64,000 nt of DNA, from positions 29,257,916 through 29,321,915 of the forward strand of contig NC_052489.1 of NCBI RefSeq assembly GCF_009730915.1. Direction: 5' to 3'. Under the pieces are notes generated by a model, which had not been told where the DNA came from, made no database searches, and saw nothing but the letters and a program-made list of their open reading frames with translations. Of this stretch, positions 1 to 64,000 are shown piece after piece. The DNA comes from Dioscorea cayenensis subsp. rotundata. Taxonomy: Eukaryota; Streptophyta; Magnoliopsida; Dioscoreales; Dioscoreaceae. A program made the translations under genes and the position numbers. Within the stretch, counting starts at the first letter, position 1. Each line of letters opens with the position of its first letter.

Positions 1-70
1 TTTTCACTCCACTAAAATATCCATAAATATTTAATTATATTTGTTTTTTTCTTTTAATTGAGTCACATAT

Positions 71-265
71 AGGTTCTGAGTTATCGTTTGAAGGAATTTA
101 AAGATGAGGGATTTGGTTTCACGCGATTTGGCAGTAAAACCAAATCCCTCATCAGATGTAATATGAGATTACGTTGGTTTTGAAATCGCATGAGCCAAAC
201 ACCTGGATTTTGAAAACCCGATAACTCAAGTTACATGTAACTCAAAAACCCTCCAAACAAACACT
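71..265. mobile_element. Degenerate MITE-like element with internal palindrome
   Basis: The two ends resemble each other as degenerate inverted repeats (CGTTTGAAGGAATTT near 85-99 against TGTTTGGAGGGTTTT read on the other strand near 245-259). Inside lies a perfect 17-bp inverted repeat (arms 103-119 and 137-153). No coding capacity is visible and no clear target-site duplication was found. A non-autonomous DNA element is inferred from structure only; the borders are approximate. Confidence 0.4.
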
Positions 266-1737
266 ACCTTTGTGTAAGCTAAAATTAAAATCTATTTTCT
301 TAAGAACACAAACACCCAATATAAAAAGATTCATGTCAATAGATTAAAAGATAATTGGTTATAATACACTATAGCCTTTATATACCATTAATTTTTGTAG
401 ACTTCCTTTATGTTGTTACAGAATGATATGAAAACACAAATAATAATATATATAAATGATTGGCCACATCGATGTACATGGTATTATAAAAGTACATTCT
501 AATGCATGCCACTTTGATTGTTTCTCACTTAAATCTCATCCCCTTTGCTCCACCAACAAGCTTTATTAATTTATTCACTGGAAGATATATAAGAAAATTC
601 CAATTCTTTATTTTTCTCTGCAACCTATATATGTTTTTTTTAATAGTTTAGACTATACAAATAAAAAAATATATATATTACTCATTGTGTGATATGCTTG
701 TGATTCATGAACTTCATAAAAAAAAATCATCAAAGATGGGCTATCCATTCTCCTTCTTTTTGATTGTGAGTAATCCAAATGGAAGAAGTCAAGTGACCAA
801 TGAAAACATTTAAAATAAATAACTCCCAAGAATTGAAATGGCCTATTAATTTAATGAGCATTGTTCACAAGTCCAATCATGTCATGTGCCTAATTTGTTG
901 CAATTGATTGAATGGTTAGAAAAGTTATTCTAATTTTGGATTTTTTCAATGAAAGCCACAAATGAAGAATTGACACCAAGGAAAAGAAAGGTATCTTGAA
1001 TTTTCTTTTTGGAGGATTGCATGCAAGAAAAGTTTGGGAATGAGTCTAGTTTCAACAATAAACCAAACCTCCCTCACATGAATATGAACATTAATTACTT
1101 GTTTCTTATCTTTTGTTGTTCTCCCAATTCATCATCCTCCCAAGAAGAATTTGCCTCAAAATTCCCACTTAAAATATTTCTATAATTAATTAAAATATCA
1201 CATGATCTAACTTTTTTGTTTCTTAAAACGCGAGTAACAAAAGTAAGACTTTTTTGTTTACAATGAAAGAAATATCAAAAAATATATTAATCAAAAGATT
1301 TTAAATTTAAATCTTTGTATATATATATATATATAAACTCCATTAAAACAAAATGAGTGTGTCAATGATTGATTGATAATAAAAGGAAAAAGAGCTTTAA
1401 ATTTTGATTTAAAATTCTATAATGAATACTTTTTTATAAATTTTTCGTTGTATCTAATTAAAATAAATTTTAATATCATTTTACAAGTTGAATTATTGAT
1501 TCATTAAACAAATAATTAAAATAAAATTTTGAAAATCAAATTTAATAAAAATTGAAACTTTATGACAATTACCCAAATTATAGTGCGTAGTAGTATTTGT
1601 CAAATAAGGGCCCAATCCAATATGTTTATCATTAGCCCCACCCAAATATAATAACTAAACATAGGCCCAACCCAGCCCAACCCAATACGTTCATCGCTAA
1701 GAAGACCCTCTTCGTTTTCTTCAAACCAGCTCACCGT
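266..1737. other. AT-rich intergenic and promoter region upstream of the J-protein gene
   Basis: This stretch is AT-rich, with a TA microsatellite at about 1316-1336 and no recognisable coding or RNA gene. Its last part must contain the promoter and 5' leader of the J-protein gene. A long antisense frame at 1600-2253 is a shadow over exons and introns and is not supported as a gene. Confidence 0.7.
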
Positions 1738-1769
1738 TTGGAACTCCTCGCCGGAGCACGCCGGCGACG

Positions 1770-4700
1770 ATGGTGGCGCGAGCGCTCCGTTCTCCGTCTT
1801 TGCTTCTTCTCCTCCTCGTCTTTGTTTTTGTTGCCTTCCTCCGTCCCGCAAGCGCCATCTACTGCGACGAAGACGATTGCTACGATCTTCTTGGGTATTC
1901 CCCTCTCTCGTTTTTCCCAGATCTCTCTGTTGATAACCGTGTATCTCTGTTTTTCTAACGCGTTTGTGGAGATTGATTGCTTCTCTAGGGTTTCTCAGAG
2001 TGCTAATGTCTCGGAGATCAAGAAAGCCTATTACAAGCTCTCCCTCAAATAGTATGTTAACCGTAATCACCGCCATTTTTTTGTTTTGATTGGATTCGGT
2101 GGTGCATTTGTTGATTGATCGAGCTTGTTTTTCATTTTCAGCCATCCCGACAAAAATCCGGATCCGGAATCGAGGAAGCTCTTTGTGAAGATCGCCAATG
2201 CCTACGAGGTACGGATCTATCGTCCGGGGTTTGGCTTTGCGTTTGTATATCAATGGGAAAAATGAAATCTTGACGTTTTGTCTGTTGATGCGAAGTTGAT
2301 TCCGGAATCTCTACAATTTCTTAGTATTGAGATAAAAGTTCTTATCTTTATTTTCCAGATTCTGAAGGATGAAGCCACAAGGGAACAGTATGATTATGCT
2401 ATTGCACATCCGGAGGAGGTATAACTTGCCACTATATTTTCTTTATCTTCTCATCATTAATGAAAATAATTTAAATAATAGTTGTTTGATAGTTTGCGTT
2501 TGAGTTCTTTTCTTTATTTTTAAATAATTTAACTTGAGTTCAATCACTTTATTTGCCACCTTAGACTGTCACGACCTGTATTTTGTTGATACCTACGATG
2601 GAAAACTCTCCATGACAGATGACACTGTTGTCTCAGATCATATTTATGCATATCTATGTATATGTAGACATAGACATAAGATACTGCCCTCTTATTTATC
2701 CTTGAAGAGATATTGTTAATGCCTAGATGGTGCATTACTGAAAGATGTAATTCTGGGTAGTGCTTTTGCAGAGTAAATGATATGTTTATTTTTTTATTAT
2801 CACTTGAAAATGTAGTTAATTGTCATTTTTCTGTTCCTTTGATCACATGAATCCACAAGGAATGGCCTAAAGCTTCTCTTGTTATTTCAGGTCTTTTATA
2901 ACACAGCACGGTACTACCAGGCATATTATGGGCATAAAACAGTACGATTTAAATGCTTACTTGGTGTTTATAATTATTTCAACAGGGGGTTATGTTTTCA
3001 GAATGCTATTATGGTGTTCTTATGTTTTTAATTGAACCATTGCAAATTCATTGACAGGATCCACGTGCAGTTCTTGTGGGTCTACTTCTGGTTCTTTCTG
3101 CCTTTCAGTATTTAAACCAGTGGTCTAGGTATAATCAGGTATCATGCTTCCTTTCAGTATCCTTCTTTTATGGTAGTTTAATTACTTCCCATTCTTTCCA
3201 ATAGTCTATTGGGCAAGACTTGGATCTTGAGACTTTCAGCTTCTCTTATGTGGTATTTTAATAATGCACAATGTATGAGTTACATTAAGGATGATATGTT
3301 CCAATATTCACTTATGTGGTATTTTAATAATGCACAATGTATGAGTTACATTAAGGATGAAATGTTCCAATATTTGAATGTTAAACTTGTGTATGTTGTA
3401 AATTTGTAATATATGGTTGAGTCAACCTTGCACTATTGTTTACAGCAATCAATTTTGCAATAGTTTGGTAGTCATTATAGGACCAATAATCATTCGTTAG
3501 ATCTACAATCATTGGATAGGTTATGGGAAATTTTTGGTGAAATTGATATGGCCTCAGGGATTCTATGCAAAACCTTCTTTGTCTAGTTTTCTTTGTCATT
3601 GGTCTTCTCTTATTTATGTTGTCTTTTCTATAGTTTACTGCTAACTTATTGAAATGCCCATGTATATACTTCAATATTCGTCTTGCAGGCTATAAGCATG
3701 GTCAAGAAGACACCAGCATACAAGAACAGGTTAAGGGCGTTGGAGCTTGAACGTTCGGGTGGAGTTGTAAACAAGAAAAAGAATAACAAACAAATGGACA
3801 AGTAAGAACTAGTTTAATTCTATTTTTCAGTATCAGTTCTTGCAGGCTTTATTAGCTTCACATTACTTAGATTCAGAAGGCCTTTAATCGCAAGTGTGTT
3901 GTGTTATTTAGAGCCTGATTTGACTCACTGGCTGAAAGTAAAATGTAACGAATTGCAAAATCCTTTTTTTTTTTTTGGTTTGTTTGTGGGTCTTTGTCCT
4001 GTGAGGGAGTTCTGCCCAACTTTGTCTTGAGGCTGCTTCTTTTGGAAAAATGGAATGTTCACTGTTTGTTTACCATGTTTTTCCTATTCTCTTTACTCGA
4101 ATAATAAGTGGTTTCCAGTTGTTTTCAAACGGAGTATAGTGAATCTTCAAGATGCTATAAATGGACTCCATAATCCTTATTGATTTGTGTGTGTGTGTGT
4201 GTGTGTGTGTTTTTTTAACACATTTGAACTGTAGTTAAACCATAACTTGCATATTCTTGCCAGAAAGGTGGAGGAAGAGCTTAGCAATGAGCTTGAGCTG
4301 CAGATACATGGAGCTGAAAGACCCTCTGTTTGGAAACTGTTTGGTGTCCAATTCTTGCTTTTACCTTACACTCTGGGCAAGGTCAATCCGCTCTTACTGC
4401 CATAAAAAAATAATAATAAAAAAAAATAGAAATTATTCTTACACCCGACAATTTACAGATTTCCTGAATTAAGATTTCCTTCCTCAACGGCACATATGCT
4501 ATGTTTGTAAATGGGAAAATTACACAACTATGTGTATCTAATGTTTTTATTTATTACCAGATAGCATTTTGGAGATTATGCTGGTTTTGGAGATATCAAA
4601 TAAAGAAGGCTCCTTATTCATGGAATGATGCTTGCTACTTAACACAAACTGCTCTGAGATTGCCCTTTGATGCATGGTGGAATATTGGTATGTCATCTTG

Positions 4701-5288
4701 CTAGCACCTTCATTATGTAAGAATGGTATCTGGCAATTAAAAAAAAATTATGAAGTTTTATATTCCGTAGGCATCAAATCCATTTGGTTTTGTTTTGTTT
4801 GGGTAACAATTAAATAGCAACTTTTAGACTTAGGAAGACAAAAATTGTATCTACTTGCAGCCATCCATTCAATGGAAGTAAAATTAAATGATCGTCTACT
4901 TGCTTGGGAAAGTGTTTAACTTAATCAATGAACACTCCTGAAATGTATAGTACAGTTAGGGAAACTCAAATCAATTTCTTCTGGTCTCTCCCATGGACTG
5001 AACTGAAAGTGACCTACTTGCACCTCTGGCTTCCATGATAATTAATTTTATGCATCTTAGTATTGCTCAACCATGCTAAAATATACGAGTTGCTCATGAA
5101 ACTAATGACATTTGCAGAGTCTATTGTTGATGCTAAAGATAATGTATACTGCTTTGTTCATGTCTGCATTGATATGCATCTCAGATGAAACTACAAAGGA
5201 CAATCTTGTCCAGAAGCGTCTATGGGAAACAGATAATATGCAGAGGTACCACATGGAGATGAGAAAAGAATCAAAACGTCGAAGATAG
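1770..5288 (+). CDS. ER membrane J-domain co-chaperone, DNAJC25 / AtDjC50 type (302 aa)
   Basis: Exons read as 1770-1894, 1989-2051, 2142-2208, 2359-2418, 2891-2941, 3058-3138, 3689-3801, 4264-4381, 4561-4687 and 5185-5288. All have GT-AG borders and join in one frame. Residues 1-29 are a hydrophobic signal peptide. The J domain (about 37-98) carries the HPD tripeptide at 64-66, required to stimulate Hsp70 ATPase; the HPD histidine sits just after the exon 2/3 junction. Hydrophobic segments at about 125-142 and 211-236 suggest membrane anchoring, and the C-terminus is basic (ends KRRR-like). Size and exon products match plant chaperone DnaJ 50 and animal DNAJC25, so it probably recruits an ER Hsp70 (BiP). 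The start at 1770 gives the signal peptide; the upstream frame at 1738 is another frame. The 3' UTR probably holds an intron ending near 5920. Confidence 0.93.
3245..3376. repeat. Two-copy 66-bp tandem duplication in an intron
   Basis: Two nearly identical 66-bp copies (3245-3310 and 3311-3376) lie inside the sixth intron of the J-protein gene. They differ at only a few positions (for example gatgatatg against gatgaaatg), so the duplication is recent. It does not touch splice sites. Confidence 0.9.
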
Positions 5289-6240
5289 CGTTCCCTTTAT
5301 ATCACGGTAAGATTTCTAATAGTTGCAGATATTCCTGTGTCACTTTTGCTGCATTTGTGTACACTGTCCCACATAATTTTCATCTAATTCTTGTAACATT
5401 TTAGAAATTAATGTCGCACAGCTATTTCAGGTCCTATTACCTGGAAAGAATCTTTATTGTCAGAGAAATCCTTCATGCAGCAAACTTCTATTCAGTTATT
5501 TATTTTTGTCAGTATGATGCATGCCATATGTCAATGATTAGTAACAATCGATATATTGCATGATGAGGAATACCATCAAGTGTTAGTAATCTAACTTAAG
5601 ATGCTATGTAGTTCTAGGCTAAAAAATTTGATGTCTTAAAGATGTGGCATATTTAACCATTTGAGGAAAAGAGTGTTTGAGCTGAATAATTTGATTGCAA
5701 TAATCATTGATTTAAGTTGTACGTCCAAATTCATTACCTATCAAACTATAAGATATCTCTATGTCTCTACTTTTGGCTTCGGTTAAATTATCTTGGCAAG
5801 CCTTATTTCTGCATGAGTGATATAACTAATATAATTCTCTTGCTCTCTTGTATAATTCCTTCATGACTCATGCTTCATACTCTTAATACTCACTTTATGC
5901 CATGTTTGGTAAACAACAGGGTTCAAGTGTGGTCCGAAGACTAGTTTTGTGCTGCTGCAAATCATTTGCAGAAAATTTTTGGAGGTAGCAGTGGATACAT
6001 AACCGTGTTTCTTGAGTTTGGACATTTACCTCTCTTCTTCATTTGGTTACCATTTATTCAAATATGGGTGTTAGACCTATACTTTAATTTGGGACCAAAG
6101 AAAATGAACAGATAGTTACCCAAAGAAAGTCTAGTATACTTGACAATAATTGAGACTGTATTCCTCATTGTGTACTACCGCCCATCATTCTTCAACAATT
6201 TTTTGTATTATTGTACTAGTCTATGTCTATGATCATCAAA
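5289..6240 (+). other. 3' UTR of the J-protein gene, probably with an intron
   Basis: No coding frame is seen after the stop at 5288. A donor-like cggtaagatt follows the stop by about 20 bases, and an acceptor-like aacaacag|gg lies near 5920, suggesting a spliced 3' UTR. AATAAA-like sequence near 6238 (caaataaatacc) could serve as polyadenylation signal. The splice pair is an inference. Confidence 0.45.
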
Positions 6241-6579
6241 TAAATACCTGCTGCGACACAAACTTATTCAATTCAGCAATAAGTAGCTTTACAGCCTTTA
6301 CTCTATTCAGCATTAATTCTAAACTATAAAATATATGAAAAATTAGATCTAATTAATACTTAATTAAATTAAAATGTTTCCAAACTTGAAAAATCTACAT
6401 TTTAATTAATAATAATACTTTTTTTAATTCAGCATGACATTCTCCAATCTCTCATCTCTTCAGGACAAATATACATAGTACTGCTGGTCTGGTTCGTCCA
6501 AACGCCATGCTATAAGATTCGTGCAATCCTACGCGATGGCCCAATGGATACCTTTGATTACCACGATCTAAGAGCACTC

Positions 6580-6594
6580 ATGAACTCCGCTTGA
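6580..6594 (+). promoter_or_regulatory. Four-codon upstream ORF before the exchanger start
   Basis: ATG AAC TCC GCT TGA lies directly before the exchanger. A second out-of-frame ATG at 6595 opens a 12-codon frame ending at 6633, overlapping the main start at 6600. If the mRNA begins upstream of 6580, ribosomes must pass or re-initiate after two AUGs. The transcription start is unknown. Confidence 0.45.
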
Positions 6595-6599
6595 ATGGC

Positions 6600-9155
6600 A
6601 TGGCTTCCTCTTCCTCCTCCTCCGCCATTCTAAGACTCATCTCCATCACCATCACCATCACCCTCCTCCTCCTCCTCTTCTCCCGTTCCTCTTCTCCTCT
6701 TCCCCGCCGCCATCTCCTCCGATCATCTCCTCCGTCCCCCACCCACTGCTCCTCCATCCTCTCCCTCTCCCCATCTCTCCTCAACTACACCTCCCTCCAT
6801 TCCTGCCTCTTCCCCTCGGGCTCTCCTCTCGTGCTCCCCTTTCTTGTTCTCCTTCTTCTCGCCCACTTCTCCCTCCTCGTCCGCGCTGCCTCCGCCCACT
6901 TCTCCCCTGCTGTCGCCTCCATCTCATCCCGCCTACGCCTTTCCCCCTCCATTGCAGCTGTCACCCTCCTTGCCCTCGGCAATGGCGCCCCCGATGCCTT
7001 CTCCTCCTCCGCTGCCCTCCGCTCTGGCCTCCCCCGCACCGGCCTCGCTGCCATCCTCTCTGCCGGCGCTTTTGTGTCCGCTTTCGTCGTCGGCTCTGTT
7101 GCCCTCCTCTCTGGCCCCTTCTCCGTCCCTCCTGGTCCCTTTGTTCGTGATGTCTTCTTCTATTTGCTTGCGGTCTCGGGTCTCTTCTATGTTTACTTGA
7201 GCGCGGAGATCTATCTCTGGCAGGCGGTGGGGCTGGTATGCTTCTATGTCTTCTTTGTGGGCTTAGTATTCTGGATGGATCTGGTGGTGGAGGGGAGGGG
7301 AGGGAAGGTGGCAAGGGAGGATGAGGAGGAGGTGGAGGTGGAAATGGGTTTGGTGGAGGATGTGAAAGCACGCCATCCCATTTCTCTGAACAAGATGCAA
7401 GATTTGGAGGATGGCAACAATGACTCGACTTTCTGGGCTTTGCTCGGAAAGGTACGTTGTCGTATATTTGATTATCATTATTTTGTATTTTGCGTAGAAT
7501 TTTTCTTTTTGGAACAATCGATAAAGACATACTGGAAGATATAGGGGTAGGATAAACACATTGTTAACATTAACATTGCCAATGCAATGTAAGAGGGAAT
7601 TTTGTGAAAACCTATGATAATTCTAGTTCATCGTGTAACTAGCTATTGCTACTAACTGAATTGATTTGCAATGTGACTCTCTAGGAGGCTTGAGGGTATG
7701 CTTCATAGTGCAAGTAATGGTGGGGAATACTCTGCATTGTTTGATGTATCATTTAGATTATATGATGGAAGTTTTCGTGTTTGTTTTACTATATCCTAAT
7801 CAATCAACAAGATTGATCTTAATCTTCGAATTGAGTTCTCTTGTTTACTTTATAATTGAGTTCTTGTCTTGAGTGTAAGCTTGAACTCTGCTGTTAAAAG
7901 AGTTTATTCTCTAACAGAGTATTTACTGTCTGAAATTTGTTGTTTTCTTTATTATTTTGCTTTCTTGTGTTTAATGGTTAAGTTGGAAAGTGGTGGTTCT
8001 TAAGCTAATTTGCTCTTCCTGTTTGGGCCTTAATCAGATTTTGATATAATATTAGCTGAGAGATGCAATACTCTGTAAACATGCAACTGTAAGATTTATA
8101 TTGTACTGAGGTTGCTTCATTTTCTATTATGGTTCACTGCAGATGATGTGTAGGTGATACTTATATTTGTGATTTGCAGAAAATAGGATATATATTTGAC
8201 CTGCAAGGACAGAATGATATGGCTGTGATAACAACCTTTGACAGTGTCTCTGTTCTTTCAAAACAGAACTGCCTTCTTGCCATCAAATTTAAGACTTATG
8301 GCATTCTTGATTTAATTCCTGACTTTTTATCCCCCTTTGCTTAATATATTGTAAAATATTTTCCAATTTTTTGTGTTTATTCTTGGACAGATTACATTAC
8401 TATGGGAAGTTCCAGTTAACACTCTTCTGAAGCTCACCATTCCATCACCATCGCCTGCAGAATGGAGCAGATTCTATGCTGCAGCCAATATTGCCTTATG
8501 TCCCATCTTCCTCTTATATTCTCTGAACTCCTACATTAACTTGAATGATAAAATTGTATTCTTCATCCCACAAGTTTATTTCCCCATCTGGTCCGTTGTA
8601 CTCTTTGTAAGTGCATGCCTTGCTCTCAGCTACCTTTACCTTGAGAAGGAACCCCCTGTGACTGAAAGTGCAGCAACTGCCTTAGTTGCCTTTATGATGA
8701 GTGTGTTTTGGATTTCCACAGTTGCAGGGGAACTTTTGAACTGTCTCGCAGCAATTGGAATTGTGATGGAACTGCCTCCTGCCATCCTAGGGTTGACAGT
8801 CTTGGCATGGGGAAACTCAGTTGGGGACCTAGTTGCTGATGTTGCAGTGGCTAAGGCCGGGCAGCCTGCAACGGCAATGGCAGGCTGTTTTGCAGGTCCC
8901 ATGTTCAACATGCTTGTTGGTTTGGGCTCTGCACTTGTGAGAGAGACATGGAATATGTACCCTGGAGCATACGTTCTTCAGTTCCATATTAGCATTGTGG
9001 TTGCCTTTGTCTTCCTTTTACTCAGCTTAATGGGGTCTCTTCTGGTGGTCACTTGGTTTGGGTTTCGGGTGCCCAGGTTTTGGGGTTTTTTCCTGGTTGG
9101 GCTTTACATGCTTTTCACAGCAATTAGTTTAGCAATTGCAAAATTTTCAGGATGA
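6600..9155 (+). CDS. Cation/calcium exchanger, CCX family (538 aa)
   Basis: Two exons, 6600-7451 and 8391-9155, join in frame across a GT-AG intron. The product is a polytopic membrane antiporter of the Ca2+/cation antiporter superfamily, exchanging Ca2+ or other cations for Na+, K+ or H+ across endomembranes. Both alpha repeats are visible: LGNGAPDAFS in the N-terminal half and LAWGNSVGDLVAD in the C-terminal half, the GNGxPD / GNSxGD signatures of plant CCX proteins with the ion-binding Asn and Asp. An acidic cytosolic loop (EDEEEVEVEMG) lies between the two halves, near the exon junction. About 11-13 hydrophobic segments can be counted. Start 6600 (MASSSSSS) is chosen because the frame upstream opens only with TTG at 6591. 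Exon 1 is extremely C/T-rich, so its long frames on other strands are shadows. The paralogue cannot be fixed; an intron-bearing gene may fit CCX5 better than the usually intronless CCX1-4. Confidence 0.92.
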
Positions 9156-12100
9156 GGGTTGATCTGTAAAGTTGAATCATAGTCTTCACATTGAAAGAGA
9201 TTTTTTGAAGGATTTCTTTGGCAAACCAAGCAATCAGTCAACTCTTCTGGCCACGACAACAATAGTGCATTGAATTCTTTTCGGCTGTTTTGGGTCATCT
9301 CCAAGCCTCGGTAGCAGTGAGGTAGGGAGGTATTATATAATTCCCTATTCATTCTTGTGTTTATTTCATTATATTCACATCATAGTTGTTCATCCAAAAG
9401 ATAAAATTTTAACTTGGCTTCACAACAGCATGCTGATTGTCAAATGGAAAATTTTGTGACTCTAAATATGACAAATGACATGAATATGCATGCATAAAAT
9501 GTAAAATCGTTGATGGGATATATGTGCTTTACTATTTTAATGACACTGATAATATAGCTGCATTGGAAGTTAAGTCTTGCATGCCCAAAGTCTGAATGTC
9601 ATATATGAGCCTTGGTTGATTGAACTAAATTCCTAGTTTGATACTACTATCCAGAAGAACAATTTGTATGTCTGTTTAATGTATCAAAAATTGCTTTCAG
9701 GCCCTGGTTAATGCCATGCCATTTTTTCTGCTTGCAGACAACAATAAATCAGATCATTCAGTTGTCTCTCTCTGAATTGTGTTTATGCTGAATTTTCTGG
9801 ACAGTTGTGGATAACTTGCATGAGATAACCAGTGCACAATTAGAAAGTGCATTTCTATACTTTTATACTTCTTCAGCTGTGTGTGTGTGTGTGTGTGTAA
9901 TTTTTTATTTTTGTCTTGGTGAAAACTATTGTGAATGACTTGAACTAACATGCTTTTAGCTGAAAGTTCAACTGACTATTCTTTGGGAAATCATTATCTG
10001 AGTTTCATTCATATTTCCATATGCAGAACTTTGATATTAAGATCAATCAACCATTTGTGGTACTGGTTGTATATTTTCCTCATTCATAGGATTGATCTGT
10101 TATTTTTGTAGAAATTGGGAAGTGAAAGGGAATGATTATGCATAAACAGAAACTTGCTAGCAAAACTTGCATCCAGTTAAGGGTGATTAAAGTTATGATT
10201 TTCTCTGAACACAAGCAACTATGTTAAAAATTTGTTTCTCATCAAGAACAGTGGTCATGCTTTACTTGATCTCACAATCTCCAGTATCTTTTGACTATGT
10301 AGGGATTCCTTTTTTTTTGCCAGGTACCTAGTAGAGAATAAGTACAGATTTTTATTTTTATTTTATTTTATATTTTGTCTCACTATAATGGTAATTCATT
10401 TGTTTTTTCCCCCTTAAGAATTTTAAATTGATTATTAGGAATTGCATTATGATCCCTTATAGTTAGGGCATATTTTTAAAAGATAAAGGCTGGGGCACAC
10501 CCACTTTTAAAAATTGTATATATTTTTAAATATTTCAACAATGTATTTTAAACAAATACAATTTTTTGATGGATGTATCAACTAATTATTTTTTTAATAT
10601 AATTATCATGAAAGATAGTTTGATGGATAAGATTTTAATAAATTGATGAGATGGCATAACATTAAACTCTTAGATGGTAGGTGATGGAGTGATCTTTATT
10701 TAATTATATTGAATTTATTTTAATTTCCATAAAAATATTTGGATACTTATCCCTATATGCTTAGACCAATAAATGAGATTAGATACTTGATAAATACCAA
10801 CCAAATGGACCCTGGACATTTTCTGGCCTATCAATGAACTCATGCATGCTTGGCATCATTAAGCTAGAGTCACAAACATGATATTTTTCCAAAGTATGAG
10901 GGGGAAAAGGCTGAGATTAAATGTTTTTTTTTTCTTTTATTTATTTATTTATATGTTGATACATCATTGTTAAGCTTTATGTGTGTGTCTCTCTCTCTTT
11001 CTAGAAAAAGAAAAAAAATTAGCAGCCACATAACATTCAGGCCAGCACTACCATGTATATGCATGATGGCAAGTGACAATCCTCTCCACTAACTCTTATT
11101 ACTCTTGTGGTTTCTGATTCCTTAGTGAGTCTCCATCATCTCTGCATTCTCTGGAATTTAACTCATCCAAATTGTCTACACTTTCTTGTTCTGAGTTTGC
11201 CTTGGATTCTAACAATATAATTTGGTCTAAACTTCTGTCCATTAATTATATATATATATATTTTTTAATTTATTGAGAAAGCTTTCTGAGTTAGCTTTTT
11301 TTTTCCTCCGTAACATTAGAAGAATATCTTCTTGGCTTTCAAATCTCAAAAAGGTTAAAAAAAAAAATGTATATATTTTATAGAGAAAAGGGTTTATGTG
11401 GATGTACATAACAGACATCCACATACAGCAACGGTAGAATTAAGATAATGCACAGTGAAAACTAATTTTGTGTTAATTGGGTTGATTAATCTAATTTTAG
11501 AAAATACTGTTTATCTCATTTTTTTTACTGTATACTGTTTATAAACACAGTATTATTGTTCATTGAATAATGCAGAATCGTTAGATTGAAATCCAACGAC
11601 CTAGAACAATGTTCACAGATTACGAATATGTGAATGTGCATACAGGATCTATTTTATATATTTGTGCATATTCATTCATATAGGTCGGAAAGTCCCAGCA
11701 TGAACTTCAATATCCAACCAAACCGAACAGTTTGACTTTAAGAACCAACACCCCACTTGGATGACCTTAGTACCATCTCTCTCTTTTCTACACTATTCCT
11801 TAATGAAATGGTCAAAGAGTGTTTTTTTTTTTTTTTCTCTATCAAAGATTAAATATATATATATATATTTAATGATTAGAAAGAAACAAAAATGGCTGAA
11901 GAAACCAAGAAAAATATTTATAGAAATACATTTTAAACATATATCAATCATTATTGTGCAAGTTAGTAAAAGTATCATCACATCACATGGAGAGTTACTG
12001 GTTACTTTCATACTTTTGCCCAATTAGATAATTATTAGGTTCTATCCACATTTCAAATCAATAATTGAGGTTCATTAAAGCCCATGTCCATTCATATAAA

Positions 12101-12225
12101 GTTAGAAAAAAAAAAACATAGAAAAACCCATTCATTAAATGCCATTTTCAGCCATCTAATAATAAATCAAGAACCCACCCATTTTCTAGTGGTCTTCAAA
12201 AAAGAGTTCAGAAGAGAGAAAGAGA
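9156..12225. other. Intergenic, AT-rich; 3' UTR of exchanger then no gene seen
   Basis: The first few hundred bases are the exchanger 3' UTR. The rest holds a GT microsatellite (about 9879-9898), poly-A/T tracts and TA repeats (about 11249-11260, 11854-11868), with no coding frame, RNA gene or convincing transposon border. The last 100-200 bases should hold the TSJT1-like promoter; no clear TATA box was chosen. Confidence 0.6.
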
Positions 12226-13304
12226 ATGCTACTAGGAGTGTTCAGTGGAGAGGTGGTGGAGGCTCCCGGCGAGCTACTCGCCGCCGGCGGCCGGACACCA
12301 TCACCAAAGACACCGGCGTCCGAACTCATCCACCGCTTCGTCCATAACTCCAACTCCACCATCTCTCTCCAACTCACTTCTCTAGCCCATCTCTCCTACT
12401 CCTCCTCCCATCACTCTCCTCTCCGTCCCATGTAAACCCCTCTCTCTCTCTCTCTCTTTTTATCTTTATATTTCTTTGTATATATTTTAATATATGTTAT
12501 ATTGTGATATTAATTAATGTTACAAGTGTAGTAATTAAATGGATGATGTAGAAGGTTGGCAGTGAAGGATGAGATATATTGCTTGTTCAGTGGAATGCTG
12601 GACAACATGGGGAGCTTGAAACAGTACTATGGCTTATGCAAAATGGCAAACGAGGCAGTGCTTGTGTTGGAGGCTTATAAGGCTCTTAGAGACCGGGCTC
12701 CATATCCTCTTAGTTCTATGCTTGCTCATCTCTCTGGGACTTTTTCATTTCTTGTCTTTGATACTACCACTTCCACCCTGCTCGTTGCTTCTGTAATAAG
12801 TTGACATTACACATTATTATAGTGTATATATATTTGTTGAATTAATAAAAATAAATAATTGTGTGTGTGTGTGTGTTTTTATTAAAAGGATCCGGATGGT
12901 AAGGTACCTTTGTTCTGGGGGATCACTGCTGATGGATGGGTGGCTTTTTCTGATGATCTTGGCCTTCTTAAGGCTTCTTGTGGCAAGTCACTGGCTCCTT
13001 TCCCTCCAGGTGATGTTATATATATATTAATCTGGTTTTATTGTCTTTGTTTTAGTGTTGATTTGGGTTAATTGTTTAAGGATTACAGGTTGTTACTATT
13101 CCAATATTCTAGGAGGCCTGAAAAGCTATGAGAACCCCAAAAACAAGATTACTGCTATTCCAGCTAATGAAGAAGAGATTTGTGGTGCTACATTCAAGGT
13201 AATTAAGTTAAGAAACAAATATGGGGTTAATCATGAAATCCTTTTTCAATTTGTCCTGACTGTGTCCTCAGGTGGAGGGACCTGTTGTTGCTGCCTCACA
13301 ATAG
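12226..13304 (+). CDS. TSJT1-like protein, aluminium-induced family with YGL and LRDR motifs (235 aa)
   Basis: Five exons: 12226-12431, 12555-12792, 12889-13009, 13089-13198 and 13272-13304, in one frame with GT-AG borders. The product matches the plant DUF3700 / stem-specific TSJT1 family, which has a class-II glutamine-amidotransferase-like fold and is linked to stress, auxin or aluminium responses; its biochemical reaction is not established. The naming motifs are present: YYGLCKMANE then KALRDRAPYP. Downstream blocks are PLFWGITADGWVAFSDD and GGLKSYENPKNKITAIP. MLLGVF places Leu, not Cys, after the initiator, so a classical Ntn cysteine nucleophile is absent, as usual in this family. The exon 2 acceptor could be three bases earlier (IRL instead of ML). 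The stop lies about 600 bases from the stop of the oppositely oriented Y14 gene. Confidence 0.93.
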
Positions 13305-13911
13305 ATATCAACAACTGGAGAGAATGCAGAAGAAGACATGGAATGAGTTTGAGGCAAAGCTTTTTATATTTGTGTTTGGTTTTGGTGGTTATTTCCATTA
13401 TAAATAATGCTTCCCTATGTTTGCTTATGAGAATAATAATGTTCCTAAAATATGAATGTTTCAGCAAGGGTTTTTCCCTGAAAGAAAGAATGCATCTGAG
13501 GACCATAAATTGATCATTTCCACAAGTGAACCCGCTTACATTTAATTTAAGCATGGGCTAAACCTGTTCAAATGTTCAAAAATAAGCTTGTAAACTGGTA
13601 AACAGCAGCGAGTCTGCCTTTAAACATCATCTTTTAGGGAAAACAGAAAATGTGATCCCTGGAAAGCGTTAAAAAGCATGCTGTGTTAAAGCAAGCCTAC
13701 GCATCAACCGATTGTAAAATTCATACAAAATATATATTTGCATCCGCAGCATAACAATAAAATATCAGCAACCGAAGAAATACATAGTTGACAAGCATTA
13801 CAGCCAAATCACAAACGACTGCTCCAGAACAGTCAAGAGAAGCCAACATAACAGCAAAACTCACTCATTTAAAAAACACTCTGATTTTTACTGCTGCTGC
13901 CAAGTATCACG
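13305..13911. other. Shared 3' UTR space between convergent TSJT1-like and Y14 genes
   Basis: Both flanking genes end towards this 607-bp stretch, so it holds their 3' UTRs and the two transcripts may overlap. The coding-looking frame 13055-13513 (+) runs through an intron and UTR and is not a gene. No mobile element is seen. Confidence 0.6.
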
Positions 13912-16352
13912 TCAATATCTTCGAGGTGGGGACCTGGAACGGCGCCGTGGAGACCTGCAAATGGCAATTGATCAGGCAGCCGATAAGCAGCTCAGGCAAT
14001 GAAATTTTGAAAATCTAAATAATGATGTTTTTGCTTAAGTGACTGAAAGGCGGATATGTTACACAACCACATTGGCACCAAATACTGATCAGATCAGAAT
14101 AACAGTTGAGATGAAAATTCAGTACGTCCTGCTTATTCTCACACTGTAAAGTATTTTATACTAGAGAAACCTGATGTAACTAAACACTAAAATTTAGGTA
14201 CTCTAGTGTTTGGTTTTAGGAATGAAATCTTTTGGAAGCATATAATCAGAAAATGTGAGAAAGGACATCTAAAATATAAAGCAGATTATGCCCAAGAAAG
14301 ATTGTTATTTAGTAACATGATAATGTGCCTTCAACCACTTAATGGTAAAACACTGCACACACTAACAGTGCCATTGTAATATGTTCTGGGAATGGTACAA
14401 TTCAAAACTAGTAGTAAAAAGCACGAAGGAGAAATGATGAAATGGCCATGCAAGAAAGATGAAAGAGTTTAATTAAGGAATACCTTCGTCTAGTGTTTCT
14501 GCGCTTGTAAGGACCATTGCTAAATGCCCAATCAACATAAATGGTCTGCGTGAGAAGCTCAGTACCATTCAATGTTCGAATTGCAGCATTTGCTTCATCA
14601 TAGCTCTCATATTCAATAAGTGCATAGCCCTAAATTAACAAGAGTTCAGATCAAAACCAACAAGCAACAAACATAAAAATGTAGAGAAATCATTTTCCAA
14701 GCCTCTAACCACAAACCCCACATCGACAAGGCATTGAGAAATGATCACACTAAAATAATTTAGAAGCAAAATTTGATGACTTCAGTTTAACAAACTGGAC
14801 CTATCACCAAAATAAAGCAATCACTTGTGCCATATTTTCTCACTTCTACTCTGGGCACATAATCTTCCTTCGATTCACACCAATCATTTTAGCACACATT
14901 TTATGTTGATGCTGTCCATCTCCACTTAAGAAAAACTTTATGTATCAAAAAGCTAAAAAATAATTCTACACCCAGTTCAAAGAAACAATAGACACCATCC
15001 CAGTATAATATTACCAAAATCTGCCAGTGGAGATTCAAGTTATCCTCACATTTTCTACTTTTTAGTATACATGGGTTCTTGAAATAGATAAAGATGCATA
15101 GATATATGCAAGAAACTACCCTAGATATTGTAATAAAATCCATGTTATACAGACACAAACAAAACCCAGTTTAATTCGTCCGGACAAGAATAAGTTTGTT
15201 CTTCTGTAATGACATAACAAACTCCCAAAAGTTGGTGAAACACGCTGTGTCTGATACCCAGAATAAAGGGCAATTTGTAAAAAGGGGGAAAAATGAGAGA
15301 AAGAACAGAAATAGCACAATGCACAGGACTCCCACCTACAGAGACCCTAATGTACAAAGCTTCACGATGACAACGAATCTTTAAATAAAAAAAAGACTTG
15401 AACGATTAACTCACCGCAACTTTCCTCAGCAAAATGCATTCAAACAAGAAACACAAAACGACAATAAATAAATTCAACCATAAAAATTGGATCAAATAAC
15501 TAATAGCACCTTGACAAAACCAGTCCGGCGATCCAGATTTAGATGCAAGTTCTTGATCTGTCCGAACTCACGAAAAGCATTGTGCAGGTCATCTTCTTGA
15601 GCTTCTTCATGCACTCCAGTGACTAGCACAATCCACCCTTCAATAGCTGCACACATTAGGAGGGACAGATATAAGGATGTACACAAAGCATAAAAATTGA
15701 TTCTTGGGAAGTTCAGAGCTGAAAAAGTTGAACTTTCATAACATTCTTAAGCTAAAAACTTGTGTGATAAATGTTGGTGAAAATCCAGAACTTCAAGTGG
15801 ACTGACGTGAACTCTCATCAAAATCTCATACTCTGCTGCACGGATACAAAGGCTCCACTCATTACAACCATAAAAATCGATTTTCAAGTGTCCCGGCTCC
15901 ATGCCAATTGACACATTCACAACAACCGTGACAAAAAATAAAACCCTAGAATTGCATAACGAGCATAATCGCAGTGATCCACAAACCCTTGACGATAAGC
16001 ACAAGCGATCAAACCGATCTACTCCCAAAACCCTAGAAATCAAAAGAAGGTGGGCGAAAGAAACACAGAGATCAGAGAATCAAACCGAACATTTTAGGGG
16101 TCCAGGACCGCCGTCAGAGTCGAGAGAATCAAAATCTCGCCCTCCAAAACGAGCACCGCGATCAGCCCCAGTTTCCTCCCTGAAGCCTCTCCCCTTGATC
16201 TTCCTGGGGACATTAGAGGCCTCTCCGGCACCGCCGCCGCCGCCGATGATAGTCGAGCGTATCTTAGGTACGGCGAAGGCTTCGGCTTCCTGGCCATCCT
16301 CGTCCATGAGATCGTCGTCGTCGAAGTCCACCGCCTCATCGTTCGCCGCCAT
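13912..16352 (-). CDS. Y14: Y14 / RBM8A homologue, exon-junction-complex RRM protein (195 aa)
   Basis: Four exons on the minus strand: 16352-16091, 15646-15510, 14629-14484 and 13954-13912, with consistent GT-AG borders. The product is the RRM subunit that pairs with MAGO in the exon junction complex, deposited on spliced mRNA in the nucleus and used in mRNA export, localisation and nonsense-mediated decay. The acidic N-terminus ([17 protein letters not shown]) is followed by a glycine run and GPGPLKSIEGWI leading into the RRM (about 91-168). RNP2 is IVLVTGV, with [11 protein letters not shown] typical of Y14; [21 protein letters not shown] contains RNP1. The C-terminus is Arg/Ser-rich ([10 protein letters not shown]), the phosphorylatable tail. 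Length fits plant Y14 (about 200 aa). Exon 1 is GC-rich with poly-Gly/poly-Asp codon runs. Confidence 0.96.
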
Positions 16353-16496
16353 CTCCTTTTCGCCTTTCAGGCCTGTGAAACACGAACGCTCCCAACTCTT
16401 TTAATTTTTGTTGATGTTTGTTTTTCATATACAACCCTTAAAAAAATAATAAATTTATATACATACGTGCATGCCGCTTAGAAATTACTTATATTA

Positions 16497-16499
<3 letters not shown>

Positions 16500-16532
<33 letters not shown>
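16500..16532. repeat. TA dinucleotide microsatellite
   Basis: An uninterrupted AT/TA run lies upstream of the Y14 start. A second run lies at about 16914-16948. Both are simple repeats in AT-rich DNA between two minus-strand genes. Confidence 0.9.
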
Positions 16533-16537
<5 letters not shown>

Positions 16538-16909
16538 TATTTCCTTTCATCTAAAAATGGTATTTTATACGATTTTAACTAGTTTGAAGATGATGTCTGG
16601 TCCTTAATTAATGCAAAATATTAATTAACTACTGCTAAAAAAGGCCTAAAAAGAATTTGAAAGTATTGATTAAAATTTTAACCCCATTTTAATATTTTCA
16701 TTTTATTGTCAAATATCTCTGGGAAAAAAATGAATCCACAAATAATCTTTTAATTTATAAATATTTTATCACACCCTGAGTGAGTATTCATGTTAAAAAA
16801 AAAAATTAATTTATTAATATTAGATCTTTTGTATAAATTTTTTATGTCTCACTGAAAAACAGGTTACAAACTTAACTCATCCTGTATTATGAAGCAACAA
16901 TTGGCTACC

Positions 16910-16950
<41 letters not shown>

Positions 16951-17262
16951 TAATACATAGTTAGTCCACATTTGATAATACAAAAAAGGTTAAATTCATA
17001 ATTTTCAAATCAAGAAGAATGGGATCAACTAAAATCAACAGACAGAGTCACAGTAACTCACATAAATAATCTTCAAAAGGAACAAAGCACCAAGACAAAA
17101 CCACACAACCACTCTATCATTTCTTAATAAATACTTCCAACAACACTCTTTTATTCACCAATAATCACCTTATTATATTTATTACATATACTAAAATAAA
17201 ATCCATTTTGCAATTCACACCCCACAAAATATTCATAATACTAAAAACACCCTCTTCTTCTT

Positions 17263-18567
17263 CTACGCAACCGACGTGAAGTTAAAGTTCGCGCATGTAG
17301 TCTGCCGGAAAAGCAAAGAAGAACTAAATCCCAACCTCGACGTCGCCAGATCAAACTGCAAGAGATTATCCTCAAGCTGATACCCTCCGACGACCACCGA
17401 CGTCCTCGGCCGCTCGCCGCCGTCCACGAAAGCCAAACACAGCACCTGGTCACTCACCGCCACCATCGAGTTCGCCCCAAAGATCCTCCAGTAAACACTC
17501 TCACTCTCCAAAACCAAGTCTATCGCCGGCACCGCCGCGCCAACCCTAGTGCTCCCAAGATCACTGGCATTGTAACAAACGCCGAACGGTGACACTTTCT
17601 TCACTGGCTTTATCCCACTAATGGAGGAAGTGAACGCATTCAAGACGGCCTTATAGATGCTAGTTTCCAAAACAGTGTAAGGATTGACGGTGCTGATCTT
17701 GGTGCCGCCGACGCCGTTGTCGTCGATGGAGAGGAGAGTGGTGTTTATAGGAACAACCTTGTCGTTTACTTTAATGGAAGTAACGCCGATGAAGTACTCA
17801 TAAGAAGGTTCACCTTGTTTGAAGCTGCCGGCGGTGCTGACAGGGTTGGTGATGAGGCGAGTGTAGATGAGGGACTGAGAAGCGTCGATGTTGGGGAGGA
17901 GTTTGTAAGGGCCGTCGCCGAAGAAGAGGAGGCCGGTGGAGGAGGGAGAAGAAGGGAGACAAAGAGCGAACTTGCGTTTGAAGCTGAAGATGGAGGAGAG
18001 TTGGGAGGGAGGAGCGACGCGGGTCTTGCCGAGGCCGGCAATGCCGGTGGAGTTGGAAGCAAGGCCACGGAGAAGAAAGGAAGGAGCGCAGGAGAAGAGG
18101 AACTTAGAGGCGGTGGCAAGAAAGGAAGGGTTGGAGCCGGTGGTGGAGGAGAGGGAGAGAACGTCAGTGGCGAGCTCGCCGGACGTGGAAGTGGAGATGA
18201 AGGGGTTGTAAGGGGAGACGCCGCAGGTGTTGTTGTTGCAGCCGGGACGGGGAGGGGAGAAGCAGTCGCCGCAGCCGTCAGCGTCGGCGAGGGAACAGAG
18301 GGCGGAGCGGCAGGGTGCAGGACGGTAGGTGGAGGAGATGTAGTTGGAGTCGCAGTTAACCCAGAGATGGCGGCCGCCGAGGTCAACGACGAGGTGGATG
18401 GGGATGAGAGGGGTGCGTTGGGAGAAGACGGTGAGGTATTGGAGGGTGGTGAAGTCTTTTGTTACTGGAGCGATGAGGGCTTTGGGGCGTTGGGTGGCGG
18501 AGGAGAAGGTGAAGGATTGAAAGAGAAGGAGGAGAATGGAGAGAGATGACGCCATTGCCATTGCCAT
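17263..18567 (-). CDS. Aspartic-protease-fold protein without catalytic activity: basic 7S globulin / EDGP / TAXI-type inhibitor (434 aa)
   Basis: A single uninterrupted exon. Residues 1-24 are a signal peptide, so the protein is secreted or apoplastic. The family (basic 7S globulin, carrot EDGP, xyloglucanase-specific inhibitors, wheat TAXI) has a pepsin-like fold with lost proteolysis and inhibits microbial xylanases or endoglucanases, or acts in signalling. The first active-site region reads VVDLGGRHLWVNCD, where the protease DTGS has become DLGG. The second reads GGTKISTVNPYTVLETSIYKAV, where the catalytic Asp of DTGT is replaced. Both substitutions are standard for the inhibitor branch. 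Conserved cysteines and GIAGLGKTRVAPPSQL are present. A TATA box about 60 bases upstream supports the start. GC-rich coding creates long shadow frames on both strands. Inhibitor specificity cannot be predicted. Confidence 0.93.
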   Translation of the reverse strand: MAMAMASSLSILLLLFQSFTFSSATQRPKALIAPVTKDFTTLQYLTVFSQRTPLIPIHLVVDLGGRHLWVNCDSNYISSTYRPAPCRSALCSLADADGCGDCFSPPRPGCNNNTCGVSPYNPFISTSTSGELATDVLSLSSTTGSNPSFLATASKFLFSCAPSFLLRGLASNSTGIAGLGKTRVAPPSQLSSIFSFKRKFALCLPSSPSSTGLLFFGDGPYKLLPNIDASQSLIYTRLITNPVSTAGSFKQGEPSYEYFIGVTSIKVNDKVVPINTTLLSIDDNGVGGTKISTVNPYTVLETSIYKAVLNAFTSSISGIKPVKKVSPFGVCYNASDLGSTRVGAAVPAIDLVLESESVYWRIFGANSMVAVSDQVLCLAFVDGGERPRTSVVVGGYQLEDNLLQFDLATSRLGFSSSLLFRQTTCANFNFTSVA

Positions 18568-18624
18568 TGGTGAGCTTGGAAAGAGCTTGGTGAGTTGGTG
18601 ATGGTGAAGATTTGTTTGGGTGGT

Positions 18625-18636
18625 ATTTATATAAAT
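18625..18636 (-). promoter_or_regulatory. TATA box of the inhibitor gene
   Basis: On the minus strand the sequence reads TATTTATATAAATA-like (core TTTATATAAATA), about 60 bases before the start codon at 18567. This predicts a transcription start near 18600 and a short leader. Assigned from spacing and sequence only. Confidence 0.7.
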
Positions 18637-18639
18637 GGA

Positions 18640-18685
18640 AACTGGTTTTGGTCAACAATGTTTGTGTTTGGATTTGAATGGATTT

Positions 18686-18716
<31 letters not shown>

Positions 18717-21700
18717 TTGTCAAGTGTGTCATCTTTGACTTTCAAGGATTTGACTTGAATATTTTGGCGGCTATAATTCTTACTTGTATGCATGTATATC
18801 AATGTATGTGTGTGTGTGGATATATATATATAGTTTTTTTTTATTTTTTTTAAATGGTAGTATTATCTACATTTTTGACATCCAGTCTCAGTTGAAAAGA
18901 ACAATGTTTGAGCATGCTTTAGATAAATAAAGACGGTGTAATCTGATCTTGTCTATTGTGAGATATTGTGGGTATGGAAAAGATTATTAATAAATAAATA
19001 AACATAAGAAAGAGGGGAATATTAATATATACCGAGGGGAAAAAAGATTAGATAAAGAAGAGAGGAAGAGAGCACGTGATGATTTATCTTTTTGACAAAA
19101 GTTTGAGTTTGAGTTTCAAATAATACTATACATTTACATAAATTTAAAAAAAATATATTATTTAATTAAATAATTAATTATATTAAAAATAAGTCTTATA
19201 TATAGTTTAGAATTAACTCACGAGTGATTTTAGCTCAAATGATTGTTATTTTTTTTAATATATATATATATATATAGTGTGAATGAACTGGTGAGTGGAA
19301 GGAGAGCACGTAATAATATAAGTTAATGCATGAAATGTCAGCAATATAATTAATTAGGTTGATTAATGAGAAAGACTTGTGATCTGAATGAGATATGTGA
19401 TTTGAAGCGAGGGTGACAGCTGGATAAGGATGCCGCTACGTGCACGCAACTCATTAAAGAAAAAATCTCTTAGTTAATTAATTAATTAATAGCTTTCGTT
19501 TGAATAATTAGCTTCCATGTTTGGAGAACAAACATTTATTATTGATCAAGGAGATGCTGTGGCGCATTGAGTTTGTGCGTGAAGCCCAGACTTTCTTTTA
19601 TTTTTTAAATATAACAATTTTAAATTGATTTATGTAAATTTAATTTTTTAAAAAATTTAAGAAGACATTACTTTTCCCGCGGCCAAAGTGAAATTTAGGC
19701 AGAACTTTCACCATTGAAAAAAAAAAATGTTATTTAAGCTGCTATATTAGGTTAAATTGATGTGCCGAATGATGTGGATGCCTGTGACACATCCTCTCCG
19801 CTTCTCAAATTTTAATGAGATCTTGTCAGTTCATGCAATAGTGAAAAATATCATATACTTTAGCACTAATCATGATATTATAACAGTATTATTATTTATA
19901 TTTGTGCATGCGGTCAGAGAGTAATCTGCCCACAAGGTTTTTTGGCGATTTTACGCAGGTTTTATGTGGGCCGCAAGGAATCTGTAAACTTTTGTGCCAA
20001 TCTTATACGACTTCTATACGGGCCGCAAAGCTTTCTACTAATCTTATGCAATCTCTATAAGGATGTATGACCCTTTAGGTTAGAATACAATTTTTGTAAA
20101 TACGATCCTAACCTCTTTTTTTGATCTAAAATGAGATAACGATCTCTAATAACAACAAATGTAATGAATCAAAACAAAATACTGATTTAAACTTGGAAAC
20201 CCTTCAAATCGGGAAAAACCACAGGATTTATTAGAGTCACTTAAAATGCATCCACTATAAGAATAATGGTTTTAGAAAGATTTCTCTCTATAACGGACTA
20301 GAGACATACAAGCACAATGACTTGGATATGTAATGGAGGATATTCACAACAATACGCACATTCATCATCTCACATCCCACACAAGATGGAAACCATGACT
20401 TCAAAGAAAAACAAAACAGAAATCAAATACGTGAATAATTTAAAGATACACTTGCAAGGATGTACTGCCAAAGTGTAGATGAAATCCGGAACTTAATGTT
20501 GTCCAGATCTCTTGCCAACTTCAAACCCGAGCTTCTTCTTCATCTCGTCGAACTCATTCTTTCCCCCAATTCAGCTACAATAAATCACACATAACCATTA
20601 TATGCCACAGGAATGAGAGATGATTAAAATAATACTGTTACTTTGAAATTACTTTTTACCCTTGCCTTACCATTTATTGACATAGTGTTTTTATTTCTTT
20701 CAAATGGGATGGCCAACTTCATTAATTAATTGGGGCCTCAAATTTTTGGGCCACCCCAACAGATCATTCTCTCACATTTAAAAAAAGCTCTATCTCTAGC
20801 TCGGCCATAATCGTTGATACCATTTGTCTTCGATTCCTCACCAGTGGAAACATACCAGACTTGAATGATTTTATTTAAATTGAATAATATTTTCATGTAA
20901 AGTTAGTGAACGTCATGTCATAAGTAGTAAGCCCATTTCCCTGTAAAACCCATGGGCCTTTAGGCCTTTAAGAGGCTGGCCGTCCATTTCCTGCTTTCCT
21001 ATATGTGTTGCTCTCCAAATTTGATTTTTATATTTTCTTTTTCTCCTAAAAATCAACATGTATAATGTATTTAAGAAAAACAGAAAATGAAGAATATATT
21101 ACTTATATATATCAAATATTATTTAACAATGAACCAAATCATATAAATATATTAAAAAATGTGGCAAAAATTAGGGGGGAAGTGGGGAACTGATTTGAAG
21201 GCATAGAAAATGATTGAAACATGAAGCTTGATTGGCGTTTTCCTTTATTTATTTATTTATTTTCTATGGTGTGTTTTGAAAAACATGTTCCACTCTGAAT
21301 TAGAGCTCATTATCTTTTAAAAAATATTTGGTAAATTTCTTTATAAAAACATCAAGACTTGGGAATGAAATATAACCAATAAGTTCTATTTCTAACTTTG
21401 TTTTATTTTTTTTTGTTAGATTTTTATTTTTGAACAAATAGGTAACAAGTGTTTTATTTGAGTAAAATTAAGAATGTACATAAGTGTGGAGCATAACCCC
21501 AAAAAATTACTAATATTTGTGCACTCACCTTGCATGGTTTGATCTTAAATCTTTCTAAAAATAAATATTGTATGTAGACAATTTAATGTCAATAAATTAA
21601 ATCTGTTGATTCTATTTGATTGTTTTTTGTCTTTCAATATAAGTGGAAAAAAAAAAATACAAGCATATAAAAACTACAAGTTGATATTTATGCTTCCTAA

Positions 21701-22403
21701 TTCATTTTTTGATTTTTTTTTCTTGAATTACCGCGCTTAATGTTATATATGGTTGTGCGTTTTCCAATAATTAAAAAACTTCTTTTTAATGAGTAACATT
21801 AAATAAAAGTATAATGCCGTAAATACAAGATTAACATGATTCATGACGAGTTGAAATGGACTTTAAAAAACCTTGATCCTCTTTTATTTTTATTCTTATT
21901 CTTATTCTTGTTTTTATTTTCAAGTCAAAAGCATTTCAATACACAAGTTTTTGGCATTCCTATAACGACATTGGTTATTATACCCTATAAATCAAAGTGT
22001 CACTAATCTAGTGATACTAGGCACACTGTAAAATGTGTGTTGTTAGACTTTCAAATATTGTGAGTTGAAATTCTACCATAACCAATGTGGGTATATGTTT
22101 TAATCCAAAATCCCATATGATTAGATAAGGGTGTGCGGGTCATATATATATATATATATGAAAAAATTTCCGTGGACGTCCGCAGATGTATGCAATTGGT
22201 AACAGTCTGTGGCATTGGTTGATTTTGGTGTTTTTTTTTTTATTTTTTTATTTTTTTATTTTTTTTTATAGTAAGTGCTTTTAGAAATAGTATTAAGTGG
22301 TTGTGATTTATTTAGCTATTATGTGCTTATAGAAATAGTATTAAGTGGTTGTGATTTATTTAGCTATATTGTGTTAAAAATGATAGAATGATTCATATTA
22401 GAA
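18640..22403. other. Gene-poor AT-rich intergenic DNA
   Basis: No gene is recognised. Present are a (TTTA)n run at about 18687-18717, TA runs, and at about 19905-20100 a less AT-rich stretch with about three degenerate 45-bp repeats around the phrase GGGCCGCAA. A possible worn LTR-element fragment at about 19900-20600 cannot be assigned to a family. A tandem 48-bp duplication lies at 22275-22368. Confidence 0.5.
22275..22368. repeat. Two-copy 48-bp tandem duplication
   Basis: Copies at 22275-22322 and 22323-22368 share GAAATAGTATTAAGTGGTTG and following bases almost exactly. The duplication ends about 35 bases before the SINE at 22404, so it is separate from it. Confidence 0.9.
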
Positions 22404-22656
22404 GGGACCTTGGGCTAGCCTAATGGTAACTATCCATGGTTGTAAGTGAGAGATCTCGAGTTTGAACCTCTCAGCATACAATTCATATTTAGGGTCTCCT
22501 GTGGGAGTTCTGTGTGAGGATTATCTCTCATTCTCCCCTCCAGGGTTGCATGGCAAAGAGATTATTCTCTTGAGGTCATTCAAGCCACCATAACTGGCCC
22601 GCTTGTTCTTTGTTTAGTTGCTTGTCGACTTTATAAAAAATAAAAAATAAAAAAAA
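22404..22656 (+). mobile_element. tRNA-derived SINE with A and B boxes and A-rich tail
   Basis: The pol III A box TAGCCTAATGG (22416-22426) fits TRGYNNARNNG at every fixed position. A B-box-like AGTTTGAACCT lies at 22459-22469. The body (to about 22630) is followed by an A-rich tail. Flanking TTCATATTAG (left) and ATCATATCAG (right) look like a decayed target-site duplication. The element is non-coding and depends on a LINE for movement. Confidence 0.8.
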
Positions 22657-25291
22657 TCATATCAGGATACTGTGTGCACATTTTTCATTGTGCTAGTATT
22701 TATAAAATCAGTAACTAATGTTTATTCATATCTCAAAACCGTTGGATTTTCTAACAATCCACAAGAATTTATGTACATTTTGATTCTAAAGACGTTAGAC
22801 TAGGCAACCTTTATATATATATATCCTATAAAAATTATTAAAAGTATCATCTCTATAATTGCTCAAAAAGTTATTAAACATCTTCTGTTTGTGTTATCAA
22901 TAATCTTAACACACACTAAATCAATTATGAGTTTTCCCATTATTAAACTGAAATATAACTTTTTAAATCATTCTCAATAAATTCAATTTTATGAAAAAAA
23001 ATAATATTTAATGATTATATAAAACAGAGATAAGGACAAAGGCTTGGGTATCTATCAATATAGAATTATTAATTAAACCATTATTATGAAATGAATCATT
23101 TTTTCTATATAATCTTCAAATTATGATGATTATCTAGTTTATGGGTCCTCTAATAATTATGAACAACATAAAAATATCATGCCTAACAGCAATAATTTAT
23201 GTGAATTATTGACGATTTGATGCAAGATCTAAAAGAAACATGGCTCAACGAAAAAAGTTCAAATGAAATGTATAAAATTAAGTGTTCACTTTGGATCACA
23301 AATGAGCTTCTTGCAATTGTTTGACTAATGGAAATATTAAATATATATCTTCACATGGATAGAAGATCAACTTTATGAATGGCATTATAATATATATAAA
23401 AATTAAATGAAATCTAATAAACAATTGCCTCCTTGTCAATCCTCCATAAGTTCTTTTAACAAAGTGATACATATACTTCAAATAAGATAAACACTAAGAT
23501 CAATTCCACTGTAAAATCACTGTGGTGTGGATAATTCCAAGCTTAATATTAAAATGACTCATTGAGCCAGTCTATCATGTGAGTGTTAATTAAAAATTCA
23601 GTTGTAACATCTAAATACTATAGAATAACATAAGAGATAAATAGATAAAAACTTTATATATATATACAATCATGGTGGGATATTGATTAGAAGTTGGTGG
23701 GATTTATATATGAATGGTGGGGGGAGTGAACCACTAAAGAGGCCAAACTAAAACACTTTAAAGAAGAAGAATTAGAAGGGTTAAAGCATTGAGATAATGA
23801 TAAGTGAGTGGTGGACTTAATAAAAAAGCAGAATGAGAAAGAAAAGGCACACTCTGGCTTGATAAATATAAAGTTGATGTCTATTTTCCTATCATAAATA
23901 ATTAATGGACCCAATTGACAACTCCACCATATTTATATAAATATATAAAAGTGCTTGCCACTGTGAATATTAATGGGATTCATTGTTCATGATGGTGGAG
24001 ATAGCTCTTGCTCATATCACTCTCAATGCAGTGCCATTTTCACATATTAAAAATTTTCAAATTATTTATAAATTCCAAGATGATAATTTATTTTTATTAG
24101 AAAAAAAGATTTGTTACTTTATACTTATTTTATTTTATTTTTTTAAGAAATGCATATTCAAATCTAAATGGTATATGCATAAGACAAGATATTTTCGTAG
24201 ATATTAAATATATACATCGCTTCATCCACTCTTTTTGTTGGCATAGTAGATAAATGAAATTTCTATAATTTTGTTCACCTAAATAATGTTTTTTTTAAGC
24301 ATGTATATATATATATATATACTATGTGTAAATTATATTATATATTGTCTAGTGGGGTGGGAAACAAGGACCATGTTGGAAGGTTTGGAAGTGGGTGAGT
24401 CCGGGAGGCGTGGGAACCCATGGTACGGAATTTTTTTTGAGGGGTTTGTTTTTATTTAAATTAAATTTTTAATTAATTAATTTAAGAATAAAAATAAAGG
24501 CTCTTTATTGCTCTTGGTTGCCACCTTCATTATCATGTGATCTTCATAATTAGCCTACTTCTCATTAATGTTTTATTTATTCATTTATTTACGTGAAAGT
24601 TCTATATTACGTGTAAATTGGTGATTTATAAACATTTAAAAAAGATAAATTAAAACTTAACTCTGATTTTTTTAGTTAAAATATTTGATTTAAATTTAAA
24701 TTATGTGTGCGTTGTGCGTAAAAAAACGAACATAATCTACATAAGAGAAGCTATCATCCTACTATGCCAGTTTTTATTTTATTTTTTATAAAAATTAAAA
24801 ACATTATTAACAATTAAAATGGCAGGCAAGCATGAAAATATATTAGTTATAATGGTTTATCATTTACTTAATGATAAATATTTCTTACATTATAATTATA
24901 ATGGAGAGAATATTATTTTTTCAGTGAAAAAAATTCATGACCAATAAACAATATTGGTAGATAGTACTCTGTCCTAGCATATAGTACATTAACAATATAT
25001 GAAAAAAATTTCAAATTTTTTTTTTTCATATTTTGTGATAAGTTACTATTGGATTACCGATGATTTTTTACTAATAATTATTTATACATACTGTAAAATT
25101 AATATTGTATAAAATTCGTAAAAAAAGCTTAAATGATTTAACAAATATTAGTATATATGAGTAGTTTCCCATGGTTGAAAATGTAAAAAGGTCTATAAAT
25201 ATGTTATTTAAAAAAACAAAAAGCATAACTAGTGATGAGTGGCAATGGCATGGGGGTTTGAGAACCCCCAGAATGAACCCATTTCCAACAC

Positions 25292-25338
<47 letters not shown>

Positions 25339-26125
25339 AAGCTAGGGTTTAGAGTTTTCATAGACTTCATATTATATTTATATATATATATTTATTATTA
25401 TTTTTTTAAATAAATAAATATATATATATATATCTATAATGAAACAAAACGCATCCCAAGATGCCTGCCATGTGATTCAGGTCCGGACCGTCAAGACTGG
25501 GGCCCATTTTCACTGTCCAACCAAGCCCAACCCCAACTCACTTTCTGCCACCCTGTTCTTCCCCAAACCTTTTTTTTAATAATAATAATTATTATTATTT
25601 TTATTTTTATTACTTATTTTTTATTATGATCATTTTAAACAGCAAGCAAAGATAAAATCATTATAAATAACAAGAATTATGTGAGTATTTTAATTATCTT
25701 TATTAGGTTTTTTTTCTTGATATTAAATAAAAATTATCAGGAGATTTAAAAATCTAAACCAAGTTTAACCAATAAAGTTTAGTTTGGTCATAAAGCACAC
25801 ATGAATGAAAATGAAGACAGGGACTGAAAACCCCCCACCCACTGACCACCCCCAAAAACAAGCAAGAAAACCCGGGAATCAGTTTCTCATTCTCTTCATT
25901 ATCCATGCAATTCATTCATTCACCACCACCACCAAACACAGCAGTACAAATCATTCCAAAAGATGAATCCATACTTACCAATCAAATCAATTTAAACCCC
26001 ATTTATTTTTACACTAAAATTCAGAAACAAACAAGCCAAAAATTCATCAGATATAATGCTACTTATTATTATCATCATTATCATCAACTTCTTGTTTTTT
26101 TTTCTTACCCCAACTTATGAAACAT
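22657..26125. other. Gene-poor AT-rich intergenic DNA
   Basis: No coding frame is supported. Contents are TA microsatellites (for example about 24304-24321 and 25418-25432), an AG run at 25295-25337 and an (AAT)n/(ATT)n inverted stretch near 25579-25600. The last few hundred bases lie downstream of the HIPP gene and may include its 3' UTR. Confidence 0.6.
25295..25337. repeat. (GA)n microsatellite, 43 bp
   Basis: An uninterrupted GA run. It makes the 99-residue minus-strand frame at this place look like a leucine/serine-rich protein, which is an artefact. Confidence 0.95.
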
Positions 26126-26409
26126 ATATTGACACAAGACCTTGAAAGCTAGAAAGATCCTCTCCAGCTTCCATTACAACTCAGGAAGAAAACTATAGTA
26201 GAAAACATAATTATAGTTTTGCCTAATTACTCCACCTTCAAGCCAAAAAAAAAAAAAACTCTTCTTGAAATGAAGAGAAAAAGAAAAACTAAAACCCATT
26301 CATTCATTGTTCATGTATATGCTATGCAAGCAGTAGTCATTCTTTTGCTTGTTGAATTGCTTCTCTGGTATTTGTGAACACAAACAAGAAGCAATGCCAT
26401 GCAAAAGTA

Positions 26410-28208
26410 TCACATTATAGAGCAGCTGTTTGTGTTCTCATCACTGAAGAAGTGAGTGTAAGGCTCACCGGGAGGTGGTGGTGGTGGCCCCATGTAAGCC
26501 ATGCCGGGAGGCGGCGGCATTGGTCTGCCATAACTCATCGGAGGATACATCCGAGGATCATAACCTCCGGCACCGCCATTCATCATTCTTTGTTGCATTA
26601 TTGCAGCCATGTATTGTTGTTGTTGATACGGATTAGCGGCCGCGATCACCTCCGGTGGTGCACCACCTAACATTCCCCCTTGTAAGTACCCCGGTGGCAC
26701 GGCGTTGGCCGGAAGGCCTTGCACAGCAGCAGCGGCTCCCAAGTGATGATTCCCCATTTGGTTCATCATCATCATGTTTGGATGTTGGTTCCCACCACCA
26801 CCACCACCATTGTTACCACCTCCCTTCTTGCCACCATTGTTGTTGTTGTTATTGTTTTGATTGCCTTTATTATTATTAGCACTACCATTCCCTCCATTCT
26901 TGTTCTGGTTTCCATTGCCATTTACATTTCCATTTCCATTCTTCTTCCCATCATTCTTGTTCTGAGGCTGAGCAGCATCACCTTTCTTGCCATTTGCTCC
27001 ATTCCCCTTCTTGTCATTTCCCATTGGATTTCCCTGAAACTGATGACCACCACCACCACCACCACCACCACCAGGAGGTTTCATCATCTTGCCAGCCTTG
27101 AGGTCCTCCTCAAGTTCATCAAGACCGTCAAGATCATCAAAGTCATCTTCATCATCATAATCATCATCATCGAACTCATCGTAGTCACTCCCCTCATCAT
27201 CTGCTGGCATATTAAACTTAACAGCCTTAGGATCCTTGCCAAAAGGCAACTTAAGGTCTTTGAGATTAGGAAGCTTCACATCTTTGAACCCTTTCAACTG
27301 TTGCAGTAGAAGCTGCTGCTTTTGCTGGTCAAGTTGTGGAAGTTGTTGTCCTACCTTTTGATCTTTGCCACCATTACCACCACCTTTCTGTGGTTTTCCA
27401 TGGTCTTTCTGAGGACCCTTGCCATTATTGTCAAGTTGGAGCTTCTGGAACTGATTATTGAGGATGAAGTGGGGATTGTTGCCACCCTTAGAGGAAGCCC
27501 AAAGCTCTGCATGCTTGCCAGCTTTGCCAAGCTTTTTGATTAAAGTGGCAGGATCCACATTCCCTGAGACTATCACCTTCCCCTGTTCTGCATCTATGGA
27601 GGTTGTGTATACCCCTGAAACCACCACACAACCATTCCATTCACTTTATCTTTCTTTTCATTGGCTTAAAGAACATGCATAGATAAAGATAAAGAGAAAC
27701 AGAGAGAAAGATAATGGAACAAGAAGACACAGGAAAAGAACAAAAGAAAACAGACCACCCAGAGAGATATGTCATCTCTCATGACTGAGATGCTGTCTGG
27801 AGAAATTAGTCAGAAAACAAAACAGCAAAACAAGATATTTTCCAAAAGATTAACAGAAGCAAATACCATCAATCTTTTGCAGCAACTTCTTCACCTTCTG
27901 CTTGCATCCATCACAGTGAATATTCACCTTAAGAACACAAGTCTGTTCCACAAGAAATAAAATAAAAATAAAAAACACAAACACAAACAAGAGAACACAA
28001 AGATTCAAACTTGTTACTTCAAATGTGAAGAAACACAAAACTTTTTTATTAAAAAAAAAAAAAAACTTAAAACAAAAGAAAGCTACAAGAACTTGAGTTC
28101 AAAGCAAGCAAAGGCAAAGAGAACTCAAAATATCAAAAAGAAAGAAAGAGACAGAGAGAAAGCCATGAACACCACCTGAATCTTCAGAAACTCTTCCTTG
28201 CCAGACAT
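26410..28208 (-). CDS. Heavy-metal-associated isoprenylated plant protein (HIPP), 437 aa
   Basis: Three exons on the minus strand: 28208-28176 ([11 protein letters not shown]), 27942-27867 and 27614-26410, in frame with GT-AG borders. HIPPs are plant metallochaperones that bind soft metals through an HMA domain and attach to membranes by farnesylation. The HMA domain (about 11-75) has the CxxC pair Cys21/Cys24 in [11 protein letters not shown]. It is followed by an acidic Asp/Glu tract, long Gly- and Asn-rich runs, a Gln/Met-rich part and a Pro-rich tail. The last four residues, CSIM, form a CaaX box; Met at the end favours farnesyl transfer. The three-exon layout with a tiny first exon is usual in the Gly/Asn-rich HIPP group (HIPP32-35 like). 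A TAAATAAA-like box lies about 225 bases upstream. The upstream 84-residue frame begins with TTG, so it is not an AUG uORF. Confidence 0.94.
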
Positions 28209-29260
28209 CCTTCCAGCTAAAACACACAACACAAAGCAAACTCCAACAACTCTGAAAAACAAAACTAAGAAAACCAAATCTTAGTTTCCTCTCAAGCACT
28301 TCTCCAGATAACAAATGGAATCCATCAGAGAAAGATAAAGAGTAACAGAGCAACAGAGAGAAACAGAGGAGAGGAGCAGGGGAGCTTCTCCAAAGCCATA
28401 AACAATCTCTGGGCTTCTTCCTTTTGCCCCTTTATTTAGCCACCTTTTTTTTAAATTTTTTTTGTAATTCTTGCACTGCTTTTCAGTAAAAATGAATATT
28501 TTACACCATCATAATTTTTTTTTTTTAAACCATTTTAGTAAATTGGCACGTAGCATGTGGTCACTCGCGGTGAGTGTAAGGGTGGTGAGATTTGTTTATT
28601 ATAAATAGTAATGAGAAGGGCGTGAAGGTAAACTCAGTGTCAGATGAACGCACCCGAATTCCGTAACCGCAATAACTACGTCATTCAATGCGTGCCTTTT
28701 GTTTGGATTCACGTTTTACGTTGCAGACCTTGATATTTTCTATATTTACTTTTATGTCCTTGCGTGAAATTATTGTTGGTTCTTTGATCTTGACCGTTTG
28801 GTATTTTGATCCAATGGCTTTAGTTGGTGAACCAACGATAATGTGGATTAAGATTTAATAAAAAAGTTTAGATATTTTTGTGCTTCTTTATCACCATTTT
28901 ATTGTACTGCTTTATTAAAAAATATTTTTTTGAAGGTATATTACTGGAATTTTCCTCTATCTCTTTTTTGGTCTCTTTACTCAAAAAATACGTCTAATTA
29001 AACCCTTTACCCTTAAAAATGGCCCAACATATGTCTCTCTACCCTTAATCTCTTCCTATCTAGTCCCTCTATTCTTAAGAATACAACTAATTCATCTCTC
29101 TACTCTTGAAAAATACAACTACTATTTGACCTATTTTAGAGTAAAAGAGATTAAATAGACCCATTTTTAAAAGTAGAGAGATTAGTCGAGCACATTTATG
29201 AGTAAAAGGATCAAAAGCAAAAAGAGAGAAAAGTAGAGAGACCAAGTCGGGTATTAAACC

Positions 29261-29261
<1 letters not shown>

Positions 29262-29315
<54 letters not shown>
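29262..29315. repeat. (TTA)n microsatellite
   Basis: About 18 uninterrupted TTA triplets in intergenic DNA. Confidence 0.95.
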
Positions 29316-29316
<1 letters not shown>

Positions 29317-30524
29317 TGTGCCACTATAAATTGATCAATAAAAAATATATTATATTTTAGCAATATCCAAAATTTATATAATTAGATAAATGTAGCTTGT
29401 TTACTTATATATGGAATAATTAGCATATATCTCAATTTAGTTAGAGTTTATGTTCTTTGTTGCTTTATATAATTAATCAAGAAGTCTCATTATTTTCAAT
29501 TTTTAACATTTACTAGTTAAATTATATGCAAAAAAAAAAAGTCAAAATACAATAAAACACTGATCAAAATATTGGACTATATGAATTAACTATAATTAAA
29601 CCTTTGACCCACCAATTTCAATTGGAAATAAATAATATATCCTACCTATTAAACAAATAATTTAATTCTTTGCTGTTACTTTAATATGCGACCTTATTGT
29701 TATATATATATATATATATATGTAAATTCTAATCTTCAGCTACTTGGAGTTTCATAAATTTGTGCCCGTATATGTATTGATATATGGACCCATGTTTTAA
29801 AAATAATAATAATAAATCACGTTATTTTAGGAAATAAATAATAAAAAAAATGGTTGTACATGATCAATTAAAATATATCATACCAACAAAACAACCAAGT
29901 TATTAAAAAACCATTAATATTGAAATTAGATCCCTAAAAAAAATAGATATATCATAAACGAAAGATATTTTTGACATTTACGAAACAATTGCTTTCTATG
30001 AATTATTCGTAATTGATAGCATTATAGTGTGCAAAAATAATAATTACTTTAGATGGTTTTTGGTATTAGATGTCATTGTTTTACTTAAATCATTATTGAA
30101 TGAATCGAAAAAAACAAATAAAAGCTTCGTTTGATTGTGTATTCTGGTCCTTCAATTTATTTTTTTTTCAGTCTGAAACTTAATACACACAGATAATAAA
30201 CATATAATAGAAACAATATTTGTAAGTTAGACATCTTAATCACCCACAAAACTATGTATCAAACTCACGTCATTTTATAAAAAAAAAAAAAAACATTAAT
30301 AACATGATACAATTAAGAAAAAGAACAAAAAGAACAAAGACAATGCACAAGATAAATAACAAACCCTTCCATTTCATCTTTGACAATCTTGTTTTAATTA
30401 TTTCTTGTGTGTGTTCCTTTCTCTGATTCCAAGCACAAAGAGAGTGAGTGAGTGAAAGAGAGAGAGAGTGCAAAGTCCAAAATCCAAGACAAAGAAAACA
30501 TGGATCATTCTCCCAAAACTCATT

Positions 30525-30557
30525 GCATGGTTGCCTAGAAAGTGGAGACAACCATGC
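30525..30557. other. 12-bp stem-loop in an mRNA-like island
   Basis: Arms GCATGGTTGCCT (30525-30536) and AGACAACCATGC (30546-30557) flank a 9-base loop. In a minus-strand RNA the single mismatch becomes a G-U pair, so the hairpin would be more stable there. The arms are too short for a typical plant microRNA precursor. Confidence 0.6.
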
Positions 30558-32280
30558 CCAACCCTGAAAGTGAGAGATAGAGATACACAAAGAAAAAGAC
30601 TTATTACCAAGTTACTATTAGCAAGGCAGGTCTCAAAACAAAATAAAGAAAAAGAAAAAGAGAAAGAAGAGCATATGACCTAATAATTAGGCACAGCCTT
30701 AATTAGCACAAGCCTTTGCTTTGCTTTGCTTCGTTTGCTTTGCTTTTTAGAAAAGCAATAGAGACTTAAATAAAGCAAAAGGAATATGACCTTAAACTGA
30801 TAATGCTTTTTCTAAGTTCCTCACTCTCTCTTTACTCAATAACATGCTCTGTTTTTCTCTGCATCCATCTATCTATTCATCTGTGCACATCTTCTTCAAT
30901 TCTTTTCTTTTCTTTTTCTTTACATTATGAGTGTCTTGAGTTTGTTGTGAGCCATCACACTCGATCATGTCAATGTTATTTCTTGAATATAGTATTTTTT
31001 GTTTATCTGTTATTTACTTTAGGTTTAACTTTACTTTCATTCCTGGTTGGATCATGTGGTCTTTCTTTCATATTTAGTGTTGTTCGGATGTTATATTTTA
31101 TTGTTCTTATTTTACAAAATTTTGGAAAAAAATGTTTAATTATTGTTGAAAATGAAATAGATTGAAATAATAATATTTAGAAGTTCAAAAGGACACATTA
31201 TCAATTGATGTAACCATCATAAGCAGAATAAGGGGAAAATTTTTTTTGGGTGGTAAATAATAAATATAGATTTAATTGCTTTATGTGCAAGGCTAGCTTA
31301 TTGATTGATCACAGGGTATGATTTGATGATGGTGTCTGTTGTTTTAAAGCAAAGTTAGGGTTGTCTTTCAACTGGACCAGACGTTAACATCATTAATTTG
31401 CTTTATCAAATCCTGGAATATATATATATATATATATACATAAACTATATATCTCAAACAATAACATTTTATTTGAAAATCTCATTCAGTTCAACGCACA
31501 AATAACAAAAAAAATTAAAAAAAAATGATTTCTCATGATACAATATCACAATCAAAACCAATGCAACATGATTACTAAAAATTACAAAACAAATATAGTA
31601 AGAACACTTAAATGAACCATTTATGCACACAGGCACATAAATACATATGCATGCAATAGAAGCAGTAGTCAAAATGAATGCATGGTTCCATTTTGAGGAG
31701 TTAAATTAATACTGAAAACAAGCTTGGTAAAAAGCTAAAATTAAACGAGTTCAATAATTCATTGTAGTTGTGATAATAATAACATTAATTATAATACATA
31801 ATAACTACTTCATTGGATGCCATTGGAGATGCTTTCTTGTCTTCATCCTCTCTCTCCACAGCACCCATGCCCATGCATGCACGTGAACCTCCTGGCCCCC
31901 CATCTTCTCACCCTTCTGCCAACCTTCATACCAGATATTCATCAACTCTCCCCTTCCTTAGATGCTGACAACCCAACCCCTTCTTCTCTTCACCTTCCTT
32001 TCTCTCTCTCTCTCTCTCTCTCTTTATATATATATATATATATAGATAAGTGTGTATGTATGTGTGTGTGTGGACCCTATGTTAATGTACACCAGCTTGG
32101 TGAGGTTGAAGTATTGTTTTTTAGTAGTTCATAATTCAATGTAGCAGAGGTATGAACTTGCAAGTTTGGCTGCTTCTTCTTCTTCTTCTTTAATGTGGTT
32201 GCATGGTGCTGTTCAGCATCTATCCTGCTTACATCTCATATGCACTATTTTCTTTGTGACTCTCTGGTCAAAGCATTGAA

Positions 32281-32333
32281 TGCATGCATGCATGGAAGTT
32301 GAAGTTGTTGAGTTGGCTTGCATGCATGCATGG
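32281..32333. promoter_or_regulatory. Pair of extended RY (CATGCATG) motifs
   Basis: The same 15-mer, TGCATGCATGCATGG, occurs at 32281-32295 and 32319-32333. CATGCATG is the RY core bound by B3 factors of the ABI3/FUS3/LEC2 group. A related CATGCATGCACG lies near 31873. No adjacent gene is recognised, so function is an inference. Confidence 0.5.
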
Positions 32334-33315
32334 TGACAAAAGGTTTCAGTTCAACTTGTTTTTCTTTTTTGGTTTCTTCTTCTTCTTCTTCTTCTTTCTG
32401 CTTTGAGACAAATGAACAGCTTTAACTTTGAATGATTGATAGGTCCTCAGACTCAGGAGATTGGACTGGATTTGTACATCCTTGTAACTCATTTATTGGT
32501 GGTTGTTGAGTCCCTGTTTTAGTTTGGGCTGTGTGGTTTAAAAGAAAGAGAGAACTACTCTTATTATCTTGTGATGGAATTAATTCACTTTTATAATTAT
32601 GCAACATTATTAATTAGCTTAATTGCTAGCTAACTCATGTTACATTATTTGAGAAATTTAGATTATATAAACTCTGCCAATGTATCAAAAGGAAAGCCAA
32701 TGAGAGTCATTTAGAGACAATGAATTCCTACCATGTTATGTGCACATGTACTTCTTAATTATATATATATATATATATAAAGGTATGGAAAAGATAAACA
32801 GGATGTATATGAATACTAAGACAACCCTAACTAACCATAAGACATATATCAAAGATCTTTTGTAACAAAGTCAAAAGAACTTTCCATTACTAAGGATCAA
32901 CATTATAGAAACATTATTATGAGAGCTCTTAATTATTTGATATAATTTCATCCTTAAACTTGGATTAGAATTAATTATGGTTTAGGTGTTTCTTGTTTAT
33001 TAGAGCCCTATATAAATTAACTCCCTATCTACTTCAAGATTTATCATTTATTAACCTTTTTTTATTATTTTTAATTTTTTGTATCTTTTAGAATCCAATG
33101 CAAGAATATATATACGTAGATACAGATATGATGTAGTTTGTTCTCCTTTTTCATGTGTTTCCAGTCCCCAAGGTCACATCAAAGAACACAAGTAGCATGC
33201 CTAACTTTTCAAACATGTTCATACTCTTCATATGCTTAAACCTGATCGAGATCAAAATGTAGGTTTTTTTTTTCATTTTCATTTTTTTAATTTCAAATAA
33301 TTTTATATGCAATAT

Positions 33316-33519
33316 TTATTTTGCATAACTAATGGCCTTTGGGTCAATTGGTACCAGATCTCTTGCGTAGGGTGTTCGTTTCGGGGAGGATCCAAGATCG
33401 AATCACATATTCATGCAAAGTGAGTGTACGTGGGTCAACGTTGAGCTCTGCTTCCCACACATGTACGTCCCTGATTAGGCGCTTGTCATCCTTTTAAAAA
33501 AAAAAATTATTTTGCATAA
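33316..33519 (+). mobile_element. tRNA-derived SINE with perfect 13-bp target-site duplication
   Basis: The element body is 33329-33506. It is bounded by identical TTATTTTGCATAA copies at 33316-33328 and 33507-33519. It has an A-box-like GGTCAATTGGTACC near its start, a B-box-like GATCGAATCAC about 40 bases later, and ends in a run of A. The perfect duplication indicates a fairly recent insertion. It differs in sequence from the SINE starting at 33547. Confidence 0.88.
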
Positions 33520-33536
33520 TGAAAATGAAGAATATG

Positions 33537-34210
33537 TAGTGCATTTAGAACGGAGCATCATCTTGCGATACCCACCTCATATTAGATGTTACTCATTTGA
33601 GGGGTCTCGAGTTCGAGTCCCTCATTTCATAATGCGTTAGGTCCCATGTAGGAGGTTTATATCATAAGCACTCTTCTTCCTCTATAGGATTGCATGACAT
33701 AGGGGGATTTACCTCTAAAGGGTCATTTAGTTCGTGGTAATGACATATTATCACGTAAAAAGATTACCATGGTAATATGAGTGGGAATGTTATATAGTTG
33801 GGAATATTATGGTAATTTGATATAATCATGTTTGGTTAGGAACTCTTATTACTGGGAATAGTTCATTAACATGTTTACTTGTCATGGTAATCAATTTGCT
33901 AAAATATAAAAAATTATAAGATTACCATGGTAATCCAAGATAAACGTCAAATTTGGTGATAATAGGATTACCAACTTTTTTGGTAATATTTATATGTTGG
34001 TAATATGATATTACCATCAAGATTACCATCGGTGTAATGCCAAACGTGATAATATTTTCAGATTATCACGTAACACGTGGTAATCTTTCTACATTACCGC
34101 GAACCAAACGGCCCCTAAGAGATTTACAAACCACTATAACTAGTGCATATTTATCAATGTCAGTTCTTGAGTAATAGCGCTTTTGAAAAAAAAAAAAAAA
34201 TAGTGCATTT
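33537..34210 (+). mobile_element. Second SINE family copy, interrupted by a MITE
   Basis: Identical TAGTGCATTT sequences flank the element at 33537-33546 and 34201-34210, a 10-bp target-site duplication. A good B box, AGTTCGAGTCC, lies at 33610-33620. The body ends in about 15 A. A MITE of 397 bp (33719-34115) sits inside, so the original SINE was about 257 bp. The A box is not clear. Confidence 0.83.
33719..34115. mobile_element. Tourist-like MITE (PIF/Harbinger type) nested in the SINE
   Basis: The ends are inverted: AGGGTCATTTAGTTCGTGG on the left against GGGGCCGTTTGGTTCGCGG read from the right, continuing into GTAATG. The element is flanked by TAA on both sides (33716-33718 and 34116-34118), the 3-bp TWA duplication expected for PIF/Harbinger. 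It has no coding capacity and is rich in GATTACC / GGTAATC words. Confidence 0.85.
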
Positions 34211-34291
34211 GGTGTTCATTCTTCTTTGATTTATTAGTTTATTTTTCAAGGTAATTATTTTTTTAAAGAGTAAATTAAAAAAAAAAAAATT

Positions 34292-34545
34292 AGTCTCTCA
34301 TTTCGTAATGCGTTAGGTCCCATGCAGGAGGCCTACATGAGAAGCACTCTTCTTCTTTTGTAGAATTGCATGACAGAGAGGGATTTACTTTAAGGTTTGC
34401 AAATCACTATAACCGGTGCATTTCTATTTATGTCAATTCCTTAGTAATAGCGCTTTTGAAAAAAAAAAAAATTAGTGCATTGGGTATTCATTCTTCTTTG
34501 GTTTATTAGTTCATTGTTCAAGGTAATTATTTCTTAAAGAGTTAG
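34292..34545 (+). repeat. Tandem duplicate of the SINE 3' half plus its flank, without the MITE
   Basis: This segment repeats 33617-34275: the SINE from the B-box end through its A tail, then the genomic flank (GTGCATTGGGTATTCATTC and on to AAAGAG). It lacks the 397-bp MITE, showing GGATTTACTTTAAGGTTTG where the other copy is split. Because the flank is duplicated too, this is a segmental duplication and not a new insertion. Confidence 0.88.
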
Positions 34546-34599
34546 GTTGTAGCCATTGTGAAACAAAACATGAATTTCAAGAATATATTTATGTTCTTC

Positions 34600-34600
<1 letters not shown>

Positions 34601-34645
<45 letters not shown>

Positions 34646-34662
34646 TTATTATTATTATTATT
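34601..34662. repeat. (ATA)n followed by (TAT)n, self-complementary microsatellite
   Basis: About 41 bases of ATA repeats run straight into about 21 bases of ATT repeats, so the two halves can pair as a hairpin or cruciform. Confidence 0.9.
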
Positions 34663-37600
34663 GAGTGAAAAAAAGAAAGAAAGAAAAGGGCCAGTCTAGC
34701 AACTGGTTGGGCCGGGCCTGGGTCAGAATGTTTTTATTTTAAATTTTTCCTCTGGTTTCTTTTCTCTTTCTATACACAACACACACACATGTATAATTGA
34801 GAAAATCTCATCACAACTAAATCTCATGCTGGAACGTTAATATAATTATTTCACTAATAAAATATTAGTTTATGTATCTTGTGTTTTTATAGATAAATTT
34901 CATTATTAATTTTTTCAATACCATGACTTTTTTGTGTTTCTTAATTATAAGAATGTTCTATTAATAGTTAACATCTATAATAAGAAAAAATAACTTTTGA
35001 TAAATTATAAATTTTATTAAGTAAAAAAAGAAAATAGAAAAATCATCTACAAGTGATATTGTGAGTTTGTAGATAGAAAAAGAAGTACTTGAGCATAAAT
35101 CATTAGTCATGATTATATTAGTGGGCCTCACTAATGATCCATTTTGAATTTGAAACTTTAAACTAGAGTTCAACTATGTAAATTCTAAATTATCAACAAA
35201 AACTTGACTCAAATGACCACTGATACACATCTACAATTAATCATCCAAGCATTATCAGTAATTTATCACATAAATAAATCAATTAAAGACAATACAAATA
35301 AAATTTCTGAAACAAAAAATCTATACACATCATAGATTATTGATATTCTTCGAATATCTAAAATAAGGAATAAAGAGTAAATAGAAATAAACAAACATAT
35401 TGAACCTTGACCCATAAATGTAATGTACATAGAATTCCTCTTAATTTTTTTTAATTATTATTATTTTTATTTTACAAAGCCGACAAATCCCTCTTTACAA
35501 AAGAATCATCAACAAACAAACAAGTGTAGCGGTGTACCAATTACAATGACTTAATCACCATCAAGAGATTTATTAACTTCACCAAATATTATATGGAGTG
35601 ATTAAAAGATTCATAGGAATCAAATTGACCTAACAAATCCTCCATGTTATGCAATTCTGGAAGGGAGATAAACAAAGTCCATCCATCATGGGAATAATGA
35701 ATAATGAATAAATTGGTTTGTTACAGTATCTTACAATACTTGCATAGTACTATAATATTTTTGTTGAACTAAACTCTAGGTCTATATATTCATCAAAATT
35801 GCCCCTTGAATGTTAGTCAGGTCAAGTAGTATGATGCTAAATTAATTAGAAAGCCAATTTAAAAGTAAAAGTTCGAGCAAATGGACCACACACACGCACA
35901 AGAGACATGTAGGTCACAAGGCAAAGAGAACAAGATGCCGTTTTCCATGCAGAATAAATAAACATACATGGATTGATAGATAGACATATATGTATATATA
36001 TATATATGGGAATCAAATGCTATGCAATTTATTTCTAGTAGGCCATTCTTGGCCAAAGATTTAGTAGGTATCATGCTTAACCGCCACTGTGGGACCATTT
36101 CTTTAAGTGTTCATTCTAACTTCATTTTATAGCACTAATCCAAACACAATCAACTCAAAACCTACTAAAATATCACATCTTAAACTTTATATGTATCTGT
36201 GTGTAAGTGTGTTTTAAAATTATATAAAAGTGGTTGTATGAGATGATAAACTATATATATCAACAAAATAACAATAACAAAAAGAAGCACACTAGGGTAC
36301 AAAATAAGTGATCTTTTTAAGGCTTGATTTTTTTAAGTTCCAAGTGGAACTTTAAGAGGGAATTAAGCTCCATGAGTAGAAGAATGCTTGACTTCTTTTC
36401 TTGTTCTTATTTCCTCTTTTGTTATTATATAAAAGAAAGAAACCTTTAGAGTTTGGCAAAAGCTAAGGCTTGCTTCCAATGCAATGATGAATAATGCTAC
36501 TTGACGGTTATTAATTTAACAACCATTAACAATAACATTATTTTATTAGATATGTAGAGAATGGTATTTAATAATGCTCTTGCTTATTGTTTATTTAAAA
36601 AATAAATAAAATAAGTGGGGAAGCCACAAGCTTACTTCTAAAAACTTTTAGATGAGTTTGACTAAAATCATTATTGTTCCACTTATTGAATAGGTTCTGT
36701 AGTTGATTCGTAATATTTAGATATTAAAATTGTTTTTGAGCGCGTAATTTTTATGGGGTGAAACAATGTGACTTATTAAATTACAAGATTATGCGATTCG
36801 GTTAAAAAAAATAATAATAATTTTTTTTCTATAATATAATTATTAATTACTCTGCATTTATTCGATTACCATTTAGCTGATAAGCTAGTGGATATTGAAG
36901 TCCCCAAACTATGTTTCTTGATATTGAATTTGGAACAATTGTTCGAGTTCAGTGAAGACGCTAGATAACTTTATTCTTATAAGTAATTTTTTAATGAAAA
37001 TTAATAACAATAGAGAAGAGTCACAAGACAAAGTTGATTTTTAATATTTTTATTGGTGGTGGAGTGATTAAGATACATTTAAGAAGTGAATGAATGAATG
37101 AATGATTTGATGATAGTGGGATGAATGCTCCCTTTATATCTCAAGGCACAACTCATTGTTATTTTATGTGCTCACTATTTCTTCTTATAATCTATGCATT
37201 GATCTTTTCTCTTGCATATATGGCCACAAATTTATTATTTTCAACTCTATATTTGATCATGACTTCATTTTGTTCATAAATTTGGAGACCCACCAATTCA
37301 TTCATAATGCTCTCAATCTTATGTTTGTAATTTTAGTCAATTGATTGATTAAGTTGATTAAATTGTATGCTATTGCTTTAATTATGTGGCCATCATGAGT
37401 CAAATTGAAATGGACATTGACTTTGAGAGAAGTTTTTGAGTGCACATAAAAATCACATCTCATAGAATATTCACAGTAGTACTATTGCTCTCTCTTTTTC
37501 TCGAGTCACATTTGATTAGTTATTAATACGGTTTTGCTTTTGTTTTTTTTCCTCTATATATAATCTTATTAATTAACATATTTGAATTTATGTCATAATT

Positions 37601-40326
37601 TTTGTGGTGAACTCTTGTCCACCTCATTTGTTCTTTTTATTTTTTTAATATTAAATCTATTTTTTAAATATTCTGATTCAAACTGCTTTCGATCATATCA
37701 TCGATGCTATTCTATTGAATTAATACTAAATAATATACAACATTTTTTTTTTCTTATTTTCCGGTGAAGGTTTCACTCATGTAATAAATTCTTGTTTCAA
37801 TAATTGAATATATTTTTTTTCTTATCAGAACTTTAAGTGAGACAAGAATGACAATATTAATCACATAAATTTATCATTAAAAATTATTATATATATTTAT
37901 GATATATTGACAAATTAATATCCTCTGCTTCTTCCGCCAAAGTTCTATGTGTCTCTTTGCTCTTTCCTCCTAAATTCCAACTTAGATTGACTATATATGT
38001 TTCTTTGCTCTTTCTTCCTACACTCCAATTTAGATTGACTTTGTCTCTGTTGCTCTTTCCTCCGAAGATCCAATTTAGATTGACAATGTCTCTTTGCTCT
38101 TTCATGCTAAATTCCAATTAGATTGACAATGTCGGTGTGACAATCTCTCACAAGTACTAAATGAGATGTTTGGAAGCACCCATACCAATTTCTATATTGA
38201 TAAAACAATTAGACTTAGATGGACTACCTACCAATAAAATCCACTAAGAATATATAGATATATATATATATAAATTCATTAACAAAACTTTATAAAATAA
38301 AGAAACAAATTCAAGTTTAAAGTATTTTTTTAACCTTTATTATTACTAGTAGTGTTAATTATTATATAATCCTTTTTAATGTAATATTGTCATCTAATGC
38401 TTTTGATCTAATCATAAATATTTTTTGAAAGAGACGGAGGCTCTCTGATCACAAAAAAATATTGTACCATTTGATACAATTTGATGAAAAAGTACCCAAA
38501 ATATATTCCATCAATATGGAACCTCTTTTTGCCACTGCTTGTGGAAAACAACTGCCAACCAATACTTCCAGATGTTGTTCCTTTCTTTTCAAGATAAGCA
38601 CCCTGTCAAAACATTAACAAAAATAAATAAATAAATAAATAAATAAACACACAAACACACGCACACAAAAGCTTAAATCAAGAATCAATCCCTTCATTTT
38701 TCACTATAAAAACAACCAAAATGGAGAGCAAAGTAAAATTCACTAGCTAAAAGAACCAATGTCAATTAAGCAAGTATATTGTAATTAGAACACGAATTTA
38801 TGGAATTTCGAATAACCCTGGTCCCCTTCATTTTATTAATTTATCTATGAGATACTACAGAAATCAATGGGTATTTATTCAATAGTTATTATTTTTTTTT
38901 TTAAAGTGGATTGCACTTTAATATATATTTTTGAATTTTAATAAACTAAGGGGTTTTCCTTTTATTTTTTAGAATTATATATATATAAATAAATATTAAT
39001 TGTGCAAATTTTTTAAAATTGATGTTTTAGAGATATTGAATGATAGTCGTTAGAACATCATTTAATGATTATTATTTATATATAGATTTATATAAAATTA
39101 TTGTTATTTACTATACATAATTATTATTTAATCCTATTTAATACTATTTAATACTGTATATGAAATGATGGTTCCTGTTGAATATAAATTCAATGGTACT
39201 ATGGGACATCTAGGAACGCCTCTAAAAGACGTGCCTCCTCTCTGTATATCTATATATTATAATGTTAATTGGTTCATAAATTAAAATATCTAATAATAAG
39301 CATGTGAAATTAATACATCCAATGACCATGACATGATTGGCACATTAGCCTTGAGATCTTCCTTTATATCCCACATCAATTTCCTTTCATTTTATGTTTG
39401 TGATGTGTGCTTTGGATTATGCCTCACTGCCACATCCTGTGATTGTAACTTGATTGTACCTCAATGAAAGAAAATTCATTACTTTATTTGACTATTGATT
39501 ATTTCTCTTCAATAACCAATTTTCAATTGAAAGTAATATGAAGTATAGTATTTGAATTTACTGTAATATAAATAATGTAAAAAGATTTTTTATGTTATAT
39601 ATCTTTAATAATATTAATTTTTTGTTGGTATAAACTAAATAATAAATATTTCTCATGTCTTATTGTTATTATTCATTTTTCTTACTATTTTTTCTAATAG
39701 AATATAATAAATATGCCGGTCATCTTTTAATTATTCATAAAACAGTAATAATTATTCATTGGATATTGATTCTCTTTTTGCAAGATACATGTACCAAATT
39801 CATTAAACAATGGCCATATTATTTAGAAAGAAAGTTCCAATCATGTAATAAAATAACCATAATTATTTAAAATTTAAAAAATTATAATTTTTTTGGTATT
39901 TGATCAAACCTAAGACCCTAAATACATATATTGGAGGTGTTTTACTCATAGATTGGAGATTATTAAAGAGAATACTTACTATCATATATAATAGGATATA
40001 ACTAACAAAGAATTTCATTTTTTTTAATGAATAAATAATAACGTCAAAAAAAAGTATGATAGATAAAAATATGTAAACAATTATTTGATGTGTTTTATTT
40101 CATTAGAATATATATTTATCAAAGGGATATAATCAAAATATCAAATGCTCGTATCATGCTATCACCAAGAATTTTTCCCTATGGATTAATTTTATCTTTA
40201 CTATGATTGGTATTCATGTTTCGACCCTACTTTGTATTTTATCCACCTTATACCATTTGTTAGTAAAATTCCACGTGTCATGTACATCTTACCCTCTTCC
40301 GTCTTTTAACAACTAACGCATGCCAA

Positions 40327-40366
<40 letters not shown>

Positions 40367-40459
40367 TTATATTCAACCTAACTCACTCATGTCCCCAACT
40401 TCCCCCTGTTTTCAGCCTCAGGTAAATATAAATCAATGCATGTCAAACTTTGTTATTAT
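34663..40459. other. Gene-poor AT-rich intergenic DNA
   Basis: No gene is recognised. It holds TA runs, an (AAAT)n run at about 38622-38646, a four-copy minisatellite at 37951-38132, an AT/GT compound microsatellite at about 40327-40366, and a short open stretch read on the minus strand (about 38603-38420) that starts after an acceptor-like site. That last stretch is unassigned. Confidence 0.55.
37951..38132. repeat. Four-copy minisatellite, period about 44-48 bp
   Basis: Units start near 37951, 37999, 38043 and 38088. They share GTCTCTTTGCTCTTTCCTCC and CCAATTTAGATTGAC with differences. The repeat explains the repetitive 76-residue minus-strand frame here (VNLNW...GGKSKE), which is not taken as a gene. 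Confidence 0.85.
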
Positions 40460-41323
40460 GGGGTTGTTTGGTTGTCTGTAATTAAATTACATGTAACTGA
40501 AATTACAGCGTAAGTGAAAATGCTGCATTTTAATTTACATCATTCCTGTTTGGTTTGCTGTAACTGAAAATGATGCATTTAGTTTTTATTTGTTTGGTTT
40601 GATGTAAGTAAAAAGATATGGTCACCATGTAAGTTAAAGGGGTGAGATTACCCCCATTATCCAGTATTGTTATTAATTATTTAATATATTTCAAAAAATT
40701 AATTTAAACTTAAATAATTAATTTAATTAATTAATTAATTAATTTAATAAAGTATTGATTACATTTAAAAATAAAAATCATAAACTTAAATAACTAAGCC
40801 AAATAATAATGAGAAGCTTAAATAGTTAAGCGCTAATTCAAAATAATTAATTACACTAATTTAAAATAATTAATTTAACTATCACTATGTAAGAAAAACA
40901 ATTAATTAATTTAGTGATAATTTTATTAAATTAAAAATATGTAGCATTCTTTAATTCTATATTTAAAAATATTTTCATAATTAAAACTAAATATAAATTT
41001 GTATATTTTAAATAAAAAATTAAATTAAATTAAACATAAATAAATAAAAATTTAATTATGTTAACAATTGATTACCCAATAAGTTTTTATTACTTTTTAA
41101 TGCATAATGTGGAGAGTGAAAAATGATGATTTTTACTCAAATGTTTTGCTGCATTCCAATTTACAACAAATTTTATTGTAACTTGAAATGTTGCAAAAGT
41201 ACAGAAACATGCAAAACTTTTTACATGTAAAACTGATTTCACAGGAAACCAAACAGTATTTTACATGTAAAACCAGTTACATTACGGCTACTTACAGCTA
41301 CTTGCAAGTAACCAAACAACCCC
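40460..41323. mobile_element. 864-bp non-autonomous DNA transposon with 14-bp inverted ends
   Basis: The left end is GGGGTTGTTTGGTT and the right end is its exact complement AACCAAACAACCCC, with looser complementarity further in (GTAATTAAATTACATGTAA against GTAATGTAACTGG). TAT flanks both sides, a possible 3-bp target duplication, though the flanks are simple AT sequence. The interior is AT-rich with no coding frame. The superfamily is uncertain (PIF/Harbinger-like or hAT-like ends). Confidence 0.8.
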
Positions 41324-41394
41324 TATATATATATCCCTCTCTCACAACAGTTCTAACCACCTCTTTTTATTCCCTATTTTAAATGCCAAGTCGC

Positions 41395-43325
41395 CACGTA
41401 AATCTCTCTTACTATATTACCAATTCACCATTAATGGTAACACTCAGGGTTATATAAGATGTAAAAGGGGCCTGAGGCAAGGTGATCCCTTATCTCCCTT
41501 GCTCTGTGCCATTGCTGCTGATGTCCTGAGTGCAATGTTCTCTCATGTGCTTAGATCCAAAGTTCTTGTGGATGTCCCTCTGAATCAGTCGGTTAACATT
41601 TGTCATTTTCAATACGCTGATGATCTTCTCATCTTTTCGGCTGATGGACAAGATGATCTTCACATTATCAAACTTATACTCTACCTTTTCGAGGGGTCAT
41701 CTGGCTTGTCCATTAACTTTTCGAAAAGCTGGTTATATTCTACAAACTTTGGATTCCAACCTCATCAATCCTCAGCCAGAAACCTAAACTGTTCCAGAAA
41801 CTGCCTTCCTATCACTTACTTAGGGATTCCACTTTCTGGTCGACGTCCAAAACGTTCTGACTGGGTTAAGCTTACTAGTATGGTTTGCTCCAGACTCTCA
41901 CCTTGGAAAGCAAAATACTTATCCCTTGGGGGTCGTCTTACCCTCATCAACTCTGTTCTTTCCATTGTCCCAGTCTACTGGATATCGGTTTTCAAACTTC
42001 CTAATTGGGTAATCAAAGAAATTGATAAAATTCGAAGAGACTTCCTTTGCAAAGGTCCTGACCTGGGTCCTAAAGGAATCAGATTAATTGCTTGGGACAG
42101 GATCACTATACCTTGAGAAATGGGTGGTTGGGGAATTCTCAACCTTAAGGAATTCAATGTTGCTTTGCTTGGGAAATGGTGGTGGAAATTATCCTGTAAT
42201 CCTAACAGCTGCTTGGCTAAAATCCTTCATTCTAACTATTCTCCCAATGACCCAAATGGAATATTACTTCACCCTCCACCTAGAAATAAATCCTTCTTTT
42301 GTGCAGGAGTGACCCCCATCCTTCCTGTTTTCAGTTCTTGTCTTATCAAAACAATAAGAAGTGGCTCTAACACCTCTCTTTGGTTTGATCGCTGGCATGC
42401 TGGAACCTTTCTCAAAGATCTTTGGCCGGCAATCTTTTCCCAATGCACTTTTCCTTGGATCACAATCAGGCAATTTCACCAACATCTTAACTATCCGGAT
42501 ACTCTTTTCTCCACATGTTCTCATTTACGTTATCCTCTCTTTTAGAAATTATCTCTGATTGCTATTCTAATCGTGACGACATTTCCTACTGGGCTTCAGA
42601 AAAATGTGAAAAATTCACACTCAAATCATTCTACAAATTCCTTATTGACAGTGGTCTGCGAAGCTCGCATTACTCTACTTTCTGGAAAATTCGTTGCCCT
42701 AGTAAATACTCTTGCAAATCTGTACAAGAAAAGGTGTATCACCAACAACATTTCTGATACATGTGTACTTTGTCACAACGCTACAGAAAGCTTGGATCAC
42801 CTTCTTCTCAACTACGAATTTTCCAAACGCATCTGCGTGTTTTTTTTTTCCCAATCTTTAGATCTCAATACTCTCCCCCAGTCAATTCCTTCACTTTGGA
42901 CGATCTGGTTACCATTTTTCAATCCTCAACTCCGACCACTTTGGGACCTAATTTCCCGAGCTATTCTTTGGAATATTTGGATAGCAAGAAACTCTCGTAT
43001 TTTTCAACTGAATGCTTTACCGATTTACAACATAATTTTTAAATCTCTTAATATGCTTCTTTCTTGGCTCTCTACAGCTGCTGATAGACACTAGCAATCC
43101 TTCAATGAAGCTTCCCAGAAAATTAAGCGTTCACTCAACTTCCTTAGCACAAGAGTATCTAGCTCTGCTGGCGACCAAGACTTCAATGCTGCTGAGTAGT
43201 AAGTGTTCCGGACGTCTGCCTAAGTAGGCCTGAGGTGCCAGACGGCATCTTCCGCCCACTTAGCCTCCTTTCTCCTGCTTGTTTTTCTTTCTTTTGTTAA
43301 TAAATTTGTTGTTTATCCAAATTTA
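41395..43325 (+). pseudogene. 5'-truncated dead LINE (L1-type) with reverse transcriptase and zf-RVT parts
   Basis: Homology opens inside the reverse transcriptase domain with INGNTQGYIRCKRGLRQGDP, then LSPLLCAIAADVLS and the catalytic QYADDLLIF. It continues through YLGIPLSGRRP, LSPWKAKYLSLGGRLTLINS and EMGGWGILNLKEFN to a zf-RVT-like tail (ISYWASEKCEKFTLKSFYKF; DTCVLCHNATESLDHL). The endonuclease and ORF1 are missing, as usual for incomplete target-primed insertion. An in-frame TGA interrupts between RITIP and EMGGWG (42117-42119; CGA to TGA is possible), a TAG lies at 42543-42545, and the zf-RVT part changes frame at least twice between about 42515 and 42760. A 3' UTR-like stretch ends near 43325, just before TA repeats. 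No target duplication was recognised. Confidence 0.9.
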
Positions 43326-43404
43326 CCTATATATATATATATATATATAAAAGTTCATATTTTAAATTATTTTTGTCTACTAGTCTAGACTACACACACG
43401 CACA

Positions 43405-43430
43405 TATCTATATATATATATATATATATA
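43405..43430 (+). promoter_or_regulatory. TA-rich TATA region of the isopentenyltransferase gene
   Basis: CTATATATATATATATATATAAC lies about 145 bases before the start codon at 43574. It is the only TATA-like block close to the gene. The run is also a microsatellite, so its length may vary between individuals. Confidence 0.5.
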
Positions 43431-43573
43431 ACAAGCTCTATCAAGATATCAAAACCATGCTATTCATCAAGAAAGATATCAACACAAGCTTCACTAGCTA
43501 CTACCCTTTTCAATCCATTACTTAGATTTTGTCCTCCTTGTTATTGTTATTGTTATTGTTGAAGAAGAAGAAG

Positions 43574-44584
43574 ATGATGACTCTGTGGCCAAACCCGCAG
43601 AGATGCCTGCCGGAAAGACAACTGCAAACAACACCCTTAGGATGCCGGCAAGGCCTCCAACCTCCTTTCCAACTCTCACCGATCACCCCTTTCCACTTGA
43701 ATCCCACCACCTTCCCCAAGAACAACAAGGTTATCTTCGTCATGGGCGCTTCCGGCACCGGAAAATCAAAACTCGCCATCGACTTAGCCATGCACTTCTC
43801 CGGCGAGGTCGTCAACTCCGACAAAATGCAAGTCTATGAAGGCCTTGACATCCTCACCAACAAAGTTACCGATGAGGAACGCGCAACTGTTCCTCACCAT
43901 CTCATCGGCGGCGTTGACCCAGACACTGACTTCACCGCCACTGACTTCCGCTGTGCCGCCATTAAATCCATAGACGAGATTCTCTCTCGTGACCATGTCC
44001 CCATCGTCGCCGGTGGTTCCAACTCCTTCATTGAAGAACTCGTCGACGGTGAAAACAAGGAGTTTAGAGCCAAGTATGAATGTTACTTCCTTTGGGTCGA
44101 CGTCGACAGTGACATGCTGCACGAGTTCGTGAGAAAACGCGTGGATAAGATGGTGGACATGGGCATGGTTGATGAGGTGCGCGCGGTGTTCGACCCGGAA
44201 TCTGATTGCACGCGTGGGATACGTAGGTCCATCGGTGTGCCTGAGATGCAAGACTACTTCTGCGCCGAAGCGTCCGGCGCCGACTCGGACACTCTGGCTT
44301 TGCTTCTCGGTAAGGCTATCGATGACATGAAGGCTCATACGTGCAGGCTAACGTGCGGACAGCTCTTGAAAATCAATAGGTTGAGGTTGGAGTGTGGTTG
44401 GGACCTTAACAGGGTGGATGCAAGCAAGGTGTTCGACGGAAGTTCTAGCTGGGAGGAGATAGTCTTGAAGCCTAGTTTTGCGCTCGTGCAGCGCTTCATG
44501 GACGATGAACTGCCGGAAAAAAGCCGTGCCGGAGCTGATGTCGATGGGGTCGTGGACTTCGCGGCGATGGGGGCTTCAGCGTAG
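43574..44584 (+). CDS. IPT: Adenylate isopentenyltransferase, cytokinin biosynthesis (336 aa)
   Basis: An intronless gene. It transfers the dimethylallyl group to N6 of ATP or ADP, the first step of isoprenoid cytokinin synthesis, usually in plastids. The P-loop GASGTGKS is at residues 58-65, followed by KLAIDLAMHFSGEVVNSDKMQVYEGLDILTNK-type conserved blocks, with the Asp of NSDKMQVY as catalytic base. VPHHLIGGV and PIVAGGSNSFIEELV follow. RRSIGVPEM and the length separate ATP/ADP-type plant IPTs from the longer tRNA-type enzymes, which also carry a zinc finger. The roughly 50-residue N-terminus before the P-loop could be a transit peptide. The start is the first of two adjacent ATGs; the frame opens at 43529 only with TTG. 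It resembles the IPT3/IPT5 group, but no C-terminal CaaX box is present. Confidence 0.95.
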   Translation: MMTLWPNPQRCLPERQLQTTPLGCRQGLQPPFQLSPITPFHLNPTTFPKNNKVIFVMGASGTGKSKLAIDLAMHFSGEVVNSDKMQVYEGLDILTNKVTDEERATVPHHLIGGVDPDTDFTATDFRCAAIKSIDEILSRDHVPIVAGGSNSFIEELVDGENKEFRAKYECYFLWVDVDSDMLHEFVRKRVDKMVDMGMVDEVRAVFDPESDCTRGIRRSIGVPEMQDYFCAEASGADSDTLALLLGKAIDDMKAHTCRLTCGQLLKINRLRLECGWDLNRVDASKVFDGSSSWEEIVLKPSFALVQRFMDDELPEKSRAGADVDGVVDFAAMGASA

Positions 44585-44685
44585 CGTGTGCGCTTGTTCG
44601 TGTGCGTGTGCGCTTGTGTGAGGAGTTAGTGCGTGGAGCCATTGCCACACGCACGTGTGTCTTGGAGCTAACCTCACCCGTGCGG

Positions 44686-44686
44686 A

Positions 44687-44721
<35 letters not shown>

Positions 44722-44722
44722 A
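44686..44722. repeat. (GAT)n microsatellite in the IPT 3' region
   Basis: About 12 ATG/GAT triplets followed by TATATA, 100 bases after the IPT stop codon, probably inside its 3' UTR. Confidence 0.9.
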
Positions 44723-44906
44723 TATATATTATATTGTTATATAAATATAAATTATAAATGATATAATGTGTGGTGTTTGACGTGTTTTAAATTTGTACTA
44801 AGAGAGTACATTTTGGGAGGTTTCTTTGTTTTGAGTGTGTGTTTTTTTGTTAATTAAGAGCGTTAATGGATATCGGTTATAAAGTTTCTATGTTTTCATT
44901 GAATGG

Positions 44907-44909
<3 letters not shown>

Positions 44910-44951
<42 letters not shown>
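44910..44951. repeat. (ATT)n microsatellite
   Basis: About 14 ATT triplets downstream of IPT. They make the 69-residue plus-strand frame with a poly-Ile run, which is not a gene. Confidence 0.95.
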
Positions 44952-45003
44952 GATAAATGTGATAAGCACGGTTAATCAGTGGCGTGTACAATACGGAATA
45001 TTA

Positions 45004-45344
45004 GGGGCGTTCATTTTCGGAGAACTAGGCGGAAGGGGGTTTACTTCTACCACTTCTTGTGTTCATTTGTATTGAAATGGATTTTAAACTAAATCCAGTT
45101 CAGTATTTTTTTTACTGAAATGAGAGGAAGTGAATCAATTTATAAAACTCATTTCTTTTAATTTCCAAAGTCATTTTTGAACTTATAAAATTTCACTAAA
45201 CACTTAAATTCTCCAGTTTTAGTCTCACTTTATGACAAATGAGCATAAGAATTACTGGAAGTAATAGCACTTCCCCTCACTTCAGAGAACTGACACTTTT
45301 TTCATTTTCTCACTTACTTTCAGTTCCCCTAAAATGAATGTCCC
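45004..45344. mobile_element. 341-bp MITE downstream of IPT
   Basis: The ends are imperfect inverted repeats: GGGGCGTTCATTTTCGGAGA on the left against GGGACATTCATTTTAGGGGA read from the right, both followed by ACT. The flanks are TTA on the left and TAA on the right, so the target duplication is either TA or a diverged TWA. The element is non-coding. Confidence 0.82.
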
Positions 45345-47360
45345 TAAATTGACTCTTACACCCTCACATATGAAAAGATTTTCGGATTACAAGCATGTGT
45401 CCACACTAGAACCTTATTACCATTTTATTACAATCAAAATGATTTAAACTTTGGTAATGAAAATTGCTTACCATCATATATAAAAAAAAAAAACACTATA
45501 CAGTAATTATTGATTAACATTTAAATTTATGAAAAAAACAATAACAATGGAAGAAGAAAAGAGGGGGTAAGAGCTGACTCTTACCTTGTCATAAAGTTAT
45601 GTTTGAAGAGGCTATAACGTGTATTTAGGTAAGTCAATAAAGAATATTATCAACGGAAGGTAGGAAATTAATTGAACATAGTTAGTGTTAGGTAATGTGT
45701 TATATTGTCCACAGGGAAGTTAGGTTGTGTTGGGAGAGTCTTCACCTTAAAAATTGAGGCCACAAGGGTAGGAACGAGCTAGCATTAGGCAAATGTTGGG
45801 ATGTATGACATTTTGCCAAACCTTAACTTTGATATCTTTTAAGAAAATATCCAAAACTTGAAAATTGATACTTAGTGGTTTTTTTAGGTTGACTTTCGGC
45901 ATAGTTTTCTTTAATATTTATTTTTTTAAAAAAAAGACATGTGATATATATAATATTATTTCTATATGTGAATGAGTTGGCATAAAAAGTAAATACTCAG
46001 AATACTAATGATTTTGTGATGTTTTTCATTTCTAATTTTCATATAAAATTTTTATTAAAAACATAAAAATTACATGAAAAATCAAAATATTCTCTAATTA
46101 CTTGAACTGTTTTCGTAAAATAATTGATTTGAGATGCATGCACTTGTAATTAAAATTAGAATGCATAATTTCTTATATAATTTGGATTTTTTAATGGGAA
46201 TTATATATCAATTAAGCAAACCAAAACCAATTGTAGATCACAAAAAACAAAAGCACAATTTCAACCAATAACTTATTGACAAACATAATTTATTTATCTA
46301 TCATTAGTATTATTATTACTTGGGTGCAAGAATGGAATGGAAAACATATCCCTTTGAAGAAGGGCAGCTTAGATTGTGTTATTTGATGGAATAGACATTT
46401 GCAATCCCAAATGTTAGACCCACTAAGATCCACTTCATGTTAAGTGCAACAATAGCATGCCCCAAAAATACAAATCCTTTCCCAATTAGAATCATATTAT
46501 TGCGAGACTTTTAGAGTCAAATGGTTCCCTCTCTTAGTGGATGCTATTACTCCTTATCCATCATCCATAAATTAAAATAGAGAAATAAAATAAAATCCAA
46601 TAATCTTCAAATAAAATGAAAGAAAATTGAAATTAAGAAAATTAAGAAAAAAAATTAAAAATAAAGAAATTAATAAGAAAAAATATAAACAATAAAAATA
46701 ACCAATGACTTTTTGGCTTACTGACACTATAAATTATATGTAAATGAAAGTATGGATTAAAGTATTAACTTTTCATCTGTATATATATGTGTTACTAATG
46801 TGGTTTGTTCGTGTTTGATAAATATTAAAAATAAAAATATATATTTTAACTTTTTTTTTTTAAAAAAAAAGGGAAGAATCTTGATGTCATTCGCCTCTTA
46901 TGCTCAATCCTAGAGAATCCAAGCAGTGACTCAATCCAATATTTCCCAACATGTCAACTTTAGAAGTTTGTAAGATTAGATGAGGACAAAATGTCTTAAC
47001 ACAAATTTAACAGGTCCGGTCAATCATTGAGTCCCACTAGTCTCTAATCAAATGATTGCATCCATATTTTTTTAAACTTATTCAACTCTACCATTGTCAT
47101 TATTAATTTGATAATATCCATGCATACATTGTATATGTGCTTATTTAAAGAATGCATTATCTAGTAACATATTTTAAAACAAAGTATGAATTATTATCTT
47201 TTGAAATAATCATTGCGTCCTACATGATAATTTTTTTAAACAAAAAATTATATAAATTACTCAAAATATATTAAATAAAAAAAAATTACAAAGTAGTACA
47301 TATAAGATACTAACAAATAGAGAAAAAAATAGAAGTAATAAGATGCATAAAGTTTGGATA
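45345..47360. other. AT-rich intergenic DNA without a recognised gene
   Basis: AT-rich DNA with scattered A/T homopolymers. No frame, RNA gene or transposon end was recognised. Confidence 0.6.
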
Positions 47361-47369
47361 TACGAGGAA

Positions 47370-47490
47370 GTAAGGTATAGTCCAGTGATTTTCTACTTTA
47401 TTTGTGTTAAAGAGTTCTCGAGTTTAAAACCTGTCAAGAACAATGCATATATATAAAAATGTCTTTGTCATCAATTTATTAAAAAAAAAA
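47370..47490 (+). mobile_element. Probable worn SINE
   Basis: An A-box-like TAGTCCAGTGA lies at 47378-47388 and a B-box-like AGTTTAAAACC at 47421-47431. The element ends in TTTATT and an A run near 47490. Spacing fits a tRNA-derived SINE. No target duplication was seen, so it remains tentative. Confidence 0.45.
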
Positions 47491-47874
47491 TAGATGTACA
47501 TTTAACAATAAAAAATAGTAAGATATCTCAATACTAAATCATTGGTTTTGGACTAATTTATTATAGTTATTATATATTTTTAAATTTATGTAACTAAAAA
47601 ATAAATTTGCTACTTAAAGTAGGATGATCTCTAACGAAAAATAAATAAATAAATAACTGGTCACCATTCAACATTACAGTACGCTGAAAATTAAGCTCAT
47701 AGCATAGCAAAAGATAGAAACCCTAAAACCTGTTTTTTTATCCCAAATTACCTGTTTACCAATAAGATATCGCCATGTCCTAAAAAGTGAAAAGACAAAA
47801 AAAACACTATAGAAATAGAAGCTAGGGTTTTGACTGCATAGCCAAAAAGAAAAAAGAATGGTGAGGAGGAGCAT

Positions 47875-47883
47875 TATATAAGG
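47875..47883 (+). promoter_or_regulatory. Orphan TATA box
   Basis: TATATAAGG, a canonical plant TATA sequence, lies in a less AT-rich island flanked by AAACCCTA telo-box-like words near 47718 and 47984. No known gene follows; a 34-codon frame starts 86 bases downstream of the box at 47969. Confidence 0.4.
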
Positions 47884-47968
47884 GAACTGTCTTTTTAATT
47901 TTGTGGTACTATAAGAAGGGAAGAAAGAGTCCAAAGAAAGGAGAGTTCCATCACTTGTCCTTGTCTTC

Positions 47969-48073
47969 ATGAAACTACTTGGGAAACCCTACTTGCCAAA
48001 TAATGACAAAAAAGGAGTCATATCATTTCTTTTCAATCTCATGATCAATGCATGTCTTAATCTTAAAATCTAA
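47969..48073 (+). CDS. Candidate small ORF, 34 aa, unrecognised
   Basis: ATG at 47969 opens MKLLGKPYLPNNDKKGVISF and continues 14 residues to TAA at 48071-48073. It is the first ATG after a canonical TATA box at a plausible distance. The second half is hydrophobic with one cysteine. I do not recognise it; it lacks the DVL/ROT, CLE or LITTLE ZIPPER patterns. It may be chance, with the island being a non-coding transcript or a promoter fragment. Confidence 0.2.
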   Translation: MKLLGKPYLPNNDKKGVISFLFNLMINACLNLKI

Positions 48074-48492
48074 GTTAATAAGCTCCTTTTTAATCAAAAT
48101 TAGTTGGCTATAATTGCATTACGTGGTTGTTTTGTTTGTGACAAGCTTGGGAGTGGACTTGTGTGTTTACTTTAAATTGCATTGAAAGTGACGCTTAATT
48201 ATTAGCATAAGATTTATGGATAAAAATATGTGAGAAATTAATGTTATCTCATTACTCATTTACTCCCTGTATATTGAAACAGTAGTTGTTTTGCGAATTT
48301 TTTCCCCCAAAACAGTTGTCATTGTGTAGAAGTAATAATAATTTTATTTAATTTTTTTAATTATATAAATAAAGTGAGTTGTATTTATGGTTCAAAAAAT
48401 ATATATAGTTTTAATTTTTTTTAGTAATTTATTTTTTTATTTTAAAAAATATATATTTTTAAAAAATAAGTATTTTGATGTGCATGTATAAT

Positions 48493-48646
48493 ATTTTAAT
48501 AATACCAAAGCCATACGGTTTGCCGTTTGGGTGGTTAGTGGCACTAACTTTGCATCATTTGGATAAGGACAAAGTGGTCAAAGTTTGAATCTTACGTGAA
48601 AAAATTAACTCAGTAGAAGTTTGAGTCTTCACATAGATTTTAATAA
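48493..48646 (+). mobile_element. Probable SINE-like element with 10-bp target duplication
   Basis: ATTTTAATAA occurs on both sides (48493-48502 and 48637-48646). Inside are an A-box-like GGTGGTTAGTGGC and a B-box-like AGTTTGAATCT about 60 bases later. No long A tail is present and the duplicated word is AT-rich, so the call is moderate. Confidence 0.5.
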
Positions 48647-49393
48647 CAAAAAGCAAGGATATGTGAGGTATTAACTTAATTAACCTCTTTACTAATTACC
48701 TAAGAGCTTGTTCATTTGTTTAAAAAAAACTAAAATTTATCAACTATCAATTTATCATAGCTAATTAAAATTTGAAATATTCGAGCTTGAAGTAAATGGA
48801 TATTCAAATTCTCACATCATGTGGCTCTAAAGTCATAAATTCAAAATTTTTAGAGTTATTTTGTTAGATCAAATGGATTAAATTTATATTAGAGCTAATA
48901 GCCTAATACACTAAATAATAAAAAATTAGATATAATTAGTTACTATACAGTTATATATATATATATATCTGGTGATGTATATAAAAAATAAAAAAATTTC
49001 CTTATTTTTTAACAAATACAATAATATAATTGTGACAATTTATTTATTATGTCAAGGTTCACAGATTAATGTTAAAAAATTGGAAAATCAAAACAAAACT
49101 TAATTTTCCAATCTAAAAGTGTAAAATAATACTATTAAAAAAACATATACAACAACACTTTAGGAATTTAATTAATCTTTGTTAAATGCATTAATTTTCA
49201 TATTTATTCTCACATATAAAATAATTTTACCTTTTTTTTTATTTATCCATCATATATACCTCCACATAAAATGACTAATTTATATCAAAACCAACACAGA
49301 CACACACAAATAATATGCAATTTAAACAAGTGTGTTATTATTGCAAGAAAAGTAAATGCTAATACAAGGGGTGCGCAGCTTATTTAATTTGCA

Positions 49394-49457
<64 letters not shown>

Positions 49458-49535
49458 GAAAGGCAAGCTTATTAACGAACGTAAAAAAGCAAAGGAAAGC
49501 AAAGTGAGATTATAAGGAAGCGAAGTGTGTATTAA
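48647..49535. other. AT-rich intergenic DNA with an (AAT)n run
   Basis: No gene is seen. An (AAT)n microsatellite of about 64 bp spans 49394-49457. The last part is the 3' flank of the eight-cysteine protein gene. Confidence 0.65.
49394..49457. repeat. (AAT)n microsatellite, about 21 repeats
   Basis: A long uninterrupted trinucleotide run about 80 bases beyond the stop codon of the minus-strand gene at 49536-50042. Confidence 0.95.
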
Positions 49536-50042
49536 TTAACCCCTGTGCATCTCGCCATGCATGCCGCACTCGAACGTAACGTTGCAGCTGGAGCGGACCT
49601 TGATACGGTAGTCATGCTCGGCCACAGTGAGAAACAACGGGAGTTTTGTGAGAGCGTCGCACACGCACTCGTTGTCCACCCGCTCGAGCGCGTGGCAGCA
49701 CTCGTCATCACCCCTCTTGTTATCGTCGTCGTCGTCGTCATCATCGTTAACCCTGTCAGTGCGCCTGTGCCTTCTATTTCGCCTGCTCACCATGGCCTCA
49801 ACTGAGCCAGCTTGGTGGGATTTAACCGAGAGGTGTTCGACTGAGACTGCCACGTGATCGTCGGAGCTCGGACCGTTGGATGGTTTGTCGAAGAGGACGG
49901 AGTAGCAGGCCCAGTTGGCATGGGCGTACTGGGGTAAACAATAGGGGTTGCTGGGAAGGGGGACTGTGAGCTTTGCGGAGAAGAGGAAGAGAAGTGCGAC
50001 CACTGAGAGGAGCTTGGTTGCTGTTGATGATGATGATGCCAT
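49536..50042 (-). CDS. Secreted eight-cysteine protein, LTP/prolamin-like superfamily (168 aa)
   Basis: A single exon. Residues 1-28 form a signal peptide. Eight cysteines follow the C-C-CC-CxC-C-C order of the plant eight-cysteine motif: 35, 46, 115, 116, 126, 128, 153 and 159, with the key CCHALERVDNECVCDAL block. In lipid-transfer and 2S-albumin-type proteins this fold makes four helices closed by disulfides. The spacing between the second cysteine and the CC pair is 68 residues here, far more than the usual ten to twenty. The insert includes a basic stretch (RRNRRHRR) and an acidic run of eight Asp, so it is probably disordered or processed. Lipid binding or inhibitor activity cannot be assumed. 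A TATATA box about 55 bases upstream supports the start. Confidence 0.8.
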   Translation of the reverse strand: MASSSSTATKLLSVVALLFLFSAKLTVPLPSNPYCLPQYAHANWACYSVLFDKPSNGPSSDDHVAVSVEHLSVKSHQAGSVEAMVSRRNRRHRRTDRVNDDDDDDDDNKRGDDECCHALERVDNECVCDALTKLPLFLTVAEHDYRIKVRSSCNVTFECGMHGEMHRG

Positions 50043-50094
50043 TGTGCTTGAGAGTATATGAGTGGAATGGAATGTGTTTGATGAATGACTTCTC

Positions 50095-50101
50095 TATATA
50101 T
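50095..50101 (-). promoter_or_regulatory. TATA box of the eight-cysteine protein gene
   Basis: Minus-strand AATATATAGAGAAG lies about 55 bases before the start codon at 50042, predicting a very short leader of about 25 bases. Confidence 0.6.
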
Positions 50102-50432
50102 TGAGTTGTTTCTTTGTAGTTTATAGTTTCATGTTCTTTGTGTTATGCAGGGGGGTTGATCCTGTTTTGCAGGGGGTTTTTGTTTTTAGTATGGTATCAT
50201 GCAAGATTGATGATACCAACAATATGACTTTTTTTATTATTAATTTTTTTTTTTTTTTGGAATAACAGATAATCTTTTAAGTACACGGTTTAACAGCATG
50301 CAAACAAATGATATTAAGGGAAATGAACATGGGATAAAAGAAACAGAGCGAGGGGCACCCAAAAAAAAAAAAGAAAAAAAGAACACAAGGTTGGTTTAAC
50401 AGGGATGGTAAATGAAAACTTACTAAATGGGT

Positions 50433-53400
50433 TTAGTGCCATGGGTCATCCCAACCTTTAGGACCTTCTCTTTTAACAAAATCCACAATAGCCTGGACTG
50501 CTTCTCCAACCCTGTTGGAAAGAGCATGGTTTCCGTACTCTATTTCAACTTTCTCGGCACCCCCCATAGCCCTGCACAGTCTGTGTAGAAATGATAAATG
50601 AATTAAGAGAGGTCATGAATATCAATCTACAAGAACCAAATGAATGTTTCAGCAAATTTAAGGGTGATGTTTGAAAAGCTTTACCGATCAACCAATGCCT
50701 TTTTGTCCACATACTCAGGCACATACTCATCGGCCATGGAGAAAATTATCTGCAAATGAGTAAGCATTCATAGACATGAAAACAGCCAGGCATAACCCAA
50801 ATTTGCATAAACAAGGAAACTGAACTACCAAAACAAAATTGCACTAATGAGACTTAATAAAGAGGCAAATCAGCAAGGTAACTGAATCCATCAGAGTGTT
50901 CTTAGCAATGCTGTTCTGGCCAAGTTTTATAGCATTGGCTTTTCAAATTTATTATATTGCCCTTCTCATAAACGATATAAAAATTTGACTCCCTATTATA
51001 TGATTCCTGACCAGTGAAATGAAGCCTCAACTTACTAAAGCCTTTCACCATCCATTCCCAATGTCATATGAACATTATGAATCAATACTACATCAACTTA
51101 ATTCCTTGAATTTTGAAAAATAAAAATAAAAAAGGAAAAGAGAACTAGCTTCTTCATGTTCTAAGATAGACCCAGACATTCCGAGATTTACTTACCAATT
51201 TGTAGGATTAGTAATTCATTGACAATATTTTCAGAAAACCAAAACCAATGAAAATTGGCAGCAGTTGGTTGATTCATAATTGTTATCAAGTTCTTATTTT
51301 AGCATATCTTTCAAATGATCCAGATGTTTGTTATACTAATATTAGAAAAGGACTTGATTATCACTGCACAGGCAACTTATGGAGACAGCAGGCAATAGAC
51401 AGGTATGGTGCTCATCCAACTACATGAATATTCACCACGCAGAGGGTGCCCTTTAAATATTTAACTATTGCAATGATAAAATGAAGTTATTGGAAATATG
51501 AGTTTAAAACAAAAGTTCCACTTAATTAGTTTATGTTAATGGCCTTGAAGAAAGAGAAAATCCACCTGCTTGGTGGGCATGAGCCATCCAAAATTTATTG
51601 TAACAATAACCATCTTTACTCCAAGTCACAAAAACTAAAAATTAACAGCAAGAAGTAATAACGGATGATTTGAATGGCCACCAACTGATTTAAGATCAAA
51701 CTGATATTATGGTTATCCTTATGGAAGCTACTATTATATAACTATCAAGCACTGCATTAAGGTAAATGTCAACATTTTTCTCAACGCATAAATAAATTAA
51801 GAACTGAAAGGTACAGAACAGAGCTCACCTGGCAGGGTGTATTTGACAGATGACCAAGTCTCAACCTCAACTGGTCCTCACTGAGATCTGAACTGAACAT
51901 GTCATCATCCCCCATGTATGCACAAAGTGAGTGATACCTGCCAGGTGCATAAGATGGTTAATATGAATATCAATATAAAACCCAGGCACAATCATAATCG
52001 TTAAGCTACTGACACCTGTTAGAAGTAAATACATTCTACTATTCACCTGTAGGCAGTAATAGGTGCATCAGGATTTGCCTCCTTGGGCATTAACTCCAAC
52101 TCCTTCCCTTCTTTTATCATGGTGGCTGCTAAGTCTATCATTGATGCAGTTTCAGGGAGGGTTGCTCTGTATTCTCTATCGCTAACTGGAGACTGATTCA
52201 TAAGCATGTCAGATTGAAAGTTTGCCAATTCGAAGTGAGATCCAATCATCCAAAACAAGAAGTTATGTCATTGAACATAATATTTAACTCATACAAAATG
52301 GGTTCTCATATTTCAAAATCCATGAAATGCTTACCAGTTTCAAATTTACAAAATCATCAATAAATTTAAGGATTGGATGGTTTAAATAAATCAAAATAGG
52401 AAAATTACCTGCAAAATAACTCCACGAACTGCTCGTGAACACGCAAAACTTGTCCGCATGTAGTGCACAATATCCTGAATTAATGTCAGCGAGAGTGAAT
52501 AATATTTTCTCATCATGTCGCATAACAGCTTGATAAATAGGTGTCAACTAAGTGTTTAAAAATTTTATGCCATTTAGTTACCTGGCAACCAGTACTATGC
52601 CCAAGCAGCACAACACCTTCTGAGTTCTCCTTATTTATGAGATAACCAATAAGCTGATCAAGCTCAAAGGAGTCCTGAAGAGTACACAATAAATTTGCAT
52701 CAAATATAACAACTGAACAGATCTTAAAACTTAATCAGTGATAATGACAGAAATTCAATATTCACGGTGCTTCTGATTTTTTATATATCATTTCTCCAAC
52801 GCAATTTCTTGTTACATTATATCAATCACAAATCAAAGAATAAATAATAAATAAATACCTTGGCATGACTCATTGGAAATTATTGTTCAAACAACAAAAA
52901 TTCACAAAAGCACATTTTTGAAAACCAGGTCATGCGCATCACTTCAACATGATATCATGAAACCATTAAAAATAATTATCAATTTATACGTTATTAATCA
53001 TGAACAAGTTATACTAGGATTTTTAATAACAAGGCAGATTAGACTGTGAAAAAGAGCTTGACAAGTTATACTAGGATAATTATCAATTCTTCAACCTGTA
53101 TTTTTAATTTAGAGAATAATAATTTCTCGACAGAATTGGTGATAATAGCAGGAGTCATTACTTGCTGTAGACTAGAAGTGCCATATCCTATATAAGATGA
53201 AGATAACAATGGCTGCACCAGGGACCACCTCTCCTTCTCCAAAGAAATTGATAGAGGTTCCAAATACCTGCAAAATAGAGAGGTCTTAGGCCCATGATAT
53301 GATATCACAAGGGACAAAGTTGTGTCACAAATGCGCATTTTTACCAAACACAACAAGGAAAAGAATTCAAAAGCCAAATAAAAAGTCAAAACCTAACATG

Positions 53401-54726
53401 ATTTACCAGAAAAGGTTCATACACAATTAATGTTAAAAAGGGTCACCCAAAAATTGTTCACATAAAACAGAGAATAGTAATCCAAAACTTGATCTACAAC
53501 AACCATTAAAAAAAAAAAACCAGTAAACAGGGAAAAACATGCAATTAAGTACGGAATATTTAAACTTGATTGTGAAGCAGCTAAGCACCAAATACAGGTA
53601 AAATATGCAGAACACATCAGTATACAATGTTGAGTTATGGGATAAGAGAACATACACACACACATACAGGCACGAATGTTATTTACACACATGCATGATC
53701 ACATCATAAATTTTACAGGATGAAGTAACATACTCAGTAGCCAAAAGTCCATCTGTTAATCCACCAATAAAAATGACTTGTTGGTTGAAATCACCTGTTT
53801 TAAATGCAACCTGCATAAGGGAGTGCTATGTTTTCATGGAAAATACTTGGCAAGAAACAATAAACACAAAACCAAAACTAGAATTTGAAAACCAAGCAAG
53901 CGAACAAAACAAAGATAAGATTATCGCAAACAAGCAAAATATTTCATTTGACTTAGATCACTCCACATCCACTCGAATTGAGTAGCCCTTCCCTCTACAA
54001 CCTAAGAAAATACACAAAATAAAGAATCACACTAAAGTAGGCATTCCCCATATGCGATCAACTTCAATACATGTCTGACAGGCATATTATATTAATCTTG
54101 ATGTATGGAAAACAGAACTCCATTTAGTAAAACATGAGTAGGATAACTTTTTCCATTTATTCATTATGTATGGTTGCAAAAAGAGTTATTCTGCTGGACT
54201 GGTTTGTCTAGAGTTCAAATTTGCCGAAATTAATGCCTGATTCTTGAAACTATCCGCAGGGACGAAATCATCACAAGAACTGGTAAATCATAAGCATTCC
54301 TAAATCGAAACGTCCAAGACAAACAAGTTCCTATCACGAACACCATCGTTCACACACCAAGAAAAAAATATCAATCACCTCATTCTCACATATTCATGGC
54401 TCCAAATCGCCACAAAGATGGCTCAATTCTTAGATAGATATCAGATATCACAAGGAAATAGATTCACAACAACAACAAACAATAAACAGCAGCAAATCAG
54501 CATCAAGAACAAGCGCGAAGAGTACCTGAACGGACTTAGGACCATACTTAAATAGAACACCACGCATCTGGTTTTTCCGGCTACCGGGGAAACCCTCACT
54601 GGCAGCAGAAGGGTTAGAGATGGAGCCGGAGCCAGAGCCGGCCGGTGTCTTCACTGAGCGGCCGCGAACGATGCCGGAGAACCAAGAAGAGGACGATGAT
54701 GCCGCCGATGCCGAAGAGGGAGTCAT
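50433..54726 (-). CDS. Alpha/beta hydrolase of the DUF1749 family (336 aa)
   Basis: Nine exons on the minus strand: 54726-54526, 53810-53734, 53267-53162, 52674-52582, 52474-52409, 52192-52047, 51937-51829, 50749-50685 and 50580-50433. All join in one frame with GT-AG borders. The family is found in fungi and plants and is of unknown substrate. The nucleophile elbow GHSTG puts Ser155 in LLGHSTGCQD. Asp273 (SMADEYVP) and His306 (EYGNHALSN) are candidates for the rest of the triad. VIFIGGLTDGLLATEYLEPL near residues 80-100 holds the oxyanion-side Gly-Gly. The Ser-rich first 60 residues (about 67 aa in exon 1) could be an organelle-targeting extension. The start 54726 is the first ATG; the frame upstream opens only with TTG at 54741. 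A catalytic serine hydrolase is likely; the reaction is not known. Confidence 0.92.
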
Positions 54727-55264
54727 AGATCGGGATCTCAACCTCGCCCTCCTTCACCACCGCCTCAACTGGCCCTGCGAGGGCTGGCGAACGGAATGGG
54801 TTTTCAACGAGTTGCGATGTCTCCTTCTCAATAGACCGATGAAACTTTTCGTTAAGATCCCCCTACTTACTTTAAATAACTAGAAAAGCCTTTTAACCTA
54901 TATAAACAAATAAAAATGTTTTGCGTTTAAGTCCTTGGTTATGTCCCTATTTGCCTCCGACCTTCAAAATTTGAATATTTCGAATGAGGTTGGCCTGTTT
55001 TTGGTTAGTCTAATATTATACCTGACTGAAATTTATTATTTAAAAAAAAAAAATCATTTGTTACATTTTGGAATTCAAGCAATGAAGAATTCAAATGGGT
55101 CACTGTATATAATTCTTTGTCAAATGGCAATGTTATGAACAAGGAATGTATATATTGTGAGATTATATGATTTATTGGGAGAACATATGACACAAAAGTA
55201 AGATAAAATATACAACAAATATTAATAAAAAAAAAAATTGAAACAAATGTATACATGCAATTGT

Positions 55265-58200
55265 TCAAGCATTAGGAGCATCCGGTTCTTCTGGCCGTCT
55301 GATGTTAAGCTTCTTGTACATCTCAGAGCATGCAAGAGCAAATTCCGACAACGATCGGAAAAGCTCAGGCAAGTGATTCTTGAGAGTTGCAAGAGATTTC
55401 TCTCTTACCTTTTTGCACAACTTCTGATACGCTTCGACATCACTGTCGAGCTTACTCTTTGCTGTCTCAACAGCAAGTTTCCTTTCTTGACTTGGATCAG
55501 TTTGAATTATTTCGTCATTACTTGGGGGATCTGATACCTCAGATGATGATAATGTAGTCATCTTCTGTGAGTATTTTCTGGACCACTCCTCAAAAGCTCG
55601 CAATTTTCGTGTGTATTCTCTCTTTGATTCTTCGCATTTCTCCTTCAATTTCAGCTCCTCTTGCTGACTTATAATGATCGCATTAATGACCGCAGAGAAA
55701 TTGAAGATGGCACCTTTGGCAAGGCTATCAGGTAGCTTCTCTAACTGTTCATGCCACGTGAGCAAGAGTGCTTGGATTGGCGGCCGCTGTATTTGTGACG
55801 GAGATGACACTTTCTCCTTTAAGTTGCTTTCGATGGGAATAAGATTAAGCTTTAACCATTCATTCAAGTTATAGATGTACTCTTTTTGATGAGTAATGAG
55901 TTTCTGTAACTGTGAGTGCCATTCTCCAACCACCTGCCACAGCTGAACTGTTCGATCGTATTGATGTTCACTTGTTTCCCGGGGAGCATTAGAAGTGTCC
56001 AGAGCTCTAAGCTCACCGGAGATCTTGCACTGACTGACATGATGTGAATGCATTGTCTCCCACATTTTCGACATTCTGTTTCAAAGGAAATAGAACAGGT
56101 GAATGGCACACAAGAAACATGTTGCACTAATAAATCAATATCAAATTAGAGGTTCGTATTTTTGGAAGAACAATAGAAGGGAGGGAAAAAAAAATAGAAA
56201 TGGTAGAACAGGGGCCCTCAAAAATGAGCAGAAGATGGAGGCAAACAGAACAAGTAACATATGATGCAACAGCTGGGAAAATCCCAAGTGGAGAAAAGAT
56301 TAATGACCAAAATTATAGAAAATAGATGTAGCAGACATGCAGGTTAGCTAACATATAAACATTCTTTCCTTTGAATTAAAAATTTTCTAGAAGTGCTTGC
56401 CGCCAAAATTGCCTAACAACGGAGGCTGGGAGCCTTATTGTTAACATAACCGGCATGCACAACAAAAACATGTTCAAAGAAAACTAGAAACAAAAGGAAG
56501 CAATTTTTCAGTCTCATTCCATTGGTCTTGATAGATTCAAAGATGATATGGGACCAGTTTGGCAACAAAGATGACAGTCTAGAACAGGGACACCCCAACG
56601 CTGGCAGATAAAACAGGTATGATCTACTTATTGTCTGGAAAGCCTATCAATGTTCAGAATCATGATGTTCAAAATAAAGTCACGACCAAAAGGAAGAATT
56701 ATGTGAAAAAGAAGAGAAAAGCTGAAAGAAGAACACTTATTATTAGCTTCATCATCAAGAAAAGTATACACTTAAAAAGAGGAAAAACAAAGACACCAAT
56801 GCAACCGTTTAACTTTAAACAGCAATGTTAGTATTCCGCAAGGAATCTTTCTCTAAGCTTTGCTTTCCATTCTTGATCTCCTCTAATTCATTTGACAAAA
56901 AAACACTAGAGATTTACCAAGATATATCCCATGCTTAACTGATTCGAAACTTTGCTGGTATTATCATGATATGGCCAGGTAACACTTATCAAAGAGTTTA
57001 AGTAAAAACATATACACCAGCAACTTTATGATGTAACTAGAGCAAATATGAAGCCTTACAGAACATGTTGATTTAATAATAGCATGGCTACCTAGGAAGC
57101 AAGGCATATTTAGACATTTTTGTTAGATGGGCACCAAACCAGGTAAGCATATCTAAGGTCATGATATTAAAGAGTTTTTTGGAATTTTATATAAAGATAT
57201 GGTATACCAATGCACATCACTCTGGTCGGTGCCAGACCTAAATTAAGAATAATTCTTTCCTTGCCTCTAACTCAAACTGTCAGCAAGAATCCTTTACAAT
57301 TAAATCTTAAAGATAAACCTAGATTAAGTTAACAGATAATTGGGTGGCACTTGGAGAAAGAATGACATTGGAACAGAAGATAGTTCTGGTTGTATGTAAA
57401 AAATAACGATGTATATATATATATATATATATGAATAAATAGAAGCACAAATTTTTATTTACTTTTTTTATTGAGTTTAAAAGTGCAGGACAACTTACCC
57501 ATCAACAAGGGCCACTAATTTTGTATACAGCCGATGATCCCGCAATCGATTGATTTCTGCAATCGTTGAGTCCATTGACTGCATATCAACTATGTATCTT
57601 GTATGCAAATGACTCACTGCAGCTTTAGTTCTTTCAATAGTTTCAGGGTTGGAATTACGTTTCTTTTGCTTATTCAGTAAAGCAATCTTATTTTGATACT
57701 CAATCTTCATAAGTTCACTAGCCTGATCCAATGAATAAGCAACAATTAGGTAGAATATCTGGTATCAATCAACGAAAGAAGCAGCATTCTATAATGACAA
57801 CATTGACAAGAGTAAGTATAGATAAAGTCTAAAAAGTAATGAAACCAAATAGTCATACTAAAATTATAGAACTCTAGGCCATTTGACAAAACTAGTTCCC
57901 TTCATGTCAATGCTATATCAACTGCTGGTAGATTAGAATTACTTTCTTAGAGATTAAGAAAGGCTAAAACTGTGTTTAACATGGAATACCTCAAAAACAT
58001 CAGCAAAAATATGAAGAGAATTTACCCATATAATCCCACATATTTACATAAAATATAAAGAAGAAAAGAACTAAGATCCATTTTACCTTTACTTCATCAT
58101 AAAGTTTCTTCTCCCAAGCTAACATTTTGTCCAGCACTGTAGCATGGGTTTCAAATTCATCTTTATCAGCACCATCATCCTCAGATGTGTGAGACCTGTT

Positions 58201-59029
58201 CCATGTAATGACTCTCAAAAGTTTTGCAGAATGATCTATACGCCCTGTCAACAAGAAAGAGTGATATCTCTGAAACAAAAGCCTGAACTCCACACCATTG
58301 ATTTGGGAGAAAACAGAGCAAGAACTCACCTTGTGACTCAGCAAAATTAGAGTGGTAATGCATCCTTGTAACCTCCAACATCTTGGAGACCTCATGAGCG
58401 CTCTCTGAAGCCTTGAGGAAATGATCATCCAATTCATTCAATATGTGCAACAAACTAACATTCTTCTGCGTCGAAGTTGAGACCACGCCGGCCATCTTCA
58501 CCCTCTTCTCCTTCCTCCCTTGCTTGGATGATCTCAAAGGCTCTTCGACGATGTTATCAGGTGTCTCAGCTGGCTTCTCCTCCATGATCTCCGACTGAGA
58601 AACAGGGTAATCAGGGACAGGGTCATCTTCAGGGATAGGCAAGGAATCATGGTGGGATTGGGAGGACTTGAGAGAAGAAATGTTGGGCATGCTAGTAGCG
58701 CGCTGAATTGAGGACGTAGGAGTGCCAACTTCGGCAGGAGGAGGTGGAGGAGGGGGAGGGGCTTCAATAGGAGGCGGCAAAGGAACGGCAACGGCGACAG
58801 AAGAGGAGGAGGTGGAGGCGGAGGAGGAGAAAGGGGGATGGACGATAATAGACTCACCATGGCCGAAGTCACTAAGGGCAGCGCCGGTGTTCTTCAAGGA
58901 GATAGCGTAGACGGAGTGGGCGGCGGCGAAGGCGTGGCGTGAGGCCACGGCGTCGCGCATGAGGTGACGGCGAACCTTGCAGCGTGACACGGGCTCCTCG
59001 CCTTCGATGTGCGATTGCGCGCATCCCAT
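55265..59029 (-). CDS. DUF630/DUF632 protein, NRG2-like (630 aa)
   Basis: Four exons on the minus strand: 59029-58330, 58244-58087, 57722-57499 and 56075-55265, in frame with GT-AG borders. The N-terminus MGCAQSHIEGEEPVSRCKVR is the DUF630 signature; Gly2 with Cys3 suits N-myristoylation and palmitoylation, so membrane attachment is expected. A Pro-rich stretch ([14 protein letters not shown]) and a disordered acidic region follow. The DUF632 domain starts near residue 193 (NVSLLHILNELDDHFLKASE) and runs through helical, coiled-coil-rich sequence such as VVGEWHSQLQKLITHQKEYI and LLLTWHEQLEKLPDSLA. Arabidopsis NRG2 (nitrate signalling) and rice leaf-development proteins belong here, but the role of this copy is not known. 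An in-frame ATG at 59191 would add 54 residues encoded partly by a GC repeat; the conserved MGC start is preferred. Confidence 0.93.
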
Positions 59030-59038
59030 CGATCGAGA

Positions 59039-59055
59039 GCGCGCGCGCGCGCGCG
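59039..59055. repeat. (GC)n run just upstream of the DUF632 start
   Basis: Seventeen bases of pure alternating G and C lie 10 bases upstream of the minus-strand ATG at 59029, within the presumed 5' leader. Alternating GC can adopt Z-DNA or a stable RNA stem. Confidence 0.9.
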
Positions 59056-59229
59056 TAGGCGGGCGGGTGGGTTTCGTGCGGAGAAGGAGTTGGAGATAAT
59101 AATAACGTTGGCGTGAGGAGGGAGGATAGGAAGCGGGTCGCACCGGCATGCAAACGAAGGCCGTTGGCAGTGTCCAAATACGCCAACTCATGGGACCCAC
59201 AAACTAGTTCTTCTTGGGATACATGGGAC

Positions 59230-60780
59230 CCACTCAAGATGATAGTTTTGGTCTTTTACTTTCCCAACCCTGGTAAAATATAATTCTATTTAAAAGAAAT
59301 AAATAAAAAATACTTCATAGTGTTTTTAGAAAATTTATTTTATTTACAAACAAATGACCATCGGAATTTATACAAAATGAGAAAATAATGTTATTAAATT
59401 TACGAATGCACTCTACATTAACACACGTCTCTAACTATTAATTTTAAATAATGGTGTTTATTATATAGTGTCAAAAAAAAATCAATAAATAATGATATAT
59501 TTTGATATTTAAAAAATATTTATGACAATATCATTTCAAGATTTATTAAAAATAAAAAATTTTATAAAAAATTCTAAAGATCAGAGTGGAAAAAAAAATA
59601 TATTTTTAACTTCTATTGGTATTGTGGTTTATTTTAATTTTTTTTTTTTCAATTATGTTCATGTTATTGTTTTTCTCCCTAGCATGTGAAATTAGTTTTT
59701 TTTTTCTCTCTCGCCTAATTTTATATTAGAGATTATGAAAACATTTCTCCTCTGGTTTTTTTATTCTTCCTTCCATGTACTTTCTTGATTTTTGAAAACC
59801 AAAAATTATTTATTTTAAATTTTCAAGAAATTAGAAATAGCTTTTTTTCTTGTAATTTTAGGAACTGAACAATGAATTATAAAGTCAATAAGATGAATTG
59901 TCCTATATAATTCTAGGTATTCCGCGTTAATTAGTTCCATTCCAACAATTGATTTTCAAGACTTGGGTATTAAGAAAAGAGGAACAAAAAGTACAGAATA
60001 AAGTTGGGAAAAATAGAAAAATAGTGCTTTCTGAGAAAGACCAGGCCAAACCCAATTGCATGAACACAACAACCAATGGGGAGAAAAAGAAAAGTGGAAG
60101 TGGGTTTCTGTGTGTTTCGCATGAAAATTGGGACAATTAGCAACTTTGATTATTTTTATTTATTTATTTAAATATATATCTCTAATTCAATGTGGAATTA
60201 TTTAGTGGTGAGCATAACTTTTCATTTGGATTATAACTCAATCTGTTAGAGATTTCCTTTTCAGTTTAATAGTGTATAATTTTGTCACTTTCATTCAAGA
60301 CGAAGTTCATCAGCTAATACCACTTTTTATATGGGAATTTAAAATATTTTTACTGGTGTTATGATTATCACATGTTTTAAAAATATATATGTTTTTTTAA
60401 AAGTCAATAATTTAGGAGTGGAAAACATGATATATATTTTAATAATAGTCAAATGTAAGAGAATGAGGCTTATGTAATATGTTAAGCATGGATAACTAAC
60501 TGAAGACTATTTCTGAATATTTGGGTAAGAATGAAATTTGTTATCGCTGTCATCTAGTCCAAATTTTTAAGCAACGCGACTATTTTATTTAAAAATAAAA
60601 GACGGAAGATATTGTTTATGTAAAAAAATTGCATGTACAAATTCAAATCAAATAATTTTTTTTTTTTTTTAAAAATTACATACAGTTAAATCATAATCGA
60701 ATTAGGACAACATGTGGTCAAAACAAATAAATTTCACTATATTTGGATGTATTCAAGATAAGTATAGAAGATATTTTCGA
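59230..60780. other. AT-rich intergenic DNA; one less AT-rich patch
   Basis: No gene is accepted. A patch at about 59930-60140 is less AT-rich and open in a 69-residue minus-strand frame, but it has no recognisable domain. The remainder is low-complexity AT sequence up to the start of the 52-bp array. Confidence 0.55.
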
Positions 60781-60799
60781 AATAATCTAAAAAAATTTA

Positions 60800-61979
60800 G
60801 AATCGAAGATCGACCGAGAGCACGTGATCTCGAGCGCGATCTAAAAATATCAAAAATCATAAGATCGACCCTTAGAGCACGGATCTCGAGTGCGATCTAA
60901 AAATGTTCAAATCATAAGATTAGCCTAGAGTACAGATCTCGAGGCGATCTAAAATATTCAAATCATAAGATCAGCTGAGAGCACAGATCTCGAGGCGATC
61001 TAAAATATTCAAATCATAAGATCACCGAGAGCACGGATCTCGGGGTGATCTAAAAAAATATCCAAATCATAAGTTCACTCTAGAGCACGGATCCTCGAGG
61101 CGATCTAAAAATATTCAAATCATAAGATCGACCTAGAGCACGATCTCAAGGCGATCTAAAATATTCAAATCATAATATCAGCCTAGAGCACAGATCTCGA
61201 GGCGATCTAAAATATTTAATTCATAAGATTAGCTGAGAGCACAGATCTCGAGGTGATCTAAAATATCCAAATCATAAGTTCAACTCTAGAGCACGGATCT
61301 CGAGGCGATCTAAAAATATTCAAATCATAAGATCGACCTAGAGCACGCATCTCAGGCGATCTAAAAATATTCAAATCATAATATCGACTCTAGAGCACGG
61401 ATCTCAGGGCTGATCTAAAATATTCAATTCATAAGATCGACCCCTAGAGCACGGATCTCAGGCGATCTAAAAATATTCAAATCATAAGATCGACCTAGAG
61501 CACGGATCTCAAGCGATCTAAAAATATTCAAATCATAAGATCAACCGAGAGCACGGATCTCGAGGGCGATCTAAAAATATCCAAATTATAAGATCGCCTA
61601 GAGCACAGATCTCAAGGCGATCTAAAACATTCAAATCACAAGATCAGCCGAGAGCACAGATCTCGAGGCAATCTAAAATATCCAAATTATAAGATCAGCC
61701 GAGAGCACAGATCTCAAGGCGATCTAAAATATCCAAATTATAAGATCAGCTTAGAGCACAGATCTCAGGCGGTCTAAAAATATTTAAATCACAAGATCAC
61801 CGAGAGCACGGATCTCGAGGCGATCTAAAAATATTTAAATCATAAGATCAACCGAGAGCACGGATCTCGAGGGCGGTCTAAAAATATTTAAATCGCAAGA
61901 TCAGCCCGGAGCACGGATCTCGATCGCGATCTAAAAACATTTAAATCACAAGATCGACCGAGAGCACATATCTCGAGGC
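60800..61979. repeat. Tandem array of about 23 units, 52-bp period, each with an imperfect palindrome
   Basis: The GAGCAC word recurs 23 times from about 60817 to 61963 (one copy reads GAGTAC), on average every 52 bases. A typical unit is AAGATCGACCTAGAGCACGG, then ATCTCGAGGCGATCT, then AAAAATATTCAAATCAT. Within it AGATCG(A)CCTAGAG and CTCGAGGCGATCT are complementary except for one bulged A and one mismatch, around a 7-base loop CACGGAT. Units vary by small indels and substitutions, so the array is not freshly homogenised. CTCGAG and several GATC sites recur. The array is non-coding: it has no long open frame. It may belong to a larger mobile element that continues to the right. Confidence 0.93.
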
Positions 61980-62240
61980 AAAAATATAAATTACAAAAAT
62001 TGCCCTTGAGACCATATCTCCAGGCAAAATGCAAATTACAAAATTACCCTTGAGAATTTATCTCGAGGCATAAATACAAATTACGAAAATGCCCTTGAAA
62101 ATACATATCTCGAGGCAATCTCAAATCTTAGGATAGCCCAAATACACATCCCGAGACAATCTTAAATTTCATGTAGCCAGAGAATGATCTTGTGGCAACG
62201 TGAGAAAATTCAATCTCGGGGCTCCTAAACACATATCTCG
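61980..62240. repeat. Degenerate right edge of the array with shorter period
   Basis: From about 61980 the unit shortens to about 45 bases and changes to AAATACAAATTAC(G)AAAA(T)TGCCCTTGAGA followed by ATATCTCGAGGCA. The ATCTCGAGGC core persists while the GATCT arms are lost. This is either an older part of the same array or a related array fused to it. Confidence 0.8.
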
Positions 62241-62577
62241 AGACGCATTGAATTTTATTAAATTTAGAAAAATTAATTAAAATTTTTAAAACTTGATTTT
62301 ATCTTCTTTTTGAAATTTTATAAATTAAATTTCAAAAAAATCAAAAATTTTTAAATTTATTTTTTTATCCTCTTTCTTTTGACTTGTTCCGAAGGGGTTA
62401 TGGGTTAAGATTCTACAGGAGGGGTTGGGATTGAGGATAAAGATAAAAAAATCTTTTAAAAGGAGGCGATCGGGAAAAGAGGAAAGGGGGGAGGAGGATC
62501 AAAAAAAAGAAAGGAGAAGAAAAAAAAAGAGGTTATCTTCTCTCCCATGTAAAAAAACCTCGACGCTCGTTGTCGCT

Positions 62578-62741
62578 ACCGCTGCTCATCACCATCGCTA
62601 GTTGTTCACCATCGGGCATGCTTGAGTGGCTGAGATAATGCCGCTAAGCATGCCGCTGTCGCTGCTTGTCGTCGTTGCCATTGTTCATCACCGGCATGCT
62701 TGATTGGTCGAAAATAATGCCGCCAAGTATGCCGCAAGGGG
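62578..62741. repeat. Two diverged direct copies of an 80-90 bp block
   Basis: Copies near 62578-62666 and 62667-62741 share GCTGCTCATCACC/GCTGCTTGTCGTC, TTCACCATCGGGCATGCTTG/TTCATCACCGGCATGCTTG and ATAATGCCGC(T/C)AAG(C/T)ATGCCGC. Divergence is clear, so the duplication is not recent. Confidence 0.75.
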
Positions 62742-63079
62742 AAGCCAAAAAATAATAATAAAAAAATATTTGAAGAAGAAAAAGAAAAAGAAAAAAAGAG
62801 GGGAAAAAAATCATGGGAAGAAAAAGAAAAGAAGAGAGGAAAAAAAGAAGGAGGAAGCTTGGGGGACCGGAGACCAGAAATTAAAGAAGAGAAGACTTGA
62901 AGAAGAAAAAAATTGAAGAAGAAGGAAAAAAAGAAAAAGGCAAGATGATGATCAAGGTCGAAAAGCCCCGATGGAATGGTGTTTGAACTAGATCATAAGG
63001 TGGCGGAGCAGTCCCTTATTCATCAAGGAAACAATCCAATCAAGCGCTGACCCGAGTGAATGCCATCCGGATCCCTAGC

Positions 63080-63185
63080 ATCAATGGCAAGATTCTCTCC
63101 ATAATTGTGAATTTCTCGCAGAAGCATACTCGAACTTGTTGATTTCAATGGCAAGGTTCTCTCCATGGTTGTGAATTTTTGAGCT
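63080..63185. repeat. Direct duplication, period about 66 bp
   Basis: TCAATGGCAAGATTCTCTCC with ATAATTGTGAATTTCTC near 63080 recurs as TCAATGGCAAGGTTCTCTCC with ATGGTTGTGAATTTTTG near 63147. The function is unknown. Confidence 0.75.
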
Positions 63186-64000
63186 TGCCGATGAATGTGT
63201 CTCATTTTCCAAGACCAATGCCATGGCTTCAAAAACTATGGAGGAGATGTCTAAATCAAGGAAACAATTGCTGCAACTGGTGTTCTACTAAAGTAAAGTA
63301 TGCTAAGAGTTCTCTTGGAAACATGGGAGGATCGATGATGTTGAGCTCTCATGGCGGAAGTATCCTGAAAAGCAACCTTTACTGATGAATGAAGAAAAGG
63401 TGTTGGGGCAGGCTATCTGTGCTGGCTAAGCCGATCGGGTTGCCAAGCGTATTCGAGCAGTTTCAAACTCATTAGATAAAAACCAAAAAAAGTACGTGCA
63501 CGCTCCTCGGTACGAATCATGTGCCTTGAAGGATACTGTCTTTCTCCACCAATTCTTGCATTTACATCACTAACTGAAATTAGGTGTGAAGGCAACGCCG
63601 AAGCGAGAAAAGAAAAACAAAAAGCAAAAAGAATGCATGCATGTGGTCCCTACACCGGTGATACGTTGTTACCCAAGCATGCTCTTCGATTGATACCGAA
63701 AGCTTAATGTTGTAAATAGTGTCCAGGGGGATAAACTAGGGTCAGAGTCAAATCGGGATAAATGAGAGCGAATTTTGGTGAGCTTTTCATACCAGCGATC
63801 CTCATATCAATGCATCTATGGGTTTCCATGCAAATGGTTTCATTCTTTAAACCACGACCATGTATGTCTGCCAGTGTGCCTGCCTATATAGAGCTCATCA
63901 TCGTCTTCATCTTCATCATCCAAACACTGAAAAGCATTGAAAAAAAATCAGGGCTGCTCTTGAGCTCAAAGAACAATTGGTCAAGCCCAAGCCATCGCCC

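Follow-up and report, generated by a model that had tools for sequence, protein, structure and literature searches.

The window (the whole 64,000-nucleotide stretch of yam DNA analysed here, which lies on C19 at 29257916-29321915) carries a long row of short repeats. The sequence-only reading had reported about 23 palindromic units in a row, and this is borne out by Tandem Repeats Finder, which returns 23.0 copies with a period of 51 bp (84% matches, score 1451) at 60785-61979. In each 51-bp unit, a 7-base loop is flanked by arms with about 12 bases apiece that can pair, and an AT-rich spacer completes the repeat; the unit folds as AGATC..CC(T/G)AGAG-loop-CTCGAGGCGATCT, a near-palindrome that is present in every unit. 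The regular spacing and the potential for hairpins, which that reading had also described, are real by both repeat finding and folding: folding energies ranged from -8.4 to -14.3 kcal/mol, with z scores between -1.5 and -4.6, for seven unit-length windows of 51-53 nt (the first window being out of register with the hairpin), as against a z of only -0.83 for the one 45-bp unit that was folded. The claim that the two arms are near-exact complements holds only in part, since the hairpins do fold with their 7-base loop, but most units carry a bulge in the stem plus a mid-stem mismatch (A opposite G or A). The 45-bp units that continue the array (Table 1) keep, by eye, an inner dyad, for example CCTTGAGA..TCTCGAGG. 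Elsewhere in the window, at 37945-38127, there is a separate tandem repeat of about four copies with a period of 45-48 bp, by eye unrelated to the array.

Table 1. Features at and around the palindromic array (positions in the window unless a locus is named)
Feature	Position	Strand	Basis
Target-site duplication GATAT, left flank	60608..60612	.	second copy after the 3' LTR, L010:4328-4332
5' LTR, starting TGTTTATG, about 5.93 kb	60613..64000, continuing beyond the window to L009:2540	+	self-comparison with the downstream stretch
LTR head (LTR edge) of a large family	60613..60784	+	393 first-look candidates, 40 scored, 40 matches
Array of palindromic units of about 51 bp, 23 units, head-to-tail, in the presumed U3	60785..61979	+	Tandem Repeats Finder and folding
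Lineage-switch zone within the array	61447..61603	+	sign change in similarity, with offsets
About 3.5 related 45-bp units, continuation of the array	61962..62118	+	Tandem Repeats Finder; sequence
Most conserved stretch adjoining the array, including 45-bp units	62013..62212	+	96-100% identity, window against seven same-body LTR copies
Putative TATA box CTATATAG	63884..63891	+	lies in a conserved 200-bp stretch; inference

The array sits within the 5' LTR of an LTR retroelement that is 16.8 kb long, with LTRs of about 5.9 kb and an interior of about 4.9 kb. A second copy of the array, 91% identical, lies 11 kb downstream, and further copies were found on many contigs when the 584-Mb assembly was searched with the window array (48 matches; 40 of 818 candidates scored). 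The 3' LTR extends from L009:7478 to L010:4327. Both LTRs have TG...CA ends, with CCACA or CCCACA closing the LTR, and a polypurine tract, AAAGGGGGCATT, lies immediately 5' of the 3' LTR; by eye, a similar tract is present in the C352 and C14 copies. The window element is an LTR retrotransposon by its paired LTRs, their TG...CA ends, the duplicated target site and the polypurine tract. Between its two LTRs, identity is 0.916 in the segment that covers head and array and 0.930 and 0.952 in the other two segments, so that the array end of the LTR is, if anything, less conserved than the rest.

Of 19 loci scanned for the 200-bp stretch around the putative TATA box, 15 matched, at 94-100% identity; they represent nine distinct LTR copies including the window, and one copy carries CCATATAG in place of CTATATAG. 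If this box at 63884 does mark the promoter, transcription would start about 2-3 kb downstream of the array, which would place the array in U3. Several copies share the putative core promoter at 63800-64000 without a difference over 197 bp, but it is only about 94.5% identical to that of the element's own 3' LTR (L010), and the two LTRs of an element on C2 differ in a similar way. These are two variants of the putative promoter, which possibly reflect gene conversion after insertion.

Position within the LTR is near-constant across the family. In all 48 LTR copies read, the core of the first unit lies 176-211 bp (in one copy 247 bp) from the 5' end of the LTR and on its strand, the LTR start of L062 being extrapolated from a partial edge match. 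Forty of these copies, including the window and the 3' LTR of its element, were picked regardless of the array by their match to the LTR edge (query, first 172 bases; 393 candidates, 40 scored, 40 matches), and the other eight were picked by a match to the array or to the LTR body. The arrays contain 3-24 units, with a median of 11; these counts are approximate, being made with a motif allowing up to three errors, and give 24 for the window against 23 with Tandem Repeats Finder. The distribution of the unit, for which the sequence-only reading had proposed a genome-wide search, is that of the LTR of one retroelement family.

Genome-wide, a search with the unit core, in which three positions were allowed two bases each, gave 657 occurrences (314 on the forward strand and 343 on the reverse; none for a reversed-pattern control), and the unit is therefore not local to the window. 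This abundance could also be expected of an independent satellite, or of a fold-back or MITE-derived tandem repeat, that had come to lie in an LTR by chance. The exact LTR-edge pattern occurs 104 times genome-wide, and on C1-C5 the exact 23-25-base edge was found at only 12 of the 53 core clusters listed; the lack of an exact edge at most clusters may be due to divergence of the edge. Taken from the side of the edge, unit cores follow 12 of the 14 exact edges among the places listed on C1-C5, with none on the wrong strand or side, and L038, one of the two remaining edges, has an array of diverged units. Against chance residence in an LTR, the array was present at all 40 of the scored edges that were picked regardless of it, the LTR edge was present at all eight loci picked by array or body, and no array exceeded 24 counted units among the 48 copies. 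With 3-24 units standing at the head of the LTR in every one of the 48 copies read, an independent repeat is disfavoured, and it is scarcely credible as an explanation.

The length of the array appears to be set from one insertion to the next. Unit counts for five LTR pairs were 24/24, 22/22, 9/11, 12/12 and 12/11, and a sixth pair (C14), counted later, gave 19/21. For the five pairs, the mean difference within an element was 0.6 units, compared with 6.9 on random re-pairing, and a difference as small was obtained in 104 of 10000 re-pairings. This is supportive, though not proof, of length changing between insertions, in replication, as related elements also share length.

Heads and bodies of the LTRs are combined crosswise, as tabulated for 13 of the 48 loci. 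The body type of the window was read in nine copies, of which four (the window, L002, L024 and L025) have the head H1 and five (L003, L005, L007, L062 and L063) have the head H2. Conversely, L026 has an H1 head, 95% identical to that of the window, on another body, which matches the window over about 180 bp at 77% but L027 over 913 bp at 90%. The compared heads stop where the array starts and the bodies start where it ends; the crossover between head and body therefore had to fall within the array. L053 (C17:16951000-16955000) is a further mosaic: its head is close to another group (96.6% identity to L057), its 45-bp zone is of the window type (94.5%), and its body matches that of the window at 83% over about 680 bp.

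The crossover can be followed within the array itself. Stretches of an array were compared with the five arrays that have an H2 head and the window body and with nine arrays from other bodies, the body types having been confirmed. In the window array, the difference in similarity to the two lineages changes sign once, at an offset of about 684, and the same offset is found in the 3' LTR of the element (L002). An element on C10 also has a single sign change, at about +150 (about unit 3), in both of its LTRs. Four control arrays have no switch, L003 and L005 being positive throughout and L026 and L008 negative throughout. A switch common to the two LTRs of an element most likely predates its insertion. 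The C19 and C10 switches may be two events, or one event followed by a loss of units. The switch was seen in these two elements only, and a preference of crossovers for the array over the rest of the LTR would be conjecture.

A variable base in the stem marks the two sides of the window switch: it is T in 10 of the 14 units to the left and G in 6 of the 9 to the right. The sequence-only reading had noticed units that keep partial pairing and left their meaning open; they fit two unit lineages joined in one array. T and G lineages lying on either side of a switch would also give linkage between the arms.

Hairpins in the RNA of the element could function in packaging, stability or translation or as a source of small RNA, and would then be kept by selection on pairing. 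If it lies in U3, the array would enter the genomic RNA by way of the 3' LTR, and as RNA its first 1000 bases fold more stably than shuffled sequence (z -7.7, 20 shuffles). However, a stem of about 12 interrupted pairs is short for Dicer-like processing, and no Rfam match at the gathering score was found in the scan of 60600-64000. The arms, moreover, change without regard to pairing. The 48 arrays contain 590 counted units; restriction to those of 46-58 bp whose borders were recognised left 443, of which 381 are distinct, duplicates being counted once. Over 14 column pairs of the stem (two of them alternatives for one base and one mostly mismatched), the 381 distinct units contain 4091 paired cells, where 4094.9 are expected if the arms vary independently, and 97 doubly changed paired cells, where 99.3 are expected; mean mutual information is 0.0084 for paired columns and 0.0088 for unpaired columns. 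The result for the window is equally flat: in 20 of its 23 units, 89.7% of positions pair as against 89.8% in shuffles, and the covariation score was reached by 207 of 500 shuffles, with 4 of the 12 pairs invariant and hence uninformative. The commonest change in the stem, T to G opposite A, breaks the pair in the structure tested, although an alternative register is available. The strongest link between columns (31 with 56) joins positions that are not partners in that structure, and the four combinations seen there are predicted to differ by at most 0.6 kcal/mol in the model hairpin.

One measure does lean slightly towards pairing. Units folded with their own right arm average -10.26 kcal/mol, compared with -10.08 kcal/mol when the arms are re-dealt, and none of 20 shuffles reaches the own-arm value. 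Among the 234 rows without indel differences the figures are -10.17 and -9.98 kcal/mol (reached by 8 of 300), and in an earlier set of units they were -9.65 and -9.14 kcal/mol (reached by 0 of 200); shuffling column by column gives -9.60 kcal/mol, 0.7 weaker than the own-arm hairpins. We read this own-arm advantage of 0.2-0.5 kcal/mol as linkage within two unit lineages, though weak selection on pairing is also possible. Selection on pairing as the main force is rejected by the independent variation of the arms, in the 381 units from 48 arrays and in the 20 window units alike, and the stem does not look maintained. A functional RNA is therefore a very improbable reason for the array, and the row of free-standing, pairing-selected hairpins that had been envisaged finds no support: the array lies in an LTR, and the compensatory changes looked for between its arms are no commoner than chance. 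Of the three findings that, according to the sequence-only reading, would together reduce the row to an ordinary element-borne minisatellite, two are thus borne out, namely arm changes indifferent to pairing and a distribution that follows one retroelement family.

The dyads might instead act at the level of DNA, as paired sites for host transcription factors that tune transcription of the element. The BII boxes of tobacco Tnt1, which may act in this way, are arranged in tandem. As described in PMC3316501, they are repeated sites in the promoter region of the LTR and bind host factors, said there to be induced in defence; the yam array is similar in its placement, but is far longer, and its dyads are putative sites only. 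In line with such a role, the array lies upstream of the conserved TATA-like site, and the inner dyad is, by eye, common to the 51-bp and 45-bp unit classes. Among copies with the same body, the zone of 45-bp units adjoining the array is also 96-100% conserved, compared with 84-97% for the flanks of this stretch and 74-97% for stretches of the array where units align, and 62013-62212 is a possible regulatory core. Within the 381 units, however, the arms are no more conserved (0.886) than the spacer (0.908) or the loop (0.909), the values with transitions set aside being 0.961, 0.960 and 0.983, and the number of units, which varies from 3 to 24, likewise counts against this role. A regulatory function for the dyads is thus a tentative proposal, rather less probable than its converse.

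The kind of element that carries the array is indicated by a relative. Nine of the 11 open frames of at least 75 aa in the interior of the window element were scanned, and none had a Pfam match near the cut-off; in these nine, gag-pol domains, including the RVT_1 and RVT_3 discussed below, are absent, and the copy is therefore probably non-autonomous. A copy on C14 has the same LTR head and array as the window, with heads 14.9 kb apart (at 14095802 and 14110682), and between them, on the strand of the element, RVT_1 (5.5e-18) followed by the RNase H-like RVT_3 (1.4e-14), two of the eight open pieces scanned having a match. The RVT_3 piece has its best PDB matches to 2ehg and 3aly (E 5.4e-12), which we take to be archaeal enzymes. 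An additional archaeal-type RNase H (aRH) is described as marking the Tat clade among plant Ty3/gypsy elements (PMC6317226). The window element thus has its LTR head and array, though not its LTR body, in common with a coding relative that may be of the Tat type within Ty3/gypsy.

Large retrotransposon derivatives (LARDs) have long LTRs and an interior of several kilobases without coding domains. The window element has these features, with 5.9-kb LTRs and a 4.9-kb interior in which no domain was recognised. Five LTR pairs with the window LTR body are spaced 10.0-11.1 kb apart, which suggests that the window-body elements form a structurally uniform, LARD-like group. The LTR head held in common with a coding relative is suggestive, but only suggestive, of the mobilisation in trans that would be of the LARD type. 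More generally, LTR heads on the same strand often pair at about 10.0-11.1 kb or about 14-15 kb (for instance on C12, C9, C14, C1121 and C3), with exceptions at 12.3 kb on C14 and 16.6 kb on C19.

Tandem repeats are known companions of such elements. Ogre and Retand, of the Tat lineage of Ty3/gypsy, are reported to have hypervariable tandem repeats and satellites derived from them (PMC7004042, PMC11963269), and like the yam element they carry short, family-specific arrays of variable length. In those elements, however, the arrays are described as lying between pol and the 3' LTR, whereas the yam array is inside the LTR and hence in both LTRs; the LTRs given in PMC11963269 are 315-1194 bp long, compared with about 5.9 kb here. 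The soybean minisatellites of Gmr9/GmOgre are likewise retrotransposon-associated and mostly element-borne (90% with Gmr9), but are placed between the coding region and the LTR and belong to five interleaved families (PMC3305785); a word search of the text available from that paper gave no occurrence of palindrom, hairpin, secondary structure or inverted repeat. Retrosat2 of rice resembles the yam element in having LTRs of over 3 kb with repeated motifs, but these are seven CTTTTT units in R, and the account consulted describes no palindromic array (PMC3485330). In the grasses, recombination between lineages of centromeric retrotransposons has given rise to new subgroups, some of them non-autonomous, much as is proposed here, although breakpoints within an LTR minisatellite do not figure in what was seen of that report (PMC4079200). 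Within the open-licence literature searched, as far as its text was available, no account was found of a palindromic array that lies in an LTR and contains lineage switches, nor any paper with the letters of the unit. What is known, then, is the presence of tandem repeats on Tat-type Ty3/gypsy elements, here placed inside the LTR; what is new is the crossing of LTR heads and bodies together with a lineage switch inside the array.

Taken together, the array is probably a minisatellite carried by a retrotransposon: in the presumed U3 of a family of plant LTR-retroelements it forms a module of variable size, and the window copy would be a non-autonomous member that has its head and array in common with a coding relative of putative Tat type. 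The repeats may have arisen, and may change in length, during reverse transcription, either by slippage or by strand transfer between co-packaged RNAs. The homology of the repeats between LTR lineages could then allow the transcriptase to jump from one lineage to the other, and with each such jump a head from one lineage would be joined to a body from the other. The palindrome would have been inherited from the founding unit; it may once have been a protein-binding site, and it may help the enzyme to pause. The crossovers are as compatible with recombination at the DNA level in the source lineage as with the reverse transcriptase.

It is also conceivable, though unlikely, that the palindromic array serves as a recombination ‘cassette’, a pause-prone homologous track set close to the LTR end, across which LTR bodies (with promoter, R and U5) are swapped while the end recognised by the integrase is kept. 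If this were true, new and differently regulated subfamilies would keep being mobilised by the same machinery. For the minisatellite reading preferred here, an apparently strange row of hairpins becomes readable as retrotransposon biology, with the array a record of crossovers between LTR lineages. The array also lends itself as a natural test case: tandem repeats in LTRs might be by-products, or they might be junctions for the swapping of promoters between mobile elements.
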